The notes beneath the pieces are model-generated. The model saw only the letters and a list, made by a program, of their open reading frames with translations. It was not told the origin of the DNA and ran no database searches. A program made the position numbers and the translations under genes. Below, in pieces: positions 1 to 64,000 of a stretch of 64,000 nt of DNA. Each line of letters opens with the position of its first letter. The first letter of the stretch is position 1. The stretch is from Streptomyces sp. NBC_00414 (GTDB lineage Bacteria > Actinomycetota > Actinomycetes > Streptomycetales > Streptomycetaceae): NCBI RefSeq assembly GCF_036038375.1, contig NZ_CP107935.1:7316001-7380000 (forward strand), given 5' to 3'.

Positions 1-53
1 TGCTTGAGTCGCCCGGGGTTCGCAGCGTCCGCTGCGGGTTCCTTCCTCGCCAT
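1..53 (-). CDS. DUF4191 membrane protein, N-terminal fragment
   Basis: Only the first 17 codons are in the window; the gene runs off the left edge. The reading starts at an ATG at 53 and gives MARKEPAADAANPGRLK, which I recognise as the conserved start of the actinobacterial DUF4191 integral membrane protein encoded between lipA and glnA. No strong Shine-Dalgarno sequence precedes the ATG. It lies on the same strand as, and downstream of, lipB, lipA and the 66-residue gene. Family assignment is from memory of the N-terminus plus position; function is unknown. Confidence 0.75.
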   Translation of the reverse strand, partial: MARKEPAADAANPGRLK

Positions 54-166
54 GCCGAGAAGTCTACGTGTCGGGGGAAGCGCCGACGACGCCGGTGCCG
101 GGTTCAGGGGTTCGGCCTCCGGCTTCGGGGAACCCGTGGACGCGTACGACGTGTACGCGCCGTCGC

Positions 167-367
167 TCAGTGGCGGGTGACGAAGGACTGCTCCACGACA
201 CGCTGTGCCTCGACGCGGTCCTTGGCGCGGCGACGGTCCTCAAGGACGGACGTCCAGGCGTTGCGGCGGGCGGTGCGCTGGCCACTGCTCAGGAGCAGGG
301 ACTCGACGGCACGGAGTGCATCGGTGAACGACGGAATCGCTGTGGCGCGTACGGGCGCGGCCTGCAT
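167..367 (-). CDS. small conserved hypothetical protein (66 aa)
   Basis: A 66-residue soluble protein, rich in Arg and Ala, with no signal peptide or membrane segment. It starts at an ATG at 367 (MQAAPVRATAIPSF) and ends with FVTRH. A small protein of this kind sits between lipA and the DUF4191 gene in Streptomyces, which argues that it is real although it has no recognised domain. A plausible promoter lies about 70-100 bp upstream (440-468), so it may be transcribed separately from lipA. Overlapping frames of similar length on both strands look like GC-rich shadows. Function unknown. Confidence 0.7.
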   Translation of the reverse strand: MQAAPVRATAIPSFTDALRAVESLLLSSGQRTARRNAWTSVLEDRRRAKDRVEAQRVVEQSFVTRH

Positions 368-439
368 GATGGGGGTCCCCCCTCGGGACGGCGGCTCTGG
401 CTAGGGCTCTACGGACTGTAGGACCAGGGTCACTGAATG

Positions 440-468
440 GTGTTACCAGGGCGTGACCGACCGGTCAA
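440..468 (-). promoter_or_regulatory. candidate sigma-70-like promoter for the 66-aa gene
   Basis: On the minus strand TTGACC (468-463) and TAACAC (445-440) are separated by exactly 17 nt, about 72 bp upstream of the ATG at 367. The remaining 368-645 interval between this gene and lipA holds no ORF or clear hairpin. Inference from sequence only. Confidence 0.4.
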
Positions 469-645
469 ACGCCAGTGAAGCCTTGATGTGCAGGCCCGAA
501 ACCTTGACGCGGCCCTGATGTGGCCCCCATCTGCGGGGACGCTCAGGACCGCGTCGTACAGGCCATTACTGGTGGGTAGCTACTTGTGCGCAGATTCACA
601 CGCCGAGCTGGCACCGCGTGCCATCTGTCGAGGGCCCGGCGGAAT

Positions 646-1611
646 TCAGACAGCCTGCGAGGCGACGTACGAACCACGCTTCTCGATGGCCATCTGGTAG
701 AGGCGCCCGGCCCGGTACGAGGAGCGGACCAGCGGGCCCGACATGACTCCGGAGAAGCCGATCTGCTCGGCCTCGTCCTTCAGCTCCACGAACTCGTGCG
801 GCTTCACCCAGCGCTCGACGGGGTGGTGGCGCACGGAGGGCCGCAGGTACTGCGTGATGGTGATGAGCTCGCAGCCCGCCTCGTGGAGCTGACGCAGGGC
901 CTCGCTGACCTCTTCGCGGGTCTCGCCCATTCCGAGGATCAGGTTCGACTTCGTGACCAGACCGTAGTCACGGGCCGCCGTGATGACCTTCAGCGAACGG
1001 TCGTAGCGGAAGCCCGGACGGATGCGCTTGAAGATCCGGGGGACCGTCTCCACGTTGTGCGCGAAGACCTCCGGGCGGGAGGAGAAGACCTCGGCGAGCT
1101 GGTCCGGCTCGGCGTTGAAGTCCGGGGCGAGCAGCTCGACCTTGGTCCGGCCCTCGGCGCGGTCCGCGGTCTGCTGGTGGATCTGGCGGACCGTCTCCGC
1201 GTACAGCCAGGCGCCGCCGTCCTCCAGGTCGTCGCGGGCGACTCCGGTGATGGTCGCGTAGTTGAGATCCATGGTCACCACGGACTCGCCCACGCGGCGG
1301 GGCTCGTCGCGGTCCAGTGCCTCGGGCTTGCCCGTGTCGATCTGGCAGAAGTCGCAACGCCTCGTGCACTGGTCGCCGCCGATGAGGAACGTGGCCTCGC
1401 GGTCCTCCCAGCACTCGTAGATGTTGGGACAGCCCGCCTCCTGGCAGACCGTGTGCAGGCCCTCGCTCTTCACGAGGTTCTGCATCTTGGTGTATTCGGG
1501 ACCCATTTTCGCCCGGGTCTTGATCCACTCGGGCTTGCGCTCGATGGGGGTCTGGGCGTTCCGGACCTCCAGGCGCAGCATCTTGCGTCCGTCGGGTGCG
1601 ACTGCGGACAC
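646..1611 (-). CDS. lipA: lipoyl synthase
   Basis: Radical-SAM enzyme that inserts two sulfurs into octanoyl groups on lipoyl domains, completing lipoate for the 2-oxoacid dehydrogenases encoded further on (E2 at 18395-20254). From the GTG at 1611 the product is 321 aa. It has the two cluster-binding cysteine sets: C56/C61/C67 ([12 protein letters not shown]), the auxiliary cluster that donates sulfur, and C82/C86/C89 (CTRRCDFC), the radical-SAM CxxxCxxC. The GTG is preceded by GGGAG at good spacing, and the longer open frame upstream runs through the inverted-repeat spacer, so it is not used. It follows lipB on the same strand but is separated from it by a large dyad. Confidence 0.96.
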
Positions 1612-1714
1612 ATCGGCTCCCTGTAGCTTCGATTCTTCGGCGTACACCAGGGTACGCCCGTGTGCTTCTCGGCCCCCGAGGTGGGCAACCTTCGGGAACG
1701 GGGGTGCATTCCCG

Positions 1715-1910
1715 GGGCCTTCTTTCGCCCCCGCCGCCCCTACCCGTTCCCGTCCCGCATGGGGGCTGCGCCCCCTCGCCCCCGTTGTCCTCAAACGCCG
1801 GACGGGCTGAAAGACGTCCGCCGGTCCGGCGTTTGAGGACCGGGGGTTCGGGGGCTGGCCCCCGAGTCGGTGACGGGACGGGTAGGGGCGGCGGGGGCGA
1901 AAGAAGGCCC
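1715..1910. repeat. large imperfect inverted repeat between lipB and lipA (family 2)
   Basis: Two arms of about 85-90 nt face each other. The outer ends match (GGGCCTTCTTTCG at 1715 against CGAAAGAAGGCCC ending at 1910), then a GGGTAGGGGCGGCGGGGG block, then the inner core GTCCTCAAACGCCGGAC against GTCCGGCGTTTGAGGAC around 1789-1842. The right arm abuts the lipB stop codon. As RNA it could fold into a very long hairpin that ends or attenuates lipB transcription. The same composite recurs at about 23690-23850 and, as a single arm, near 34797-34900. The rest of the spacer, 1612-1714, has no ORF and presumably holds the lipA promoter. Confidence 0.75.
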
Positions 1911-2707
1911 TACACCCCCGCCCCCTCGACGGCCCGAGGCAACAGCTCCGCGTTCCCCAGGACATCCGCCAGGTGCCGCTCGGCCACGGGCAGAACTTCC
2001 GCGATGGCAAGGTCGCGCCCCAGCTCGTACGCGAGCGACGTGACCCCCGCATCCCGGATCCCGCAAGGAATGATCTTGTCGAAGCTGGACGTGTCGGGGT
2101 TCACGTTCAGGGCGAAGCCATGCATGGTGACCCCCTTGGCCACCCGGATCCCCATGGCGCAGATCTTGCGGTCCTCACGCCGCTGCCCGGCGTTGGAGGG
2201 CGCGTACTCGGGCCCGTTCAGCCGCGGGTCGAACTCCTCGTCGGCCAGCCGGGGATCGAAGTCGAGGGAGAGCCCGCCGAGCACCGGCCGCTCGTCCACC
2301 GGATCGCCGAGGACCCAGACACCGGCCCGCCCCTCCACCCGGCTGGTCTCGACGCCGAACTCCGCGCAGACGCGGATCATCGCGTCCTCAAGGCGCCGGA
2401 GATGGGCGACGACGTCCACCGGACGCGGGAGCTTCTGGATCGGGTAGCCGACCAGCTGCCCAGGGCCGTGCCAGGTGATCTTCCCGCCCCGGTCCACGTC
2501 GACGACGGGCGTGCCGTCGAGCGGCCGCTCACTGTCCGCCGTACGCCGGCCGGCCGTGTAGACCGGAAGGTGCTCCAGGAGCAGACAGGTGTCGGGGATC
2601 TCGTCCTGGAAGCGGGCCGTGTGCACACGGCGCTGCTCGTCCCAGGCCTCCTGGTACTCGACGGCGTCCGCACCGAAACCCATGCGGACGAACCGCAGCT
2701 CACTCAC
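1910..2707 (-). CDS. lipB: lipoyl(octanoyl) transferase
   Basis: Transfers octanoyl from acyl carrier protein to lipoyl domains, the step before LipA. The 265-aa product starts at GTG 2707 ([10 protein letters not shown]), chosen because GGAGG lies 8 nt upstream and the sequence then matches the family start; the longer open frame adds an unrelated N-terminus. Family motifs are visible: YTAGRRT, the [16 protein letters not shown] substrate-binding stretch, and the PCGI motif carrying the catalytic cysteine near the C-terminus. It is divergent from the regulator at 2994, with 286 bp between them that must hold both promoters. It is upstream of lipA on the same strand. Confidence 0.96.
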
Positions 2708-2993
2708 GGCAAGCGCCTCCCTTGCAAGAGTTATGAGGCTCGACACGGCCAGGTAAGGCTCGTAACGCCCCACGCCACTGTACGTCCGACCGGCGCGCGT
2801 CAGCTCTGAGGGCAATCCTCACACGATCGGATGAATGCGCGTCGAAGTGTGCGATCGGTTGGCTACAGACCGCTACATTCGCGCCGTTCACGAGGGTGAT
2901 AAGGGCTGCTCAAAGGCACGGCGGCCGACCTCGCCCGCGCCTGCCCGCGCAGGCCCCCCGCCCCAGCCCGGAAGGCAGGAGTTCGCACCGCAG

Positions 2994-4475
2994 ATGTCGG
3001 AACGACCCGCGCAGCGCACCCCCAACCGTCAGCTCGCCGCACTTATCGCAGAAGCGGGATTCTCCAACGCGGGGCTCGCCCGTCGAGTGGATCAGCTCGG
3101 CCTCGAACACGGTCTCGATCTGAGATACGACAAGACATCAGTGACCCGCTGGCTGCGTGGGCAGCAGCCCCGGGGCACCACGCCGGCCCTGATCGCCGAG
3201 GTGTTCACCCGCCGCCTCGGCCGCCGGCTCAGCGCACAGGACCTCGGACTCGACGCCTGCGCACCCGTCTACGCGGGGCTGGAGTTCGCCGCCACCCCGG
3301 AGGAGGCCGTCGACATCGTCGGCGGGCTGTGGCGCAAGGACTCGGGAAGTCATGCCGAACTGCGCAAGATCGCGTTCACCCCGGCGGGGCTCGTCGTGCC
3401 CAGCCGGGACTGGCTGATCGGCCGGGCCGACGACCGGGTGAGCCGCGGCGACCCCGGTGCCGCGCGCATCCCCGTACAGGGCGGCCGACCGGTTTCCGTC
3501 AAGCCCCCGGTCATGCCGGAACAGGGCAGGCCCCCGTCCCGGCAGCGCGTGGGCACGGAGCGCGGGCCCGGGCAGCGGGTGACCGCGGGTGACATCGCGG
3601 CCCTTCGCTCCGTCGGCGAGCTCTTCCGCACGCTCGACAACGCGTACGGCGGAGGGCACGCACGCCAGGCCCTCGTGCGGTACCTGGAGCACGAACTGGA
3701 GCCGATGCTCCGCGGCACCTACGGCGAGCAGACCGGGCGCCGGCTGTTCGCCGCGGCGTCCGATCTGACCCGGCTCGCGGGCTGGACCTCGTACGACATC
3801 GCCGCGCACGGGCTCGCGCAGCGGTACTTCGTGCAGGCGCTGCGGCTCTCGCAGGCGGCGGCGGACCGGGCGTACGGCTCCTACGTGCTCGTGACGATGA
3901 GCAGGCAGGCCGTCTATCTCGGACACGGCCGGGAGGCGGTCCAGCTCGCCCGGGTCGCCCAGCAGGGCGTGGGCTCCTCCGCGCCGCCCGTCGTCCAGGC
4001 GCTGCTGTACGCGGTCGAGGCACGCGGGCACGGAGTGCTCGGCGAGGTACGGGCGGCCACGGCCTCGCTGGTGCGGGCCGAGCGGGCTCTGGAAATCGCC
4101 CGGCCCGGGGACGAAGTCCCGTACTGGGCGCGCTTCTTCGACGAGGCGCAGCTCGCGGACGAGTTCGGGCACTGCCACCGGGATCTACAGCAGTACCGGG
4201 CGGCGGCGCAGCATGCCGAGCGCTCGCTGCAGTTGCGTGCGCCCGGGTACGCGCGCAGCCGGCTCTTCTGCCGGGTGGTGCTCGCCTCGGCGCGGCTGGG
4301 TCTCGGTGAGCTCGACCAGGCGTGCCAGCTGGGGGCCGAGGCGGCTACGCAGGCTTCGGAGATGCGGTCGGTTCGGGCGCTGGAGTATGTGCGGGACTTC
4401 GAGCGGCGGTTGGAGCCGTATCGGGATGCTGCGCCTGTGCGGGGGTATCGCGACAAGGTCGCGGCTCTCGGCTGA
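2994..4475 (+). CDS. HTH/TPR-type transcriptional regulator
   Basis: A 493-aa soluble protein from ATG 2994 (MSERPAQRTPNRQLAALIAEAG); AGGAG lies 12 nt upstream. The first 100 residues resemble an XRE-like helix-turn-helix that includes a VTRWLRGQQPRGTTPALIAE segment. The middle is Pro/Arg-rich. The second half (about residues 220-480) is helical and resembles TPR arrays of Streptomyces regulators, with repeated ARLAQ/ERSLQLRAPGYARSR-type helices. This layout (HTH, linker, TPR) is common in Streptomyces developmental or quorum-type regulators, but the target is unknown. It is transcribed divergently from lipB. A frame extending upstream to 2835 has an atypical composition and is unlikely to be translated. 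Confidence 0.8.
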   Translation: MSERPAQRTPNRQLAALIAEAGFSNAGLARRVDQLGLEHGLDLRYDKTSVTRWLRGQQPRGTTPALIAEVFTRRLGRRLSAQDLGLDACAPVYAGLEFAATPEEAVDIVGGLWRKDSGSHAELRKIAFTPAGLVVPSRDWLIGRADDRVSRGDPGAARIPVQGGRPVSVKPPVMPEQGRPPSRQRVGTERGPGQRVTAGDIAALRSVGELFRTLDNAYGGGHARQALVRYLEHELEPMLRGTYGEQTGRRLFAAASDLTRLAGWTSYDIAAHGLAQRYFVQALRLSQAAADRAYGSYVLVTMSRQAVYLGHGREAVQLARVAQQGVGSSAPPVVQALLYAVEARGHGVLGEVRAATASLVRAERALEIARPGDEVPYWARFFDEAQLADEFGHCHRDLQQYRAAAQHAERSLQLRAPGYARSRLFCRVVLASARLGLGELDQACQLGAEAATQASEMRSVRALEYVRDFERRLEPYRDAAPVRGYRDKVAALG

Positions 4476-4520
4476 GCCGCCGGGAAGGTCGCGTATCGGC
4501 TGCGGCGCCGCCGCGGCCGT

Positions 4521-4812
4521 TCGCGCAGTTCCCCGCGCCCCTGAAAACCGTCCCCCGCGCCCCACTTCTCCAGGGGCGCGAGGAACGGCGCAAGGCTTTT
4601 GGGGGTGGTTTGAGGGGCGCGCGGAACGGCGCAAGATTTTGAGGGGCGCGGGGAACGGCGCAGGGCTTTGAGGGGCGCGGGGAACGGCGCAGGGCTTTGA
4701 GGGGCGCGGGGAACGGCGCAAAGGGGGTGGAGGTCCTGCCCCGCGTCGGGACCTCCACCCCGGCTTACGGGGGCGCCGCACACCCCCTCAGGGGCGCGGC
4801 GAACCGCGCGAC
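4521..4812. repeat. family-1 repeat cluster with a 29-bp tandem array
   Basis: The 386-bp spacer 4476-4861 has no gene. One inverted copy of the dispersed element lies at 4521-4542. Direct copies of GGGGCGCGGGGAACGGCGC-type units start at 4573, 4614, 4643, 4672 and 4701. The last four are spaced exactly 29 bp apart and the last three are almost identical (linker GCAGGGCTTTGA). A further degenerate copy lies near 4791. The flanking genes converge here, so the array probably serves as a transcription end or is a slippage-amplified relic. Confidence 0.8.
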
Positions 4813-4861
4813 CGGCCCCCACCGGCCCGCAGCCGAAACACGACCCTCCCCCGGAAAGGGG

Positions 4862-6232
4862 CTACGCGGCCGTGGAGGCCCGCAGCCGCGCAACCGTCGC
4901 GGTCGAGGGCAGGCCCAGGTCCGTCAGAAGGGCCCGCGCCGCACGGTGCCCCGAGTGCAGGGCGCCCTGGACCGTACTGGTGTCGCGGTGGTCGCCGCAG
5001 ACGTACAGGCCCGCCAGCAGACGGACCGGCCGGCGGAGGTCGTACGGCGGCAGCATCGCCGGGACGGCGTCGGGCGTGTGGTGCACGGCCAGCAGCTCCC
5101 AGCGGTGCGTGGCGGTGCCGTAGAGGGCCGCCAGATGCGCGCGCACCGTCCGGTCCGTGTCCGCGGGCGGCGCCCCCAGGACCGTCGAGGAGATCAGGGC
5201 GCGGCCCGCGGGAGCCCGGGACGGATCGACCTGGCTGACGACCGCGGTATGGGTCACCGGGCCCCGGCGGTCCGCGTCCAGGAGCAGCGCCGCGTCCGTC
5301 AGGGGCGGCTCGTCCGCCGTGTGGTGCACCACCGTCACCGGGTGGCACGGCGGTACCCGCAGACCGGGCAGCAGATCGGCGGCGGCGCGGGCGCCGGTCG
5401 CCACCAGCACCGCACGGCACCGGAGTTCACCGTGCCGGTCCGTCGTCACGGACGTGGTCGAGACGGAGGTGACCCGCACCCCGGTGCGGACCGTCCCCGG
5501 TTGCAGGGTTCCCGCGAGCAGCTCCGGCAGGGCGTCGGCGCCGCCCTCGGGGAGGCACAGCCGCCCGGCGGCGAAGGCCCGGAGCGCCAGGTCGGCGCAC
5601 CGGCTGGACGTCGTCAGATCCGGATCGCAGAGCAGCGCCGCCAGGAGCGGGCGCAGAAAGCCCTCGACGGTACGGGCGGGCATGCCGCGCGCCGCGAGCG
5701 CCCGTCCGGCGGGCCGCTCCGGCCGGGCCAGCAGCCGCTCCACGGGAACCGTCGCGATCCGGCCGAGGGCCGCGGCCAGCCGGGCCTGGTCGAGGACGCC
5801 CCCGAGCGGGGGGTAGGCCCGTGACAGGGGCGGGGCGGCGGCCGGGGATGTCTGCCGATGCCTCCGAGGGGGGCTCACGAAGGCGCGTGCCGCGTCGAGT
5901 GCGCCCCTTGCGCCCCCGGCGCTCGCGGGCTCACCCGCACGGTGCACACGCCCCTCGGCGTGGACGAGGACGCCGGCGGCGAACGGACGCAGGACGAGGG
6001 CGTCCAGGCCCGGCGTCAGCCGCAGTTCGGGGTACGCCGTGGAGAGGAGCCGTCCGACGCGGTCGAGACGGAAACCGTCGACCTTCTCGGTCGTCATACG
6101 GCCGCCGACGTGAGGGGCGGCCTCCAGGACGACGGTCGACACACCTGCGCTGTTCAGCCGATGGGCGGCCGAGAGTCCCGCGACCCCCGCCCCCACGATG
6201 ACGACGTCCGCCTGGCAAGCGGGCTCAAGCAC
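4862..6232 (-). CDS. FAD-dependent oxidoreductase (phytoene-desaturase/amine-oxidase fold)
   Basis: A 456-aa flavoprotein. The N-terminal dinucleotide-binding motif VIVGAGVAGLSAAH (about residues 11-24) is followed by LEAAPHVGGRM, and the C-terminus has the typical FAD-closing motif GLYVCGDHRDTSTVQGALHSG. Overall it resembles NAD(P)/FAD-dependent phytoene-desaturase-like or protoporphyrinogen-oxidase-like enzymes. No carotenoid genes are nearby, so the substrate cannot be named. The GTG start at 6232 is preceded by an AGGAGG-like sequence. It follows the epimerase gene (6449-7348) on the same strand after 216 bp that hold nothing recognisable. Confidence 0.85.
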   Translation of the reverse strand: MLEPACQADVVIVGAGVAGLSAAHRLNSAGVSTVVLEAAPHVGGRMTTEKVDGFRLDRVGRLLSTAYPELRLTPGLDALVLRPFAAGVLVHAEGRVHRAGEPASAGGARGALDAARAFVSPPRRHRQTSPAAAPPLSRAYPPLGGVLDQARLAAALGRIATVPVERLLARPERPAGRALAARGMPARTVEGFLRPLLAALLCDPDLTTSSRCADLALRAFAAGRLCLPEGGADALPELLAGTLQPGTVRTGVRVTSVSTTSVTTDRHGELRCRAVLVATGARAAADLLPGLRVPPCHPVTVVHHTADEPPLTDAALLLDADRRGPVTHTAVVSQVDPSRAPAGRALISSTVLGAPPADTDRTVRAHLAALYGTATHRWELLAVHHTPDAVPAMLPPYDLRRPVRLLAGLYVCGDHRDTSTVQGALHSGHRAARALLTDLGLPSTATVARLRASTAA

Positions 6233-6448
6233 GTGCCCCTCCTAGAGGTCGCGCGGCGCTTGGGGGCGTCCCGCCCCCAACGGGCATCCGGAGCACCCGA
6301 GTTCGGAACGAGCGTAGGGCCGCGGCCGACCGGGGGAACTCGCGCATGAGCAGGGCACGGTCGCACGCAGGTCGCATGTGGTCGGGACCGCGGTACCGGA
6401 AGCGTGCCCGGTCCGTCCGCCCGCCTCGTGGGGGAGCGGACGGGACGG

Positions 6449-7348
6449 TTACGCCTGGGCCGCCCGGACGGTCTCCTCGATGCCGGGGAACGCGAAGGTG
6501 AAGCCCGACTCCAACAGCCGGGTGGGAAGCACGCGTTGGCTGCCCAGCACCTCCGAGGCCATCTCCCCGAGCACGGCCTTCAGCACGGGCGCGGGCACCG
6601 CGAACAGCGTGGGCCGGTGCAGGACGCGCCCCATGGCGGCCGTGATCTCGCCGTTGGTGAGCGGCTCCGGAGCCGTCAGGTTGAAGGGTCCGGACAGCCA
6701 CTCGGAGTCGAGCAGATACCGCAGCGCGGCCACGTGGTCGTGCAGCGCGATGTAGCTCCAGTACTGCCGGCCGTCGCCCATCCTCCCGCCGAGCCCCGCC
6801 TTGAACAGCGGGAAGAGCCGTCCCCAGGCGCCGCCCTTCGCGGCCACCACCAGTCCGGTGCGGGCGAGGACGGTCCGTACGCCCGCCTCCTGCGCGGGCG
6901 CCGCCGCTTCCTCCCACTCCACGCACACCGAGGGCAGGAACCCGTCCCCCGGCGGGGCGCTCTCGTCCACGGCACGCTCGCCGGTGTCCCCGTAGAAACC
7001 CATCGCGCTGCCGTTCAGGAAGACCCGCGGCGGCCGGTCGAGGGAGGCGACGGCCTCCGCGAGCGTGGCGGTGCCCAGGACCCGGCTGTCGCGGATCGTC
7101 CGCTTGTACGTGTCCGTCCAGCGGTGGTCGGCGATACCGGCGCCCGCGAGGTTCACCACGGCGTCGCAGCCGGAGAGCCCCACCGCGTCCACGTGGCTGC
7201 GTTCGGGGTCCCACTCGATCTCGTCGGCCGCCCGGGGCGTACGGCGCACCAGCCGCACCACCTCGTGCCCGTCCGCGGTCAGTGAGCGCACCAGGGCCTT
7301 GCCGATGAGGCCGGACGCGCCGGCCACGGCGATTCGCGAAGCTTCCAT
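6449..7348 (-). CDS. TIGR01777-family epimerase (SDR-like, YfcH type)
   Basis: A 299-aa extended-SDR protein. The nucleotide-binding motif VAGASGLIGKALV lies at the N-terminus, followed by GCDAVVNLAGAGIADHRWT, which is diagnostic of the TIGR01777/YfcH family (NAD(P)-binding epimerase-like plus a C-terminal DUF1731 segment with GSQRVLPTRLLESGF). The start is ATG 7348; the upstream open frame overlaps the divergent GNAT gene and is not expected to be translated. Substrates of this family are not established. The divergent GNAT gene begins 93 bp away. Confidence 0.88.
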   Translation of the reverse strand: MEASRIAVAGASGLIGKALVRSLTADGHEVVRLVRRTPRAADEIEWDPERSHVDAVGLSGCDAVVNLAGAGIADHRWTDTYKRTIRDSRVLGTATLAEAVASLDRPPRVFLNGSAMGFYGDTGERAVDESAPPGDGFLPSVCVEWEEAAAPAQEAGVRTVLARTGLVVAAKGGAWGRLFPLFKAGLGGRMGDGRQYWSYIALHDHVAALRYLLDSEWLSGPFNLTAPEPLTNGEITAAMGRVLHRPTLFAVPAPVLKAVLGEMASEVLGSQRVLPTRLLESGFTFAFPGIEETVRAAQA

Positions 7349-7441
7349 GACCCCATCCTGCGTCAGTCTCCCCGGGAACACCGCGTGGAGGGGGCCGCGG
7401 TCGAGCGGGTCGCCCGGTGCCCCGGCTCTACAGTGACGTGC

Positions 7442-7930
7442 ATGCCCGAGCCGCACATACGCACCGCAGTGCCCGACGACGAAGAGGCGCTGGGCCGTCT
7501 CGACCGCGCTGTCTGGTCCTACCTGCACGCGGTCAGACCCCGGGAACAGCCGCCGTACGAGCCGTTCTTCAACGACCGCTTCGGGCCCCGCGACCACCTG
7601 ATCGCCGAACTGGGCGGGCGGGTCGTCGGCTACGTACGGCTCGGATTCCCCACCCCGCTCGCCTCCAACGCGCACGTCCGGCAGATCCAGGGCCTCGCCG
7701 TCGCCGACGAGGCCCGCGGCAACGGTGTCGGCCGGGCGCTGATCCGCGCCGTCGTCGCGGAGGCCCGCCGCCAGGGCGCGCGCCGGATCACCCTGCGCGT
7801 CCTCGGCCACAACACCCCCGCCCGCAGGCTGTACGAGTCGGAGGGCTTCGTGGTCGAGGGGATCCAGCCGGGCGAGTTCCGGCTGGGCGGCGAGTACGTG
7901 GACGACGTACTCATGGGACGCAGGATCTGA
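7442..7930 (+). CDS. GNAT-family N-acetyltransferase
   Basis: A 162-aa GNAT acyltransferase. The acetyl-CoA-binding motif A is clear: IQGLAVADEARGNGVGRALI (the Q/RxxGxG/A region) followed by NTPARRLYESEGF, the usual motif B. The substrate is not predictable from sequence. There is no Shine-Dalgarno sequence before ATG 7442; a TACAGT box lies exactly 7 nt upstream (7429-7434), so the mRNA is probably leaderless. It faces the TetR gene, whose stop is 36 bp downstream. Confidence 0.88.
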   Translation: MPEPHIRTAVPDDEEALGRLDRAVWSYLHAVRPREQPPYEPFFNDRFGPRDHLIAELGGRVVGYVRLGFPTPLASNAHVRQIQGLAVADEARGNGVGRALIRAVVAEARRQGARRITLRVLGHNTPARRLYESEGFVVEGIQPGEFRLGGEYVDDVLMGRRI

Positions 7931-7966
7931 GCGGTCGGCGCCGGGCCCGGCGGCCCGTCGGCCGGG

Positions 7967-8626
7967 TCAGGGGGCCTGGGGCTCCGTCAGCAGCCGCATT
8001 CCGCCGGTCAGTTCGCGCAGGCAGCGCACCGCGAGTTCGGCGGGGGAGCCGGGGCCTTCGAGGCCGGCGTCCGACTCCGCCCAGGTCTCCAGGGCGACCC
8101 GGATCGCGTCCGTGGCGGCCGCGGCGGCGAGACGGATCTCCAGCGGGTCGGCGTCCGGGCCTGCCAGCCGTGCGACGACCGGGACGAGTTTGTCCTCGGA
8201 CTCCTGGTTCACCCGGTACCAGACCGCGCGCAGCGCCGGGTCCTCGGCGGCGGCCCGCAGCAGCCCCCGCGTCCAGCGCAGGCCCTCGGCCTTGGCCTCG
8301 TGGGGGACGGTCAGTGACTCGGTGACGGCCGACTCCAGCGCCCGGCGGAGCGCGGTGCCCGGCTCGGCCCTCGCCAGCCGCTCGCGCCAGTGGTCGCCGC
8401 CGATCGCGAGCAGCGGGCCGACGGCGTCCTGCTTGTTGCGGAAGTAGCGGTAGAAGGTGCGCAGGGCGACGCCGGCGCGTACGGCGATCTCCTCGGCCGT
8501 GGTGCCGTCGGGGCCGCGCTCGGTGAAGAGCTCGGCGGCGGCCCGGGCGATGTCGAACTGGGTTGCCGCCTTACGGCGCTCGGTCAGCGACGGGGTCCTG
8601 GTCGCTGCGGACGGCTCGGTGCTCAC
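7967..8626 (-). CDS. TetR-family transcriptional regulator
   Basis: A 219-aa regulator. The helix-turn-helix TAEEIAVRAGVALRTFYRYF (about residues 41-60) followed by RNKQDAV is classic TetR; the rest is the helical ligand-binding domain. The GTG start at 8626 has no Shine-Dalgarno sequence; TACGCT lies 7 nt upstream (8639-8634), which suggests a leaderless transcript. The gene is convergent with GNAT. No divergent target gene is adjacent, so the regulated gene is unknown. The upstream spacer 8627-8845 holds one inverted family-1 repeat at about 8777-8800. Confidence 0.9.
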   Translation of the reverse strand: MSTEPSAATRTPSLTERRKAATQFDIARAAAELFTERGPDGTTAEEIAVRAGVALRTFYRYFRNKQDAVGPLLAIGGDHWRERLARAEPGTALRRALESAVTESLTVPHEAKAEGLRWTRGLLRAAAEDPALRAVWYRVNQESEDKLVPVVARLAGPDADPLEIRLAAAAATDAIRVALETWAESDAGLEGPGSPAELAVRCLRELTGGMRLLTEPQAP

Positions 8627-8845
8627 GCGAGAAAGCGTACGTCGCAGGGGGCGGGGGCCTGGTCCGGCTGGTCCGCCTGGGCGGCGTGACGGCCCGGCCG
8701 ACCGGTGTGACGGGTCGGCAGGGCCGCTCGGCCGGGTGGTGGCGGGATCGTGCGGGTGCGCGTCCGGTGGGGGCCGGCCGCGCAGTTCCCCGCGCCTCCT
8801 CCGGGGCGCACCGACGCGCGAGACGGCACCAGGTCGCTCACGACG

Positions 8846-10030
8846 TCACGACGTCACGAGGTCGCCCGTGTCCACCGGCGTCGAGGACTTCGCCGCCCGT
8901 GCGGCGTCGTCCGCGACCTCGTCGGCGGTCAGTACGTAACCCGTCTCGGCGTCGCTGGTCGAGCGGGCGAAGACGACACCGAAGACCTTGCCGTCGGTGG
9001 TCAGCAGCGGACCGCCCGAGTTGCCGGGGCGGACCGTGGAGCGGATCGAGTAGATCTCGCGGGTGACCACGGCGGAGCCGTAGATGTTCTTGCCCTGGGC
9101 GTTGATCGTGTTCGCCACCGTGGCCGCCTGGAGGTCGAGGCCGCCGTCCTGCGGATAGCCCGCGACCACGGCCGCGTCACCGCGGGCCGCACTCTTGTCG
9201 AAGGACAGCACGGGGGCCTTCAGCCCCGGCACGTCGAGCACGGCCACGTCCTTCTGCGGGTCGAAGAGGACGACCTTCGCCTCGTACGCCCGGCCCGTGC
9301 CGCCCACCCGCACGGTCGGGTCGTCGATGCCCGCCACCACATGCGCGTTGGTCATCACGTGCTCCGAGGCGAACACGAAGCCGCTGCCCTCGCGGCCCTG
9401 GGTGCCGACGGCGCCCTCGACCTTCACCGTGGAGCGCTGCGCGGCCCGGGTGGCGGCCGCGGTGACGCTGTCCCCGGACGGCTTGGCGACCTCGGCCGTC
9501 GGCTCGTTCTCGAAGGGGTTGAAGACCTGCGGGAAACCGGCCTCCGTGAGCGCCGCGGTGGCCCGGGAGAACCAGGCCGGTGTCGTCTCCGGCATCGTGT
9601 CCTGCACCGCGCCGAGCAGCGCGGAGTCCCGGATCGACGAGGTCACGACGGGCGAGGCGGACGAACCGAGGACACTCGCGGCCACCCACGCCACGAGCAG
9701 CACGGAGACCGTGTTGGCCGCGGCACCGCCCACGCCGTCGACCACACGCAGGGAACCCCGGTCCAGCTCGCGGCGCAGCTTCAGCGCCAGCCGCCCCGCC
9801 AGCTCGTGGCCCAGCGCGGCGGGCAGCAGCACCGTGAGCACCGCCGTGACCGTCGCGGCCGTGGTTCCGGGCTCCACCAGGTCCATCACCCAGGGCAGCA
9901 CCCACACGCCGATGACGGCACCGCCCACGAAGCCGGCCAGCGAGACACAGCCCGCGACCAGTCCGCGCCGGTAGCCGGACGCCGCGTAGCCGAGAATGAC
10001 CAGCAACAGCAGGATGTCGAGCAGGTCCAC
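8846..10030 (-). CDS. MarP-like membrane serine protease (CvpA domain + trypsin-like domain)
   Basis: A 394-aa protein with four predicted membrane segments in the first 125 residues (CvpA-type domain) and an extracytoplasmic trypsin-like domain (about 195-390). The catalytic triad is visible: H230 (MTNAHVV), D261 (PQKDVAVLD) and S338 (RPGNSGGPLL). Architecture and length match MarP of mycobacteria, a periplasmic acid-stress protease that processes a cell-wall hydrolase. The divergent neighbour is a peptidoglycan amidase, which fits a cell-wall role, though the partner is an inference. The GTG start at 10030 has GGGAG 4 nt upstream. Confidence 0.92.
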   Translation of the reverse strand: MDLLDILLLLVILGYAASGYRRGLVAGCVSLAGFVGGAVIGVWVLPWVMDLVEPGTTAATVTAVLTVLLPAALGHELAGRLALKLRRELDRGSLRVVDGVGGAAANTVSVLLVAWVAASVLGSSASPVVTSSIRDSALLGAVQDTMPETTPAWFSRATAALTEAGFPQVFNPFENEPTAEVAKPSGDSVTAAATRAAQRSTVKVEGAVGTQGREGSGFVFASEHVMTNAHVVAGIDDPTVRVGGTGRAYEAKVVLFDPQKDVAVLDVPGLKAPVLSFDKSAARGDAAVVAGYPQDGGLDLQAATVANTINAQGKNIYGSAVVTREIYSIRSTVRPGNSGGPLLTTDGKVFGVVFARSTSDAETGYVLTADEVADDAARAAKSSTPVDTGDLVTS

Positions 10031-10218
10031 GGAGCTCCCTTTCTCTTGGGCCCCTTAGTACGCGCCGGGCAGGCCCAGTGATCAGGTACGCGCAGGTGGA
10101 ACCGGCCGGCCGGCACACGTGCGTGGACCTGTAGAAACGTCCCGGACCGGGGCGTTGGTTCCACCGGGTGGCACACCACACATCGCGGACCTCCCCGGTG
10201 TCCCGGAGAGTGGGTCGC

Positions 10219-11037
10219 ATGTGCGCCCACCGGAGCCCGCTCACGGCCCGCATACCCCGCCTGCCGCGCGTCCTGCGGACCCGCACGGCCCGCCCCGCGC
10301 GCGTCGTGCTGGCCTGCGTCCCCGGCCTCGCCGCCGTCGCCGCGCTGGTGCTCTGCGCCGTGGGCGTCGACCGGACGCCGGGCGACGCCGAGCGCGCCGT
10401 CGCGGCCCGGGCCTCGGTCGGGCACCGGGCCCCGAAGCCCCCCATGGTGCCGAGGGAACGCTGGCTGGGCGACGCCGCCTCCACCCAGCCGCCCATCCGG
10501 TACGCCGACCGGGTGTCCGCCGTGTTCGTGCACCACACCGACTCGCCCAACGGCTACGACTGCGCGGACGCGCCCCGCATCATCCAGTACCTCTACACGG
10601 GGCAGGCCGGGGTCCGGCACTGGGACGACATCGGCTACAACTTCCTCGTCGACCGCTGCGGCACCATCTACGAGGGCCGGGCGGGCGGCCCCGAGCGGGC
10701 CGTCGTCGGCGCCCACACCCAGGGCTTCAACGTCGGTACGACGGGCATCGCCGCACTCGGTACGTTCACCGCGGGCGTGCCGGTGCCCAGGGCGATGACC
10801 GACGCCATCGCCGCCGTCGCCGCCTGGAAACTGGGGCTCAAGGGGATCGACCCGCGCGCGCCCGTGCGGCTGGTGTCCACCAACAGCCTGAGCAAGTATC
10901 CGGCGGGCAGCCGGGGCACTTTCACGGCCGTCTCCGGTCATACCGATGGGTACTGGACCGCGTGCCCGGGTGCCGCGCTCATGGCCCGGCTGCCCGGGAT
11001 CAGGCAGCAGGCGGCCCGGCTGCAGGGCCGTCGTTGA
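10219..11037 (+). CDS. peptidoglycan recognition protein / N-acetylmuramoyl-L-alanine amidase
   Basis: A 272-aa exported amidase of the PGRP (amidase_2) fold. One hydrophobic segment (VVLACVPGLAAVAALVLCAV) near residues 26-45 anchors or exports it. Zinc ligands of the family are visible: the first His in VFVHHTD, and His and Cys in SGHTDGYWTACPG; the catalytic-site Tyr lies in IGYNFLVD. It cleaves the lactyl-amide bond between MurNAc and the stem peptide. ATG 10219 is preferred because GGAGAG lies 8 nt upstream; an in-frame GTG at 10168 is possible. It is divergent from the MarP-like protease. Confidence 0.88.
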   Translation: MCAHRSPLTARIPRLPRVLRTRTARPARVVLACVPGLAAVAALVLCAVGVDRTPGDAERAVAARASVGHRAPKPPMVPRERWLGDAASTQPPIRYADRVSAVFVHHTDSPNGYDCADAPRIIQYLYTGQAGVRHWDDIGYNFLVDRCGTIYEGRAGGPERAVVGAHTQGFNVGTTGIAALGTFTAGVPVPRAMTDAIAAVAAWKLGLKGIDPRAPVRLVSTNSLSKYPAGSRGTFTAVSGHTDGYWTACPGAALMARLPGIRQQAARLQGRR

Positions 11038-11415
11038 GCGTTTCGCCGAGCGCGTGCCGTGCCGTGCAGGGGGCCGCCGGGTGTTGTCGGTCGTACGCGC
11101 GTCCGTCGTGGCTCACAGGTGTGGCACAGCGGGGGCACGGACCGTCCCGAGCCGCGGCTTCCGGTGTCGGGGCACGCGCTGACCGGAGGCGGGGACCATG
11201 AGCAGTCGCACGCGTACGAGCAGCACGAGCAGCGGCACCGGCGTACGTCCCGGTGGGCGCGGGCCGGGCGCAGCCCCTGGACCGTCGCCTGTGGGGTGGC
11301 CGCCGTCGTGGTGGGACCCTCCGCCGCCACGGCGTCCGCACTCGACCGGGCCAACGCGGCGCCCCCGCACAGCGTCCCGAGGGCCGGCTCGCAGCCGGCC
11401 GGCACCTCGCCGGTG
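11038..11415 (+). pseudogene. spacer with a possible broken small secreted-protein ORF
   Basis: No intact recognised gene. On the plus strand a frame ending at 11466 encodes RSPWTVACGVAAVVVGPS followed by ATASALDRANA, which reads like a signal peptide with a cleavage site. The nearby ATG at 11198 (MSSRTRTSS) is in a different frame, so one frameshift would be needed to join them. The frame also runs 50 bp into the 3' end of the convergent DUF4240 gene. It may be a decayed lipoprotein or exported peptide, or chance. Low confidence. Confidence 0.25.
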
Positions 11416-11934
11416 TCAGTCCGCGAACCGGTCCCAGAGCCGCGGCAGCCGCTCCTCCAGGAGTGAGCGGTTCTCCAGGTCGAGCGGGGTGCCCAGCGGC
11501 TCGGGAGGCGCCGCCGGGATGCCCAGGTCGGGCGCGACCGCACCGGTGAGCTGCTCGTACGCCTCGTCCGCCGCGTAACCCAGCTCCTCGGCGTCCCCGT
11601 CGACCTCGTCGTCGAAGTCCCGCAGGAGGTCGGCCAGTTTGTCCGGATCGTGCACGGCGCCCTCGTACGTCTCCCGGCCCTGGCCGATCAGCCAGCAGCG
11701 GAAGAAGTCGAAGGCGTCGTCGCTGGCCCCGTCGAGCAGGATCCAGGCGGCGCCCCACAGATCCCAGGTGTAGGCGCGGTTGTAGCGGGCCTCGAAGTGG
11801 CGGGCGAAGTCGAGGACCATCTCGGGGTCCAGCCGGAGCAGCCGCTCGACGAGCAGGTCGGCCTGCTCCTCGGGGTCGCCCTCGGCGGCCTCGCGGCTCG
11901 CGTCCACCAGCTCCCAGAACTCCGTCTCGTCCAT
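11416..11934 (-). CDS. DUF4240 domain-containing protein
   Basis: An acidic 172-aa cytoplasmic protein. The N-terminal MDETEFWELVDASREAA and the FDFFRCWLIGQGRETYEGAV segment are the DUF4240 hallmarks. Function is unknown; members are scattered in actinobacteria and are sometimes linked to toxin-immunity-like contexts, which is not seen here. A GTG immediately before the ATG could also serve as start (11937). No Shine-Dalgarno sequence is visible. It is divergent from the SDR gene. Confidence 0.85.
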   Translation of the reverse strand: MDETEFWELVDASREAAEGDPEEQADLLVERLLRLDPEMVLDFARHFEARYNRAYTWDLWGAAWILLDGASDDAFDFFRCWLIGQGRETYEGAVHDPDKLADLLRDFDDEVDGDAEELGYAADEAYEQLTGAVAPDLGIPAAPPEPLGTPLDLENRSLLEERLPRLWDRFAD

Positions 11935-12056
11935 CACGGGACAAGCATCGGGCCTGGACCCGGCCCGCGCACCCGGGGACAGGCGGATCGTTATGCGCGC
12001 ACATGCCGCCGGAAAATCCGACAGCAGGTGTCGGCATTCGGCGGGATGCTCGGTCC

Positions 12057-13034
12057 ATGGAGAGAGCAGAGCAGGCAGGACAGAGGAACGCGGGGCCGCT
12101 CGACGGGAGGATCGCCCTGGTCGCGGGTGCCACGCGCGGTGCCGGCCGGGCCATGGCTGTCGAGCTGGGACGCGCGGGAGCCACGGTGTACGTGACGGGA
12201 CGCACGACCCGCGGGCACGTCAGTGAGGTCGGCCGGACCACCGAGACGATCGAGGGGACGGCCGAACTGGTCGACGAGGCCGCGGGCGCCGCCGGTGTCG
12301 CGGGCCGCGGGATCGCCGTACCCACGGACCACCTCGAACCGGAGCAGGTGCGCGCGCTCGTGGCGCGCATCGACCGGGAGCAGGGCCGCCTCGACATCCT
12401 CGTGAACGACATCTGGGGCGGGGACGTCCACCTCGACTTCACGGCGGAGAAGCAGCCCGACATGTGGGAGATGGATCTCGGCAAGGGGCTGCGGATCATG
12501 CGGCTCGGCATCGAGTCGCACCTCGTGACCAGCCACTGCGCGCTGCCGCTCCTCGTCCGCAACCCCGGCGGACTGTTCGTCGAGGTCACCGACGGCACCG
12601 AGGAGTACAACCGGCGCTACCGCAAGCCGCTGTTCTACGACCTCGCCAAGACTGCCCCGATCCGGATGGCATACGGACTCGGGGAGGAACTCAAGGAGTA
12701 CGGCTGTACGGCGGTCTGCGTCACCCCCGGCTGGCTGCGCTCCGAGGCGATGCTCGACACCGCCTTCAAGGTCACCGAGGAGAACTGGCGGGACGCCTGC
12801 GAGCACGTCCCGCACTTCGCGATCTCCGAGACGCCCACGTACGTCGGCCGGGCCCTGGTCGCCCTCGCCGCCGACCCGGACGTGGCCCGCTGGAACGGGC
12901 GGTCGCTGTCCAGCGGCGGCCTCGCCCAGGAGTACGGCTTCACGGACGTCGACGGCTCGGCCCCCGACGCGTGGCGCTATCTGCTGGAGGTGGAGTCGCA
13001 GGGCAAGCCGGCGGACGTGACGGGCTACCGCTAG
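12057..13034 (+). CDS. SDR-family oxidoreductase
   Basis: A 325-aa short-chain dehydrogenase/reductase. The cofactor motif is VAGATRGAGRAMA (TGxxxGxG type) near the N-terminus, NDIWGGD replaces the usual NNAG, and the catalytic Tyr-x-x-x-Lys is seen as YDLAKTA. The longer C-terminus (about 60 residues beyond the Rossmann core) is typical of this actinobacterial subgroup. The substrate is unknown. The start is uncertain: ATG 12057 is preferred, and ATG 12003 is an in-frame alternative. It ends 6 bp from the convergent WYL regulator. Confidence 0.88.
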   Translation: MERAEQAGQRNAGPLDGRIALVAGATRGAGRAMAVELGRAGATVYVTGRTTRGHVSEVGRTTETIEGTAELVDEAAGAAGVAGRGIAVPTDHLEPEQVRALVARIDREQGRLDILVNDIWGGDVHLDFTAEKQPDMWEMDLGKGLRIMRLGIESHLVTSHCALPLLVRNPGGLFVEVTDGTEEYNRRYRKPLFYDLAKTAPIRMAYGLGEELKEYGCTAVCVTPGWLRSEAMLDTAFKVTEENWRDACEHVPHFAISETPTYVGRALVALAADPDVARWNGRSLSSGGLAQEYGFTDVDGSAPDAWRYLLEVESQGKPADVTGYR

Positions 13035-13040
13035 CCCCCG

Positions 13041-14054
13041 TCAGCCCGGGTCGCGGTAGTACGCCGCGATCCGGGCCGCCGCCTCGGAGAAACGTTTCCT
13101 TAGTTCGGCCGGCTCCAGTACCTCCGCCTCCGGGCCGAGGGAGAGGAACTGCGAGTACGCGACGTCGTACGACTCGACCGGCAGCGTGAGCGTCACCCGG
13201 CCCTCGGCGTCGGGCGGGCCCGCCTCGGACAGGGCCTCCTGGGCCGAGAGCGGGTCGACGGTGTGTTCAAGCCGCCGCGCGCCCGCCTCGGTGAGGCGCA
13301 CCACGATCGTGGCCCGCAGGATCGAGCGGGCGAACCGCTCGGCCTGGTCCGCCCAGAAGCCGGGCAGGTCGAAGGTCTCGTCGCGCTCGAATCGCTCACT
13401 GCCCGCCTCGGCCGAGGTGAACCGGTCGACGCGGTAGACCCGGAAGGGCCCCGGCCCCGGCCCCTGCTCCGGTTCAGGTCCGGTCACCCGGGCGCACACG
13501 TACCAGACGCCCGCCTTGAGGACGAGCCCGTACGGCTGCAGTTCGCGCTTCACCTCGGCCTCGTCACGCCGGTAGCGCGCGGTGATCCGGCGGTCGTCCC
13601 AGACCGCCTCCGCGATCACGGGCAGCAGCTCGGGGGTCCTCGGCTCGGCGAACCACGCGGGGGCGTCCAGGTGGAAGCGCTGGGCCGCGGTGCGGGAGGC
13701 GTCCTTGAGGGAGGGCAGCAGGGCGGCGGACACCTTCAGACGGGCGGCGGAGGAGGCGTCCTCCAGGCCCATCTCGCGCAGTGCGCCCGGCACGCCGGAG
13801 AGGAACAGTGCCTCGGCCTCGCTGCGGGCGAGTCCCGTCAGACGCGTACGGTAGCCGCCGACCAGCCGGTAACCGCCGGTACGGCCCCGGTCCGCGTACA
13901 CCGGGACGCCCGCCTCGGACAGCGCTTGCGCGTCCCGCGTGATCGTCCGCTCGGACACCTCCAGCTCGCGCGCCAGCTCACCGGCGGTCATGGAGGGCCG
14001 GGACTGCAGGAGCAGCACCATCTTGATGAGCCGGGCAGCGCGCATGCGCACCAT
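13041..14054 (-). CDS. WYL-domain transcriptional regulator (HTH_11 + WYL)
   Basis: A 337-aa YafY-type regulator. The N-terminal winged HTH contains MTAGELARELEVSERTITRD (about 22-41). The middle WYL domain includes GLVLKAGVWYVCAR, and a WCX-type C-terminal extension follows. WYL domains bind nucleic acid or nucleotide ligands, and this family often represses a neighbouring gene. The convergent SDR gene lies only 6 bp away but is not obviously a target. ATG 14054 has GGAG 11 nt upstream; ATG 14045 is an in-frame alternative. Its 5' spacer (14055-14275) holds an inverted family-1 repeat near 14130. Confidence 0.9.
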   Translation of the reverse strand: MVRMRAARLIKMVLLLQSRPSMTAGELARELEVSERTITRDAQALSEAGVPVYADRGRTGGYRLVGGYRTRLTGLARSEAEALFLSGVPGALREMGLEDASSAARLKVSAALLPSLKDASRTAAQRFHLDAPAWFAEPRTPELLPVIAEAVWDDRRITARYRRDEAEVKRELQPYGLVLKAGVWYVCARVTGPEPEQGPGPGPFRVYRVDRFTSAEAGSERFERDETFDLPGFWADQAERFARSILRATIVVRLTEAGARRLEHTVDPLSAQEALSEAGPPDAEGRVTLTLPVESYDVAYSQFLSLGPEAEVLEPAELRKRFSEAAARIAAYYRDPG

Positions 14055-14275
14055 GATGCCGGTGGCTCCGCCGGTCTGGCAGGCGGGGTGGGGGTGCGTG
14101 ATGCGACTGCGCCGTTGCTGTGACCGTTCGCGCAGTTCCCCGCGCCCCTGGATCGGCCGGGGCCGGGGCGGGTGGGCGGGTGCGGCGCAAGCAACCACAG
14201 GCGACCCGCACCCTACGACCTGCAACCCCCACCCTCCCGCAGGCTGCATACCGGCCGCGGGAGGGTGGAGAGGTA

Positions 14276-16981
14276 TTACAGGCCGTACTTCGCGCGGGCT
14301 TCCTTCACCGCGGATGCGGGCACCTCGCCGCGCCGAGCGAGCTGCGCGAGCGCGGCCACGACGATCGACTGCGCGTCGACACCGAAGTGACGACGGGCCG
14401 CCGCACGCGTGTCGGAAAGCCCGAACCCGTCCGCACCGAGCGACGAGTAGTCCTGCTCGACCCACTGCGCGATCTGGTCCGGCACCTGCCGCATGTAGTC
14501 GGACACCGCGAGCACCGGCCCCTCGGCCCCCTGCAGCGCCTGCCGCAGGTACGGCACCCGGTCCTCGCCGCGCAGCAGCGCCGCGTCGGCCTCCAGCGCG
14601 TCCCGCCGCAGCTCCGTCCAGGACGTGGCGGACCAGACGTCCGCGGCCACGCCCCACTCCTCGGCGAGCAGCTTCTGCGCCTCCAGGACCCAGTGGATCG
14701 CCGTGCCGGAGCCCAGCAGCTGGATGCGCGCCGCGTTGGCGGCGTTGACCTGGACGCCCGCCGACTCCGCCGTGTTGAAGCGGTAGAGGCCCTTGACGAT
14801 GCCCTCGTCGATACCGCCGACCGCCGGCTTCGCGGGCTGCGGGATCGGCTCGTTGTAGACGGTCAGGTAGTAGAAGACGTTCTGGTCCTCGCCCGGGGCC
14901 GCCTCGCCGTACATCCGGCGCAGACCGTCCTTGACGATCGTGGCGACCTCGTACGCGAACGCAGGGTCGTACGACAGCGCGGCCGGGTTCGTCGCCGCGA
15001 TGACCGGCGAGTGCCCGTCGGCGTGCTGCAGGCCCTCGCCCGTCAGCGTCGTACGGCCGGCCGTGGCGCCGACGAGGAAGCCGCGGCCCAACTGGTCGCC
15101 GAGCTGCCACATCTGGTCGGCCGTGCGCTGCCAGCCGAACATCGAGTAGAAGATGTAGAACGGGATCATCGTCTCGCCGTGCGTGCTGTACGCGGTGGAC
15201 GCGGCGATGAAGTCCGCCATGGAGCCGGCCTCGGTGATCCCCTCGTTGAGGATCTGGCCGTCCTTGGCCTCCTTGTAATACATCAGCTGGTCACGGTCGA
15301 CCGGCTCGTACGTCTGGCCCTTGGGGGAGTAGATCCCGAGCGACGGGAAGAGGCTCTCCATGCCGAAGGTGCGCGCCTCGTCGGGGACGATCGGCACCCA
15401 GCGCTTACCGGACGTCTTGTCGCGGACCAGGTCCTTGACCAGGCGTACGAAGGCCATGGTCGTCGCGACGTTCTGCGAGCCGGAGCCCTTGTCGAAGGCC
15501 GCGAACGCCTTGTCGGCGGGGGCGGGGAGGGGCGGCAGCGGCTGCGTACGGCGGGCCGGGGCCGGGCCGCCGAGGGCCGCGCGGCGCTCCTGGAGGTAGC
15601 GCACCTCCGGGGAGTCGGCGCCCGGGTGGCCGTAGGGGACCACGCCGTCGACGAAGTCACTGTCCTTGATGGGCAGCTCCAGCAGGTCACGCATCTGCTT
15701 GAACTCGTCCGTCGACAGCTTCTTCATCTGGTGGTTGGCGTTCTTCGACGCGAAGCCCTCGCCGAGGGTGTGCCCCTTGACCGTCTGGGCCAGGATGACC
15801 GTCGGAGCGCCCTTGTGCTCGACGGCGGCCTTGTAGGCGGCGTACACCTTGCGCGCCTCGTGGCCACCGCGGGAGAGGTGGAAACACTCAAGGATCTTGT
15901 CGTCGCTGAGCAGCTTCGCCAGCTCGACGAGCGCCGGGTCCCCGCCGAAGAAGTCCTGGCGGATGTAGGCGGCGTCACGCGTCTGGTACGTCTGCACCTG
16001 CGCGTCCGGGACCTGACGGAGGCGGCGGACGAGGGCGCCGGTGGTGTCGAGCCGGAACAGCTCGTCCCAGGCGTTGCCCCACAGCGACTTGACGACGTTC
16101 CAGCCGGCGCCGCGGAACTGGGCCTCCAGCTCCTGCACGATCTTGAAGTTCGCGCGGACCGGACCGTCGAGGCGCTGCAGGTTGCAGTTGATGACGAAGG
16201 TCAGGTTGTCCAGACCCTCGCGGGAGGCGAGTGCGAGTGCCGCCGTCGACTCGGGCTCGTCCATCTCGCCGTCACCGAGGAACGCCCACACGTGGGACGC
16301 CGAGACGTCCTTGATGCCGCGGTTGGTGAGATAGCGGTTGAAGCGCGCCTGGTAGATCGCCGAGAGCGGGCCGAGGCCCATCGACACCGTCGGGAACTCC
16401 CACAGCCAGGGCAGGCGCCGCGGGTGCGGGTACGACGGGAGGCCGTTGCCGCCCGCCTCCTGGCGGAAGTTGTCGAGGTGCGCCTCGGTGAGGCGGCCGT
16501 CGAGGAAGGCGCGGGCGTAGATGCCGGGGGAGGCGTGGCCCTGGATGTAGAGCTGGTCGCCGGACCCGTCGGCCTCCTTGCCCTTGAAGAAGTGGTTGAA
16601 GCCCGTCTCGTAGAGCCAGGCCGCGGAGGCGAAGGTGGCGATGTGGCCGCCGACGCCGTGTTTCGCGCCGCGGGTCACCATCGCGGCCGCGTTCCAGCGG
16701 TTCCACGCGGTGATCCTGCGCTCCATCTCCTCGTCGCCGTCCACGGTGGGCTCGGCGGCGGTCGGGATGGTGTTGACGTAGTCGGTCTCAAGCAGCTTGG
16801 GCAGCGCGAGTCCGTTGCCCTCGGCGCGCTCCAGCGTGCGGCGCATCAGATACGCGGCACGGTGCGGCCCGGCCGCCTTGGTGACGGCGTCGAGCGAGGC
16901 CTGCCATTCGGCGGTCTCCTCGGGGTCGCGGTCCGGGAGCTGGTCGAGCTCGCTCGGCTGGATAGCGGTGGGGTCGGTCAT
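14276..16981 (-). CDS. aceE: pyruvate dehydrogenase E1 component, homodimeric type
   Basis: A 901-aa thiamine-diphosphate enzyme that decarboxylates pyruvate and acetylates the lipoyl arm of the E2. The ThDP motif is present as GDGEMDEP followed by [18 protein letters not shown], and the length is typical of single-chain AceE. The start is ATG 16981, with GGAAGG 7 nt upstream; the longer frame is not needed. The E2 and E3 genes lie about 1.4 kb upstream on the same strand, separated by a GntR regulator gene, so the actinobacterial mixed complex AceE-E2-Lpd is largely encoded here. The 298-bp leader holds a 19-bp near-palindrome that may bind the regulator. Confidence 0.96.
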
Positions 16982-17094
16982 TGCGCCGCCTTCCGGATGC
17001 GGAGGGGGTTCCCTCGTCGGCAAGGGGTGTGTCGGGAGGTGCCCTTGGTCTTTGGCAGGACAGGGCGGCGGGCTCTGGTGGGAGCCCGCCGATG

Positions 17095-17124
17095 ACTGTA
17101 ACTCGTTGATCGATGATCGATCAA
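17095..17124 (-). promoter_or_regulatory. aceE promoter with overlapping near-palindromic operator
   Basis: TTGATCGAT and ATCGATCAA face each other around one central base at 17106-17124. On the minus strand a TTGATC at the palindrome edge and TACAGT (17100-17095) are 18 nt apart, so the dyad would overlap a -35/-10 pair for aceE. The adjacent GntR gene is the natural candidate regulator. The dyad is seen directly; operator function is inference. Confidence 0.45.
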
Positions 17125-17278
17125 AGGGTTGAAGGGCAAAACCTCTTGATCACGAGAAAGTAGGCACGCGGTGCCTTGACCATGGGCACGGGGTGCCTTG
17201 TTTTCGCAGGTGGGGCGGGCTGTCGGTACTCCGACGGGGTACTTATGAGCGGGGTCGCGCTCCGCTGGTTCGATGCAC

Positions 17279-17920
17279 CTAGGAAACGGGCTCGCTGCCC
17301 GTCCTGGGGGCACACCCCAGTACGTGTGCCTTCACCAGTTCCGCGATCAGCGGGTCCCGGCGCCGGAACGCCTCCACGAGGGCCTCGTGCTCCTCCGCGT
17401 ACGACTGCTGGACCGTGCCCAGCCAGCGGATCGACAGGGCCGTGAAGACCTCGATGCCCAGGCCCTCCCAGGTGTGCAGCAGCACGGAGTTGCCCGCGGC
17501 CCGTACGAGCTCGCGGTGGAAGCCCACCGTGTGACGGACCTGGCCCGTGCCGTCGGCCCTGCGGTCGGCCTCGTACAGGGCGGACACGTGCGGCTCCAGG
17601 GCCGAGCAGTCGGCCGACAGACGCTCGGCGGCCAGCTCGGCCGCGATGGCCTCCAGACCGGCCCTGACGGGGTAGCTCTCCTCCAGGTCGGCCGCGGTCA
17701 GGTTCCGTACGCGAACGCCCTTGTTGGGGGCCGACTCGATCAGCCGCAGCGACTCCAGCTCCCGCAGGGCCTCCCGTACGGGCGTCTGGCTGACCTCCAG
17801 CTCGGTGGCGATCCGCCGCTCCACGATCCGCTCGCCCGGCTTCCAGCGGCCGCTGACGATCCCCTCCACGATGTGCTCGCGGATCTGCTCGCGGAGCGAG
17901 TGGACGACGGGCGCGGTCAT
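17279..17920 (-). CDS. GntR-family (FadR/VanR subfamily) transcriptional regulator
   Basis: A 213-aa regulator. The N-terminal winged HTH carries ERRIATELEVSQTPVREALRE, and the all-helical FCD domain follows, with the metal-binding-type histidines and FHRELVRAAGN. FCD regulators of this size usually sense organic acids and control nearby metabolic genes; PdhR of E. coli belongs to this class and controls pdh. It is located between E2 and aceE, so pyruvate-complex control is the obvious hypothesis. ATG 17920 has AGGAG 5 nt upstream. The upstream ATTGTCTAAAGGTCAAAA stretch (about 17934-17952) could be an autoregulatory site. Confidence 0.9.
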   Translation of the reverse strand: MTAPVVHSLREQIREHIVEGIVSGRWKPGERIVERRIATELEVSQTPVREALRELESLRLIESAPNKGVRVRNLTAADLEESYPVRAGLEAIAAELAAERLSADCSALEPHVSALYEADRRADGTGQVRHTVGFHRELVRAAGNSVLLHTWEGLGIEVFTALSIRWLGTVQQSYAEEHEALVEAFRRRDPLIAELVKAHVLGCAPRTGSEPVS

Positions 17921-18332
17921 GGGGGCTCCTTCGTTTTGACCTTTAGACAATAAGGCCGTGTGCCTGTGGGGGAGGGGTGCGCGGGGTGCTTTGACGCAGG
18001 TGAGATGAGCCACGGCGCTCCGCTGGGGTCGGCCGGGCGGGGGTGTTCGCGCAGTTCCCCGCGCCCCTGGAGAGCGGGACGGGGCCGTCCCGGCGGGCCG
18101 CGCGATTCCCGCGCCCCTGAAGAGCGGGCCGAGTCTCAGCTCGCTCCTTTGCCAGGTGTGGCTGGGCGGGGTGGGCCGCGCAGTTCCCCGCGCCCCTCGG
18201 AAGCGGGGCTGCGCCCCGGCTTCCGTCTTTGGGGGCGCGGGGAACCGCGCGAACGGTCCCACCGGCCCACGCCCACCCCGCACACCGCCGAGCCACAGCC
18301 CCGCCCTCCCTCCAGGGGCGCTGCCAACGCGA
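17921..18332. repeat. gene-free spacer with four family-1 repeats
   Basis: No ORF is convincing in this spacer between E2 and the GntR gene. Inverted copies lie at about 18046-18069, 18096-18119 (degenerate) and 18176-18198, and a direct copy at about 18233-18256. The last two face each other and can pair. The promoter of the GntR gene must lie near its right-hand start side, at 17921-17960. Confidence 0.7.
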
Positions 18333-18368
18333 AGGTGCCCCTGTCCGGCGAGCCGGACAGGGGCACCT
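18333..18368. terminator. strong hairpin after the E2 gene
   Basis: A perfect 17-bp stem, AGGTGCCCCTGTCCGGC paired with its complement at 18352-18368, with only a few loop bases. It lies 27 bp downstream of the E2 stop and is the probable terminator of the minus-strand lpdA-E2 transcript. Confidence 0.8.
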
Positions 18369-18394
18369 CGTTGTGCACTACGGGGGCGCGGAGC

Positions 18395-20254
18395 CTACAG
18401 GCCGAGCTCGACCTCGAACTCGCCCGCCTCAAGGATCGCCTTGACCGCGGTCAGGTACCGCGCCGCGTCCGCGCCGTCCACCAGACGGTGGTCGTAGGAC
18501 AGCGTCAGGTACGTCATGTCACGTACACCGATGACCGTGCCCTCGTCCGTCTCGATGACGGCCGGACGCTTCACCGTGGCACCGATGCCCAGGATCGCGA
18601 CCTGGTTCGGCGGCACGATGATCGTGTCGAAGAGCGCGCCGCGCGAGCCCGTGTTGGAGATGGTGAAGGTCGCGCCGGACAGCTCGTCCGGGGTGATCTT
18701 GTTCGCCCGGACCTTGCCCGCAAGCTCGGCGGTGGCCTTGGCGATACCGGCGATGTTGAGGTCGCCCGCGTGCTTGATGACCGGGGTCATCAGGCCCTTC
18801 TCGGAGTCCACCGCGATACCGACGTTCTCGGTGTCGAAGTAGGTGATCGTGCCCTCGTCGACGTTGATCCGGGCGTTGACGGCCGGGTGGGCCTTCAGCG
18901 CCTGGGCCGCCGCCTTCACGAAGAACGGCATCGGGGAGAGCTTGACGCCCTCGCGGGCCGCGAAGGAGTCCTTCGCCTGCGCGCGGAGCTTCATCAGCCG
19001 GGTGATGTCGACCTCGACGACCGAGGACAGCTGGGCCTGCTCGTGCAGGGCCTTCACCATGTTGTCGCCGATGACCTTGCGGATGCGGGGCATCTTCACG
19101 GTCTGGCCACGCAGCGGAGAGGCCTCCAGCGTCGGAGCCTTCTTGCCGGCGCTCGGCGCGGCCGAGGCGGCGGCCGGAGCCGGCTTCGCGGCGGCGGCCT
19201 TCGCGGCCTCGGCGGCGGCGATGACGTCCTGCTTGCGGATACGGCCGCCGACGCCGGTGCCCTTGACGGTGGCCAGGTCGACGCCGTTCTCGGCGGCGAG
19301 CTTGCGCACCAGCGGGGTCACGTACGCGCCGTCGTCACCGGAGGTCGCGGCGGGCGCCGCGGCCGGGGTGACGGGAGCGGGAGCCGGTACCGGCGCGGCC
19401 GGAGCCGGGTCGGGTGCCGGAGCCGTCTGCTGCTGCGGTGCGGGAGCCGAGGGCGCCTGCGGAGCCGGAGCGGCGGGGGCGGCCGGAGCCGGAGCAGCCG
19501 GGGCCGGAGCGGCGGGAGCTGCCGGGGCCGGAGCGGCGGGAGCTGCCGGGGCCGGGGCAGCGGCGGCGGGCGCCGGAGCCGGAGCTTCCGGAGCGGGCGC
19601 CGCGGCCGGAGCCGCGCCGGGGGCACCGATGACGGCCAGCTTGGCACCGACCTCGGCGGTCTCGTCCTCGGCGACCACGATCTCAAGCAGCACACCGGAG
19701 GTGGGCGCCGGGATCTCGGTGTCGACCTTGTCCGTGGAGACCTCGAGCAGCGGCTCGTCGGCCTCGACGGACTCGCCGACCTCCTTGAGCCACCGGGTGA
19801 CGGTGCCCTCGGTGACCGACTCGCCCAGCGCCGGAAGCACCACGTCGGTGCCCTCGGCGCCGCCACCGCCGGAGGCGGCCTCGGCGGTCGGGGCCGGCGC
19901 CGGAGCGTCGGTCTCGGTGGACGGGGTGGTCTGCGGGGCCGGCTCCGGAGCGGACTCCTCGGCGGCGGGAGCGGGCGCGGGCTCGGCGGCCGGGGCGGAC
20001 TCGGCGGGGGCGCCGGAGCCGTCGTCGATGACGGCCAGCTCGGCGCCGACCTCGACGGTCTCGTCCTCGGCGACCTTGATGGAGGCGAGTACGCCGGCTG
20101 CGGGGGAGGGGATCTCGGTGTCGACCTTGTCGGTGGACACCTCAAGCAGCGGCTCGTCGGCCTCGACGCGCTCGCCCTCGGCCTTCAGCCAGCGGGTGAC
20201 AGTGCCCTCGGTGACGCTCTCGCCGAGCGCCGGAAGGGTTACGGAAACCGCCAT
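18395..20254 (-). CDS. sucB: dihydrolipoyl acyltransferase E2 (2-oxoglutarate/pyruvate dehydrogenase)
   Basis: A 619-aa E2 core protein that passes acyl groups from E1 to CoA. It has two lipoyl domains (about 2-77 and 136-210) with lipoylated lysines K43 and K176 in identical STDKVDTE motifs, a long Ala/Pro linker (about 211-320), a peripheral-subunit-binding domain (about 325-365, [15 protein letters not shown]) and a catalytic domain with the SYDHRLVDG motif. Streptomyces label it SucB; the M. tuberculosis counterpart DlaT serves pyruvate dehydrogenase, and the aceE neighbour suggests the same here. ATG 20254 has AAGGAG 11 nt upstream. It lies 68 bp after lpdA, likely in one operon. Confidence 0.94.
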
Positions 20255-20322
20255 GGTTTCGGTTGCTCCTTACGAATTGCGGAAGTCTGTGTCGTCGCGG
20301 CGTTGTATCGACCGAGGGTCGG

Positions 20323-21711
20323 TCAGTCGTGCGAGTGCAGCGGCTTGCCCGCGAGAGCGAGGTGGGCCTCGCCCATCGCCTCGTTCTGCGTCGGGTGAGC
20401 GTGGATGAGCTGCGCGACCTCGGCGGGCAGCGCCTCCCAGTTGTAGATCAACTGGGCTTCGCCCACCTGCTCGCCCATACGGTCGCCGACCATGTGGACG
20501 CCGACCACGGCGCCGTCCTTGACCTGGACGAGCTTGATCTCGCCCGCGGTCTTGAGGATCTTGCTCTTGCCGTTGCCCGCGAGGTTGTACTTCAGAGCGA
20601 CGACCTTGTCCGCACCGTAGATCTCCTTGGCCTTGGCCTCGGTGATGCCGACGGAGGCGACCTCAGGGTGGCAGTACGTCACCCGGGGCACGCCGTCGTA
20701 GTCGATCGGGACGGTCTTGAGACCGGCCAGACGCTCCGCCACCAGGATGCCCTCGGCGAAGCCGACGTGCGCGAGCTGGAGCGTCGGGACGAGGTCACCG
20801 ACGGCCGAGACGGTCGGCACGTTGGTGCGCATGTACTCGTCGACCAGGACGTAGCCGCGGTCCGTCGCGACGCCCTGCTCCTCGTAACCGAGACCGGCGG
20901 AGACCGGGCCGCGGCCGATGGCGACCAGGAGGATCTCCGCCTCGAAGGTCTTGCCGTCGGCGAGGGTCACGCGGACGCCGTCCTGCGTGTACTCGGCCTT
21001 GTCGAAGAAGGTGCCGAGGTTGAACTTGATGCCGCGCTTGCGGAACGCGCGCTCAAGAAGCTTGGAGCTGTTCTCGTCCTCGACCGGGACGAGGTGCTTG
21101 AGGCCCTCGATCACGGTGACGTCGGTGCCGAACGACTTCCACGCGGAGGCGAACTCGACTCCGATGACACCGCCGCCCAGCACGATCGCGGACTGCGGGA
21201 CGCGGTCCAGCGTCAGCGCGTGGTCCGAGGAGATGATGCGGTTGCCGTCGATGTCCAGGCCCGGCAGCGACTTCGGCACGGAGCCGGTCGCCAGGAGCAC
21301 GTGACGGCCCTCGACGCGCCGCCCGCCGACGTCCACGGAGGTGGGGGACGAAAGACGGCCCTCACCCTCGATGTACGTCACCTTGCGGGAGGCCACGAGG
21401 CCCTGCAGGCCCTTGTAGAGGCCGCTGATCACGTCGTCCTTGTACTTGTGGACGGCGGCGATGTCGATGCCCTCGAAGGTGGCCTTGACACCGAACTGCT
21501 CGCTCTCGCGTGCCTGGTCGGCGATCTCGCCGGCATGCAGCAGGGCCTTGGTGGGAATGCAGCCGTTGTGCAGGCAGGTGCCGCCGAGCTTGTTCTTCTC
21601 GATCAGGGCGACGTCCAGGCCCAACTGCGCTCCGCGCAGGGCCGCGGCGTAGCCGCCGCTACCACCGCCGAGGATCACTAGGTCGAAAACGGTGCTGGCG
21701 TCGTTCGCCAC
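20323..21711 (-). CDS. lpdA: dihydrolipoyl dehydrogenase (E3)
   Basis: A 462-aa flavoprotein that reoxidises dihydrolipoamide with NAD+. Visible motifs: FAD-binding ILGGGSGGYAAA; the redox disulfide C46/C51 in GGTCLHNGCIPTK; NAD-binding VLGGGVIGVEFAS; and the C-terminal catalytic HAHPTQNEA. The GTG start at 21711 is chosen because GGAGG lies 7 nt upstream. It heads the lpdA-E2 pair. Together with lipA, lipB and aceE it completes the set needed for the pyruvate or 2-oxoglutarate complexes, apart from the 2-oxoglutarate E1. Confidence 0.96.
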   Translation of the reverse strand: MANDASTVFDLVILGGGSGGYAAALRGAQLGLDVALIEKNKLGGTCLHNGCIPTKALLHAGEIADQARESEQFGVKATFEGIDIAAVHKYKDDVISGLYKGLQGLVASRKVTYIEGEGRLSSPTSVDVGGRRVEGRHVLLATGSVPKSLPGLDIDGNRIISSDHALTLDRVPQSAIVLGGGVIGVEFASAWKSFGTDVTVIEGLKHLVPVEDENSSKLLERAFRKRGIKFNLGTFFDKAEYTQDGVRVTLADGKTFEAEILLVAIGRGPVSAGLGYEEQGVATDRGYVLVDEYMRTNVPTVSAVGDLVPTLQLAHVGFAEGILVAERLAGLKTVPIDYDGVPRVTYCHPEVASVGITEAKAKEIYGADKVVALKYNLAGNGKSKILKTAGEIKLVQVKDGAVVGVHMVGDRMGEQVGEAQLIYNWEALPAEVAQLIHAHPTQNEAMGEAHLALAGKPLHSHD

Positions 21712-21931
21712 GTCACGTCCTCCATGCATGTGCGCCGGCGCCGGTCTCCAGTGACCGGGCGGCGGCTGGTGTGGCCGCTCTTCCTTCGGCCCTGTGAATG
21801 GGCCCTGTCCTGCCGAGCCCATCTTCGCACTTGTCGACGACAGGCGGGACGCCGGGCTGCGCTGTGGGACGTCTGATCGATCACACGAGCCCCGTCAGGG
21901 GCGCGGGGAACCGTGCGATCAGCCGCATACG

Positions 21932-21961
21932 GCCCGCACCCGCCGTGGAGCGGGTGCGGGC
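21932..21961. terminator. hairpin downstream of pepA
   Basis: A perfect 12-bp stem, GCCCGCACCCGC / GCGGGTGCGGGC, with loop CGTGGA, 19 bp after the pepA stop. A family-1 repeat copy lies just to the left (about 21894-21916). It is a probable terminator of pepA that insulates it from lpdA. Confidence 0.7.
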
Positions 21962-21979
21962 TCGATCATGGGGCGGGCG

Positions 21980-23521
21980 TCAGCCCAGATCCCCCGCAGC
22001 CGTCAGCTCGGCGAGCCGGACCAACGTACGCACGGCGGACCCCGTACCACCCTTGGGCGTGTACCCGAACGGACCCTGTTCGTTGAAGGCGGGCCCGGCG
22101 ATGTCGAGGTGAGCCCAGGTGATGCCCTCGCCGACGAACTCCTTCAGGAAGAGCCCGGCCACGAGGCCGCCGCCGTAGCGCTCGCCCATGTTGGCGATGT
22201 CGGCGGTCGGGGAGTCCATCCCCTTCTTCAGGTGGTCCGGCAGCGGCATCGGCCAGGCGGCCTCGCCGACCTCCTCGGCCGCCTCGTGCACGGCGGAGCG
22301 GAAGGCGTCGTCGTTGGCCATGATCCCGAACGTGCGGTTGCCGAGCGCCAGCATCATCGCGCCGGTCAGGGTCGCCACGTCGACGATCGCGTCGGGCTTG
22401 TCCTCGGACGCCTTGGCGAGCGCGTCGGCGAGGACGAGCCGGCCCTCGGCGTCGGTGTTGAGGACCTCGACGGTCTTGCCGCTGTACATGCGCAGCACGT
22501 CGCCCGGACGGGTGGCGGAGCCGGAGGGCATGTTCTCGGCCAGCGCGAGCCAGCCGGTCACGTTGACCTCAAGGCCCAGACGCGCGGCGGCGACCACGGC
22601 CGCGAAGACCGCCGCCGCACCGCTCATGTCGCACTTCATCGTCTCGTTGTGCCCGGCGGGCTTGAGCGAGATGCCGCCCGAGTCGTAGGTGATGCCCTTG
22701 CCGATGAAGGCGAGGTGCTTCTTCGCCTTGGAGGACGTGTACGACAGCTTCACCAGGCGGGGCGCGGACGCGGAACCGGCGCCGACGCCGAGGATGCCGC
22801 CGTAGCCGCCCTTGGCGAGGGCCTTCTCGTCGAGCACCTGCACCTTGATGCCGTGCTCCTTGGCCGCGGCCTGCGCGACGGCGGCGAAGGCCTCCGGGTT
22901 CAGGTCGTTCGGCGGGGTGTTGATGAGGTCGCGGGCGCGGTTCAGCTCCTCGGACACGGCCGTGGCGCGCTCGACGGCCGCCTTGAACGCCTTGTCGCGG
23001 GGCTTGCCGCCGAGCAGCGCGGCCTCGCCGAGCGGGGCCTTGCCGTTCTTGGCGCCGCTCCCGTTCTCGGCGGTCTCCTTGTACGTGTCGAAGGCGTACG
23101 CGCCGAGCAGCACACCCTCGCCGACGGCGCCCGCGTCCGCGGCGTCCGAGATCGGCAGGGCGAACGCGGCCTTCTTGGTGCCGGCCAGGGCGCGGGCGGC
23201 GGCGCCGGCCGCGCGGCGCAGCGTCTCCGCGGAGAAGGAGCCGTCCTTCTCCGGGAGGGCGCCGAGGCCGACCGCCAGGACGAGCGGTGCCTTGAAGCCG
23301 GACGGTGCCGGCAGCTTCGTCACCTCGCCCTCGCCGCCCGAGGCGCCGAGGGTCTCCAGAACGCCGGCGAGCCTGCCGTCGTACGCCTTGTCCACGGCCT
23401 CGGCGCCCGGTGCGACAACAAGGTCCCCGGACTTGGATCCGGTGACCTTGGCGACACCGACGACGATCGCGTCGGTGCGCAGACCGGGCGCCGCGGCGGT
23501 GCTGAGAGTGAGAGCAGTCAC
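21980..23521 (-). CDS. pepA: leucyl aminopeptidase (M17 family)
   Basis: A 513-aa cytosolic di-metal aminopeptidase that trims N-terminal residues. The M17 signature NTDAEGRLVLADAL is intact, with upstream metal and catalytic elements FIGKGITYDSGGISLKP and KCDMSGAAAV. The start is GTG 23521 (MTALTLSTAA); the Shine-Dalgarno sequence is weak (GGAAG about 15 nt upstream). The conserved pepA/lpdA/E2 neighbourhood is typical of actinobacteria. In bacteria PepA can also bind DNA, but nothing here indicates that. Confidence 0.95.
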   Translation of the reverse strand: MTALTLSTAAAPGLRTDAIVVGVAKVTGSKSGDLVVAPGAEAVDKAYDGRLAGVLETLGASGGEGEVTKLPAPSGFKAPLVLAVGLGALPEKDGSFSAETLRRAAGAAARALAGTKKAAFALPISDAADAGAVGEGVLLGAYAFDTYKETAENGSGAKNGKAPLGEAALLGGKPRDKAFKAAVERATAVSEELNRARDLINTPPNDLNPEAFAAVAQAAAKEHGIKVQVLDEKALAKGGYGGILGVGAGSASAPRLVKLSYTSSKAKKHLAFIGKGITYDSGGISLKPAGHNETMKCDMSGAAAVFAAVVAAARLGLEVNVTGWLALAENMPSGSATRPGDVLRMYSGKTVEVLNTDAEGRLVLADALAKASEDKPDAIVDVATLTGAMMLALGNRTFGIMANDDAFRSAVHEAAEEVGEAAWPMPLPDHLKKGMDSPTADIANMGERYGGGLVAGLFLKEFVGEGITWAHLDIAGPAFNEQGPFGYTPKGGTGSAVRTLVRLAELTAAGDLG

Positions 23522-23859
23522 GGTGGTGAAATCTCGCTTCCGTTGAGTTGCTGAGGCCGTCAGGGGTGAGGTCGGCCCGGGCGTTCGGATTCCCACGCAC
23601 GAGCCTACGCGCGGTGCCGCGTTTAGCTCCCACCAGTGGGGGGTCGCCCCCGGGGCTGCGCCCCAGACCCCCTGTCGCGCTGACACGCTCGTCCTCGAAC
23701 GCCGGACGGGCTAAAAGATTCGCGGACGGGCTGAGAGATGTCCGCCGGTCCGGGGACATCTCAGCCCGTCCGGCGTTTGAGGACCGGGGGTTCGGGGGCA
23801 GCGCCCCCGAGGTCAGTGACGGGACGGGTAGGGGCGGCGGGGGCGAAGAAGGCCCGCCG
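23522..23859. repeat. gene-free spacer with family-2 inverted repeat
   Basis: The spacer between pepA and cobS has no gene. Between about 23690 and 23850 it holds a composite inverted repeat: GTCCTCGAACGCCGGAC faces GTCCGGCGTTTGAGGAC, and GACGGGCTGAGAGATGTCC faces an almost complementary copy. It continues rightwards into the GGGTAGGGGCGGCGGGGG block, as at 1715-1910. The right arm ends close to the cobS stop and probably ends that transcript. Confidence 0.7.
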
Positions 23860-24690
23860 CTAGGCGAAGAGGCAGAAGGCGACCAGAGCCACCGTCGAGG
23901 CGGTCTCTTCGAGCGCGCCGAAGACATCCCCCGTCACACCACCGAGGCGTCGCGTGCAGTGCCGCAGCAGAAGCTCGGCCGCACCGCAGCCGAGCAGGAC
24001 GGCCAGGACGGAACCGAGAACGCCGTACGTCCCGAGCAGCGCCCCCGCCCCACCCGCCGCAACAGCCACCACCACAGCCGCCAGCAGGGCACCCCGTACG
24101 GGAACCGTGCCCGCCACCACCGCCCCCAGCCCCTCGGGCCGGGCGGCCGCCACCCCCGTACGCGCGGCCAGCGTGAGGGCGAGACGGCCGGCGGTCGCGG
24201 ACACGACGGCAGCGAGGGCGCCCCGGGCCCAGGACCCCTCGTACGCCTGGGAGAGCGCCGCCACCTGCCCGAGCAGGACGAACAGCAGCGTGATGACCCC
24301 GAACGGTCCGATGTCCGACTGCTTCATGATGCGCAGCGCGTCCTCGGCGGGCTTGCCGCTGCCGAGGCCGTCGGCGGTGTCGGCGAGCCCGTCGAGATGG
24401 AGGCCGCGCGTGAGGACGGCGGGCACGGCGGCGCTCGCCACGGCCGCGAGGAGCGGGCCCGCCCCCAGCACCAGCAGGAACAGTCCGGTCGCGGCGGCCA
24501 GGGCGCCCACGGCGAGACCGGCGACGGGCGCGCTCAGCATCCCGGCGCGCGCGGCCCCTCGGTCCCAGCGGTGTACGGCGACGGGGAAGACCGTGAGCGT
24601 GCCGAAGGCGAAGCGGAGTCCGTCGGTCCAGGGTGCCGCGGAGGTCCCGGGCGGGGGAGCGGGCGGCGGTGTGGGCGGGGGCGTGGACAC
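23860..24690 (-). CDS. cobS: adenosylcobinamide-GDP ribazoletransferase (cobalamin synthase)
   Basis: A 276-aa polytopic membrane enzyme that joins adenosylcobinamide-GDP to alpha-ribazole, the last assembly step of cobalamin. The diagnostic HLDGLADTADGLG motif (metal-binding aspartates) is present near residue 98, followed by MKQSDIGPFG. The N-terminus is Pro-rich. The GTG start at 24690 has no Shine-Dalgarno sequence; TAGCCT lies 6 nt upstream, which suggests a leaderless mRNA. cobT and cobU lie 3-6 kb away on the same strand. Confidence 0.94.
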   Translation of the reverse strand: MSTPPPTPPPAPPPGTSAAPWTDGLRFAFGTLTVFPVAVHRWDRGAARAGMLSAPVAGLAVGALAAATGLFLLVLGAGPLLAAVASAAVPAVLTRGLHLDGLADTADGLGSGKPAEDALRIMKQSDIGPFGVITLLFVLLGQVAALSQAYEGSWARGALAAVVSATAGRLALTLAARTGVAAARPEGLGAVVAGTVPVRGALLAAVVVAVAAGGAGALLGTYGVLGSVLAVLLGCGAAELLLRHCTRRLGGVTGDVFGALEETASTVALVAFCLFA

Positions 24691-24696
24691 CGGCGC

Positions 24697-24767
24697 AGGC
24701 TACCCGGGGCGCTCGGGCGGCGCTCGGGCGGCGACCGGGAGACGCTCATGGCAGTCATGGATAAAGT
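24697..24767. promoter_or_regulatory. divergent leaderless-type -10 boxes for cobS and the membrane protein
   Basis: On the minus strand TAGCCT (24702-24697) sits 6 nt before the cobS GTG. On the plus strand TAAAGT (24762-24767) sits 6 nt before ATG 24774. Neither gene has a Shine-Dalgarno sequence. Both positions match a -10 element whose start site would fall on the start codon. Inferred, not measured. Confidence 0.45.
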
Positions 24768-24773
24768 GCGCAC

Positions 24774-25541
24774 ATGGGGCATTGGTGGACACGGAACATC
24801 ATCGAGCCGGGAAAGCTGCCGCTGCTGCTGGCGCTGGCCTCCTTCGTCCTCACCTTCGTGATCACCCGGATCGTGGTCCGGCTCATCCGGGCGGGCAAGG
24901 GCCCGTTCGGCAACGTCAAGGCGGGTGGTCTGCACATCCATCACGTCGTCCCCGGGGTCGTCCTGACCGTGATCGGCGGGTTCGGCGCGGTGGGCAGCGA
25001 CCGGCACGGCTTCGGCTCGGCGGCGTTCGCCGTGGTGTTCGGGATGGGCGCGGGGCTGGTGCTCGACGAGTTCGCGCTGATCCTGCACCTCGACGACGTC
25101 TACTGGAGCGAGGAAGGCCGCAAGAGCGTCGAGGTCGTGGTGGTCACGGCGGCCCTGGTCGGCCTGATGCTCAGCGGCTTCCTGCCGTTCGGCGTCAACG
25201 ACCTCACCGAGGACGAACTGCACGACCGGGCCGGCGTCGTCCTGAGCATCGGCATGAACTTCCTCTTCGCGCTGATGGCCCTGAGCAAGGGCAAGGCCCG
25301 AATGGCGATCTTCGGGGTCATCGTCCCGCTGGTCGCCCTCGTCGGCGCGCTCCGGCTGGCCCGCCCCACGTCACCCTGGGCCAGGCGCTTCTATCGGCGA
25401 CGGCCGCGCGCCCGGGCCAGGGCCCGGCTGCGGGCCTACCACCACGACCGCCGCTGGGCGGGACCCCGCCGCAGATTCCAGGACCTGATCGGCGGCAAGC
25501 CCGACCCGGAACCGGCCCGCTCCCTGCCCGGACGCCCCTGA
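24774..25541 (+). CDS. integral membrane protein, conserved hypothetical
   Basis: A 255-aa protein with about five to six hydrophobic segments and a very basic C-terminal tail (residues about 200-240, RRRPRARARARLRAYHH). A conserved-looking GLHIHHVVPG sits at the end of the first loop, and LDEFALILHLDDVYW follows the third segment; the His and Asp clusters could bind metal. I do not recognise a named family. It lies between cobS (divergent, 83 bp) and a DUF2156 membrane protein (convergent, 16 bp). The basic tail suggests contact with anionic lipid or nucleic acid. Function unknown. Confidence 0.8.
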   Translation: MGHWWTRNIIEPGKLPLLLALASFVLTFVITRIVVRLIRAGKGPFGNVKAGGLHIHHVVPGVVLTVIGGFGAVGSDRHGFGSAAFAVVFGMGAGLVLDEFALILHLDDVYWSEEGRKSVEVVVVTAALVGLMLSGFLPFGVNDLTEDELHDRAGVVLSIGMNFLFALMALSKGKARMAIFGVIVPLVALVGALRLARPTSPWARRFYRRRPRARARARLRAYHHDRRWAGPRRRFQDLIGGKPDPEPARSLPGRP

Positions 25542-25557
25542 CCCGTGTCCGCTCACC

Positions 25558-27327
25558 TCACCCGCGCGAGTCCAGACGCCTGCGGTGCAGCCACTTCGGC
25601 AGGCCCGGCGCCTCCAGGAACCCTTCCGCGCGGGCGGCGGCGAGCCCGATGCGCGGCAGGTCGGCGCTCTTCTCGAAGAGCAGGAACCGTGGCTCCCAGA
25701 TGGGCCGGTACTTGGCGTTGGCGCGGTACAGGGACTCGATCTGCCACCAGCGCGAGAAGAAGCTGAGCAGTGAGCGCCACAGCCGCAGCACCGGCCCCGC
25801 GCCGAGGCGCGCGCCGCGCTCGAAGACGGAACGGAACATCGCGAAGTTGAGCGAGACCTGCGTGATCCCGATCCCGGGCGCCTGCTGGAGGAGCTGGATG
25901 ACCATGAACTCCATGAGCCCGTTCTCGGCGTCCCGGTCCCGCCGCATCAGATCGAGGGAGAGCCCGCGGGGCCCCCAGGGCACGAAGGAGAGCACGGCTC
26001 TCAACTCGCCCTCCGCCGCTGCCTCCCCGGTGCCGCCGTCGCGGCATTCGAGCATCACGCACCGCCCGTCGCCCGGGTCCCCGAGCCGCCCCAGCGCCAT
26101 GCTGAAGCCGCGCTCGGTCGCCCCGTCCCGCCAGTCGTCCGCGCGTTCGAGGAGGTACGCCATCTCGTCGGCCGGGATGTCCTCGTGCCGCCGGACGCGT
26201 ACCCGGTAGCCCGCCCGCTGTACGCGGTTGTAGGCCTGGCGGACGGTCCGCATGGCCCGCCCGTCGAGGGTGAACTCGGCGGTCTCCACGATCGCCTCGT
26301 CCCCGAGTTCCAGCGCGTCGAGACCGTGCCGGGCGTAGACGGTCCCGGCCTCCTCGCTCGCGCCCATCACGGCCGGGATCCAGCCGTGGGCGCGCGCCTC
26401 GGAGAGCCAGGGCTCGATGGCGCCGGGCCACGCCTCGGGATCGCCGATGGGGTCGCCGGAGGCCAGCGAGACGCCGCCCACGACCCGGTAGGGGACGGCC
26501 GCCTTGCCGGTCGGCGACCACACCACGCTCTTCTCGCGGCGCAGCGCGAAGTAGCCGAGTGAGTCCCGGTCTCCGTGCCGGTCGAGCAGCGTCCGCAGTC
26601 GTTCCTCGTCGTCCGCGGTGAGCGGGTCGACGACGCGGCGGGAGCGGAAGGCCGCGTAGAGGACGGCGAGGACGAGCAGGGTGCTGAGTACGTTGATGGC
26701 GACGTTCACCCAGTTGGGAGTGGTGATCCCGGGGAAGCGGGAGTCGTCGGCGGCGACCGAGATCAGTCGCAGGGTGCCGTAGCGCCAGCGGTCGGTGAAG
26801 GTCGACAGGTGTGCGTCGTCGGCGTGGTTGGTGACGGTCACCAGGAGGGCGGCCAGCAGGGAGCAGACGAGGAGCCCGCCGACGCCGACGGCCGCCGCGA
26901 GCCTGGGGTTCGAGCGGTCGCCCTTCGCGTAGAACGCGCTGCGGCCGATGATCAGGGACGCGACGAACGCGGCCGTCAGGGCGAGGGAGATCCAGTTCTG
27001 GGGGTACCGGCGGACCTCCGGGAAGACCATGGCGAAGGCGAACAGCAGCAGGAACGCTCCGCTGAGGGCGAGGTTGAGGATCCAGGCGGCTCGTTTGCGG
27101 CGGCGCATCGTGATCGCCAGGAACATGGTGAACACGCCTGACGCGAAGCCGGCGGTCAGCAGGTACGGGGTGAAGTAGTCCTCGGTGTTGTGGCGCCGCA
27201 CGTCCTGGCCGAGGGAGACCCATACGGCGCTCAGGAAGTTGAGGAACGCGACGGTGCGGAGGTACCACACGGCGAATGTCGCGGCCGCGTCCGGCTTGTG
27301 CGCGACGGTGAATCGGGCGCTTCCCAT
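25558..27327 (-). CDS. phosphatidylglycerol lysyltransferase-like protein (DUF2156)
   Basis: A 589-aa protein with six or so membrane helices in residues 20-235, then a cytosolic bi-lobed GNAT-like DUF2156 domain (about 245-560). Motifs typical of MprF/LysX C-terminal domains are visible: VVGGVSLASGDPIGDPEAW, RQAYNRVQRAGYRV, LSLDLMRRD and the closing IESLYRANAKYRPIWEPRF. MprF-type enzymes move aminoacyl groups from tRNA to phosphatidylglycerol, giving resistance to cationic peptides. No tRNA-synthetase domain is fused, so this is the stand-alone type. ATG 27327 has no Shine-Dalgarno sequence but has TATGAT 8 nt upstream. Confidence 0.88.
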   Translation of the reverse strand: MGSARFTVAHKPDAAATFAVWYLRTVAFLNFLSAVWVSLGQDVRRHNTEDYFTPYLLTAGFASGVFTMFLAITMRRRKRAAWILNLALSGAFLLLFAFAMVFPEVRRYPQNWISLALTAAFVASLIIGRSAFYAKGDRSNPRLAAAVGVGGLLVCSLLAALLVTVTNHADDAHLSTFTDRWRYGTLRLISVAADDSRFPGITTPNWVNVAINVLSTLLVLAVLYAAFRSRRVVDPLTADDEERLRTLLDRHGDRDSLGYFALRREKSVVWSPTGKAAVPYRVVGGVSLASGDPIGDPEAWPGAIEPWLSEARAHGWIPAVMGASEEAGTVYARHGLDALELGDEAIVETAEFTLDGRAMRTVRQAYNRVQRAGYRVRVRRHEDIPADEMAYLLERADDWRDGATERGFSMALGRLGDPGDGRCVMLECRDGGTGEAAAEGELRAVLSFVPWGPRGLSLDLMRRDRDAENGLMEFMVIQLLQQAPGIGITQVSLNFAMFRSVFERGARLGAGPVLRLWRSLLSFFSRWWQIESLYRANAKYRPIWEPRFLLFEKSADLPRIGLAAARAEGFLEAPGLPKWLHRRRLDSRG

Positions 27328-27408
27328 GAAAGTGGATCATATGGGGCACCCGTGCCGCCGGACCGCCTCCGCGGCGGAACGGCCCGCGCGCCACGCACCT
27401 GCGCCCCG

Positions 27409-27650
27409 GCGCGGGTGACCCCAGCCGGCCCGCACCCGTGTTTTTTAGGGGCGCGGGGAACGGCGCGGGTGACCCCCGCCGACCCGCACCCGTGTTTTTT
27501 TAGGGGTGCGAGGAACTGCGCGGGTCACCCGAGCCGGCCCGCACCAGTGCTTTTTTAGGGGCGCGGGGAACGGCGCGGCCAACCCCCACCGGGGCTTTCA
27601 GGGGCGCGGGGAACTGCGCGGCCAGCCCCCACGGACCCGCACCCCCCAAC
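27409..27650 (+). repeat. 55-bp tandem repeat array built on the family-1 element
   Basis: The gene-free spacer 27328-27671 between cobT and the DUF2156 gene holds repeat cores starting at 27448, 27503, 27558 and 27601. The first three are exactly 55 bp apart; the last interval is 43 bp. Each unit has the GGGGCGCGGGGAACNGCGC core, a CCGNCCCGCACC segment and a run of six or seven T before the next core. A partial unit tail precedes the first core. Units 1 and 2 differ at several positions, so the array is not very recent. Confidence 0.85.
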
Positions 27651-27671
27651 CCCCCCCCCGCGGCGCAGCCC

Positions 27672-28745
27672 CTATTCGGCCTCCAGGCCCTCGGGACCCG
27701 CGGAGGCCAACGGCAACTCCGCCGCGAGCGCCGCAGCAGCCTGCACCAAGGGCAGTGCGAGCAACGCCCCCGCCCCCTCCCCGACAGTCACCCCATGCGA
27801 AAGCAGCGGTTCGAGCGCCATCCGGTCGAACGCCTTCGCCTGCGCCGGCTCCCCACTGGCCTGCCCCGCCAGCCACCAGTCCGGCGCCCGGAAGGCGACC
27901 CGCTGCCCGACCAGCGCACAGGCCGCGGACACCACCCCGTCGAGCACGACGGGCATCTTCCGCACCGCGCTCTGCAGCAGGAACCCGGTGATCGCGGCGA
28001 GGTCGGCCCCACCCACCGTCGCGAGCAGCTGCAACTGGTCCCCGAGCACCGGACGAGCACGACGCAGCGCGTCGCGGACCGCCGCGCACTTGCGCATCCA
28101 GGCGAGGTCGTCGATGGCCCGCCCACCGCGCCCGGTCACCACCGACGCGTCGGTCCCGCACAGCGCCGCCACCAGCACGGCCGCCGCGGTCGTCCCGCCG
28201 ACGCTCACGTCCCCGAGCACGACGAGGTCGGTCCCGGAGTCCGCCTCCTCGTCCGCGACGGCGACCCCCGCGCGGAACGCGGCCTCCGCCTCCTCCAGGG
28301 TCAGCGCGTCCTCCACGTCGATCTGCCCGGACCCGCGCCGCACCCGGTGCCGTACGACCTCGTCGGGCAGGCTCCCGGGCTCGCAGTCGAGTGCCATGTC
28401 CACCACCCGCACGGGCACCCCGAAGCGCCGGGCCAGTACCGACACGGCACTGCCGCCGTCCAGCACGGAGCGCACCAGTTCGTCCGCGCTCCCCGCGGGC
28501 CGCGCCGAGACGCCCAGTCCGGCGACCCCGTGGTCGCCCGCGAACAGCACCACACGCGGACGCTCGATCGCCCGCACCGGCACGGCCGCCTGCGCGGCGG
28601 CCAGCCACTCACCGAGTTCGTCCAGGCGCCCCAGTGACCCGGGCGGCACGACCTGACGCTCCCGGCGCGCCTCGGCGTCACGGCGTACGCCACCGTCGGG
28701 GCGCTCGATCAGGTCGGTGAAGTCGTCGAGATTAAGCGAGCTCAT
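27672..28745 (-). CDS. cobT: nicotinate-nucleotide--dimethylbenzimidazole phosphoribosyltransferase
   Basis: A 357-aa enzyme that makes alpha-ribazole phosphate, the lower-ligand nucleotide of cobalamin. Family motifs: PPGSLGRLDELGEW near residue 34, VVLFAGDHGVAGLGVSA and LGDVSVGGTTAAAV. The C-terminal catalytic-base region reads MALEPLLSHGVTVGEGAGALLALP. No Shine-Dalgarno sequence precedes ATG 28745; TACTGT lies 7 nt upstream. It is transcribed towards DUF2156, in the same direction as cobU and cobS. No B12 riboswitch is visible upstream. Confidence 0.95.
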   Translation of the reverse strand: MSSLNLDDFTDLIERPDGGVRRDAEARRERQVVPPGSLGRLDELGEWLAAAQAAVPVRAIERPRVVLFAGDHGVAGLGVSARPAGSADELVRSVLDGGSAVSVLARRFGVPVRVVDMALDCEPGSLPDEVVRHRVRRGSGQIDVEDALTLEEAEAAFRAGVAVADEEADSGTDLVVLGDVSVGGTTAAAVLVAALCGTDASVVTGRGGRAIDDLAWMRKCAAVRDALRRARPVLGDQLQLLATVGGADLAAITGFLLQSAVRKMPVVLDGVVSAACALVGQRVAFRAPDWWLAGQASGEPAQAKAFDRMALEPLLSHGVTVGEGAGALLALPLVQAAAALAAELPLASAGPEGLEAE

Positions 28746-28847
28746 TCGCCGAACAGTACCGGCAGTGATCCGGCCGGGATCCTGACGGGCGGTCAGTCGA
28801 CCGCACCCGGTTGCCGCGTCGGGAGCGGTGATCCCTTGTGTTCCGGT

Positions 28848-28876
28848 TTGCAGTGGATTGTCATACCGGTTTGTAT
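28848..28876 (+). promoter_or_regulatory. candidate promoter for the methyltransferase gene
   Basis: TTGCAG (28848-28853) and TTGTAT (28871-28876) are 17 bp apart, about 70 bp upstream of ATG 28946, in an unusually AT-rich patch. CCGGTTTG occurs twice here (about 28843 and 28866), a short direct repeat. Confidence 0.4.
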
Positions 28877-28945
28877 CAGCTGGTAGCGGCTCATATCAGC
28901 CTCTACAGGGTCTTACCCCGTCGGACCGGCAGGAGCAGACAGACC

Positions 28946-30172
28946 ATGCCCCCCACACCCGCCACACCGCCCACGCCTGTCCCGCCCCCCACGCCCGGAG
29001 CAGCCCCCGCGCCGCTGACCGTCTCCCAACGCCGCGCCGTGTACCTGGGCGAGCTGGCGCAGGGCACCGATCACTTCCACGAGCCGCGCAGACCCGACTG
29101 CCCCTGGTGCGGCTCGGAGCGGCTGCGCACCCGGCTGCGTACCCCGGACCTGCTCCAGCACAAGCCCGGCACCTTCGTCGTCGACGAGTGCGAGGACTGC
29201 GCCCACGCCTTCCAGAACCCCCGCCTGACCACCGAGGGCCTCGCCTTCTACTACCGGGACTTCTACGAGAACCACGAGAACCACGAGAGCCAGGAGGGCG
29301 GGGAGGGGAAAGAGGGGCACGGCGGCCAGGACGGCCGGGCGGAGCACGAGGGCTTCGCCGAGCGGACCCTGCGCTCCCGGGCCGGCCGTCGGCGCCACGA
29401 GGCCGCCGCCCGCGCGATGCTCCCGTTCCCCGAGCCGGAGAGCTGGCTGGACGTCGGTACCGGCCACGGCCACTTCCCGGCGGCGGCCAAGGAGTTGTTC
29501 ACGTACACGTCCTTCGACGGGCTCGACCCCACCTCGCGCGTCGACAAGGCCCGGGACGCGGGCCGGATCGAGGAGGCGCACCGCGGCCGGCTGCCCGACC
29601 TGGTCGGCCGGCTGCGCGCCCGCTACGACGTGGTCAGCATGTTCCACCACCTGGAGCACAGTCCCGACCCGCGCGAGGAACTGCGCGCCGCGCTCGCCGT
29701 GCTGCGCCCCGGCGGGCACCTGCTCGTCGAAGTCCCGGACCCCGACTGCGCGTTCGGCGCGCTGCTCGGCAAGTGGTGGGTGTCGTACTGCCAGCCGCAG
29801 CACCTCCACCTCATGCCGTTGCGCAACCTGCTCGACGAGCTCGACGCGCTGGGCTGCTCGGTCGTCTCCACCGACCGCCGCGAGCCGCATGTGCCGTACG
29901 ACCTGACCGGCGCCCTGGCGCTGGCCATCGGCAACCGGCTGCCCGGCGGGGACGAGCCGTGGCGGCCCGCTCCGCCGACCGACCTGCAGCGCACCCTGCG
30001 GACGGCCCTCACCCGGGCGGCCACTCCGCTGCTCGCCTCCGCCTTCGTGCTGGACCACGCCCTGGCCCCGCTCCTGCGCCGCACCCGCTTCTCGAACGCG
30101 TACCGGATCATCGCCCGCAAGAACCCGCGCGGGCCCCGTGTCGCCGAGGGGCCCGACAGCCTCATCCCTTGA
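28946..30172 (+). CDS. class I SAM-dependent methyltransferase with N-terminal zinc ribbon
   Basis: A 408-aa protein. After a Pro-rich start, a four-cysteine zinc ribbon (CPWCG ... CEDCAHAF, about residues 52-88) precedes a methyltransferase domain with SWLDVGTGHGHFP (SAM motif I), VVSMFHHLEHSPDP and LRPGGHLLVEVPDP. This pairing is seen in sugar- or small-molecule C-methyltransferases such as TylCIII-like proteins and in uncharacterised Streptomyces proteins. The substrate is unknown. AGGAG lies 10 nt before ATG 28946. Its last 11 bp overlap the 3' end of convergent cobU. A Glu/His/Gly-rich insert (about 105-135) is low-complexity. Confidence 0.85.
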   Translation: MPPTPATPPTPVPPPTPGAAPAPLTVSQRRAVYLGELAQGTDHFHEPRRPDCPWCGSERLRTRLRTPDLLQHKPGTFVVDECEDCAHAFQNPRLTTEGLAFYYRDFYENHENHESQEGGEGKEGHGGQDGRAEHEGFAERTLRSRAGRRRHEAAARAMLPFPEPESWLDVGTGHGHFPAAAKELFTYTSFDGLDPTSRVDKARDAGRIEEAHRGRLPDLVGRLRARYDVVSMFHHLEHSPDPREELRAALAVLRPGGHLLVEVPDPDCAFGALLGKWWVSYCQPQHLHLMPLRNLLDELDALGCSVVSTDRREPHVPYDLTGALALAIGNRLPGGDEPWRPAPPTDLQRTLRTALTRAATPLLASAFVLDHALAPLLRRTRFSNAYRIIARKNPRGPRVAEGPDSLIP

Positions 30173-31361
30173 GCGTGAGCGCCTGGCCCGCCACCACCAG
30201 CAGCACGTGCTCGCACTCGGTCGCGAACGCCGCGTTGAGGCGGCCCAGCTCGTCGCGGTAGCGGCGGCCCGAGGGGGTGGCGGGGACGATGCCCGAGCCG
30301 ACCTCGTTGGAGACGGCGACCATCGTGCGCCGGGACTCGCGGACGGCGGCCGTCAGCTCCTCTACGCGTGCCCGCAGCGCGCGTTCGCCGCCGCCTGCCC
30401 ACTCGGCGTCGTCCCACGCGTTCGCGGAGTCCATCGCGTCCGTCAGCCACAGGGACAGACAGTCGATGAGCAGCGCGGGCCCGTCCTCCTTCAGGACAGG
30501 CACGAGGTCGCAGGTCTCGGCGGTACGCCAGGAGCCGGGGCGCCGCTCGCGATGCGCGTGCACCCGGGCCGCCCACTCCCCGTCCCCGTTGCGCGCGCCG
30601 CCCGTCGCCACGTACAGCACGTCCGGGAAGGCTTCGAGGCGTCGCTCCGCCTCCACCGACTTGCCCGACCGGGCCCCGCCGAGGACCAGCGTCCGGCGCG
30701 GCACGTCGGGCACGTCCTCGTACACCCCGACGGTCAGCGTCCTGCCGTCCGGCACCGTCCGCGCCCCGGCCGCCGCGAGGCGCCGCCGCAGCTCCCGGCC
30801 CGACGGCGCGTCGTGGTCGAGGTGCACCGCGATCACGTCGGTGGCGGGCCCGACCGCGCCCACCAGCCGCAGCCGGGCCAGCGCGTCCGGCCGCCCGACG
30901 ACATCGCCGACCACCATGTCGTACGTCGGGGTCGTCTCGTCCAGGCCCGCGGGGGCCGCGCCCGGCGGCAGATAGAGCAGCCGCTGCCCGTCCGGGCCCG
31001 TGACCGCGTACCCGGTGCCCGGCGCGTCCATCGACAGCGCCCGTACCCGATGCCCCGTCAGCAGCGTCAGCTCCCGGCCGTCCGGCACCCGCCCCGGCTG
31101 CGGCAGCCCCGCCGGCACCTCCACGGCGGGCCCGTCGTGCGGATGCGACAGCAGGACCTGGCGCACCCCGCTCAGCGAATGCCCGGCCCGGGCCGCGGCG
31201 AAGGCCGCCCCGGGCGTCAGGTCGAGCAGCAGCGTCCCGTCCACCAGGAGCGCGGTGGCCGCCCGGGCGTCCGCACCGAGCGCCACCGCGCAGACGGCGC
31301 ACGAACAATCGGGCCTGGGCAGCCCCATGGGCCCGCCGGTACCAAGCAGAGTCACTTCCAC
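30162..31361 (-). CDS. cobU: CobU fused to an N-terminal metallo-beta-lactamase-like domain
   Basis: A 399-aa protein. The C-terminal half (about 220-399) is adenosylcobinamide kinase/guanylyltransferase: P-loop TLVLGGARSGKSVEAERRL, VLYVATGGARNGDGEW, LLIDCLSLWLTDAM and VSNEVGSGIVPATPSGR. It phosphorylates and guanylylates adenosylcobinamide before CobS. The first 200 residues (LLGTGGPMGLPRPDCSCAVC, LLSHPHDGPAVEV, VIAVHLDHD) resemble the PhnP-like metallo-beta-lactamase fold, but the HxHxDH signature is incomplete. Single-domain CobU is about 180 aa, so this is a true fusion. GTG 31361 is the likely start; a GTG two codons later is possible. Convergent with the methyltransferase. Confidence 0.92.
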   Translation of the reverse strand: MEVTLLGTGGPMGLPRPDCSCAVCAVALGADARAATALLVDGTLLLDLTPGAAFAAARAGHSLSGVRQVLLSHPHDGPAVEVPAGLPQPGRVPDGRELTLLTGHRVRALSMDAPGTGYAVTGPDGQRLLYLPPGAAPAGLDETTPTYDMVVGDVVGRPDALARLRLVGAVGPATDVIAVHLDHDAPSGRELRRRLAAAGARTVPDGRTLTVGVYEDVPDVPRRTLVLGGARSGKSVEAERRLEAFPDVLYVATGGARNGDGEWAARVHAHRERRPGSWRTAETCDLVPVLKEDGPALLIDCLSLWLTDAMDSANAWDDAEWAGGGERALRARVEELTAAVRESRRTMVAVSNEVGSGIVPATPSGRRYRDELGRLNAAFATECEHVLLVVAGQALTLKG

Positions 31362-31588
31362 GGAGCCGATTTTCCCGCGTCGGCCCGGCTCGTGCCCGCC
31401 AGGGGGTGCAGAAGGGCATACCTCTTGTGGGGCGCGGGGAAGCGCGCGAGCGGAGCGCGCACACCCATCACCGGCACCCCACGGTTCTCGACCTGCACTT
31501 TTGAACACCGGACCATCAGCGGAGCGCCTAGGCTGACGGCGAGAGCCCGATCTTGCTCGGTACTTTTGGGAACTTTTGGGAGGCTGAC

Positions 31589-31801
31589 ATGGCGGCATGG
31601 ACGTGGCGGTTCGAGAAGGCCGATGGGACGGAAGTCCAGCCCGCGGTCCAGCCCGAGGAGTTCACCACCCAGGGCGACGCGGAGTCCTGGCTCGGCGAGA
31701 ACTGGAAGGAGCTGGCCGAAGGGGGAGCGGACCAGGTCCGGATCTTCGAGGACGCCGCGGAGATCTACGGCCCGATGAGCCTGCACGCTGAGGCGTCCTA
31801 G
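31589..31801 (+). CDS. small conserved hypothetical protein (70 aa)
   Basis: A 70-aa acidic protein starting MAAWTWRFEKADGTEV from ATG 31589, with an excellent GGGAGG Shine-Dalgarno sequence 5 nt upstream. The pattern of Trp and acidic residues (DAESWLGENWKELAEGGADQVRIFED) is conserved in Streptomyces as I recall it; no function is known. Two ACTTTTGGGA direct repeats lie immediately upstream (about 31562-31580). It is followed by a strong hairpin, so it is probably a monocistronic gene. Confidence 0.85.
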   Translation: MAAWTWRFEKADGTEVQPAVQPEEFTTQGDAESWLGENWKELAEGGADQVRIFEDAAEIYGPMSLHAEAS

Positions 31802-31844
31802 CCTCGTGTCCCACCGGGCTCCGTAGCCCGTAGCCCGTACGAGT

Positions 31845-31880
31845 GAGAGGCCGCGGCCGTGCGAACGGTCGCGGCCTCTC
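31845..31880. terminator. hairpin after the 70-aa gene
   Basis: A stem of about 14 bp, GAGAGGCCGCGGCC with GGTCGCGGCCTCTC (one G-U pair) and a short loop, lies 44 bp after the stop at 31801 and 62 bp before the end of the opposing methyltransferase gene. It is probably a bidirectional terminator. Confidence 0.75.
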
Positions 31881-31941
31881 GTCGCCCGGCCACGGTCCCG
31901 CGCTCCAGGGCCCGTTCGCGCGGGCCTGTTCCGTCAGGGCT

Positions 31942-32730
31942 TCAGCCGCGTACGCCGCACAGGTGAAGCAGTGCCGCCACCCGGCGGTAGGGGTCGGTGC
32001 GGCCGGCCCGCTCCTCGGCGGCCAGCACGGTCTCCACGTCGTCCGGCACCGGCGCGTCGTCGGCGGCCGTGTCCGTGAAGACCCGTACCCCGTACCAGGC
32101 GTGCAGCGGTGCGCCGATCCCGGCGAGCGTGCCGGTCAGGGTGTCGAGCCCGTCCGCCCGTACGTCGAGCCCGAGCCGGTTCCTGTACGTACTGGTGTCG
32201 AAGGAGGCCAGCGCTCCCGCCCAGTCGCCGGCCAGCCCCGGCCGCATGGCCAGCGCGTCGGCGTTCCGCACGAGCAGGGACAGCAGACCGCCCGGAGCCA
32301 GCATCCGCGCGAGGCCCGCGAGCAGCGCGTCGGGCTCCTCGACGTACATCAGTACGCCGTGGCACAGCACCACGTCGAAGCTGCCGGGCAGGAAGTGGAC
32401 CCCGGTGTCCCGCCCGTCGCCCTCGACGATCCGGACCCGGCCGCGGATGCCCTCAGGCTCGGCGGCGAGGGCCTCACGGGCCACGGAGATCATCGTGCAG
32501 TCCTGCTCGACGCCGGTCACCTGATGCCCGGCCCGGGCCAGCCGCAGGGCCTGCGTGCCCTGGCCCATGCCCACGTCGAGGACCCGCAGCCGTTGTCCCA
32601 CGGGGAACCGCCCGGCTATCTGCTCGTCGAGCTGCCGGGCCACCAGCTCCTGCCGTACGACATCACGCAGGCCGCCCAGTTTGCTCAGCCAGGCATCCGC
32701 CGCGCCTCCGGTGAAAGGTGCCGCGCTCAG
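31942..32730 (-). CDS. class I SAM-dependent methyltransferase, probable CTG start
   Basis: A 262-aa methyltransferase with motif I RVLDVGMGQGTQALRLA, VEGDGRDTG, SFDVVLCHGVLMYVEEP and LAPGGLLSLLVRNADALAMRP, resembling the SmtA/CmoM-like group. The family N-terminus (SAAPFTGGAADAWLSKLG) begins right after a CTG at 32730. No in-frame ATG or GTG gives a sensible start. The CTG overlaps the TGA stop of the upstream DUF3043 gene (CTGA) and has GGAGA 6 nt upstream, so translation-coupled initiation at CTG is likely. The apparent longer frame to 32916 lies inside DUF3043. Confidence 0.85.
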   Translation of the reverse strand: MSAAPFTGGAADAWLSKLGGLRDVVRQELVARQLDEQIAGRFPVGQRLRVLDVGMGQGTQALRLARAGHQVTGVEQDCTMISVAREALAAEPEGIRGRVRIVEGDGRDTGVHFLPGSFDVVLCHGVLMYVEEPDALLAGLARMLAPGGLLSLLVRNADALAMRPGLAGDWAGALASFDTSTYRNRLGLDVRADGLDTLTGTLAGIGAPLHAWYGVRVFTDTAADDAPVPDDVETVLAAEERAGRTDPYRRVAALLHLCGVRG

Positions 32731-33323
32731 GGCCGCTCTCCGCGCTTGACCTGCGGCTTCGGCAGCCGGAGGCGACGCATCTGGAGGCTGCGCATCAGTG
32801 CGTACGCGACGGCGCCGCGCCTGGGCTCGTCCGGGAAGCGGGCGGCCAGCTGCTTCTTCAGGCGGATCGCGATGCCGACCGAGTCGAGCACGATCAGCAC
32901 GATCACGAAGAGCCACATCAGCAGCGCGACGTTCTGCAGCTGCGCGATGCGGACCATGCTCAGGACGAGGATGACCACGGCGAGCGGCAGGAAGAACTCG
33001 GCGATGCAGAACCGCGAGTCGATGAAGTCACGCGCGAGCTTGCGCACAGGGCCCTTGTCACGGGCGGGCAGATAGCGCTCGTCACCGCTCGCCAGGGCCT
33101 GGCGCTGCTTCTCCATGTGGGCACGGCGCTCGTCGCGCTGCCGCTTGGAGGCCTCCTTGCGGGAGGTCGGCGTATTGGCCACGCTGCGGCGCTGGGACTG
33201 GGCCTCACTGCGCTTGGGCGTGGGCCGACCCTTCTTGGCCTGCGGGTCACGGATCTGAGGGGAGTCGGTCACCGACGCCTTGTCGGCGTGGGCCTTCTCG
33301 TCTTTGGCGCGGCTACGGAACAC
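32727..33323 (-). CDS. DUF3043 membrane protein
   Basis: A 198-aa protein. The N-terminal half is very basic and hydrophilic (PQAKKGRPTPKRSEAQSQRR, then SKRQRDERRAHMEKQRQ). Two adjacent hydrophobic helices (about 112-150) follow, then a basic tail. This is the DUF3043 architecture of actinobacteria, function unknown. GTG 33323 is chosen from the family start (MFRSRAKDEKAH); ATG 33353 is in frame but has a poorer context. TACCCT lies 8 nt before the GTG. Its stop overlaps the start of the downstream methyltransferase. Confidence 0.85.
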   Translation of the reverse strand: MFRSRAKDEKAHADKASVTDSPQIRDPQAKKGRPTPKRSEAQSQRRSVANTPTSRKEASKRQRDERRAHMEKQRQALASGDERYLPARDKGPVRKLARDFIDSRFCIAEFFLPLAVVILVLSMVRIAQLQNVALLMWLFVIVLIVLDSVGIAIRLKKQLAARFPDEPRRGAVAYALMRSLQMRRLRLPKPQVKRGERP

Positions 33324-33641
33324 AAAACCCAAGGGTAAGGGGTGCGGAGGCATGGACGTCAGCCGAGTGGGGAACGATCCGGCAACACCGGTCGTCTGTA
33401 GGGGGACAGGGGGCCTGAAACGGGGTGGTGGCGTGCGGTTCTCCGTACGGACCCCGGGACGAACCCGGAACGAACCCTGGGGGACACCTACTCCCTACGC
33501 CGGAGCAGGATCGTCGTCAGTCGTCCTTGGGGATGAGCGCATCCGTCCCCGAACAGTGCGGTAATGGATGCAGGGCCCGTACTGTGGGTTCTGTTGCAGT
33601 CGCTGGAGCTGGAGTCCGTCAGAAGGGGGCGCGCGAAGCCC
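33324..33641 (+). other. intergenic region upstream of pspA
   Basis: No convincing gene. It contains tandem GGACGAACCC / GGAACGAACCC repeats around 33458-33478, a GGGGATG...CATCCGTCCCC dyad around 33531-33552, and TACTGT near 33581 that could be a -10 box for pspA. These are candidates for envelope-stress control of pspA. Confidence 0.4.
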
Positions 33642-34436
33642 ATGAGCGGTGTCATGAAGCGTATGGGGATGATCTTCCGCGCGAAGGCGAACAAGGCCCT
33701 TGACCGGGCCGAGGACCCGCGCGAAACCCTCGACTACTCGTACCAGAAGCAGTTGGAGCTGCTGCAGAAGGTGCGCCGCGGCGTCGCCGACGTGGCGACC
33801 TCCCGCAAGCGCCTGGAACTGCAGCTGAACCAGCTGCAGAGCCAGTCCTCCAAGCTGGAGGACCAGGGCCGCAAGGCGCTGGCGCTGGGCCGTGAGGACC
33901 TCGCCCGTGAGGCGCTGTCCCGCCGGGCCGCCCTGCAGCAGCAGGTGACCGACCTGGAGACGCAGCACCAGACCCTGCAGGGCGAGGAGGAGAAGCTCAC
34001 CCTCGCCGCCCAGCGGCTCCAGGCCAAGGTCGACGCCTTCCGCACCAAGAAGGAAACGATCAAGGCGACGTACACGGCCGCCCAGGCGCAGACCCGGATC
34101 GGTGAGGCCTTCTCCGGCATCTCCGAGGAGATGGGCGACGTCGGCATGGCCATCCAGCGGGCCGAGGACAAGACCGCGCAGCTCCAGGCGCGGGCCGGTG
34201 CCATCGACGAACTGCTCGCCTCCGGCGCCCTCGACGACCACTCGGGGCTCGCCAAGGACGACATCCAGAGCGAGCTGGACCGGCTGTCGGGCGGCACGGA
34301 CGTGGAGCTCGAACTGCAGCGCATGAAGGCCGAGCTGGCCGGGGGGTCCTCGTCCCAGCAGGCGATCGAGGGCGGTCCGGGTCAGACTCAGTCCCAGCAG
34401 AAGCCGCAGGACACTCCGCGCTTCGACAAGCAGTAG
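33642..34436 (+). CDS. pspA: PspA/IM30 family membrane-stress protein
   Basis: A 264-aa protein that is almost entirely alpha-helical and coiled-coil: MGMIFRAKANKALDRAEDPRETLDYSYQKQLELLQKV, then heptad-rich stretches up to about residue 190, and a disordered Gln/Gly-rich tail. PspA oligomerises on the inner face of damaged membranes. ATG 33642 (MSGVMKRMG) has AAGGGGG some distance upstream; ATG 33654 is an alternative. The partner gene follows at 34504, with a two-component system and an RND transporter after that. Confidence 0.93.
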   Translation: MSGVMKRMGMIFRAKANKALDRAEDPRETLDYSYQKQLELLQKVRRGVADVATSRKRLELQLNQLQSQSSKLEDQGRKALALGREDLAREALSRRAALQQQVTDLETQHQTLQGEEEKLTLAAQRLQAKVDAFRTKKETIKATYTAAQAQTRIGEAFSGISEEMGDVGMAIQRAEDKTAQLQARAGAIDELLASGALDDHSGLAKDDIQSELDRLSGGTDVELELQRMKAELAGGSSSQQAIEGGPGQTQSQQKPQDTPRFDKQ

Positions 34437-34503
34437 CCCGGCAGCAGCCCTGCGGCAGCCGAGCGGCAGCCGCGGGGAGCCGTCCCACGCCGAGGAGGGC
34501 GTC

Positions 34504-34782
34504 ATGATCGTACGGATCATGGGGGAGGGACAGGTGAGGCTGGACGACAGCCACCTCACCGAGCTGAACGTGCTGGACGACGAGCTCCTCGCGGAGACGC
34601 GGTCCGGTGACGAGGAGGGCTTCCGGCGGACGCTGGGAGCGCTGCTCGACGCGGTGCGTCGTCTGGGAGTTCCGCTCCCGGACGACTCCCTGGAGCCGTC
34701 CGAGCTGATCCTGCCGTCCCCGGACGCGACGCTCTCGGAGGTCCGAGAAATGCTGACGGACAACGGCCTGCTCCCGGGCTAG
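34504..34782 (+). CDS. pspAA: PspA-associated protein PspAA
   Basis: A 92-aa acidic protein (MIVRIMGEGQVRLDDSHLTELNVLDDELL ...) with the PspA-associated domain found immediately after pspA in actinobacteria. It probably binds PspA. ATG 34504 has GAGGAGG 5 nt upstream. It is separated from pspA by 67 bp without a terminator, so the two are likely co-transcribed. Confidence 0.85.
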   Translation: MIVRIMGEGQVRLDDSHLTELNVLDDELLAETRSGDEEGFRRTLGALLDAVRRLGVPLPDDSLEPSELILPSPDATLSEVREMLTDNGLLPG

Positions 34783-34796
34783 CCCGAGACCCCCTT

Positions 34797-34932
34797 TCCT
34801 ACGCCCCCGCCGCCCCTACCCATTCCCGACACGTCGGGGGCTCCGCCCCCAGCCCCCCAATCGCGCTGAACGCGCTCGTCCTCAATCGCCGGACAGGCCA
34901 AAAGGACCAGGGGCGCGGGGAACTGCGCAATC
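34797..34932. repeat. single-arm family-2 repeat plus a family-1 copy
   Basis: The spacer after pspAA holds one arm of the composite repeat (CCCCCGCCGCCCCTACCC near 34803 and a diverged core CGTCCTCAATCGCCGGAC near 34879), followed by a direct family-1 copy at about 34909-34932. Confidence 0.65.
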
Positions 34933-35007
34933 ACCCCCACCGAAGCCGCAGCGGATTCACGGCGCCAAGGCGCAGCCCTCGCCAGGGGCCCCGTACCGTA
35001 AAGAAGC

Positions 35008-36279
35008 GTGAGCACACTGACGCGCGCAAGGGACTGGCTGCGGTCCCACCCCCTCGTCGCTGACGCCACCCTCGCGACGGCGGTCCTCGCGTGCATGGTG
35101 GTCGGCTCGTTCGCGGAGCCGAACGGACGGCACGGTGGCACGCAATGGGGCACCAGCCACGCCCCCGACGCCCTCGGGGTCACCCTCATGCTGCTGGCCG
35201 CGACCGCCCTGGTCCTGCGCCGCCGCCACCCGCTCAGGGTCCTCGCCGCGACCGGCGCCCTGTCCGCCGTGGAGTTCGTGACCGGCGACCCCAGGGCCCC
35301 CGTCGCGATGTCCGCCGTCGTCGCCCTCTACACCGTCGCCGCCGCGACCGACCGCCCCACCACCTGGCGCGTCGGCCTCCTCACGATGACGGTCCTGACC
35401 GGCACCGCCATGCTCGCCGGCCCCCTGCCCTGGTACGCCCAGGAGAACCTCGGGATCTTCGCCTGGACCGGCATGGCGGCCGCCGCGGGCGACGCGGTCC
35501 GCAGCCGCCGCGCCTTCGTGGACGCCATCAGGGAGCGGGCCGAGCGAGCCGAACGCACCCGCGAGGAGGAGGCCCGCCGCCGCGTCGCCGAGGAGCGCCT
35601 GCGCATCGCCCGCGATCTGCACGACGTGGTCGCCCACCACATCGCCCTCGTCAACGTGCAGGCCGGAGTCGCCGCGCACGTCATGGACAAACGCCCCGAC
35701 CAGGCGAAGGAGGCCCTCGCCCACGTCCGCGAGGCCAGCCGCTCCGCGCTCAACGAACTGCGCGCCACGGTGGGCCTGCTGAGGCAGTCGGGCGACCCCG
35801 AGGCCCCCACCGAACCGGCGCCGGGCCTGCACCGCCTCGAAGAGCTCGTCGGCACCTTCCGCAGCGCGAGCGTGCCCGTCGAGGTGGCCCGCACCGACCA
35901 GGGCACGACCCTGCCCGCCGCCGTGGACCTGGCCGCGTACCGGGTCATCCAGGAAGCCCTCACCAATGTGCAGAAGCACGCGGGCCCGGACGCGAAGGCA
36001 GAGGTCAGCGTCGTACGGGTGGGACCGAACGTGGAGATCACCGTCCTGGACAACGGCCCCGGCGACGACGCGGCGGCCCGCCTGGAGGAGAACGGCGGCC
36101 ACGGGCTCCTCGGCATGCGCGAGCGGGTCACCGCGCTCGGCGGCACCTGCACCGCGGGACCCCGATACGGAGGCGGCTTCCGGGTACATGCGATCCTGCC
36201 GGTCAAGAGCCGAGCCGGAGTCACCGCGTCCGCATCCGCCGCACCCATGAACAAGGCATCCAAGGGGAACCCCGCATGA
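35008..36279 (+). CDS. sensor histidine kinase, NarL/LiaS-type
   Basis: A 423-aa membrane sensor. Residues 1-165 hold about four to five hydrophobic segments, then a coiled linker (AERAERTREEEARRRVAEERL). The HisKA_3 dimerisation box RIARDLHDVVAHHIALVNVQ contains the phosphorylated His, and the HATPase domain has EALTNVQKHAG, LDNGPGDD and HGLLGMRERV. It is cognate to the response regulator that starts 4 bp before its stop. GTG 35008 is preceded by AAGAAG and by TACCGT 8 nt upstream. Position after pspA suggests, but does not prove, envelope-stress sensing. Confidence 0.93.
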   Translation: MSTLTRARDWLRSHPLVADATLATAVLACMVVGSFAEPNGRHGGTQWGTSHAPDALGVTLMLLAATALVLRRRHPLRVLAATGALSAVEFVTGDPRAPVAMSAVVALYTVAAATDRPTTWRVGLLTMTVLTGTAMLAGPLPWYAQENLGIFAWTGMAAAAGDAVRSRRAFVDAIRERAERAERTREEEARRRVAEERLRIARDLHDVVAHHIALVNVQAGVAAHVMDKRPDQAKEALAHVREASRSALNELRATVGLLRQSGDPEAPTEPAPGLHRLEELVGTFRSASVPVEVARTDQGTTLPAAVDLAAYRVIQEALTNVQKHAGPDAKAEVSVVRVGPNVEITVLDNGPGDDAAARLEENGGHGLLGMRERVTALGGTCTAGPRYGGGFRVHAILPVKSRAGVTASASAAPMNKASKGNPA

Positions 36280-36950
36280 CGATCCGTGTCCTGCTCGCCG
36301 ACGACCAGGCCCTGCTGCGCAGCGCCTTTCGCGTCCTGGTCGACTCCGAGCCCGACATGGAGGTCGTCGGAGAGGCCTCGGACGGCGCGGAGGCGGTACG
36401 GCTGGCCCGCGAGGAGCGGGCCGACGTCGTCCTGATGGACATCCGCATGCCCGGCACCGACGGGCTGGCCGCGACCCGGCTCATCAGCGCCGACCCCGGC
36501 CTCGCCCAGGTGCGCGTCGTCATGCTGACGACCTTCGAGGTCGACGAGTACGTGGTGCAGTCGCTGCGGGCCGGAGCCTCCGGATTCCTCGGCAAGGGCT
36601 CCGAGCCGGAGGAACTGCTCAACGCCATCCGCGTCGCGGCGGGCGGCGACGCGCTGCTGTCGCCCGTCGCCACCAAGGGACTGATCGCGAAGTTCCTCGC
36701 GCAGGACGACGACGACCGGGACCCCGCCCGCGCCGAACGCCTCGACGCGCTGACGGTCCGCGAGCGCGAAGTCCTCGTCCAGGTCGCCGGCGGGCACTCC
36801 AACGACGAGATCGCCGAGCGCCTGGAAGTCAGCCCGCTCACCGTGAAGACGCACGTCAACCGGGCCATGGCCAAACTGGGAGCCCGCGACAGGGCCCAGC
36901 TCGTGGTGATCGCGTACGAGTCCGGACTGGTACGCCCAAGGGTGGAGTGA
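36276..36950 (+). CDS. NarL-family response regulator
   Basis: A 224-aa regulator. The receiver domain has the acidic pair in LLADDQALLRS, the phospho-acceptor Asp in VLMDIRMPGTDG, Thr in MLTTFE and the Lys in FLGKGSE. The C-terminal LuxR HTH reads LTVREREVLVQVAGGHSNDEIAERL then VSPLTVKTHVNRAM. It overlaps the kinase stop by 4 bp (ATGA), so the two are translationally coupled. Likely targets are the RND transporter 178 bp downstream and/or pspA upstream; no binding site can be named. Confidence 0.94.
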   Translation: MTIRVLLADDQALLRSAFRVLVDSEPDMEVVGEASDGAEAVRLAREERADVVLMDIRMPGTDGLAATRLISADPGLAQVRVVMLTTFEVDEYVVQSLRAGASGFLGKGSEPEELLNAIRVAAGGDALLSPVATKGLIAKFLAQDDDDRDPARAERLDALTVREREVLVQVAGGHSNDEIAERLEVSPLTVKTHVNRAMAKLGARDRAQLVVIAYESGLVRPRVE

Positions 36951-37128
36951 GCTCCACCCGTACGTACTGCGGGCGCGGTATGCGCCGTATAAGGAAACGG
37001 GACCTGGGGGCGAGGGGAGTGGCCCCGCTCATGGCTCAGAGTGATAGACGGACGCTCACATGAGCCCATCGCGCCGCTCCCCACACTCAAGCAACACCCT
37101 CAAGCCACAGAAGAGAGACCCGTCACCC

Positions 37129-40100
37129 ATGTCCTGGCTGTCCCGCTTCAGCCTTGCCCAGCGTGCCCTCATCGGGCTGATGTCGATCATCGCGCTCGCC
37201 TTCGGGGCGATAGCGATCCCGCAACTCAAGCAGCAGCTGCTGCCCACCATCGAACTGCCCATGGTGTCGGTCCTGGCGCCGTACCAGGGCGCGTCCCCCG
37301 ACGTGGTCGAGAAGCAGGTCGTCGAGCCCATCGAGGACAACCTCGAAGCGGTCGACGGGATCTCCGGCGTCACCTCGACGGCCAGCGAGGGCAACGCCCT
37401 GATCATGGCCTCCTTCGACTACGGCAACGACTCGGCGCAGATCGTGGCCGACGTCCAGCAGGCCGTGAACCGGGCCCGCGCCCAGCTCCCGGACGACGTG
37501 GACCCGCAGGTCGTCGCCGGTTCCACCGACGACATCCCGACCGTGGTCCTCGCCGTCACCTCGGCCAAGGACCAGCAGGCACTCTCGGACCAGCTGGACC
37601 GCACGGTCGTCCCCGCGCTCGAGGGCATCGACGGCGTCGGCCAGGTCACGGTCGACGGCGTGCAGGACCTTGAGGTCGCGGTCACGCCCGACGACGCGAA
37701 GCTCGCGAAGGCGGGGCTGACCACCGCCGCGCTCGGCCAGGCGCTCCAGGCGGGCGGCGCGACCGTACCGGCCGGATCCTTCGACGAGGGCGGCAGCAAC
37801 CGCACCGTCCAGGTCGGCGGCGGCTTCACCTCGCTGAAGCAGATCGAGGACCTGATGGTCACCGGTGAGGGCGGCAGGAAGCCCGTACGCCTCGGTGCCG
37901 TCGCCGCCGTCGAGGAGAAGGCCGCCAAGACGGAGTCCATCACCCGCACCGACGGCAAGCCCAGCCTCGCCATCTCCGTCACGATGGACCACGACGGCAG
38001 CGCGGTCGCGGTCTCCGACGACGTCCAGGACAAGCTGCCCGGCCTGCGCAAGGACCTCGGCTCCGGCGCCACGCTGACGGTCGTCAGCGACCAGGGCCCG
38101 GCCGTCTCCAAGTCCATCAAGGGTCTGACCACCGAAGGCGCGCTCGGACTGCTCTTCGCGGTCCTGGTCATCCTGGTCTTCCTGGCGTCGGTCCGCTCGA
38201 CGCTGGTCACCGCGGTCTCCATCCCGATGTCGGTCGTCCTCGCGCTGATCGTGCTCTGGGTGCGCGGCGAATCGCTCAACATCCTCACCCTGGGCGCCCT
38301 GACCATCGCCATCGGCCGGGTCGTCGACGACTCGATCGTCGTCCTGGAGAACATCAAGCGGCACCTCGGCTACGGCGAGGAGCGCCAGGAGGCGATCCTC
38401 AAGGCCGTCCGCGAGGTCGCGGGCGCCGTCACCTCCTCGACGCTCACCACCGTCGCCGTCTTCCTGCCCATCGGTCTGACCGGCGGCATGGTCGGCGAGC
38501 TGTTCGGCTCGTTCTCCCTCACCGTCACGGCGGCCCTGCTGGCCTCGCTGCTCGTCTCGCTGACGGTCGTACCGGTGCTCTCGTACTGGTTCCTGCGCGC
38601 CCCCAAGGACGTGCGCGGGGTCGACCCGGAGGAGGCGCGCCGCAAGGCCGAGGAGAAGGAGGCCCGCAGCCGCCTCCAGCGCTTCTACGTCCCTGTCCTG
38701 CGCTTTGCGACTCGCCGCCGCCTCACCAGCGTGGCGATCGCGGTAGTGGTCCTCCTCGGTACGTTCGGCATGGCGCCCCTGCTGAAGACGAACTTCTTCG
38801 ACCAGGGCGACCAGGAGGTCCTCACCGTCAAGCAGGAGCTGAAGCCCGGCACCAGCCTGGCCGCGACCGACGCCCAGGCGAAGAAGGTCGAGCAGATGCT
38901 CGCCGACGTGAAGGGCGTCGAGGACTACCAGGTCACGATCGGTTCCTCCGGCTTCATGGCCGCGTTCGGCGGGGGCACGGACACCAACCAGGCCTCGTAC
39001 ACCGTCAAGGTCGCCGACTCGGCCTCCTTCGACGACGTCCAGGACCGCATCGAGGAGGGGCTCGGCAAGCTCTCCGGGATCGGTACGACGACGGTCGCCG
39101 CCGGTGACGGGTTCGGCAGCCAGGACCTGAGCGTCGTGGTGAAGGCCGCCGACGGCGACGTACTGCGCGAGGCGGCGGAGAAGGTCCGGGACGAGGTCGC
39201 CAAGCTGGACGACGTCACCGACGTCACCAGCGACCTCGCCCAGTCCGTGCCGCGGATCTCGGTCAAGGCCAACGACAAGGCGGCCGCCGCAGGATTCAAC
39301 GACGCCACGCTCGGCGCGGCCGTGGGCCAGGCGGTGCGCGGCACCACCAGCGGCAAGGCGATCCTCGACGACACCGAGCGGGACGTCGTCATCAAGTCGG
39401 CGAAGCCGGCCGAGACACTGGCCGAGCTGCGGAGCCTGAAGCTCGGCCCGGTGAAGCTCGGTGACATCGCGACCGTGAAGCTGGTCGACGGCCCGGTGTC
39501 GATGACCCGTATCGACGGTCAGCGCGCGGCCACCATCTCGGCGAAGCCGACCGGCGACAACACCGGCGCGGTCAGCAACGAGCTCACCACGAAGCTCGAC
39601 AAGCTGAAGCTGCCGGCCGGTGCCACGGCCTCGATCGGCGGTGTCTCGGAGGACCAGGACGACGCGTTCGCGTCCCTCGGCCTCGCGATGCTCGCGGCGA
39701 TCGCGATCGTGTTCATGCTGCTGGTGGCGACCTTCCGGTCGCTGATCCAGCCGCTGATCCTGCTCGTCTCGATCCCGTTCGCGGCGACGGGCGCGATCGG
39801 TCTGCTGGTCGTCACCGGTACGCCGATGGGTGTGCCGTCGATGATCGGCATGCTGATGCTGATCGGCATCGTCGTGACGAACGCGATCGTGCTGATCGAC
39901 CTGATCAACCAGTACCGCAAGCAGGGGTACGGGGTCGTCGAGGCCGTGATCGAGGGCGGCAGGCACCGTCTTCGCCCGATCCTCATGACGGCCCTGGCGA
40001 CCATCTTCGCCCTGCTGCCGATGGCCCTGGGCATCACCGGCGAGGGCGGCTTCATCGCCCAGCCGCTCGCGGTGGTCGTGATCGGCGGTCTGATCTCGTC

Positions 40101-40227
40101 GACGCTGCTCACGCTGCTGCTCGTGCCGACGCTGTACGCGATGGTGGAGCTCCGCAAGGAGCGCCGCGCGAACAAGAAGGCCGCGAAGCGGACGGCTGCC
40201 GCCGAACCGGAGCCGGCTGGGGTGTAG
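37129..40227 (+). CDS. RND-family efflux transporter permease
   Basis: A 1032-aa inner-membrane proton-driven transporter. It has the duplicated RND layout: TM1, a large extracytoplasmic loop, TM2-6, TM7, a second large loop, and TM8-12. The proton-relay aspartates in TM4 are present (GRVVDDSIVVLENI). The family N-terminal QQLLPTIELPMVSVLAPYQGASP is clear. ATG 37129 (MSWLSRFSLAQRALIG) is preferred to ATG 37060 because it matches the family start. No periplasmic adaptor gene is adjacent, as is usual for Gram-positive RND proteins. It is probably controlled by the preceding two-component system. Antisense ORFs covering this gene are shadows. Confidence 0.93.
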   Translation: MSWLSRFSLAQRALIGLMSIIALAFGAIAIPQLKQQLLPTIELPMVSVLAPYQGASPDVVEKQVVEPIEDNLEAVDGISGVTSTASEGNALIMASFDYGNDSAQIVADVQQAVNRARAQLPDDVDPQVVAGSTDDIPTVVLAVTSAKDQQALSDQLDRTVVPALEGIDGVGQVTVDGVQDLEVAVTPDDAKLAKAGLTTAALGQALQAGGATVPAGSFDEGGSNRTVQVGGGFTSLKQIEDLMVTGEGGRKPVRLGAVAAVEEKAAKTESITRTDGKPSLAISVTMDHDGSAVAVSDDVQDKLPGLRKDLGSGATLTVVSDQGPAVSKSIKGLTTEGALGLLFAVLVILVFLASVRSTLVTAVSIPMSVVLALIVLWVRGESLNILTLGALTIAIGRVVDDSIVVLENIKRHLGYGEERQEAILKAVREVAGAVTSSTLTTVAVFLPIGLTGGMVGELFGSFSLTVTAALLASLLVSLTVVPVLSYWFLRAPKDVRGVDPEEARRKAEEKEARSRLQRFYVPVLRFATRRRLTSVAIAVVVLLGTFGMAPLLKTNFFDQGDQEVLTVKQELKPGTSLAATDAQAKKVEQMLADVKGVEDYQVTIGSSGFMAAFGGGTDTNQASYTVKVADSASFDDVQDRIEEGLGKLSGIGTTTVAAGDGFGSQDLSVVVKAADGDVLREAAEKVRDEVAKLDDVTDVTSDLAQSVPRISVKANDKAAAAGFNDATLGAAVGQAVRGTTSGKAILDDTERDVVIKSAKPAETLAELRSLKLGPVKLGDIATVKLVDGPVSMTRIDGQRAATISAKPTGDNTGAVSNELTTKLDKLKLPAGATASIGGVSEDQDDAFASLGLAMLAAIAIVFMLLVATFRSLIQPLILLVSIPFAATGAIGLLVVTGTPMGVPSMIGMLMLIGIVVTNAIVLIDLINQYRKQGYGVVEAVIEGGRHRLRPILMTALATIFALLPMALGITGEGGFIAQPLAVVVIGGLISSTLLTLLLVPTLYAMVELRKERRANKKAAKRTAAAEPEPAGV

Positions 40228-40256
40228 GTCTCAGGGGCTTCGCCCCCGAACCCCCG

Positions 40257-40306
40257 TTGCGCGGTTCCCCGCGCCCCCAAGATCGGGGGCGCGGGGAACC
40301 GCGCAA
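40257..40306. terminator. perfect 22-bp hairpin made of two inverted family-1 repeats
   Basis: A left arm starting TTGCGCGGTTCCCCGCGCCC and its exact complement are separated by AAGATC, then TCTTTTTT. It lies between the convergent RND gene (stop 40227) and nadA (stop 40318). It is the best example in the window of the dispersed repeat acting as a bidirectional intrinsic terminator. Confidence 0.88.
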
Positions 40307-40317
40307 TCTTTTTTGCT

Positions 40318-41511
40318 CTACGGCAGCGCCAGCATCCGCTCCAGCGCCAGCTTGGCGAACTGCTCGGTCTCGCGGTCCACCTCGATGCGGTTCACGAGGT
40401 TGCCCTCGGCCAGGGACTCCAGCGTCCAGACCAGGTGCGGCAGATCGATCCGGTTCATCGTCGAGCAGAAGCAGACCGTCTTGTCGAGGAAGACGACCTC
40501 CTTGCCCTCGGGGGCGAACCGATTCGCCAGGCGCCGCACGAGGTTCAGCTCCGTGCCGATGGCCCACTTGGAGCCGGCCGGAGCCGCCTCCAGCGCCTTG
40601 ATGATGTACTCCGTGGAGCCCACGTAGTCCGCGGCGCTCACGACCTCGTGCTTGCACTCGGGGTGCACGAGCACGTTCACGCCGGGTATCCGGGCGCGCA
40701 CGTCCTCCACCGACTCCACCGAGAAGCGGCCGTGCACCGAGCAGTGCCCCCGCCACAGGATCATCTTCGCGTTCCGCAGCTGCTCGGCGGTCAGCCCGCC
40801 GTTCGGCTTGTGCGGGTTGTAGAGGACACAGTCGTCGAGCGACATCCCCATGTCCCGCACGGCGGTGTTGCGGCCCAGGTGCTGGTCGGGAAGGAAGAGC
40901 ACCTTCTCGCCCTGCTCGAACGCCCACTCCAGCGCGTTCCTGGCATTGGAGGACGTGCAGATCGTGCCGCCGTGCTTGCCCGTGAACGCCTTGATGTCCG
41001 CGGAGGAGTTCATGTAGGAGACGGGCACGACCTGCTCGGCCACCCCGGCCTCGGTCAGCACGTCCCAGCACTCGGCGACCTGCTCGGCGGTGGCCATGTC
41101 GGCCATCGAGCACCCGGCGGCCAGGTCGGGCAGGACGACCTTCTGGTCGTCGGAGGTCAGGATGTCCGCCGACTCGGCCATGAAGTGCACACCGCAGAAG
41201 ACGATGTACTCGGCCTCGGGACGCGCCGCGGCGTCCCTGGCCAGCTTGAAGGAGTCGCCCGTGACATCCGCGAACTGGATGACCTCGTCGCGCTGGTAGT
41301 GGTGGCCGAGCACGAACACCTTGCTGCCGAGCTTCTCCTTGGCGGCGCGGGCGCGCTCCACCAGGTTCGGGTCGGACGGCGAGGGCAGGTCACCGGGACA
41401 CTCGACGCCGCGCTCGCTCCGCGGGTCGGCCTCCCGGCCGAGAAGCAGCAGGGCGAGGGGCGTCGGCTGTACGTCGAGCTCCTGGGTCTGGGCGGTGGTC
41501 ACGACACGCAC
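40318..41511 (-). CDS. nadA: quinolinate synthase
   Basis: A 397-aa [4Fe-4S] enzyme that condenses iminoaspartate with dihydroxyacetone phosphate in de novo NAD synthesis. The three cluster cysteines are in FCGVHFMAES, HPECKHEVV and KTVCFCSTMNR; VLGHHYQRDEV carries active-site histidines. GTG 41511 is used (MRVVTTAQTQELDV); GTG 41502, with better-spaced AAAGGG, is an alternative. nadB and nadC are not adjacent in the window. It is divergent from the ErpA-type gene across an unusual dyad-rich region, a sensible pairing since NadA needs an Fe-S cluster. Confidence 0.95.
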   Translation of the reverse strand: MRVVTTAQTQELDVQPTPLALLLLGREADPRSERGVECPGDLPSPSDPNLVERARAAKEKLGSKVFVLGHHYQRDEVIQFADVTGDSFKLARDAAARPEAEYIVFCGVHFMAESADILTSDDQKVVLPDLAAGCSMADMATAEQVAECWDVLTEAGVAEQVVPVSYMNSSADIKAFTGKHGGTICTSSNARNALEWAFEQGEKVLFLPDQHLGRNTAVRDMGMSLDDCVLYNPHKPNGGLTAEQLRNAKMILWRGHCSVHGRFSVESVEDVRARIPGVNVLVHPECKHEVVSAADYVGSTEYIIKALEAAPAGSKWAIGTELNLVRRLANRFAPEGKEVVFLDKTVCFCSTMNRIDLPHLVWTLESLAEGNLVNRIEVDRETEQFAKLALERMLALP

Positions 41512-41582
41512 CCTTTCTGTTCTGCGGCTCGCCGGACCGTCCGACTGGAGCGATCAAGCAGGACACGCCTTTTCGTCGAAAT

Positions 41583-41647
41583 GACGCTATCTATCATAAC
41601 CGCTTCACGTCACGTTGACGATGCCCATAGCGTCTATGTGACGTGAA
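41583..41647. promoter_or_regulatory. interleaved dyads in the nadA/erpA divergent control region
   Basis: Two inverted repeats are interleaved. GACGCTAT (41583-41590) pairs with ATAGCGTC (41627-41634), and TTCACGTCAC (41604-41613) pairs with GTGACGTGAA (41638-41647). A third small dyad, CGTCA-CGT-TGACG, lies at 41608-41620. On the minus strand TATGAT, complementary to ATCATA at about 41593-41598, could be a -10 for nadA. The rest of the 316-bp spacer is gene-free. Confidence 0.6.
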
Positions 41648-41827
41648 TCCCGTGGAGGCCGGTGCGGCCCCTCCCGCGGGGTTTTCCACAGGCTGTTTTC
41701 CGCTTCCCGCCCGGTGTGCGAGCATGAAGAGAGAGCCAAAGACACTCGCTCGGCCCGGAATGAATCCGCGGCCCCGCCGGTTGCAACCGTCGGCAAGCAG
41801 TCTCCGTACAACCCGGGAGAGAAGCAG

Positions 41828-42184
41828 ATGTCCGTATCGGACGAGACCACCACCGTGAGCGACGGCATCCTCCTGTCGGACGCCGCCGCGGCCAAGGTCA
41901 AGGGCCTGCTGGAGCAGGAGGGCCGCGAGGACCTGGCGCTGCGCGTAGCCGTCCAGCCCGGCGGCTGCTCCGGCCTGCGGTACCAGCTCTTCTTCGACGA
42001 GCGCTCCCTCGACGGAGACGTCGTCAAGGACTTCGGTGGTGTGAAGGTCGTCACCGACCGCATGAGCGCTCCGTACCTGGGAGGCGCTTCCATCGACTTC
42101 GTCGACACCATCGAGAAGCAGGGCTTCACGATCGACAACCCGAACGCGACGGGCTCCTGCGCCTGCGGCGACTCGTTCAGCTAG
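41828..42184 (+). CDS. erpA: iron-sulfur cluster insertion protein, HesB/IscA/ErpA family
   Basis: A 118-aa A-type Fe-S carrier. The three cluster-binding cysteines are present: GGCSGLRYQL in the middle and GSCACGDSFS at the C-terminus. It accepts clusters from the SUF machinery and passes them to apo-enzymes such as NadA or LipA, both encoded in this window. ATG 41828 has GGGAGA upstream. The gene is followed by two hairpins, so it is probably transcribed alone. Confidence 0.93.
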   Translation: MSVSDETTTVSDGILLSDAAAAKVKGLLEQEGREDLALRVAVQPGGCSGLRYQLFFDERSLDGDVVKDFGGVKVVTDRMSAPYLGGASIDFVDTIEKQGFTIDNPNATGSCACGDSFS

Positions 42185-42192
42185 TCCGGCCC

Positions 42193-42264
42193 GCCGCTCA
42201 GCCGGTTCTGAGCGGCACCGCGACGCGGGAAGGCGGTGCCCCCTCCAACGGGGCGCCGCCTTCC
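42193..42264. terminator. double hairpin after erpA
   Basis: The first stem, GCCGCTCAG / CTGAGCGGC (42193-42216), has loop CCGGTT and begins 9 bp after the erpA stop. The second stem, GGAAGGCGG / CCGCCTTCC (42228-42264), has an inner GCCCC/GGGGC extension. The opposing gene ends at 42335, so this probably works for both strands. Confidence 0.75.
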
Positions 42265-42334
42265 GCGTTCCAGGGCCGACCGACCGGCCACGGTGTGCCG
42301 CCGGCCATGGTGTGCGCCGGTGTGCTGCCCGCCG

Positions 42335-43924
42335 TCATCCGCCGGTCGGGTCGGGCAGGTCCTTCTCCGGAGGCACGGCCTTGCCGTCCGAGCCGACCAC
42401 CTCGCGGTCCCCGAGCGGCTTGTCGAGGTCGATCTTCTCGTGGAAGACCTTGGCGATCATGATGCAGACCTTGTTCGGGTCCGGCTTGTCGGTCACCCGG
42501 ACCTCCACCGTGCCGCCGCTCTCGTCCGCCGAGGCCGAGTAGTCGCTGCACACGCCGCCGGTGAAGCGCACGGTCAGCTCCTTGCCGTCCGCGCTGTACC
42601 CCTCGACCCGCACGTCCCGGGTCGTGGGCGCCGTACGCGTCCCGCCGCCGGGCTCGCTCGTCCGGGGGCTCGGCGGGGACGTCGGGCTGCCGCTCGGACC
42701 GGCGTCCGTCGGCCGCGGAGCGGTCAGGTACTTCGGGTCGACCGCGGGATGGGTGACCGTGAAGCTGTCGTCGGTCCCCGAGGGCCGTACCTCGAAGAGC
42801 CAGGACGGCACCAGCGCCTGCCGGCCGTCCACGTAGTGCGCGGCGAGACCGAACACCGCGTCCTCGACGAGGACCGGATCGGACTTCGGCGCCGTGCTCG
42901 ACGCTCCGTTCGATGCCTCACAGGGCGTCTCGTTCTTGTCCTTCAGCGGTACGGGGCTCGCGCAGCCGCCGATGCCCACGCGCCCGTCGCCCGTCCCGGA
43001 CCCGTTCAGCAGACCGAGCGTCCTCTCGGCGCTGATGACGGGGTACGTGTCCGTCTTCGCCGGGGCCTTCAACTGGCCGCTGCCGCCCACCACCTCGCCG
43101 TCCGGGCCGATGTGGACGCCGGTCGTCCAGCCGTAGGTCGGCAGGCCGCCCACCTTCGGCTCCGCGTTCACCACGCGCACGGAGTCCATCAGCTGGCCGG
43201 CGTCGAGCTTCGCGTCGTCCTGGCCGACCGCCTTGAGGACCGGCGCCGCGGCCTTCTTCGCGGCGGCCACGCTCACCGGGTCCACGTCCGCGCCCCTGGC
43301 GCTCTCGGACCCGGCCGAACTCCCGGTCCCGCTGCCGCCCGCGCTCCTGTTCGAGCACGTGGTGGTGCCCTTGCAGTTGTCGGTCCCGGGCGCGAAACGG
43401 CTGAACGTCCAGATGCCGGGCGCTTGCCTGCTCACCCGCAGACCGGCCCCGAAACCGTCCTTCGTGGCGCCGACCTTCCAGGCGTCGCCGTCGGCCTTCG
43501 GGGTGCCCTCCACCCCCAGCGCCTGGGCGAGCTCGGCCACCTCGGCCGCCGTGACCTTGCCCTTCGACCGGTACACGGCCGCGGAGGAGGGGCCGTCCGG
43601 CAGCTCGCCCTCGGCGCGGTAGGTCACACCGTTCGGGTCGGGCTCACCGGGTGCGATGCCGCCCGTGCCCGCGGTACCGCTCGCATCTCTCTTTGGGTAG
43701 CCGTCGAGGGCGAGGAGCGGCGGGGTCCCGTCGCCGCGCGGTGTACCGGAGCTGTCCTTGCCTCCGGAGCCGCCGGACGCGGTGGCGGCGAAGTACGCCC
43801 CGCCGCCGCCGACGAGGAGCACCGAGGCCGCCACCGAGGCGACGGCCACCGGCGAACGCCGTCGGCGCGGCTGATCCTCGTCGGCGGCTCCGGCCGCTTC
43901 GTTGTCGGGTCGCTCGGTGTCCAC
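42335..43924 (-). CDS. membrane-anchored hypothetical protein
   Basis: A 529-aa protein: a short acidic cytoplasmic N-terminus, basic RRRRSPVA, one transmembrane segment (ASVAASVLLVGGGGAYFAATA, about residues 30-50), then a large Thr/Ser/Gly/Pro-rich extracytoplasmic part without a domain I recognise. Two cysteine pairs outside the membrane (DNCKGTTTCSNRS; GGCASPVPL) may be disulfides. The GTG start at 43924 is supported by AAGGAG 7-8 nt upstream and the in-frame residues before it look random. The overall form suggests an anti-sigma-like or cell-wall protein, but no such motif is visible. Confidence 0.8.
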   Translation of the reverse strand: MDTERPDNEAAGAADEDQPRRRRSPVAVASVAASVLLVGGGGAYFAATASGGSGGKDSSGTPRGDGTPPLLALDGYPKRDASGTAGTGGIAPGEPDPNGVTYRAEGELPDGPSSAAVYRSKGKVTAAEVAELAQALGVEGTPKADGDAWKVGATKDGFGAGLRVSRQAPGIWTFSRFAPGTDNCKGTTTCSNRSAGGSGTGSSAGSESARGADVDPVSVAAAKKAAAPVLKAVGQDDAKLDAGQLMDSVRVVNAEPKVGGLPTYGWTTGVHIGPDGEVVGGSGQLKAPAKTDTYPVISAERTLGLLNGSGTGDGRVGIGGCASPVPLKDKNETPCEASNGASSTAPKSDPVLVEDAVFGLAAHYVDGRQALVPSWLFEVRPSGTDDSFTVTHPAVDPKYLTAPRPTDAGPSGSPTSPPSPRTSEPGGGTRTAPTTRDVRVEGYSADGKELTVRFTGGVCSDYSASADESGGTVEVRVTDKPDPNKVCIMIAKVFHEKIDLDKPLGDREVVGSDGKAVPPEKDLPDPTGG

Positions 43925-44125
43925 CGCATTGCTCCTTCTGCCACGCCGTCGTCCCACGGGACCCACCCCTGACCGGATCGGGCCGGGTCAGGGCAGAGCA
44001 GGTCGTATCCTGCCTCCCCTTTACGGGGGACAGCGATGGGACGCGGCGGGGGAGCGTGCGGTTCCCTTCCAGGGGGAGCGGGTTCGAAACCGGAGGCCTC
44101 GCCGGGCCTGAGCCCTGGGGGGTGA

Positions 44126-44353
44126 TCAGTTCCCGTAGTCGGACATGCCGTCCAGCAGGCGGGCGGAGGCCGGCGGCACGGTCACGCCGTGGATGAGTGC
44201 AGGGGACACCGGACGGGCAGTGATCCGGGCGGGGGCCTCCCAGTGCGGGACCATGCGCGCGCAGTCGCCCCGCAGCTCGGCGAGACCGCCCTCGACGCCT
44301 TCGAGTGCTTCGAGGCCGAGCGGAGCGTCGCCATGGATCTTGAGGTTCGTCAT
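44126..44353 (-). CDS. small conserved hypothetical protein (75 aa)
   Basis: A 75-aa soluble protein, MTNLKIHGDAPLGLEALEG then VEGGLAELRGDCARMVPHWE. ATG 44353 is preferred over a longer frame from 44506, which overlaps the divergent kinase leader. No Shine-Dalgarno sequence; TACGGT lies 6 nt upstream (44365-44360), suggesting a leaderless mRNA. No domain recognised. It is divergent from the PfkB kinase, 183 bp away. Confidence 0.75.
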   Translation of the reverse strand: MTNLKIHGDAPLGLEALEGVEGGLAELRGDCARMVPHWEAPARITARPVSPALIHGVTVPPASARLLDGMSDYGN

Positions 44354-44536
44354 AACGGAACCGTATGCACCGGAAGCCGGATGAAAAAGCCCTACTATCG
44401 GGTAGTTTTGCCTGCTTCGCAGTTGAGGACTCCAGTGCACTCCCACGGCAACTCCAGTGGGACCCCACTGTCGGCCGTACGCCGACCCGGTAGCGTGAAC
44501 TGTCAATCCCCCTCCTCGCAGGAGTGTGTCCTAGTC

Positions 44537-45511
44537 GTGCGTATCGCTGTCTCGGGCTCCATCGCCACCGACCACCTCATGACCTTCCCCGGCCGCTTCG
44601 CCGACCAGCTGGTCGCGGATCAGCTGCACACGGTCTCCCTTTCCTTCCTGGTCGACAATCTGGACGTACGCCGGGGCGGCGTGGGCGCGAACATCGCCTT
44701 CGGCATGGGCCAGCTGGGCTCCTCGCCGATCCTGGTCGGGGCCGCGGGCTCCGACTTCGACGAGTACCGGGCCTGGCTGGACCGGCACGGCGTCGACACC
44801 GAGTCCGTCCGGATCTCCGAGGTGCTGCACACCGCGCGCTTCGTCTGCACCACGGACGCCGACCACAACCAGATCGGCTCCTTCTACACCGGTGCCATGA
44901 GCGAGGCCCGCCTCATCGAGCTCAAGAAGGTCGCCGACCGGGTGGGCGGACTCGACCTCGTCCTGATCGGCGCGGACGACCCCGAGGGGATGCTCCGGCA
45001 CACCGAGGAGTGCCGGACGCGCTCGATCCCCTTCGCCGCGGACTTCTCCCAGCAGATCGCCCGGATGAACGGCGACGAGATCCGCCTGCTCCTCGACGGG
45101 GCGACGTACCTCTTCTCCAACGAGTACGAGAAGGGGCTCATCGAGTCCAAGACCGGCTGGAGCGACGCCGAGATCCTCTCCAGGGTCGGCCACCGGGTGA
45201 CGACGCTCGGGGCGCGCGGTGTGCGTATCGAGAGCGTCGGCGGAGACACGATCGAGGTCGGTGTTCCGGAGGAGACGGCGAAGGTCGACCCGACGGGAGT
45301 CGGCGACGCCTTCCGGGCGGGCTTCCTGTCGGGGCTGGCGTGGGGGGTCTCGCACGAGCGGGCCGCGCAGGTCGGGTGCATGCTCGCCACGCTGGTCATC
45401 GAGACCAAGGGCACGCAGGAGTACCAGTTGCGGCGGTCGCATTTCCTTGACCGGTTCACCAAGGCGTACGGGCATGACGCGGCGACGGAGGTTCAGGGGC
45501 ACCTGGCTTAG
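44537..45511 (+). CDS. PfkB-family carbohydrate/adenosine kinase
   Basis: A 324-aa ribokinase-fold kinase. The substrate-binding GGVGANIAFGMGQLG motif near the N-terminus and the anion-hole/catalytic signature DPTGVGDAFRAGFLSG near residue 255 are both intact. Length and genomic position match mycobacterial AdoK (Rv2202c), an adenosine kinase, so adenosine salvage is the best guess; the substrate cannot be fixed from sequence. GTG 44537 has GGAG 12 nt upstream. A hairpin made of family-1 repeats follows the gene. Confidence 0.87.
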   Translation: MRIAVSGSIATDHLMTFPGRFADQLVADQLHTVSLSFLVDNLDVRRGGVGANIAFGMGQLGSSPILVGAAGSDFDEYRAWLDRHGVDTESVRISEVLHTARFVCTTDADHNQIGSFYTGAMSEARLIELKKVADRVGGLDLVLIGADDPEGMLRHTEECRTRSIPFAADFSQQIARMNGDEIRLLLDGATYLFSNEYEKGLIESKTGWSDAEILSRVGHRVTTLGARGVRIESVGGDTIEVGVPEETAKVDPTGVGDAFRAGFLSGLAWGVSHERAAQVGCMLATLVIETKGTQEYQLRRSHFLDRFTKAYGHDAATEVQGHLA

Positions 45512-45578
45512 GGCCGCTGCCCTCGGCGGGGTACCTGGGGTCGACTCGTCGGCCGCGGGCCCGGTGGGGGCGGGCCGC

Positions 45579-45617
45579 GCAGTTCCCCGCGCCTCCGTCA
45601 GGGGCGCGGGGAACTGC
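45579..45617. terminator. 15-bp hairpin from inverted family-1 repeats
   Basis: GCAGTTCCCCGCGCC (45579-45593) pairs perfectly with GGCGCGGGGAACTGC (45603-45617). A third, direct copy starts near 45629 after TTTTA. It lies between the convergent kinase gene and the desulfurase-TusA gene and fits a bidirectional terminator. Confidence 0.8.
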
Positions 45618-45699
45618 CCATCTTTTAGGGGCGCGGGGAACTGCGCGAACGGCCTCCACAGGCCCGCAGTCGGGCGCGTACCCGGGTCTGCCCCTCAGG

Positions 45700-47091
45700 T
45701 CAGGGGGTCACGCGGCGGACCAGGTAGGCCGTACCGCCGGCCGCCGGCTCCTCGCCCGCGTACTCCTGCCCCCGCATCTCGCACCACGCCGGAATGTCCA
45801 GCCGGGCCGCCTCGTCGTCCGAGAGGACCCGTACGGTGCCGCCGAGGGGGACCTGGGCGATCACCTTGGCGAGCTCGATCACCGGGATCGGGCAACGTCT
45901 GCCGAGGGCGTCCACGACCAGGTCGGCGGACACGGCCTGGGCCGGCGCCACCGCCGTGGCCGTCGGAGCGCCCAGCTTCTCGCGGACCGCGGCGACCGCG
46001 GCGGGCAGGACCGACAGGAACCGGTCCACCTCCTCCGCCGGCGTGCCGAGGGGCAGGGACACCCGGACGTTGCCCTCGCTCAGCACACCCATGGCCTTCA
46101 GTACGTGGCTGGGCGTCAGCGTGCTGCTCGTGCAGGACGATCCGGACGAGACGGAGAACCCCTCACGGTCCAGCTCGTGCAGGAGTGTCTCTCCGTCGAC
46201 ATAGAGACAGGAGAAGGTGAGGAGATGGGGGAGCCGGGTGACCGGATCGCCCACCACCTCCACGTCCGGGACCAGTTCGGGCACCCGCGCGCGGATCCGG
46301 TCCGTCAGTTCCCGCAGCCGGACCGCCTCGGCGCCGGCCTCGGCCCGTACGGCCCGCAGGGAGGCCGCCGCGGCGACGACGGCAGGGATGTTCTCGAAGC
46401 CGGGAGAACGCCCCGACTCCCGCTCGTCCGCCGGGCCTTGTGACGCGTACCGCACTCCCTTGCGCACGGCGAGCACACCGACCCCCGCGGGCCCGCCCCA
46501 CTTGTGGGCGCTGCCCGTCAGCAGTGACCAGCGGCCCTCGACCGGGCCCCAGGCCAGCGACTGCGCCGCGTCCACCAGCAGCGGTACGCCCGCCCCGTGG
46601 CACGCTTCGGCGACGGCGGCCACCGGCTGCTCCGTGCCCACCTCGTGGTTGGCGGACTGGAGACAGGCGAGCGCGGTGTCCGGCCGCAGGGCGTCCCCGT
46701 ACGCGTCGGGGGACACCGCGCCCGTCCGGAGAACGGGCACTTCGGACACCGTTCCGCCGTCGCGGCGGTGCGTTTCCGCCGAATGGAGTACCGAAGAATG
46801 TTCGACCGCGGACACGATCAGGTGGCGTCCGGCGCGGTGCCGGCCGGCGAGCGCGCCGGCGATCCCCGTGTGTACGGCGCGCGTGCCGGACGAGGTGAAC
46901 ACCAGCTCGTCCGGGCGGCAGCCGATCGCCTCGGCGGCGGCCTCGCGGGCGGCGTCCAGGAGGATCCTGGCGCGCCTGCCCTCGCGGTAGAGGCGGGCGG
47001 GGTCGGCCCAGCCCTCGTCGAGCGATGCCTGGAGGGCCTGGCGGGCCACGGGGTGGAGGGGGGCGGACGACGCTGCGTCGAAGTAGGACAC
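45700..47091 (-). CDS. cysteine desulfurase fused to a TusA sulfurtransferase domain
   Basis: A 463-aa fusion. Residues 1-375 are an IscS/NifS-type desulfurase: PLP lysine K197 in GSAHKWGGPAGVG, and the persulfide cysteine C320 in VSSGSSCTSST. Residues about 388-463 are a TusA domain with the CPxP motif (ALGRRCPIPVIELAK, C400). Sulfur removed from cysteine would pass from C320 to C400 within one chain, feeding thiolation or another sulfur pathway. The GTG start at 47091 lacks a Shine-Dalgarno sequence; TAGCGT lies 6 nt upstream. Convergent with the PfkB kinase. Confidence 0.93.
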   Translation of the reverse strand: MSYFDAASSAPLHPVARQALQASLDEGWADPARLYREGRRARILLDAAREAAAEAIGCRPDELVFTSSGTRAVHTGIAGALAGRHRAGRHLIVSAVEHSSVLHSAETHRRDGGTVSEVPVLRTGAVSPDAYGDALRPDTALACLQSANHEVGTEQPVAAVAEACHGAGVPLLVDAAQSLAWGPVEGRWSLLTGSAHKWGGPAGVGVLAVRKGVRYASQGPADERESGRSPGFENIPAVVAAAASLRAVRAEAGAEAVRLRELTDRIRARVPELVPDVEVVGDPVTRLPHLLTFSCLYVDGETLLHELDREGFSVSSGSSCTSSTLTPSHVLKAMGVLSEGNVRVSLPLGTPAEEVDRFLSVLPAAVAAVREKLGAPTATAVAPAQAVSADLVVDALGRRCPIPVIELAKVIAQVPLGGTVRVLSDDEAARLDIPAWCEMRGQEYAGEEPAAGGTAYLVRRVTP

Positions 47092-47486
47092 GCGGTCACG
47101 CTAGCGCGCTGCTCAGGCTTGGCCGCCCGGGGTGGGGGCGGCTGCGGGCCGGCCGCGCGGTTCCCCGTGGCCCTGAGCGCCCAGGGGCACGGGGAACCGC
47201 GCGCTCAGTCACAGCGGGCCCCCGGCCGCGCGCGATTCGCGCCGTCCGAGTTCGCAGGCGCGACGCGACCCCCTCGAATGGGCCGTCACATACGTGCCGA
47301 CGCCGCCGATTCCACCCCTTCGGGGTGAGTGGCGGCGCGTTGGGGACCCTCCCCGCGCGACCCCAAAAAGCGTCCAGTAGGGTTTGGTCCGCATAAACAT
47401 CCAAACCCCTGCCCGACGCAGGGCGGCGACCGACCAGCGAGAAGGCCGCAGCCGACCGCGCGGGCGAGACTCTCGGAAGGCGCTAC
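47092..47486 (+). promoter_or_regulatory. ctaC upstream region: hairpin and 8-bp dyad
   Basis: A 395-bp gene-free region. Hairpin 47155-47202 has 20-nt arms with one mismatch (GCGCGGTTCCCCGTGGCCCT on the left), built from two opposed family-1 copies. Nearer to ctaC, GGGTTTGG (47380-47387) and CCAAACCC (47401-47408) face each other across 13 bp containing CATAAACAT, about 80 bp before the GTG. This is an operator-like element at a likely promoter of ctaCDF. Confidence 0.5.
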
Positions 47487-48446
47487 GTGAGTCCCTTCGG
47501 CTCCGACCGCTCGCCGCGGCGCCCGATGCGGCGGAAGCTGCTGCAGGCACTGACTGCGGGTCTGGTCCTGGCGACCGCGACCGGTTGCACATACAAGGAC
47601 TTCCCCCGCCTTGGTATGCCCACCCCGACCACGGAAGAGGCTCCCAGGATCCTCTCCCTGTGGCAGGGCTCGTGGGCCGCAGCACTCGCCACGGGCGTGC
47701 TGGTCTGGGGCCTGATCCTGTGGAGCGCGTTCTTCCACCGGCGCAGCCGCACCAAGGTCGAAGTACCCCCGCAGACCCGGTACAACATGCCCATCGAGGC
47801 GCTGTACACGGTGGTCCCCCTCATCATCGTCTCGGTGCTGTTCTACTTCACGGCCCGCGACGAGTCGAAGATCCTCAGTCTCGACAAGAAGCCCGACGTC
47901 ACGGTCAACGTCGTCGGCTTCCAGTGGAGCTGGGGCTTCAACTACATCGAGAACGTCGACGGCTCGACCGGTGACGCGAAGACCGACAAGAACCTGGACG
48001 CGATCCCCGATCGCTTCAAGAAGGACTTCCCGGCGGGCGCCGGCGGGGTCTACGACGTCGGTACGCCCGCCTCGGAGAACCCGCAGACCGGTAACCCCGG
48101 TCCGACCCTCTGGCTCCCCAAGGGCCAGACGGTTCGGTTCGTTCTCACCTCGCGGGACGTCATCCACTCCTTCTGGGTGGTGCCGTTCCTCATGAAGCAG
48201 GACGTCATCCCGGGCCACACCAACTCCTTCCAGGTGACCCCCAACAAGGAGGGCACCTTCCTGGGCAAGTGCGCCGAGCTCTGCGGCGTCGACCACTCCC
48301 GGATGCTCTTCAACGTGAAGGTCGTCTCTCCCGAGCGCTACGAGGCCCACCTCAAGGAGCTCGCCGAGAAGGGGCAGACCGGTTACGTCCCGGCCGGCAT
48401 CGAGCAGACGGACCACGAGAAGAACCGGGAGACGAACAACCTGTGA
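47487..48446 (+). CDS. ctaC: cytochrome c oxidase subunit II
   Basis: A 319-aa lipoprotein-like subunit carrying the CuA site that accepts electrons from the bc complex. It has a signal with a lipobox-type cysteine (ATATGC), two transmembrane helices (about 60-125) and a cupredoxin domain with the CuA ligands in [12 protein letters not shown] and an earlier His in VIHSFWV. GTG 47487 has GGAAGG 6 nt upstream. It is the first gene of ctaC-ctaD-ctaF; its stop overlaps the ctaD start by 4 bp. Confidence 0.96.
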
Positions 48447-50179
48447 GCATCCTCAATGAACCTCAGGGTGCCGCCGCGGCTGAAGACTCGTACGAGAGCG
48501 AGCTGCCAGTACGGCGCAAGCAGCCCGGTAACGTCGTGATCAAGTGGCTGACCACCACTGACCACAAGACGATCGGCACGATGTACCTGGTCACGTCGTT
48601 CGCGTTCTTCTGCATCGGCGGCGTCATGGCGCTGCTGATGCGCGCCGAGCTGGCCCGTCCCGGCACGCAGATCATGTCGAACGAGCAGTTCAACCAGGCG
48701 TTCACGATGCACGGCACGATCATGCTGCTGATGTTCGCGACGCCGCTGTTCGCCGGCTTCACGAACTGGATCATGCCGCTGCAGATCGGCGCGCCCGACG
48801 TGGCGTTCCCGCGGCTGAACATGTTCGCCTACTGGCTGTACCTGTTCGGCTCGCTGATCGCGGTCGGTGGCTTCCTCACCCCGCAGGGCGCGGCCGACTT
48901 CGGCTGGTTCGCCTACAGCCCGCTGTCCGACGCGGTCCGCTCGCCGGGCATCGGCGCCGACATGTGGATCATGGGTCTGGCCTTCTCCGGCTTCGGCACC
49001 ATCCTCGGCGCGGTCAACTTCATCACCACCATCATCTGCATGCGCGCGCCCGGCATGACGATGTTCCGTATGCCGATCTTCGTGTGGAACGTGCTGCTCA
49101 CCGCGGTCCTGGTGCTGCTGGCCTTCCCCGTGCTCGCCGCCGCGCTGTTCGCGCTGGAGGCGGATCGGAAGTTCGGGGCACACATCTTCGACTCGGCCAA
49201 CGGCGGAGCGTTGCTGTGGCAACACCTCTTCTGGTTCTTCGGCCATCCGGAGGTGTACATCATCGCGTTGCCGTTCTTCGGCATCATCAGCGAGGTCATC
49301 CCGGTCTTCTCCCGCAAGCCGATGTTCGGCTACATGGGCCTGATCGGCGCGACCATCGCCATCGCGGGTCTGTCCGTGACGGTGTGGGCGCACCACATGT
49401 ACGTCACCGGCGGTGTGCTGCTGCCGTTCTTCTCCTTCATGACGTTCCTCATCGCCGTGCCGACCGGTGTGAAGTTCTTCAACTGGATCGGCACCATGTG
49501 GAAGGGGTCACTGAGTTTCGAGACCCCGATGCTGTGGGCCACCGGCTTCCTGATCACCTTCACCTTCGGTGGTCTGACCGGTGTCATCCTGGCCTCGCCG
49601 CCGATGGACTTCCACGTCTCGGACTCGTACTTCGTCGTCGCGCACTTCCACTACGTGGTGTTCGGCACGGTCGTGTTCGCGATGTTCTCCGGCTTCCACT
49701 TCTGGTGGCCGAAGTTCACCGGCAAGATGCTCGACGAACGCCTCGGCAAGATCACCTTCTGGACGCTGTTCATCGGCTTCCACGGGACCTTCCTCGTCCA
49801 GCACTGGCTGGGCGCCGAGGGCATGCCGCGTCGTTACGCGGACTACCTCGCGGCCGACGGTTTCACCGCGCTGAACACGATCTCGACGATCAGCTCGTTC
49901 GTGCTCGGCCTGTCGATGCTGCCCTTCCTCTACAACGTGTGGAAGACGGCCAAGTACGGCAAGAAGATCGAGGTCGACGACCCGTGGGGCTACGGCCGTT
50001 CGCTGGAGTGGGCGACGTCCTGCCCGCCGCCGCGGCACAACTTCCTCACACTGCCGCGGATCCGTTCCGAATCCCCGGCGTTCGACCTGCACCACCCCGA
50101 GATCGCCGCTCTCGACCAGCTCGAGAACGCCGGTCACGGTGAGAAGGCCCTCGCCGGCGGCAAGGAGGCGGGCAAGTGA
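48443..50179 (+). CDS. ctaD: cytochrome c oxidase subunit I
   Basis: A 578-aa subunit with 12 transmembrane helices holding heme a and the heme a3-CuB oxygen-reduction site. Key motifs: [10 protein letters not shown] (heme a His), [10 protein letters not shown] (CuB His with crosslinked Tyr), [10 protein letters not shown] (two CuB His) and [11 protein letters not shown] (heme a3 and heme a ligands). The start is GTG 48443 within the ctaC stop (GTGA). The longer upstream frame overlaps ctaC and is excluded. Confidence 0.97.
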
Positions 50180-50574
50180 AGGTCCAGGGCAAGATGTTCA
50201 TCTGGCTCGCCGTCTTCATCCTCGTCATGGCGATCGTCTATGGCGTGTGGTCGAAGGAGCCGGCCGGTACCACGGCGCTCTTCCTGGGCTTCGGCCTGAG
50301 CGTCATGATCGGCTACTACCTGTGGTTCACGGCCCGGCGGGTCGACACGGGCGCACAGGACAACAAGGAGGCCGACGTCGCGGACGACGCCGGTGAGGTC
50401 GGTTTCTTCAGCCCGCACAGCTGGCAGCCGCTCTCGCTCGGTATCGGCGGCGCGCTCGCCTTCCTGGGCGTCGTCTTCGGCTGGTGGCTGCTCTTCTTCT
50501 CGGCCCCGATCATCATGATCGGTCTGTGGGGCTGGGTCTTCGAGTACTACCGCGGAGAGAACCAGAATCAGTAA
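50176..50574 (+). CDS. ctaF: cytochrome c oxidase subunit IV (actinobacterial)
   Basis: A 132-aa protein with four hydrophobic helices in two pairs (about 7-25, 33-52, 85-103 and 105-122) around a short acidic loop. This is the actinobacterium-specific CtaF subunit of the aa3 oxidase in the bcc-aa3 supercomplex. GTG 50176 overlaps the ctaD stop (GTGA), completing a translationally coupled trio. A strong terminator follows. Confidence 0.93.
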
Positions 50575-50590
50575 CACGCGCTGAGCGCAC

Positions 50591-50627
50591 GGAAGCCCGG
50601 ACACTCCGTCAGGAGGTCCGGGCTTCC
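50591..50627 (+). terminator. ctaCDF terminator
   Basis: A perfect 12-bp stem, GGAAGCCCGGAC / GTCCGGGCTTCC, with a 13-nt loop, followed by CCCTTTT, 16 bp after the ctaF stop. Confidence 0.88.
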
Positions 50628-50703
50628 CCCTTTTGCCACGTGTACGTCCCTCGCACGGTCCAATAGGCGCGCCGCGGCCGACCGCCGTTCCTACGCTCGG
50701 GAC

Positions 50704-52002
50704 ATGAGCCACTCAGCTTCCTCCAGGAGCGCCGACGCCGGCCCGGCGCGCCCGCGGAACCGTACCGCCGCCGGCTGCACGGCACTGATGGTCGCCATAG
50801 GCGTGGGCGTCACGGCCTGCGGCTCCGGCGGTCACCCCCTCTCGGCCGAGCCGTACGACGCGGCGAAGGACATCTCCTTCAGCACCGCCGTGAGCGACGG
50901 GAAGAAGGCCGACCCGGACAAGCCCCTGGAGATCACCGCCAAGGACTCCGGCGGCCGGATCACCGACGTGACGGCCACGGACGCCGCAGGGCGGTACCTG
51001 GCGGGCGAACTGACGGCCGACGGAGGACGGTGGCACAGCACCTCGCCGCTCGCCGCAGGCGCCCACTACATGGTGCGGGTGAGCACCGAGGACGAGGACG
51101 GCGCGCCCGGACGCAGGACCGTCGACTTCGAGACCGGCGTCCCGAGGACGAAGAAGCGGCTCGACGTGACGTTCGGTCCCGACAAGGGCACGTACGGCGT
51201 GGGCCAGCCCGTCACCGCCGAACTCAGCGCCCCGGTCAAGGACAAGGCGGCGCGCGCCGTCGTCGAGCGGGCACTCAAGGTGCGGTCGCAGCCCGCGGTC
51301 CAGGGCGCCTGGCACTGGGTGGACGACAAGGAACTGCACTACCGCCCCAAGGAGTACTGGCCCGCACACGCCACTGTCAGGGCCCACAGCAACCTCGCGG
51401 GCATCAAGGTGGCCGAGCGCCTCTGGGGCGGCGTGGCCAAGCCCCTGACGCTCACCACGGGCGATCGCCTGGAGGCCGTGACGGACGCCGCGGCGCACTC
51501 GATGACGGTCTACCGCGACGGTGAGGCGATCAAGACGATCCCGGTCACCACCGGCAAGCCGGGCTTCGACACCCGAAACGGCGTCAAGGTGGTGCTGGGC
51601 AAGGAGTACTTCGTACGGATGCGCGGCACCAGCATCGGCATCGCCGAGGGCACCGCGGACTCCTACGACCTGCCCGTCTACTACGCCACGCGGGTGACCT
51701 GGAGCGGCGAGTACGTGCACGCCGCGCCGTGGTCGGCGGGGTCCCAGGGGGCGGCCAACGTCAGCCACGGCTGCACCGGCATGAGCACCGCCAACGCCGA
51801 GTGGTTCTTCGAGACGTTCCGCGCCGGCGACATCGTCAAGGTCGTCAACTCGTACGGCGACATGATGGACACGTTCGGCAACGGCTTCGGCGACTGGAAC
51901 CTGACCTGGAAGAACTGGCGCAAGGGCAGTGCCCTGACCGCCGACACCCCGGAGGGCCCACCCGCCGAGGACCGCCCGAAACTACGCCCGGAGCCCGCAT
52001 AG
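50704..52002 (+). CDS. L,D-transpeptidase lipoprotein (YkuD domain)
   Basis: A 432-aa exported enzyme that makes 3-3 crosslinks in peptidoglycan. It has a twin-Arg-free signal with lipobox GVTACGSGG (Cys near residue 39), two Ig-like domains (about 50-150 and 150-250), and a YkuD catalytic domain (about 255-385) with YVHAAPWS and the active-site motif SHGCTGMS. The C-terminal Trp-rich segment (GDWNLTWKNWRK) is typical. No Shine-Dalgarno sequence before ATG 50704; TACGCT lies 6 nt upstream. Confidence 0.93.
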   Translation: MSHSASSRSADAGPARPRNRTAAGCTALMVAIGVGVTACGSGGHPLSAEPYDAAKDISFSTAVSDGKKADPDKPLEITAKDSGGRITDVTATDAAGRYLAGELTADGGRWHSTSPLAAGAHYMVRVSTEDEDGAPGRRTVDFETGVPRTKKRLDVTFGPDKGTYGVGQPVTAELSAPVKDKAARAVVERALKVRSQPAVQGAWHWVDDKELHYRPKEYWPAHATVRAHSNLAGIKVAERLWGGVAKPLTLTTGDRLEAVTDAAAHSMTVYRDGEAIKTIPVTTGKPGFDTRNGVKVVLGKEYFVRMRGTSIGIAEGTADSYDLPVYYATRVTWSGEYVHAAPWSAGSQGAANVSHGCTGMSTANAEWFFETFRAGDIVKVVNSYGDMMDTFGNGFGDWNLTWKNWRKGSALTADTPEGPPAEDRPKLRPEPA

Positions 52003-52025
52003 GGCGGCCCCGCAGGGGCCCGCCC

Positions 52026-52090
52026 CCAGGGGCGCGGGGAACGGCGCAGTCTCCTGCCTTCAGGGGCGCGGGGAACGGCGCGAACAGCCA
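52026..52090 (+). repeat. two direct family-1 repeats after the L,D-transpeptidase gene
   Basis: Copies of GGGGCGCGGGGAACGGCGC begin near 52029 and 52062, about 33 bp apart, between convergent genes. The spacer 52003-52133 contains nothing else. Confidence 0.75.
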
Positions 52091-52133
52091 CAACGGACCC
52101 GCAGCCGCCCCACCGCACCACCCGCGGCGGCGA

Positions 52134-52535
52134 CTACGCGCTCAGGGCGGGCTTACTGCGAAGAAGCCCCGCCAACGCCGCGGCGAACTCCACAGGATCG
52201 ACCGGCAGGGTCACAGCCGCCTCGGCCCGACTCCACGTGGCGAGCCACGCGTCCTGCGGCCGCCCGATCAGCAACAGCACCGGCGGGCAGTTGAAGATCT
52301 CGTCCTTGATCTGCCGGCAGATGCCCATCCCGCCCGCGGGAGCCGCCTCGCCGTCCAGCACGCACACGTCGATGCCACCGCGATCCAGCTCCTTGATGAC
52401 CGCGGCAGCTGTGGCGCACTCGATGAACTCCACCTGGGGGACATCGGTCGCGGGCCTGCGCCCCGTCGCGAGCCGCACCTGTTCGCGGGTGTTGGAGTCG
52501 TCGCTGTAGACCAGCACCGTTGCGGTCGGCTGCAT
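52134..52535 (-). CDS. stand-alone receiver-like protein with degenerate signature
   Basis: A 133-aa single receiver domain without an output domain. It keeps the acidic pair (VLVYSDDSNTR) and a candidate phospho-Asp (DVCVLDGEAAP). It lacks the usual Thr/Ser (PPVLLLIGRPQD) and the conserved Lys before Pro (AVTLPVDP), so phosphorylation-driven switching is doubtful. ATG 52535 has an excellent GGAGG 4-5 nt upstream. It is divergent from ctaE and sits between the two halves of the respiratory cluster, but a functional link is speculative. Confidence 0.85.
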   Translation of the reverse strand: MQPTATVLVYSDDSNTREQVRLATGRRPATDVPQVEFIECATAAAVIKELDRGGIDVCVLDGEAAPAGGMGICRQIKDEIFNCPPVLLLIGRPQDAWLATWSRAEAAVTLPVDPVEFAAALAGLLRSKPALSA

Positions 52536-52560
52536 TCTTCCTCCGGGACGTCAGCGTCGT

Positions 52561-52591
52561 AGAGACAGAGAGAGACAGAGACAGACGGACA
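52561..52591. repeat. low-complexity GACAGA tract
   Basis: A purine-biased AGAGACAGAGAGAGACAGAG-like run between the receiver gene and ctaE, strikingly poor in C compared with its surroundings. It lies in the leader of the minus-strand gene. Confidence 0.6.
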
Positions 52592-52726
52592 GGGTCCGAT
52601 GCGCGGATGCTACTCCCTCGATCACGTCGTCAACACCGGTTCGGACAGGGCTTCGATGGGCCATATGGGCTGGACACACCCCACAGACACCCCGAACGGC
52701 ACCCCCCGAGGTGAGGGCGGGATAAG

Positions 52727-52747
52727 CGACCGACATAATGTCGGTCG
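52727..52747. promoter_or_regulatory. 21-bp perfect palindrome over the ctaE start
   Basis: CGACCGACAT and ATGTCGGTCG flank a single central A. The palindrome contains the ATG at 52738 and a TAATGT (52736-52741) that could be a -10 box for a leaderless mRNA starting at GTG 52747. Repressor or activator operator is the likely role; the protein is unknown. Confidence 0.7.
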
Positions 52748-53358
52748 TGGCGACAGCAACGACAGTAGATACCGGGCACGCGCACCCGTCGGTCAATCGG
52801 CCGAACCTCACCAGCGTCGGAACCATCATCTGGCTGAGTTCCGAGCTGATGTTCTTCGCGGCCCTCTTCGCGATGTACTTCACCCTCCGATCGGTGACCG
52901 GTCCCGACCATTGGAAGGAAATGGCGTCCGCCCTGAACTTCCCGTTCTCGGCGACCAACACCACGATCCTGGTGCTCTCCTCCCTCACTTGCCAGCTCGG
53001 CGTGTTCGCGGCCGAGCGTGGGGACGTGAAGAAGCTCCGGATGTGGTTCATCGTCACCTTCGTGATGGGTGCGATCTTCATCGGCGGCCAGGTGTACGAG
53101 TACACCGAGCTGGTCAAGCACGAGGGCCTCTCGCTCTCGTCCGACCCGTACGGCTCGGTGTTCTACCTGACCACCGGCTTCCACGGCCTGCACGTGACGG
53201 GTGGTCTCATCGCCTTCCTGCTGGTCCTCGGGCGCACTTACGCGGCCCGCAGGTTCACGCACGAGCAGGCGACCGCCGCCATCGTCGTGTCCTACTACTG
53301 GCACTTCGTCGATGTCGTCTGGATCGGCCTTTTCGCCACGATCTACATGATCAAGTAG
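52738..53358 (+). CDS. ctaE: cytochrome c oxidase subunit III
   Basis: A 206-aa subunit with five transmembrane helices ([19 protein letters not shown] and so on) and the subunit III motifs [14 protein letters not shown] and [18 protein letters not shown] 52738 is the usual call; GTG 52747 is an in-frame alternative supported by a TAATGT 5 nt before it, and the first ATG has no nearby Shine-Dalgarno sequence. It is first in the ctaE-qcrC-qcrA-qcrB operon, an actinobacterial arrangement that places oxidase subunit III with the bc complex. Confidence 0.95.
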
Positions 53359-53423
53359 CCGGGCCCGTTCCCGCGCACATTCCAGCAGCATCGACGCAGA
53401 AGATCCTGACACCGGGGTAATCC

Positions 53424-54233
53424 GTGAAAAAGCTCTCCGCACGACGACGCCATCCGTTGGCGGCGGTCGTCGTCCTACTCCTCGCGCTGGCGGCCACCGG
53501 GGGGCTGTACACCGCGTTCGCGCCCGCGGACAAGGCACAGGCCGATACATCCGCCCAGTCCCTCGCCATCGACGAGGGCAAGAAGCTCTACGCCGTCGGC
53601 TGCGCCAGCTGCCACGGCACCGGCGGTCAGGGCAGCACCGACGGGCCCAGCCTGGTTGGCGTGGGCGCCGCGGCCGTCGACTTCCAGGTCGGCACCGGCC
53701 GTATGCCCGCCCAGCAGCCGGGCGCGCAGGTTCCGAAGAAGAAGGTCATCTACTCGCAGGCGGAGATCGACCAGCTCGCGGCGTTCGTCGCCTCGCTGGG
53801 CGCCGGTCCGAACGTGCCTACCGAGGAGCAGTACAACCCCGAGGGCGCGGACATCGCCGAGGGCGGGGAGCTCTTCCGTACCAACTGCGCGCAGTGCCAC
53901 AACTTCACCGGCAAGGGCGGCGCGTTGACGAACGGAAAGTTCGCCCCGACGCTGGAGGATGTCGACCCGAAGCACCTCTACGAGGCCATGCAGACCGGCC
54001 CGCAGAACATGCCGTCCTTCCCCGACACCACGCTGACGGAGAAGAACAAGAAGGACATCATCGCGTACCTCGACGCGGTCAACAGCGATGACTCGGAGAG
54101 CCCCGGCGGTCTGGAGCTGGGCGGCCTCGGGCCGGTCAGCGAAGGCCTCTTCGGCTGGATCTTCGGTCTCGGCGGTCTGATCGCCGTCGCCGTGTGGGTC
54201 GCCGCCCGGACCGCAAAGGCCAAGAAGTCATGA
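53424..54233 (+). CDS. qcrC: diheme cytochrome c subunit of the bcc complex
   Basis: A 269-aa membrane-anchored cytochrome cc. The N-terminal signal/anchor (about 10-32) is followed by two cytochrome c domains with heme motifs CASCH (about residue 60) and CAQCH (about residue 155), distal Met candidates in GRMPAQ and QNMPSFP, and a C-terminal transmembrane helix. It replaces soluble cytochrome c by passing electrons straight to CuA of CtaC. GTG 53424; its stop overlaps the qcrA start. Confidence 0.96.
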   Translation: MKKLSARRRHPLAAVVVLLLALAATGGLYTAFAPADKAQADTSAQSLAIDEGKKLYAVGCASCHGTGGQGSTDGPSLVGVGAAAVDFQVGTGRMPAQQPGAQVPKKKVIYSQAEIDQLAAFVASLGAGPNVPTEEQYNPEGADIAEGGELFRTNCAQCHNFTGKGGALTNGKFAPTLEDVDPKHLYEAMQTGPQNMPSFPDTTLTEKNKKDIIAYLDAVNSDDSESPGGLELGGLGPVSEGLFGWIFGLGGLIAVAVWVAARTAKAKKS

Positions 54234-55297
54234 GTAGCCAAGACATCCCAGAAGAGAACCTGCCCGCCGAGCGGGCCGCCGACGAACACGCGCACGGTGA
54301 CGTGAGTGTGGCGGACGAGAAGCATCCGTTCGCGGATCCCGGTCTGCCGCCGCACGAGCACCGCATCCAGGACATCGACGAGCGGGCCGCCAAGCGCTCC
54401 GAGCGCACGGTCGCCCTGCTGTTCACGCTCTCGATGCTGGCCACGGTCGGCTTCATCGCGTCCTTCGTGACGATCCCGGCCGACAAGATCGTCTACATCT
54501 TCCCGCTCGGACACATCAGCGGTCTGAACTTCGCCCTGGGCATGACGCTCGGCCTGGCGCTGTTCTGCATCGGCGCGGGCGCGGTCCACTGGGCCCGCAC
54601 CCTGATGTCCGACGAGGAGATGGCCGACGAGCGCCACCCCATCGCGGCGGAGCCCGAGGTCAAGGCCAAGGTACTGGCCGACTTCAAGCAGGGCGCCAAG
54701 GAATCCGCGCTCGGCCGTCGCAAGCTCATCCGCAACACGATGTTCGGCGCGCTGACCCTGTTCCCGCTGTCCGGCATCGTCCTGCTGCGCGACCTCGGTC
54801 CGCTGCCGGAGGACAAGCTGCGGCACACGCTGTGGTCCAAGGGCAAGCTGCTCGTCAACATGAACACGAACGAGCCGCTGCGTCCCTCCGACGTCGCCGT
54901 GGGCTCGCTCACCTTCGCCAAGCCCGAGGGCCTGGAGGAGGAGGACCACGAGTTCCAGACCGAGATCGCCAAGGCGGCCCTGATGATCGTCCGGCTCCAG
55001 CCGGAGAACATCAAGGACAAGCGTGAGCTTGAGTGGTCCCACGAGGGCATCGTGGCGTACTCGAAGATCTGCACCCACGTCGGTTGCCCGATCTCCCTGT
55101 ACGAGCAGCAGACGCACCACGTCCTCTGCCCGTGCCACCAGTCCACCTTCGACCTCGCCGACGGTGCCCGAGTGATCTTCGGCCCGGCCGGTCACGCCCT
55201 GCCGCAGCTGCGGATCGGTGTGAACGACGAGGGCTACCTTGAGGCGCACGGCGACTTCGAAGAGCCCGTCGGTCCTTCATTCTGGGAGCGCGGATGA
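54230..55297 (+). CDS. qcrA: Rieske iron-sulfur subunit of the bcc complex
   Basis: A 355-aa protein with an extended N-terminus and three transmembrane helices, as in actinobacteria, then the Rieske domain. The [2Fe-2S] ligands are in CTHVGCP and CPCHQS. ATG 54230 overlaps the qcrC stop (ATGA); a longer open frame from 54194 lies inside qcrC and is not used. It transfers electrons from quinol to QcrC. Confidence 0.96.
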   Translation: MSSQDIPEENLPAERAADEHAHGDVSVADEKHPFADPGLPPHEHRIQDIDERAAKRSERTVALLFTLSMLATVGFIASFVTIPADKIVYIFPLGHISGLNFALGMTLGLALFCIGAGAVHWARTLMSDEEMADERHPIAAEPEVKAKVLADFKQGAKESALGRRKLIRNTMFGALTLFPLSGIVLLRDLGPLPEDKLRHTLWSKGKLLVNMNTNEPLRPSDVAVGSLTFAKPEGLEEEDHEFQTEIAKAALMIVRLQPENIKDKRELEWSHEGIVAYSKICTHVGCPISLYEQQTHHVLCPCHQSTFDLADGARVIFGPAGHALPQLRIGVNDEGYLEAHGDFEEPVGPSFWERG

Positions 55298-56952
55298 GCA
55301 CTACGACCACCCCGAACCCCTCGGGCGCCGGTGCGCCGGGCCGTTCGCGAGAGAAGGCGCCGGCCGGCGAGAAGATCGCCGACTGGGCCGACGGCCGACT
55401 GGGGATCTACTCCCTGGCCAAGGCCAACATGCGCAAGATCTTCCCGGACCACTGGTCCTTCATGCTGGGCGAGATCTGCCTCTACAGCTTCCTGATCATC
55501 ATCCTCACGGGTGTGTATCTGACGCTGTTCTTCCACCCCTCGATGAACGAGATCGAGTACCACGGAAGCTATGTCCCGCTCCAGGGGCAGCTGATGTCGG
55601 AGGCGTTCGCCTCCACGCTGGACATCAGCTTCGACGTCCGCGGCGGTCTGCTCATCCGGCAGATCCACCACTGGGCGGCGCTCGTCTTCCTGGCCGCCAT
55701 GTTCGTGCACATGATGCGCGTCTTCTTCACGGGTGCGTTCCGCAAGCCCCGTGAGGTCAACTGGCTGTTCGGCTTCCTGCTGTTCGTCCTGGGCATGTTC
55801 ACCGGGTTCACCGGTTACTCGCTCCCGGACGACCTGCTCTCCGGCACCGGTGTCCGCTTCATGGAGGGCGCGGTCCTGGCCGTGCCGGTCGTCGGCACGT
55901 ACCTGTCGTTCTTCCTGTTCGGCGGGGAGTTCCCCGGCGGCGACTTCGTGGCCCGTTTCTACTCGGTCCACATCCTGCTGCTGCCGGGCATCATGCTGGG
56001 TCTGGTGGTCGCCCACCTGATCCTGGTCTTCTACCACAAGCACACGCAGTTCGCGGGCCCCGGCAAGACGAACAACAACGTCGTGGGCATGCCCCTGCTG
56101 CCGGTCTACATGGCCAAGGCCGGAGGCTTCTTCTTCCTGGTCTTCGGCTTCATCGCCGTGCTGGCGGCGGTCGCGTCCATCAACCCGATCTGGGCCCTGG
56201 GGCCGTACCGGCCGGACCAGGTGTCCACGGGCGCCCAGCCCGACTGGTACATGGGCTTCTCCGAGGGCCTGATCCGTGTCATGCCGGGCTGGGAGATCAA
56301 CTTCTGGGGTCACACGCTCGCCCTGGGCGTGTTCATCCCGCTGATGATCTTCCCGCTGGTCCTGGTCGCGATCGCCGTGTACCCGTTCATCGAGGCGTGG
56401 GTGACCGGCGACCAGCGCGAGCACCACATCCTGGACCGCCCGCGCAACGCGCCGACCCGTACGGGATTCGGTGTCGCCTGGATCACTCTGTACATGGTGC
56501 TGCTGGTCGGCGGTGGGAACGACCTGTGGGCCACCCACTTCCACCTCTCGATCAACACCATCACCTGGTTCGTCCGGGTCGCGTTCTTCGTCGCCCCGGT
56601 GCTCGCGTTCATCGTCACCAAGCGGATCTGCCTCGGCCTGCAGCGCCGGGACAAGGACAAGGTGCTGCACGGCCGCGAGTCGGGCATCATCAAGCGCCTG
56701 CCGCACGGTGAGTTCGTCGAGGTGCACGAGCCGCTCAGCCAGGAGGCCATGCACACCCTCACGGCGCACGAGCAGTACAAGCCGGCCGAGATCGGCCCGA
56801 CGGTCGACGAGAACGGCGTCGAGCGCAAGGTGAAGGGCCCGCAGAAGCTCCGCGCGAAGCTCAGCACCGCCTACTTCGGTGAGGACGGCCAGATCCCCAA
56901 GCCGACCGCCGAGGAGTACAAGGAGATCACGAGCGGCCACGGCCACCACTGA
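55294..56952 (+). CDS. qcrB: cytochrome b subunit of the bcc complex
   Basis: A 552-aa polytopic subunit holding two b hemes. Heme ligand histidines are in [19 protein letters not shown] and [19 protein letters not shown]; the Qo-site PDWY motif is present (AQPDWYMGF, the actinobacterial equivalent of PEWY). A hydrophilic C-terminal extension of about 120 residues is typical of actinobacteria. ATG 55294 overlaps the qcrA stop. It is the target of Q203-type inhibitors in mycobacteria. A hairpin terminator follows. Confidence 0.97.
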
Positions 56953-56975
56953 TCACCACCTGTTCGCCACGGCAG

Positions 56976-57004
56976 GAGCCCCGTCCATTGCATGGACGGG
57001 GCTC
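56976..57004 (+). terminator. ctaE-qcrCAB terminator
   Basis: A 13-bp perfect stem, GAGCCCCGTCCAT / ATGGACGGGGCTC, with a 3-nt loop, followed by TTTGCC, 23 bp after the qcrB stop. Confidence 0.88.
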
Positions 57005-57068
57005 TTTGCCGTCCCCGGGGCTGGATAGGGTGGACCCACATCCCCGGACACGAACCCAGGAGCGGCAG

Positions 57069-58133
57069 ATGAGTGCTGTGACCCCCGCTGGAGGCGACTT
57101 CGCGGCGGGCCGTTCCTGGCCCGCCCTCCTGAACGGCCTGCTGGACGGGCGCGACCTGGGCGCCGACGACACGGCCTGGGCGATGGACCTGATCATGCGG
57201 GGCGAGGCGACCGACGCGCAGATCGCCGGGTTCGCGGTGGCCCTGCGGGCCAAGGGCGAGACCGTCGAGGAGATCTCCGGCATGGTGCGCACGATGTACG
57301 CGCACGCCAACGTGATCGAAGTGCCGGGTGACACCGTCGACATCGTCGGCACCGGCGGTGACGGCGCGAAGACCGTCAACATCTCGACGATGTCGGCCGT
57401 CGTCATCGCCGGTACGGGTGCCAAGGTCGTCAAGCACGGCAACCGCGCGGCCTCCTCCGCGTCCGGCGCCTCGGACGTGCTCGAAAAGCTCGGCGTGAAC
57501 CTGGAGCTGACTCCGCGGCGGGTGGCCGAGGTGGCCGAGGAGGCCGGGATCACCTTCTGCTTCGCCGTGAAGTTCCATCCGGCGCTGCGGCACGTGGCGG
57601 CGGCGCGCGGGCAACTGGGCATCCGCACCGTCTTCAACTTCCTCGGTCCGCTCACCAACCCGGCCCGGGTGAAGTCCCAGGCCGTCGGGGTCGCGCACGC
57701 GCCCATGGCGCCCATCGTGGCCGGGGTCCTTGCCGAGCGCGGCAACTCCTCGCTCGTCTTCCGCGGCGACGACGGGCTCGACGAGCTGACCACCACGTCC
57801 ACGTCCCGGGTGTGGGTCGTACGGGACGGGAAGGTCCACGAGGAGGCCTTCGACCCGCGTGACGTGGGGATCGAGCTGGTGCCGGTGGAGGCGCTGCGGG
57901 GGGCCGACGCCTCGTACAACGCGGATGTCGCGCGACGGCTGCTGGGGGGTGAGCGGGGGCCCGTGCGGGAGGCGGTGCTGCTGAACTCGGCGGCGGCGCT
58001 GGTGGCTCTCGCGCCCGGCTCCGGGTCGCTCGCCGAACAGATCCGGACGCAGATGGCTCGCGCCGCGGAGGCGATCGATTCCGGGGCGGCGTTGCGGACG
58101 CTTGAGCGGTGGGTGGCCGCGACCAACGCGTAG
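57069..58133 (+). CDS. trpD: anthranilate phosphoribosyltransferase
   Basis: A 354-aa enzyme of tryptophan synthesis, joining anthranilate to PRPP. Family motifs: the PRPP-binding [18 protein letters not shown] (about 93-110), [18 protein letters not shown] and [15 protein letters not shown] 57069 has AGGAG well placed; a TAGGGT box lies about 40 bp upstream. No other trp gene is adjacent. Its presence after qcrB is a recurring actinobacterial arrangement. Confidence 0.95.
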
Positions 58134-58311
58134 GCGCTGGCGCTGGCGGTGCGGGGTGCGGGTTGGCGGGGCGGGCGCAAAAGATCGCGCCGTTCCCCGC
58201 GCCCCTGATCCGCCGGGTGGGGGTGGGCCCACACGATTGTGCCGTTCCCCGCGCCCCTGATCCGCCGGGCGCGCCCCTAGGGCCCCCTAGGGGCGCGGGG
58301 AACTGCGCAAT
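58134..58311. repeat. family-1 repeats and AvrII-centred dyad after trpD
   Basis: The spacer between trpD and the riboswitch promoter holds two inverted family-1 copies (about 58187-58208 and 58232-58258, each followed by CTGATCCGCCGGG) and one direct copy near 58289. GCGCCCCTAGG (58271-58281) and CCTAGGGGCGC (58286-58296) form an 11-bp hairpin. It probably ends trpD transcription. Confidence 0.75.
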
Positions 58312-58379
58312 CGGGGGTTCGGGGGTGGAGCCCCTGAGGTGGGGACCAGGTCGGTCGTCCCGGTATGCGGACAGGGCGG

Positions 58380-58407
58380 TTGCGGTCGGATCATCGTGTG
58401 GCATGAT
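58380..58407 (+). promoter_or_regulatory. promoter of the SAM-IV riboswitch transcript
   Basis: TTGCGG (58380-58385) and CATGAT (58402-58407) are 16 bp apart. The expected start site falls about 7 nt later, just before the GGTC that opens the riboswitch P1 stem at 58415. Confidence 0.6.
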
Positions 58408-58414
58408 GCTGGCA

Positions 58415-58520
58415 GGTCATGAGTGACAGTCAACAGGCCCCGGCCGACTGTCCGGCAACCCTCCGTCCGTGGCGGGGTGCCCCGGGTGAAGACCAGGTCG
58501 TAGGCAGTGAGGTCTACGGC
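58415..58520 (+). promoter_or_regulatory. SAM-IV riboswitch
   Basis: S-adenosylmethionine-sensing aptamer of the actinobacterial SAM-IV class. P1 is GGTC (58415-58418) with GACC (58491-58494). The conserved ATGAGTG follows P1, then a P2 arm (ACAGTC ... GACTGT), CCGGCAACCCTCC, a P3 arm (CCTCCGTCC ... GGCGGGG), GTGCCCCGGGTGAAGACC, and the class-specific 3' hairpin CGTAG ... CTACG (58499-58518). The match is to the consensus as I remember it. It controls a hexapeptide ORF and a class-V aminotransferase. Confidence 0.9.
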
Positions 58521-58526
58521 AAGCGC

Positions 58527-58572
58527 GGACCCCTCACCGCTCGCTGGAGCGGACACACCAGGGGTCCTGGTC
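58527..58572 (+). promoter_or_regulatory. putative riboswitch expression platform with competing stems
   Basis: GGACCCCT (58527-58534) pairs with AGGGGTCC (58560-58567) and encloses CCGCTC / GAGCGG. Alternatively GACCAGG (58491-58497), which contains the 3' strand of P1, can pair with CCTGGTC (58566-58572). The two options share 58566-58567 and cannot coexist. CCCTC (58531-58535) can also mask GAGGG of the Shine-Dalgarno sequence at 58577-58583. No U-tract follows, so control is more likely translational. Confidence 0.5.
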
Positions 58573-58589
58573 GTTCGAGGGAGCCTTTC

Positions 58590-58610
58590 ATGAGCAAGCG
58601 AATGCGATAG
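58590..58610 (+). CDS. hexapeptide leader ORF (MSKRMR)
   Basis: Six codons and a TAG stop, with a strong Shine-Dalgarno sequence (GAGGGAG) ending 6 nt before the ATG. It sits between the SAM-IV riboswitch and the aminotransferase gene, whose ATG is 98 bp further on. It contains two Met codons, which suits a methionine/SAM-linked leader, but no attenuator is evident after it. It may instead act as a ribosome-entry element. Translation is inferred only from the ribosome site. Confidence 0.45.
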   Translation: MSKRMR

Positions 58611-58708
58611 GGCGCCGAGCCCCACTTCCGCGTACCCCTTTCACCTTTCCCGTGCTGAGCCCTGTCCGCTCGCACGGTGATCTCGCCTGCCTCTCACGGG
58701 AGTTCGCC

Positions 58709-60088
58709 ATGTCTGTCTCCACCACCGCCGCCGACCGGTCCGCCCACTGTGCCACCGGCACCGACGGGCCCCTGGCCGTCCTGGGCCGGGACGTCACCGT
58801 GCCGCTCGTGACCGGCGGAGAGGTCACCTACGCCGCGCTCGACTACGCGGCCAGCGCCCCCGCCCTCCAGCGCGTGTGGGACGACGTCGCCGCGTACGCC
58901 CCGTACTACGGCAGCGTGCACCGCGGGGCCGGCTACCTGTCCCAGCTCTCCACGGACCTCTTCGAGAACGCCCGCAGGACCGTGGGGGAGTTCCTCGACT
59001 GCCGGGACGACGACGAGGTCGTCTTCACCCGGTCCACCACCGACTCGCTCAACCTCCTCGCCGCCGCCCTCCCCGCCGACTGCCAGGTCTTCGTCTTCGA
59101 GACCGAGCACCACGCGTCGCTGCTGCCGTGGCAGGACGCCCGGGTCACCTACCTCAACGCCCCGCGCACCCCGGCCGAGGCCGTCGCGACGCTGGAGCGG
59201 GCCCTCGCAGAGCGGGACCCCTACGGTCCGGCGCTGGTGTGCGTCACGGGCGCCTCGAACGTCACCGGTGAGCTGTGGCCCGTACGGGAACTGGCCGCCG
59301 CCGCCCACGCGCACGGCGCCCGCATCGTGCTCGACGCGGCCCAGCTCGCGCCCCACCACCCCGTCTCCGTACAGGAGTTGGACGTGGACTGGGTCGCGTT
59401 CTCCGGCCACAAGCTGTACGCGCCGTTCGGCTCGGGCGTGCTCGCGGGGCGCTTCGACTGGCTGCGCGAGGCCGACCCGTACCTCGCCGGCGGTGGTGCC
59501 TCGAAGAAGGTGTCGCGGCGCGTGGACGGCGGCGTGGACGTCGAGTGGCACGAGAGCGCCGCACGGCACGAGGCCGGTTCGCCCAACGTCATCGGCGCCT
59601 ACTCCATCGCCTCCGCCTGCAAGGCCCTCACCGAGGCCGGCTTCGACACGCTGGTCGCCCGTGAGCAGCAGCTCGTCGCCACCGTCCGCCGGGGCCTCGC
59701 CGAGGTGCCGGAGGTCCGCGTGCTCTCGCTCTTCGGTGACGACGCCCCGCGCGTCGGCGTCATCTCGTTCGTCGTCGACGGCTGGAACAGTTCGCACTTC
59801 GCCGCCGCGCTCTCCGCCGAGTACGGCATCGGCGTCCGCGACGGCCTCTTCTGCGCCCACCCGCTCGTCCGTACGCTCCTCGGCAGCGACCCGCAGTCCC
59901 AGGGCGAGTGCGGTGCCCCCGAGGCCGCCCCCGGCGAGAAGTCCCTGAACGCCATCCGCGTCAGCTTCGGCGCGGGCACCCCCGACGAACACGTGAACCG
60001 TTTCGTGGGCGCCGTGAAGGAACTCGTCAAGAACGGCGCCAGCTGGACCTACCGCACGGAGAACGGGCGCTGCGTCCCGGCCGCGTAG
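58709..60088 (+). CDS. class-V aminotransferase, cysteine desulfurase-like (SufS/CsdA type)
   Basis: A 459-aa PLP enzyme. The PLP lysine is K235 in AFSGHKLYAPFGSG; YGSVHRGAGYLS, TEHHASLLPW and DAAQLAPHHPV match the class-V fold. VRDGLFCAHP (C382) aligns with the persulfide cysteine loop of SufS-like desulfurases, so sulfur transfer is plausible. The SAM-IV riboswitch places it in methionine/sulfur economy, repressed when SAM is plentiful. The start is ATG 58709, with GGGAG 6 nt upstream; the open frame to 58652 is excluded. Alternative: another C-S lyase of sulfur salvage. Confidence 0.88.
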   Translation: MSVSTTAADRSAHCATGTDGPLAVLGRDVTVPLVTGGEVTYAALDYAASAPALQRVWDDVAAYAPYYGSVHRGAGYLSQLSTDLFENARRTVGEFLDCRDDDEVVFTRSTTDSLNLLAAALPADCQVFVFETEHHASLLPWQDARVTYLNAPRTPAEAVATLERALAERDPYGPALVCVTGASNVTGELWPVRELAAAAHAHGARIVLDAAQLAPHHPVSVQELDVDWVAFSGHKLYAPFGSGVLAGRFDWLREADPYLAGGGASKKVSRRVDGGVDVEWHESAARHEAGSPNVIGAYSIASACKALTEAGFDTLVAREQQLVATVRRGLAEVPEVRVLSLFGDDAPRVGVISFVVDGWNSSHFAAALSAEYGIGVRDGLFCAHPLVRTLLGSDPQSQGECGAPEAAPGEKSLNAIRVSFGAGTPDEHVNRFVGAVKELVKNGASWTYRTENGRCVPAA

Positions 60089-60169
60089 AGGATGGGCCCC
60101 GTAAGGGGCGCGGCCAGCCACGACGGCGCGGCACCCGACACACAGCCCGCACCCCCTCCCCGGAGAGGG

Positions 60170-60451
60170 CTAGTTGTCGCCCCCGATGGCGAACGCGGCC
60201 TCCAGGTCGTGCTGCGAGTACGTGCGGAACGCCACATGCGTGTCCGTGCCCTCGACCCCCGGAATCTTGCTGATCATGCCGGGAATGACGTCGGCCAGAT
60301 CGTCATGAGCCTTCACCCGGACCATGGCGATCAAGTCGTACGTCCCCGTGACGGAGAAGACCTCGCTGACGCTGTCCAGCGCCGCGATCGACTCGGCGAT
60401 CTCGGGAATCCGGTCCACGCTGGTCTTGATGAGCACGATCGCGGTGATCAC
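60170..60451 (-). CDS. stand-alone Lrp/AsnC ligand-binding (RAM) domain protein
   Basis: A 93-aa protein that is all RAM/AsnC_trans_reg domain (MITAIVLIKTSVDRIPEIAE ... VTGTYDLIAMVRVKAHDDL ... PGVEGTDTHVAFRTYSQHD), lacking the DNA-binding half of Lrp regulators. Such proteins form rings that bind amino acids or modulate full Lrp partners. GTG 60451 has GGGAGA upstream and overlaps the rhomboid stop by 4 bp (GTGA), so it is translationally coupled to it. Confidence 0.9.
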   Translation of the reverse strand: MITAIVLIKTSVDRIPEIAESIAALDSVSEVFSVTGTYDLIAMVRVKAHDDLADVIPGMISKIPGVEGTDTHVAFRTYSQHDLEAAFAIGGDN

Positions 60452-61188
60452 GGCTGGTTTTCTCCCTCGGTGGCCGTCGCTGGGCTTTTCACTCTAGCCG
60501 GACGGCCGTACCGCACCCACGCGTAGAGGAAGCCGGCGGAGAAGCCCAGCAGGTGCGCCAGATAGGCGACCCCCGGCCCCTGCGACGCGCGCCCCGCCGC
60601 CAGCCACTGCAGGGACACCCAGAACGGCAGCACCACATAGGCGGGAAACCGCAGCGGGAGGAAGAAGAGGAACGGAAAGAGACTGGTCACCCGGGCTTTG
60701 GGGAACAGGTACAGAAACGCGCCGAGGACCGCGGAGATCGCCCCCGAGGCGCCCACGAGGGTCTGCGCCGAGTCGGCGTGGGCGACCGCGTAGCCCAGCA
60801 GGGCGAGGTAGCCGCAGCCCACGTAGAAGAGGGCGAACTCGAAGTGGCCCATCCTCTCCTCGGCCATCGCCCCGAAGACGTAGAGGAAGAGCATGTTCCC
60901 CAGTAGATGCAGCCAGCTGCCGTGCACGAACAGCGCGGTGGCCGGGGTGGCGGCGGCCCGCAGAGTGCCCTGGAACAGCTCGACGGGCACCACGCCCCAC
61001 CGCTCGAAATAGGCCCGCTGGGCCGAAAGCAGCTCGTCACCGGTGCCGTACGCCGGACCGAGCCCCGAGGCCGGGCCGATCACGAAGATCGCGCAGCACA
61101 GGGCGATCAGTCCGTAGGTGACCGGAGCGGGCTGACTTCGGACCGCCCTGAGCGTCCTGTTGCCGGATGTACCCCAGTTGCCGAGCAT
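60448..61188 (-). CDS. rhomboid-family intramembrane serine protease
   Basis: A 246-aa polytopic protein with six helices. The catalytic Ser is in VGASGAISAVLGAF (GxSG), the catalytic His in YLAHLLGFSAGFL, and the L1 loop His/Asn in HGSWLHLLGNMLFL. It would cleave transmembrane substrates, which are unknown. ATG 61188 (MLGNWGTSGNRTL) is preferred to the longer frame from 61314. It is followed by, and coupled to, the RAM-domain gene. Confidence 0.9.
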   Translation of the reverse strand: MLGNWGTSGNRTLRAVRSQPAPVTYGLIALCCAIFVIGPASGLGPAYGTGDELLSAQRAYFERWGVVPVELFQGTLRAAATPATALFVHGSWLHLLGNMLFLYVFGAMAEERMGHFEFALFYVGCGYLALLGYAVAHADSAQTLVGASGAISAVLGAFLYLFPKARVTSLFPFLFFLPLRFPAYVVLPFWVSLQWLAAGRASQGPGVAYLAHLLGFSAGFLYAWVRYGRPARVKSPATATEGENQP

Positions 61189-61345
61189 GAGCAGAGCATG
61201 ACGTAACGGGACCGAACCACGCAGAGCGCCTCGCCGCTCCCGGTGGACGGGCGTCGAGTACCCGCCAGGCCGTAGGGTTACGAGCCACACGCTCCAGGGA
61301 ATCTGGTGCGGCACGGAGACTTACGGAAAGCGAGCGACTGCCACG

Positions 61346-61585
61346 ATGACGGTTCCCCTCCCGACGGCCGAGACCCGGTGGCGCTGCACGCTCTGCGGCA
61401 ACCTCACGCGATTCGATGTGACCCGTTCGTCGAAGGTCGTCGAGTACGTGCATCTCGACCTGGCCGGGGAACCCAAGGTCGAGGAGCGCAACGTGGTCAG
61501 TGAGACCATCGACTCCGTGCGCTGCCGGTGGTGCAACGCGGTGGATCAGGTGGAACTCGTGGACAGGCCGGGCGCCGGCTCCTGA
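61346..61585 (+). CDS. small zinc-ribbon protein, hypothetical
   Basis: A 79-aa protein with two CxxC knuckles (WRCTLCGNLTRF near residue 14 and VRCRWCNAVDQV near residue 60), forming a probable zinc ribbon. No further domain. Purine-rich GGAAAGCGAG lies about 20 nt before ATG 61346, so the ribosome site is weak. It is probably co-transcribed with the NYN-domain gene 35 bp downstream; a nucleic-acid role is possible. Confidence 0.82.
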   Translation: MTVPLPTAETRWRCTLCGNLTRFDVTRSSKVVEYVHLDLAGEPKVEERNVVSETIDSVRCRWCNAVDQVELVDRPGAGS

Positions 61586-61620
61586 CAGGAGCGGGCCCCG
61601 CACGGACGATGGGGTGAAGG

Positions 61621-62970
61621 ATGGTGGAGACCGCAGGCGGTGAGCCGGACGACGGCGACGCCGAGGTGCTCGACCGTCCGCTGCCCGACGGGGTGCGCCG
61701 CAGGGTCGTGCAGATCGTGTCGGACGGGTTCGGCGGGCTGACCGTGGCCGAACTGCCCACTCAGCTGAGGCAGTACGCCCGGTTCGCACCCAATCGCCGT
61801 GCCAAGTTCGCCGGTACCGCGATGGCGGCGGCCATGGAGACCGACCCGCTTTTCAGACAGCGCATCGCCGAGAAGCTCAGAGAGGCGCAGCCGGAGCTGT
61901 CCGGCGCCCTCGACTCGGCCTCGCCGCCCCCGGCCGCGGACCCGCTGGACGTGGCGGCCGCGGCCTACGTGCTGCGGCCCCCGGGCTGGGTGAAGCTGGT
62001 GACCGCGGCCGGCGAGGAGGCCCTGCGGGCGGACGCCGAGCGCGCCGACGACGAGAGCCGCGCGGAGCTGGAGCGGCTGCGCGAGCAGCTCGCCGAGGCC
62101 CGTGGGCAGACCCGCGCCGAGACGGAGCGCCTGCGGACCGAACTGGACGCGGCGAAGAAGGAAGCCGAATCGCTTCACCGCAAGCTGCGCGGGGCCTTCA
62201 GTGACGTCAAGCGCGGCGAGGCCGCCCTGCGCAAGCTGCGGGGCGAGATGGAGGCCGTGCGCGGCGAGGGACAGGCCCAGGTGTCGGCCGCCGAGAGCGA
62301 GAGCCGGCGGCTGAAGCAGCGGCTCGGTGAGGTCGAGGGCTCGCTGGAGGCCACCCGCCGCGCGGCCCGCGAGGGACGCAGCGTCGAGGACATGCGCGTA
62401 CGGCTGCTCCTCGACACCGTGCTCGACGCGGCGCAGGGGCTGCGGCGCGAACTCGCGCTGCCTCCGGTGTCGGTGCGGCCCGCCGAGACCGTGGACGCGG
62501 TCGAACCGGGGCGTATGACCCCGAAGGACATCGCGGCGCGGGCGCTGTCCGAGAACGACCCCGCCATCCTCGACCAACTGCTCGCGCTGCCGCAGGCGCA
62601 TCTGGTCGTCGACGGCTACAACGTCACGAAGACCGGTTATCCGCAGATGCCGCTGGAGAAGCAGCGGCTGCGGCTCCTCGGTCAGCTCTCGCAGCTCGCC
62701 GCGCAGACCGGCGCCGAGGTCACCTGTGTCTTCGACGGGGCCGAGCTGGCCGCCCCGGTACTGCTCGCGCCGCCGCGCGGGGTGCGGGTGCTGTTCTCCA
62801 AGCCGGGCATCACCGCGGACGAGTTGATCCGCCAGCTGGTGCGCGCGGAACCGCCGGGACGGCCCGTCATCGTCGTCTCGACCGACCGTGAGGTGGCCGA
62901 CGGCGTGGCGAGTGCGGGAGCCCGGCCGGTGGCCTCCGTGGTGCTGCTCAAGCGCCTTTCGAGGGGTTGA
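61621..62970 (+). CDS. NYN-domain (YacP-like) putative ribonuclease with coiled coil
   Basis: A 449-aa protein. Residues about 20-130 are helical; about 135-270 form a long coiled coil rich in Glu/Arg/Ala; about 320-449 form a NYN/PIN-like domain (HLVVDGYNVTKTGYP, CVFDGAELAAP, VIVVSTDREVADGVA) with the acidic residues of a metal-dependent RNase. YacP/Rae1 proteins cut mRNA at the ribosome. ATG 61621 has GGTGAAGG directly upstream. Co-transcription with the zinc-ribbon gene is likely. Confidence 0.9.
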   Translation: MVETAGGEPDDGDAEVLDRPLPDGVRRRVVQIVSDGFGGLTVAELPTQLRQYARFAPNRRAKFAGTAMAAAMETDPLFRQRIAEKLREAQPELSGALDSASPPPAADPLDVAAAAYVLRPPGWVKLVTAAGEEALRADAERADDESRAELERLREQLAEARGQTRAETERLRTELDAAKKEAESLHRKLRGAFSDVKRGEAALRKLRGEMEAVRGEGQAQVSAAESESRRLKQRLGEVEGSLEATRRAAREGRSVEDMRVRLLLDTVLDAAQGLRRELALPPVSVRPAETVDAVEPGRMTPKDIAARALSENDPAILDQLLALPQAHLVVDGYNVTKTGYPQMPLEKQRLRLLGQLSQLAAQTGAEVTCVFDGAELAAPVLLAPPRGVRVLFSKPGITADELIRQLVRAEPPGRPVIVVSTDREVADGVASAGARPVASVVLLKRLSRG

Positions 62971-63324
62971 GATCCGCCTCCGGTGGGCACCCTCGCCCCC
63001 TTGGTGATCCGCGTACGTCGTTCTGTCCCGTACGTCTCATAGGTGCCGGACGCGCCAAGAGCAACACATGGTCGTCTTGCCCGACTTGGCGAAACCTTCA
63101 CGCAACGTAGTGTCAAGAGAGCGTTACTGCACGTGAGTTGATTGTAAAGAATACGACCGGTGACCGAGATTTTTCCGGTGAGGATTTGAACTGATCACAG
63201 GGTGGTCACTAGGGTCAGGCCTCGAACCTTCGCTCGGGTGATCACTCATTGGGAGTGACGGTGGAGGGGCACCGCCGACCGGCGTCTTCGGTGGGCGGCT
63301 GAGGTAATGAAGGAGCTCGCCTCC
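62971..63324 (+). promoter_or_regulatory. NlpC/P60 gene control region
   Basis: Gene-free. A CGCCAAG ... CTTGGCG dyad (about 63052-63090) may end the NYN transcript. An AT-rich patch around 63135-63160 and a strong promoter, TTGAAC (63186-63191)-18 bp-TAGGGT (63210-63215), follow. Between the boxes lies TGATCAC-AGG-GTGGTCA, an imperfect operator-like dyad. The leader from about 63222 to 63324 contains a GGGAGTGACGGTGGAGGGG stretch but no riboswitch I recognise. Confidence 0.5.
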
Positions 63325-64000
63325 GTGGCGTCCCACCGTCGACCGAAGCAGCCGAGCCGCACCCGTGTGACCGTGCTCACCACTGCTGCCGCCGCTGCCG
63401 TTGCCCTCAGCTCGCAGGCGGCCAACGCCGCGCCCAGCGAGAAGCCCAGCAAGGACGAGGTCAAGGCCAAGGTCGACAAGCTCTACGAAGAGGTGGAGCG
63501 CGCCACCGACAAGGCCAACGGCGCCGAGGAGAAGCAGGAGAAGCTGGAGAAGGAGATCGACACTCTCCAGGACCAGGTCGCCCGCGGCCAGGACGATCTC
63601 AACACCATGCGCGACAGCCTCGGCCTGATGGCCAGCTCCCAGTACCGGACGGGCGCGATCGACCCCTCCGTGCAGCTCTTCCTCTCCTCGGACCCGGACG
63701 ACTACCTCGACAAGGCGTCCACCATCGACCAGCTGAGCTCCCAGCAGGTCGAGGCGCTGAAGAAGGTCCAGGACAAGCAGCGCGTCCTCGCCCAGCAGCG
63801 TGAGGAAGCGGCCGGCAAGCTCAAGGAGCTCTCCGACACCCGCAAGACCCTGGGCAAGAAGAAGAAGGAAGTCCAGAGCAAGCTCGCCGACGCGCAGAAG
63901 CTGCTCAACAGCCTGACCGCCGCGGAGAAGGCGTCCATCACCGCCGCCGACCAGCGCGCCAGTCGTGACGCCGGCGACCGCATCGATCTCGGCAACGAGG
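63325..64000 (+). CDS. secreted NlpC/P60-family peptidoglycan hydrolase, N-terminal part
   Basis: The first 225 codons are in the window; the 3' end is cut. GTG 63325 (MASHRRPKQPSRTR) has AGGAG 9 nt upstream. A signal peptide (VTVLTTAAAAAVALSSQAANA, cleaved about residue 36) is followed by a long coiled coil (about 45-215, EEKQEKLEKEIDTLQDQVAR and similar). This is the N-terminal layout of RipA-like NlpC/P60 endopeptidases that cleave stem peptides during division; the catalytic domain lies beyond the edge. Family call is by architecture and conserved gene order. Confidence 0.88.
   Translation, partial: MASHRRPKQPSRTRVTVLTTAAAAAVALSSQAANAAPSEKPSKDEVKAKVDKLYEEVERATDKANGAEEKQEKLEKEIDTLQDQVARGQDDLNTMRDSLGLMASSQYRTGAIDPSVQLFLSSDPDDYLDKASTIDQLSSQQVEALKKVQDKQRVLAQQREEAAGKLKELSDTRKTLGKKKKEVQSKLADAQKLLNSLTAAEKASITAADQRASRDAGDRIDLGNE

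Follow-up and report, generated by a model that had tools for sequence, protein, structure and literature searches.

The locus and its riboswitch

The window analysed here is a stretch of 64,000 nucleotides from Streptomyces sp. NBC_00414 (contig NZ_CP107935.1, positions 7,316,001 to 7,380,000 of the forward strand), whose genome is a single contig of 10.35 Mb. A SAM-IV aptamer is preceded by trpD and followed by a gene for a class V PLP enzyme, beyond which the opposite strand carries genes for an AsnC-domain protein and a rhomboid protein (features in Table 1). The aptamer covers the whole RF00634 model, its score standing against a gathering score of 38, and, judged by this covariance match, it is a genuine SAM-IV riboswitch, as the original prediction had held. 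Its CGCGG strand presumably forms a pseudoknot with the P3 loop (58467-58471) when SAM is bound. SAM-IV matches are found in 118 of 121 Streptomyces genomes and are missing from three. The NBC_00414 genome also harbours a second SAM-IV copy (L002), followed by a different short ORF, MTRRLHIDLLRVSSAY, as well as Streptomyces-metH and Streptomyces-metK RNAs; the hexanucleotide CGAATG, discussed below, was not found in the stretches read around these RNAs or around L002.

The downstream gene had been described as desulfurase-like, and its product does give an Aminotran_5 match of 252.2 bits. Against TIGR01979 (SufS) it scores 252.7 bits, under the cut-off of 475.1, and it is termed here SufS-like rather than SufS. 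The motifs SGHK (as FSGHK) and VRDGLFCAHP are present in 80 of 80 enzyme orthologues, and we take the cysteine of the latter to be the one expected of group II cysteine desulfurases. The enzyme gene was also rightly credited with a ribosome site of its own, and 98 nt separate its start from the stop of the preceding mini-ORF. In the available passages of a study on S. lividans, the gene behind SAM-IV is termed a cysteine desulfurase (PMC8079986).

Table 1. Coordinates of the features of the SAM-IV leader and the downstream gene, numbered from the first nucleotide of the window.
Feature	Position	Strand	Basis
SAM-IV riboswitch aptamer (RF00634)	58415..58531	+	cmscan 113.4 bits, model 1-116/116
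P1 3' strand GACCAGG, 5' half of anti-P1 stem H2	58491..58497	+	pairs with 58566-58572
CGCGG strand	58524..58528	+	within aptamer match; overlaps H1 by GG 58527-58528
5' half of stem H1, GGACCCCT	58527..58534	+	pairs with 58560-58567
CCCTC anti-Shine-Dalgarno strand, SAM-bound form	58531..58535	+	pairs with 58577-58581 in predicted bound fold
Hairpin H4 ACCAGG/CCTGGT (58557-58562/58566-58571), SAM-bound form	58557..58571	+	pair probabilities
3' strands of H1 (AGGGGTCC, 58560-58567) and H2 (CCTGGTC, 58566-58572)	58560..58572	+	sequence, leader pairing, folds
Shine-Dalgarno sequence GAGGGAG of mini-ORF	58577..58583	+	sequence; SD-like motif in relatives
Mini-ORF MSKRMR	58590..58610	+	ATG AGC AAG CGA ATG CGA TAG; conserved across leaders
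Frozen codon pair CGA ATG	58599..58604	+	117/118 Streptomyces genomes; also 8/42 metY leaders
Hairpin GGGC/GCCC, first base the G of the stop codon	58610..58622	+	stem conserved in leaders
Pyrimidine-rich spacer, candidate Rho-loading region	58623..58690	+	base composition
Shine-Dalgarno sequence GGGAG of enzyme gene	58698..58702	+	sequence
Class V aminotransferase-fold, SufS-like (cysteine desulfurase-type) enzyme	58709..60088	+	Aminotran_5, TIGR01979, conserved motifs

A six-codon ORF conserved behind the aptamer

Between the aptamer and the enzyme gene lies a conserved ORF with a ribosome site, as expected of a riboswitch-uORF relay. It encodes MSKRMR, and the very strong ribosome site foreseen for it corresponds to GAGGGAG. 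A pattern search of 121 Streptomyces genomes finds exact RTGAGCAAGCGAATGCGNTAG in 83 of them, always as a single copy, and its reversed control pattern in none; all 83 places, compared by hand, lie within 100 nt of a SAM-IV aptamer. Where SAM-IV is present but the exact pattern is not (35 genomes), a CGAATG variant occurs in all except L175, and in L203 the RM is doubled. Thus MSKRMR or a variant with CGAATG is found in 117 of the 118 sampled Streptomyces genomes having SAM-IV, a conservation that, on these pattern counts, is far above chance expectation.

The RM mini-ORF follows the identity of the enzyme. Among unique leaders with an enzyme at least 65% identical (Streptomycetaceae), it is present in 162 of 174 and absent in 12, one of which (L273) carries MQMMR instead; L203, at a contig end and with no enzyme match, is outside the 174. 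Leaders with a more distant enzyme (<65%) lack it throughout (0 of 35). Eight loci numbered below L290 (L169, L230, L244, L254, L260, L261, L264 and L269) were not placed by the aptamer pattern and stand outside the 0/35 count; three of them have an enzyme match, all below 65%.

Codon usage was compared in 162 hexapeptide leaders chosen by CGAATG, an in-frame start and an SD-like motif, a count separate from the 162 of 174 above although the sets overlap. The start codon is GTG in 136, ATG in 19 and TTG in 7; codon 2 is AGC in 129, plus ten other codons; and codon 3 is AAG in 128, CAG in 28 and others in 6. Codons 4 (CGA) and 5 (ATG) are constant in all 162, but they belonged to the selection, so that their invariance is better judged by the genome-wide pattern and the enzyme-identity comparison. 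Codon 6 is CGA in 104, CGC in 30, CGT in 19, CGG in 1 and others in 8, that is, arginine (CGN) is kept in 154 while the third base varies, and the stop is TAG in every case. To lift the filter, each locus contributed its first CGAATG-N3-stop lying no more than 170 nt from the aptamer, with the start codon and Shine-Dalgarno sequence unconstrained: all 154 unique elements have an in-frame start and all 154 an SD-like motif, with two codons between start and CGA in 152, one in 1 and three in 1. Furthermore, counted over 80 orthologous enzymes and three genes of the window, CGA makes up just 33 of 2608 arginine codons (1.3%). Its use at codon 4, and at codon 6 in 104 of 162 cases, therefore suggests that selection favours either a slow codon or the nucleotide sequence as such. 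Taken from the NTG starts, the SD-like motif, the frame and the arginine-keeping sixth codon, the mini-ORF looks translated.

The conserved block might instead be an untranslated RNA structure or protein-binding site, in which AUGCG (58602-58606) pairs with CGCGU (58629-58633) around GGGC/GCCC. At least three of the five outer bases do pair downstream in the predicted fold of 120 of 164 leaders, the variable third base of codon 6 falls in the internal loop, and the G of TAG, which opens the GGGC/GCCC hairpin, lies within the inner stem and could hold TAG fixed, a point against a purely coding reading. The inner stem has at least four pairs in 161 of 164 leaders, as against 41% of mononucleotide shuffles. 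However, the outer helix is only 63.9% paired, the two helices together display no covariation above shuffle, and the structure leaves the NTG-only starts, the universal SD-like motif, the in-frame spacing and the frozen CGA outside the stem unexplained. We consider this reading highly improbable and prefer a probably translated mini-ORF.

Related mini-ORFs and the question of a second sensor

Tiny ORFs of a related kind appear, by sequence, to recur behind SAM-IV in other actinobacteria. Among 42 distinct SAM-IV leaders of metY, recognised by a protein-start motif (for L322 by this motif only), eight have an in-frame CGA-ATG mini-ORF, seven a Cys-containing mini-ORF without CGA-ATG and 27 neither; thirteen additional loci and the eight earlier ones were unplaced and are outside this count. 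The eight RM mini-ORFs encode MTCRMRR, MTCRMPF, MSCQRMPRR, MRSCRMHTR, MCIRRMCCR, MCCCRMN, MRCCCRMKRG and MNHHRMRR; Cys codons, mostly TGT, occur in seven, and MNHHRMRR has none. NCBIfam confirms an O-acetylhomoserine sulfhydrylase for six of the eight. In L143 the ORF submitted matched no family, probably owing to a wrongly chosen start, and the metY motif lies further downstream. As 29 6-mers reach the eight occurrences of CGAATG in metY leaders, frequency alone is not decisive, yet all eight are in frame.

These peptides raise the question whether the mini-ORF is itself a second sensor, a Met-tRNA attenuator (Cys-tRNA in the relatives) that would integrate SAM and Met-tRNA signals, with methionine shortage stalling the ribosome at the AUG that follows the slow CGA codon. 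RM mini-ORFs hold an internal Met codon by definition, L273 lacks CGA and retains two internal Met codons, and the metY forms add Cys codons in all but one case; further, the passages available describe a metNIQ leader peptide of S. lividans ending in CMCRRMCAF (PMC8079986) and Cys leader peptides of actinobacteria (PMC1262725). A single Met codon is nevertheless weak for a classical attenuator, and Cys is encoded in just 3 of the 162 hexapeptides; MSKRMR itself has no Cys codon near its stop. A pattern coding for CMCRRMC is absent from 81 Streptomyces genomes (exact search) and from the NBC_00414 genome (one mismatch allowed), so that the sharing of a motif with metL is drawn from PMC8079986 only. 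A second sensor is thus a doubtful, though conceivable, addition. Its wider form, which we would put forward tentatively, is a distinct actinobacterial class of SAM-riboswitch-gated mini-attenuators, in which the slow CGA-AUG before the stop would sense charged Met-tRNA, with Cys codons in addition in metY leaders, and an ORF of 5-10 codons would integrate SAM and sulfur amino-acid supply.

The expression platform

Across the leaders compared, MSKRMR-type ORFs and both stems of the original prediction are kept. The stems exist as written, H1 with eight pairs (GGACCCCT/AGGGGTCC) and H2 with seven (GACCAGG/CCTGGTC); the roles assigned to them have to be revised. They had been regarded as mutually exclusive, but share only 58566-58567 and coexist, stacked, in the predicted SAM-free fold. 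H1 had been expected to form when SAM closes P1, whereas its mean probability over 139 leaders is 0.07 in the bound and 0.54 in the free model, which assigns it to the SAM-free state. It had also been proposed to hide the Shine-Dalgarno sequence, a task that in the predicted folds falls to the third hairpin, H4, together with CCCTC on 58577-58581. Hence, the reading of a riboswitch acting through a mini-ORF on the enzyme holds with respect to a conserved, translated-looking ORF before a desulfurase-like enzyme and is not supported with respect to the stems.

To represent the SAM-bound state in these models, only the sequence after CGCGG was folded, and for the SAM-free state the P1 3' strand was included as a pairing partner; L203 was a spurious match among the 140 leaders with the platform pattern. 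Seven positions of H1 are counted as paired in 138-139 of the 139 leaders, and one is CG in 107, TA in 19 and TG in 13; those of H2 are each paired in 123 to 139, and the middle pair of H4 is mismatched in 25. The free-state minimum-energy fold contains H1 in 68 leaders and H1 with H2 in 58. The mean probability of H4 is 0.74 bound and 0.31 free. The pair probabilities replaced a comparison of energies with H1 forced or forbidden, which had favoured bound-state H1 in 138 of 139 leaders and was set aside although it ran against the present reading, being in our judgement mis-specified, with a constraint that also removed other pairs.

Masking of the Shine-Dalgarno sequence changes accordingly in the models. 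Its mean pairing with upstream bases is 0.63 bound and 0.33 free, exceeding 0.5 in 128 of 139 bound-state and 37 of 139 free-state models, while pairing with downstream bases is 0.36 free and 0.13 bound. To open the Shine-Dalgarno core, the bound state needs over 0.5 kcal more than the free state in 118, 119 and 86 of 139 leaders for three tail lengths, and the free state needs more in 7, 10 and 20 (at tail 21, bound higher in 119 and lower in 10). Shuffling of the P1 3' strand, carried out for 47 of the 139, raises free-state masking from 0.34 to 0.49, with 0.64 in the bound state. An early measure, the mean unpaired Shine-Dalgarno sequence over 175 leaders with duplicates included, agrees with masking (0.27 bound, 0.39 free). 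With a short tail, however, the mean unpaired core does not differ significantly (0.26 vs 0.29, p = 0.12), and the switch model thus depends on the measure. Little switching is predicted for 42 leaders without the mini-ORF (0.57 vs 0.52), the bound value exceeding the free one by 0.2 in 7 and the free value being the higher in 4. No switching is predicted for L013 (0.63, 0.55) or L175 (0.60, 0.62); both lack a mini-ORF, and there the enzyme itself uses the ribosome site that follows the platform. The H1 3' motif, when searched for, is absent in 20 of 160 unique mini-ORF leaders (19 from Streptomycetaceae and the metY leader L226), and the mini-ORF is therefore kept without this platform in 19 Streptomycetaceae leaders. 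For the mini-ORF-bearing lineage, masking of the Shine-Dalgarno sequence is the likely model on these predicted folds. Overall, in nearly all sampled Streptomyces the SAM-IV switch appears to control the start of the mini-ORF rather than the enzyme gene.

From the mini-ORF to the enzyme

The mini-ORF stop does not overlap the enzyme start, and the distance from the stop to the next SD-plus-start motif, scored in 79 orthologous loci, is 46-280 nt (median 90), too long for stop/start coupling. C-rich, G-poor RNA is preferred by Rho, and the leaders show a composition of this kind in the 40-nt stretch that opens 25 nt behind the C of CGA (C 0.47, G 0.18), C exceeding twice G in 130 of 164 spacers compared with 2.3% of windows lying 5' of the aptamer. 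A GC stem followed by a T run, as in an intrinsic attenuator, was not found in a scan of 58100-60400; since the stop-codon hairpin is conserved without covariation and the scan gave no terminator, an intrinsic terminator is not claimed. T is only modestly enriched after the hairpin across leaders (0.28 vs 0.14), and some relatives have compact hairpins with T-rich tails. The outer stem AUGCG/CGCAU was considered as a universal terminator and rejected, with 63.9% of cells paired.

Published transcriptomes, in the passages available, report a premature transcript in S. clavuligerus for SAM-IV before a class V PLP enzyme, among the most extreme falls in reads from leader to gene (PMC8269248); this locus is probably the orthologue. 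In S. lividans, 21 of 22 Rfam leader elements are described as highly transcribed, in a list that includes this SAM-IV leader (PMC8079986). The C-rich spacer and the published premature termination favour transcription attenuation over stop/start coupling.

Thus, the reading that we prefer, with a probability of roughly one half, is that a SAM-OFF riboswitch gates a slow six-codon ORF whose translation lets transcription reach the enzyme. In the absence of SAM, the P1 3' strand would form H2 with 58566-58572, H2 would stack on H1, and the mini-ORF would have its Shine-Dalgarno sequence exposed. A translating ribosome would be slow at CGA-AUG-CGA-UAG and cover the stop-codon hairpin and the start of the C-rich spacer, with less premature, probably Rho-dependent, termination, and the enzyme would be made. 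With SAM, P1 would be closed, the freed strand would enter H4, CCCTC would mask the Shine-Dalgarno bases, and, no ribosome entering, the transcript would stop early. Rho is named here as the probable factor from the composition of the spacer. SAM riboswitches usually turn expression off when SAM is bound. We infer the sign of the coupling from this general logic and from L013 and L175, whose enzyme uses the ribosome site of the platform despite the fold prediction of no switch there.

The opposite sign, in which translation of the mini-ORF represses the enzyme because release at UAG exposes the C-rich spacer to Rho or because reinitiation is blocked, is unlikely. The stop codon does lie shortly upstream of the C-rich spacer, and the metE uORF of M. 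tuberculosis, in the passages available, offers a precedent (PMC11260477); with a SAM-OFF ORF, however, the enzyme would then be activated by SAM, against the usual sign of SAM riboswitches, and the direct use of the ribosome site by the enzyme in L013 and L175 also stands against it. The SAM-OFF ORF that permits transcription into the enzyme gene therefore remains our preferred reading.

Relation to known systems and significance

The leader shares with known SAM-IV riboswitches (RF00634) the full-model aptamer and the sulfur-metabolism genes downstream, and differs in that the switch is followed first by the ribosome site of the mini-ORF and not by that of the regulated enzyme. Interplay of riboswitches with short translated uORFs has been described, in the passages available, for the B12 riboswitches of M. 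tuberculosis, where the uORF is needed for ppe2 and suppresses metE (PMC11260477). The combination of a riboswitch and a short uORF is common to both, its translation here being inferred from conservation. According to the same passages, ppe2 relies mainly on stop/start overlap, that is, termination-reinitiation (PMC11260477), in contrast to the 98 nt gap at the present locus; the six codons, the frozen CGA-ATG and the ligand class are further differences. The Cys leader peptides of actinobacteria (PMC1262725) and metL of S. lividans (PMC8079986) are, as far as the available passages go, likewise short ORFs before sulfur genes with Cys/Met codons near the stop and no clear intrinsic terminator, and Rho has been suggested for the former (PMC1262725). 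Unlike the present mini-ORF, they are not placed behind a SAM-IV riboswitch in those passages, and the Streptomyces hexapeptide is mostly without Cys.

In the literature searched, MSKRMR does not occur, and neither the RM motif nor a mini-ORF gated by SAM-IV was found described; these sources were mostly partial texts, and absence from print is not thereby established. Riboswitch-uORF interplay (B12) and Cys leader peptides are thus already known, while a SAM-IV-gated mini-ORF with the RM motif is, as far as these partial texts extend, apparently undescribed.

Across the genus, an ORF too short for usual annotation is conserved in the interval from a well-known riboswitch to the gene downstream. 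Translation of this ORF, if it occurs, would convert translational control by the switch into attenuation of transcription, and the leader would then offer a clean system for testing, in GC-rich bacteria, how premature termination depends on codon choice (CGA-AUG) and on ribosome occupancy. Furthermore, what comes first after a SAM-IV riboswitch in actinobacteria may in some cases be a mini-ORF that has gone unseen.

SAM-IV leaders and their open reading frames

The Shine-Dalgarno sequence and the RM mini-ORF (MSKRMR in the window) are retained in a set of SAM-IV leaders (listed in the table) in which the motif searched for the 3' strand of the expression-platform stem H1 is absent. Other SAM-IV copies are followed by longer ORFs, which carry a VDL/IDL stretch and a Cys close to the end, and no homologue of the SufS-like window enzyme was found at these loci. 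The strain's own genome harbours a second SAM-IV copy (L002, 70.9 bits); the short ORF after it, MTRRLHIDLLRVSSAY, resembles a Cys leader peptide, yet lacks a Cys codon.

Flanking elements and riboswitch arrangement

A hairpin is predicted in the spacer between the mini-ORF and the enzyme gene; by eye, many relatives have a version with altered sequence, while others have none. Upstream, the interval between trpD and the riboswitch contains GC-rich repeat segments of the ccgttccccgcgcccctgatccgccggg type, one of them inverted (by eye). In Streptomycetaceae genomes, SAM-IV riboswitches also occur in divergently oriented pairs, spaced by about 145-180 bases.

Positions and loci of the features described
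Feature	Position or loci
Mini-ORF leaders without H1 3' motif	L005, L014, L051, L065, L081, L095, L117, L174, L179, L194, L201, L204, L275, L276, L277, L279, L280, L286, L287
SAM-IV copies followed by longer ORFs	L140, L206-L209, L257, L270, L271, L278, L284
Second SAM-IV copy, own genome	C1:1812826-1812972
Predicted spacer hairpin, CGTGCTGAGC...GCTCGCACG	58648-58680
Repeat segments	58175-58320
Divergent pair, genome G148 (example)	C1:1096541-1096651 (-) and 1096796-1096906 (+)
Divergent pair, genome G138 (example)	C2:180862-180972 (-) and 181152-181262 (+)
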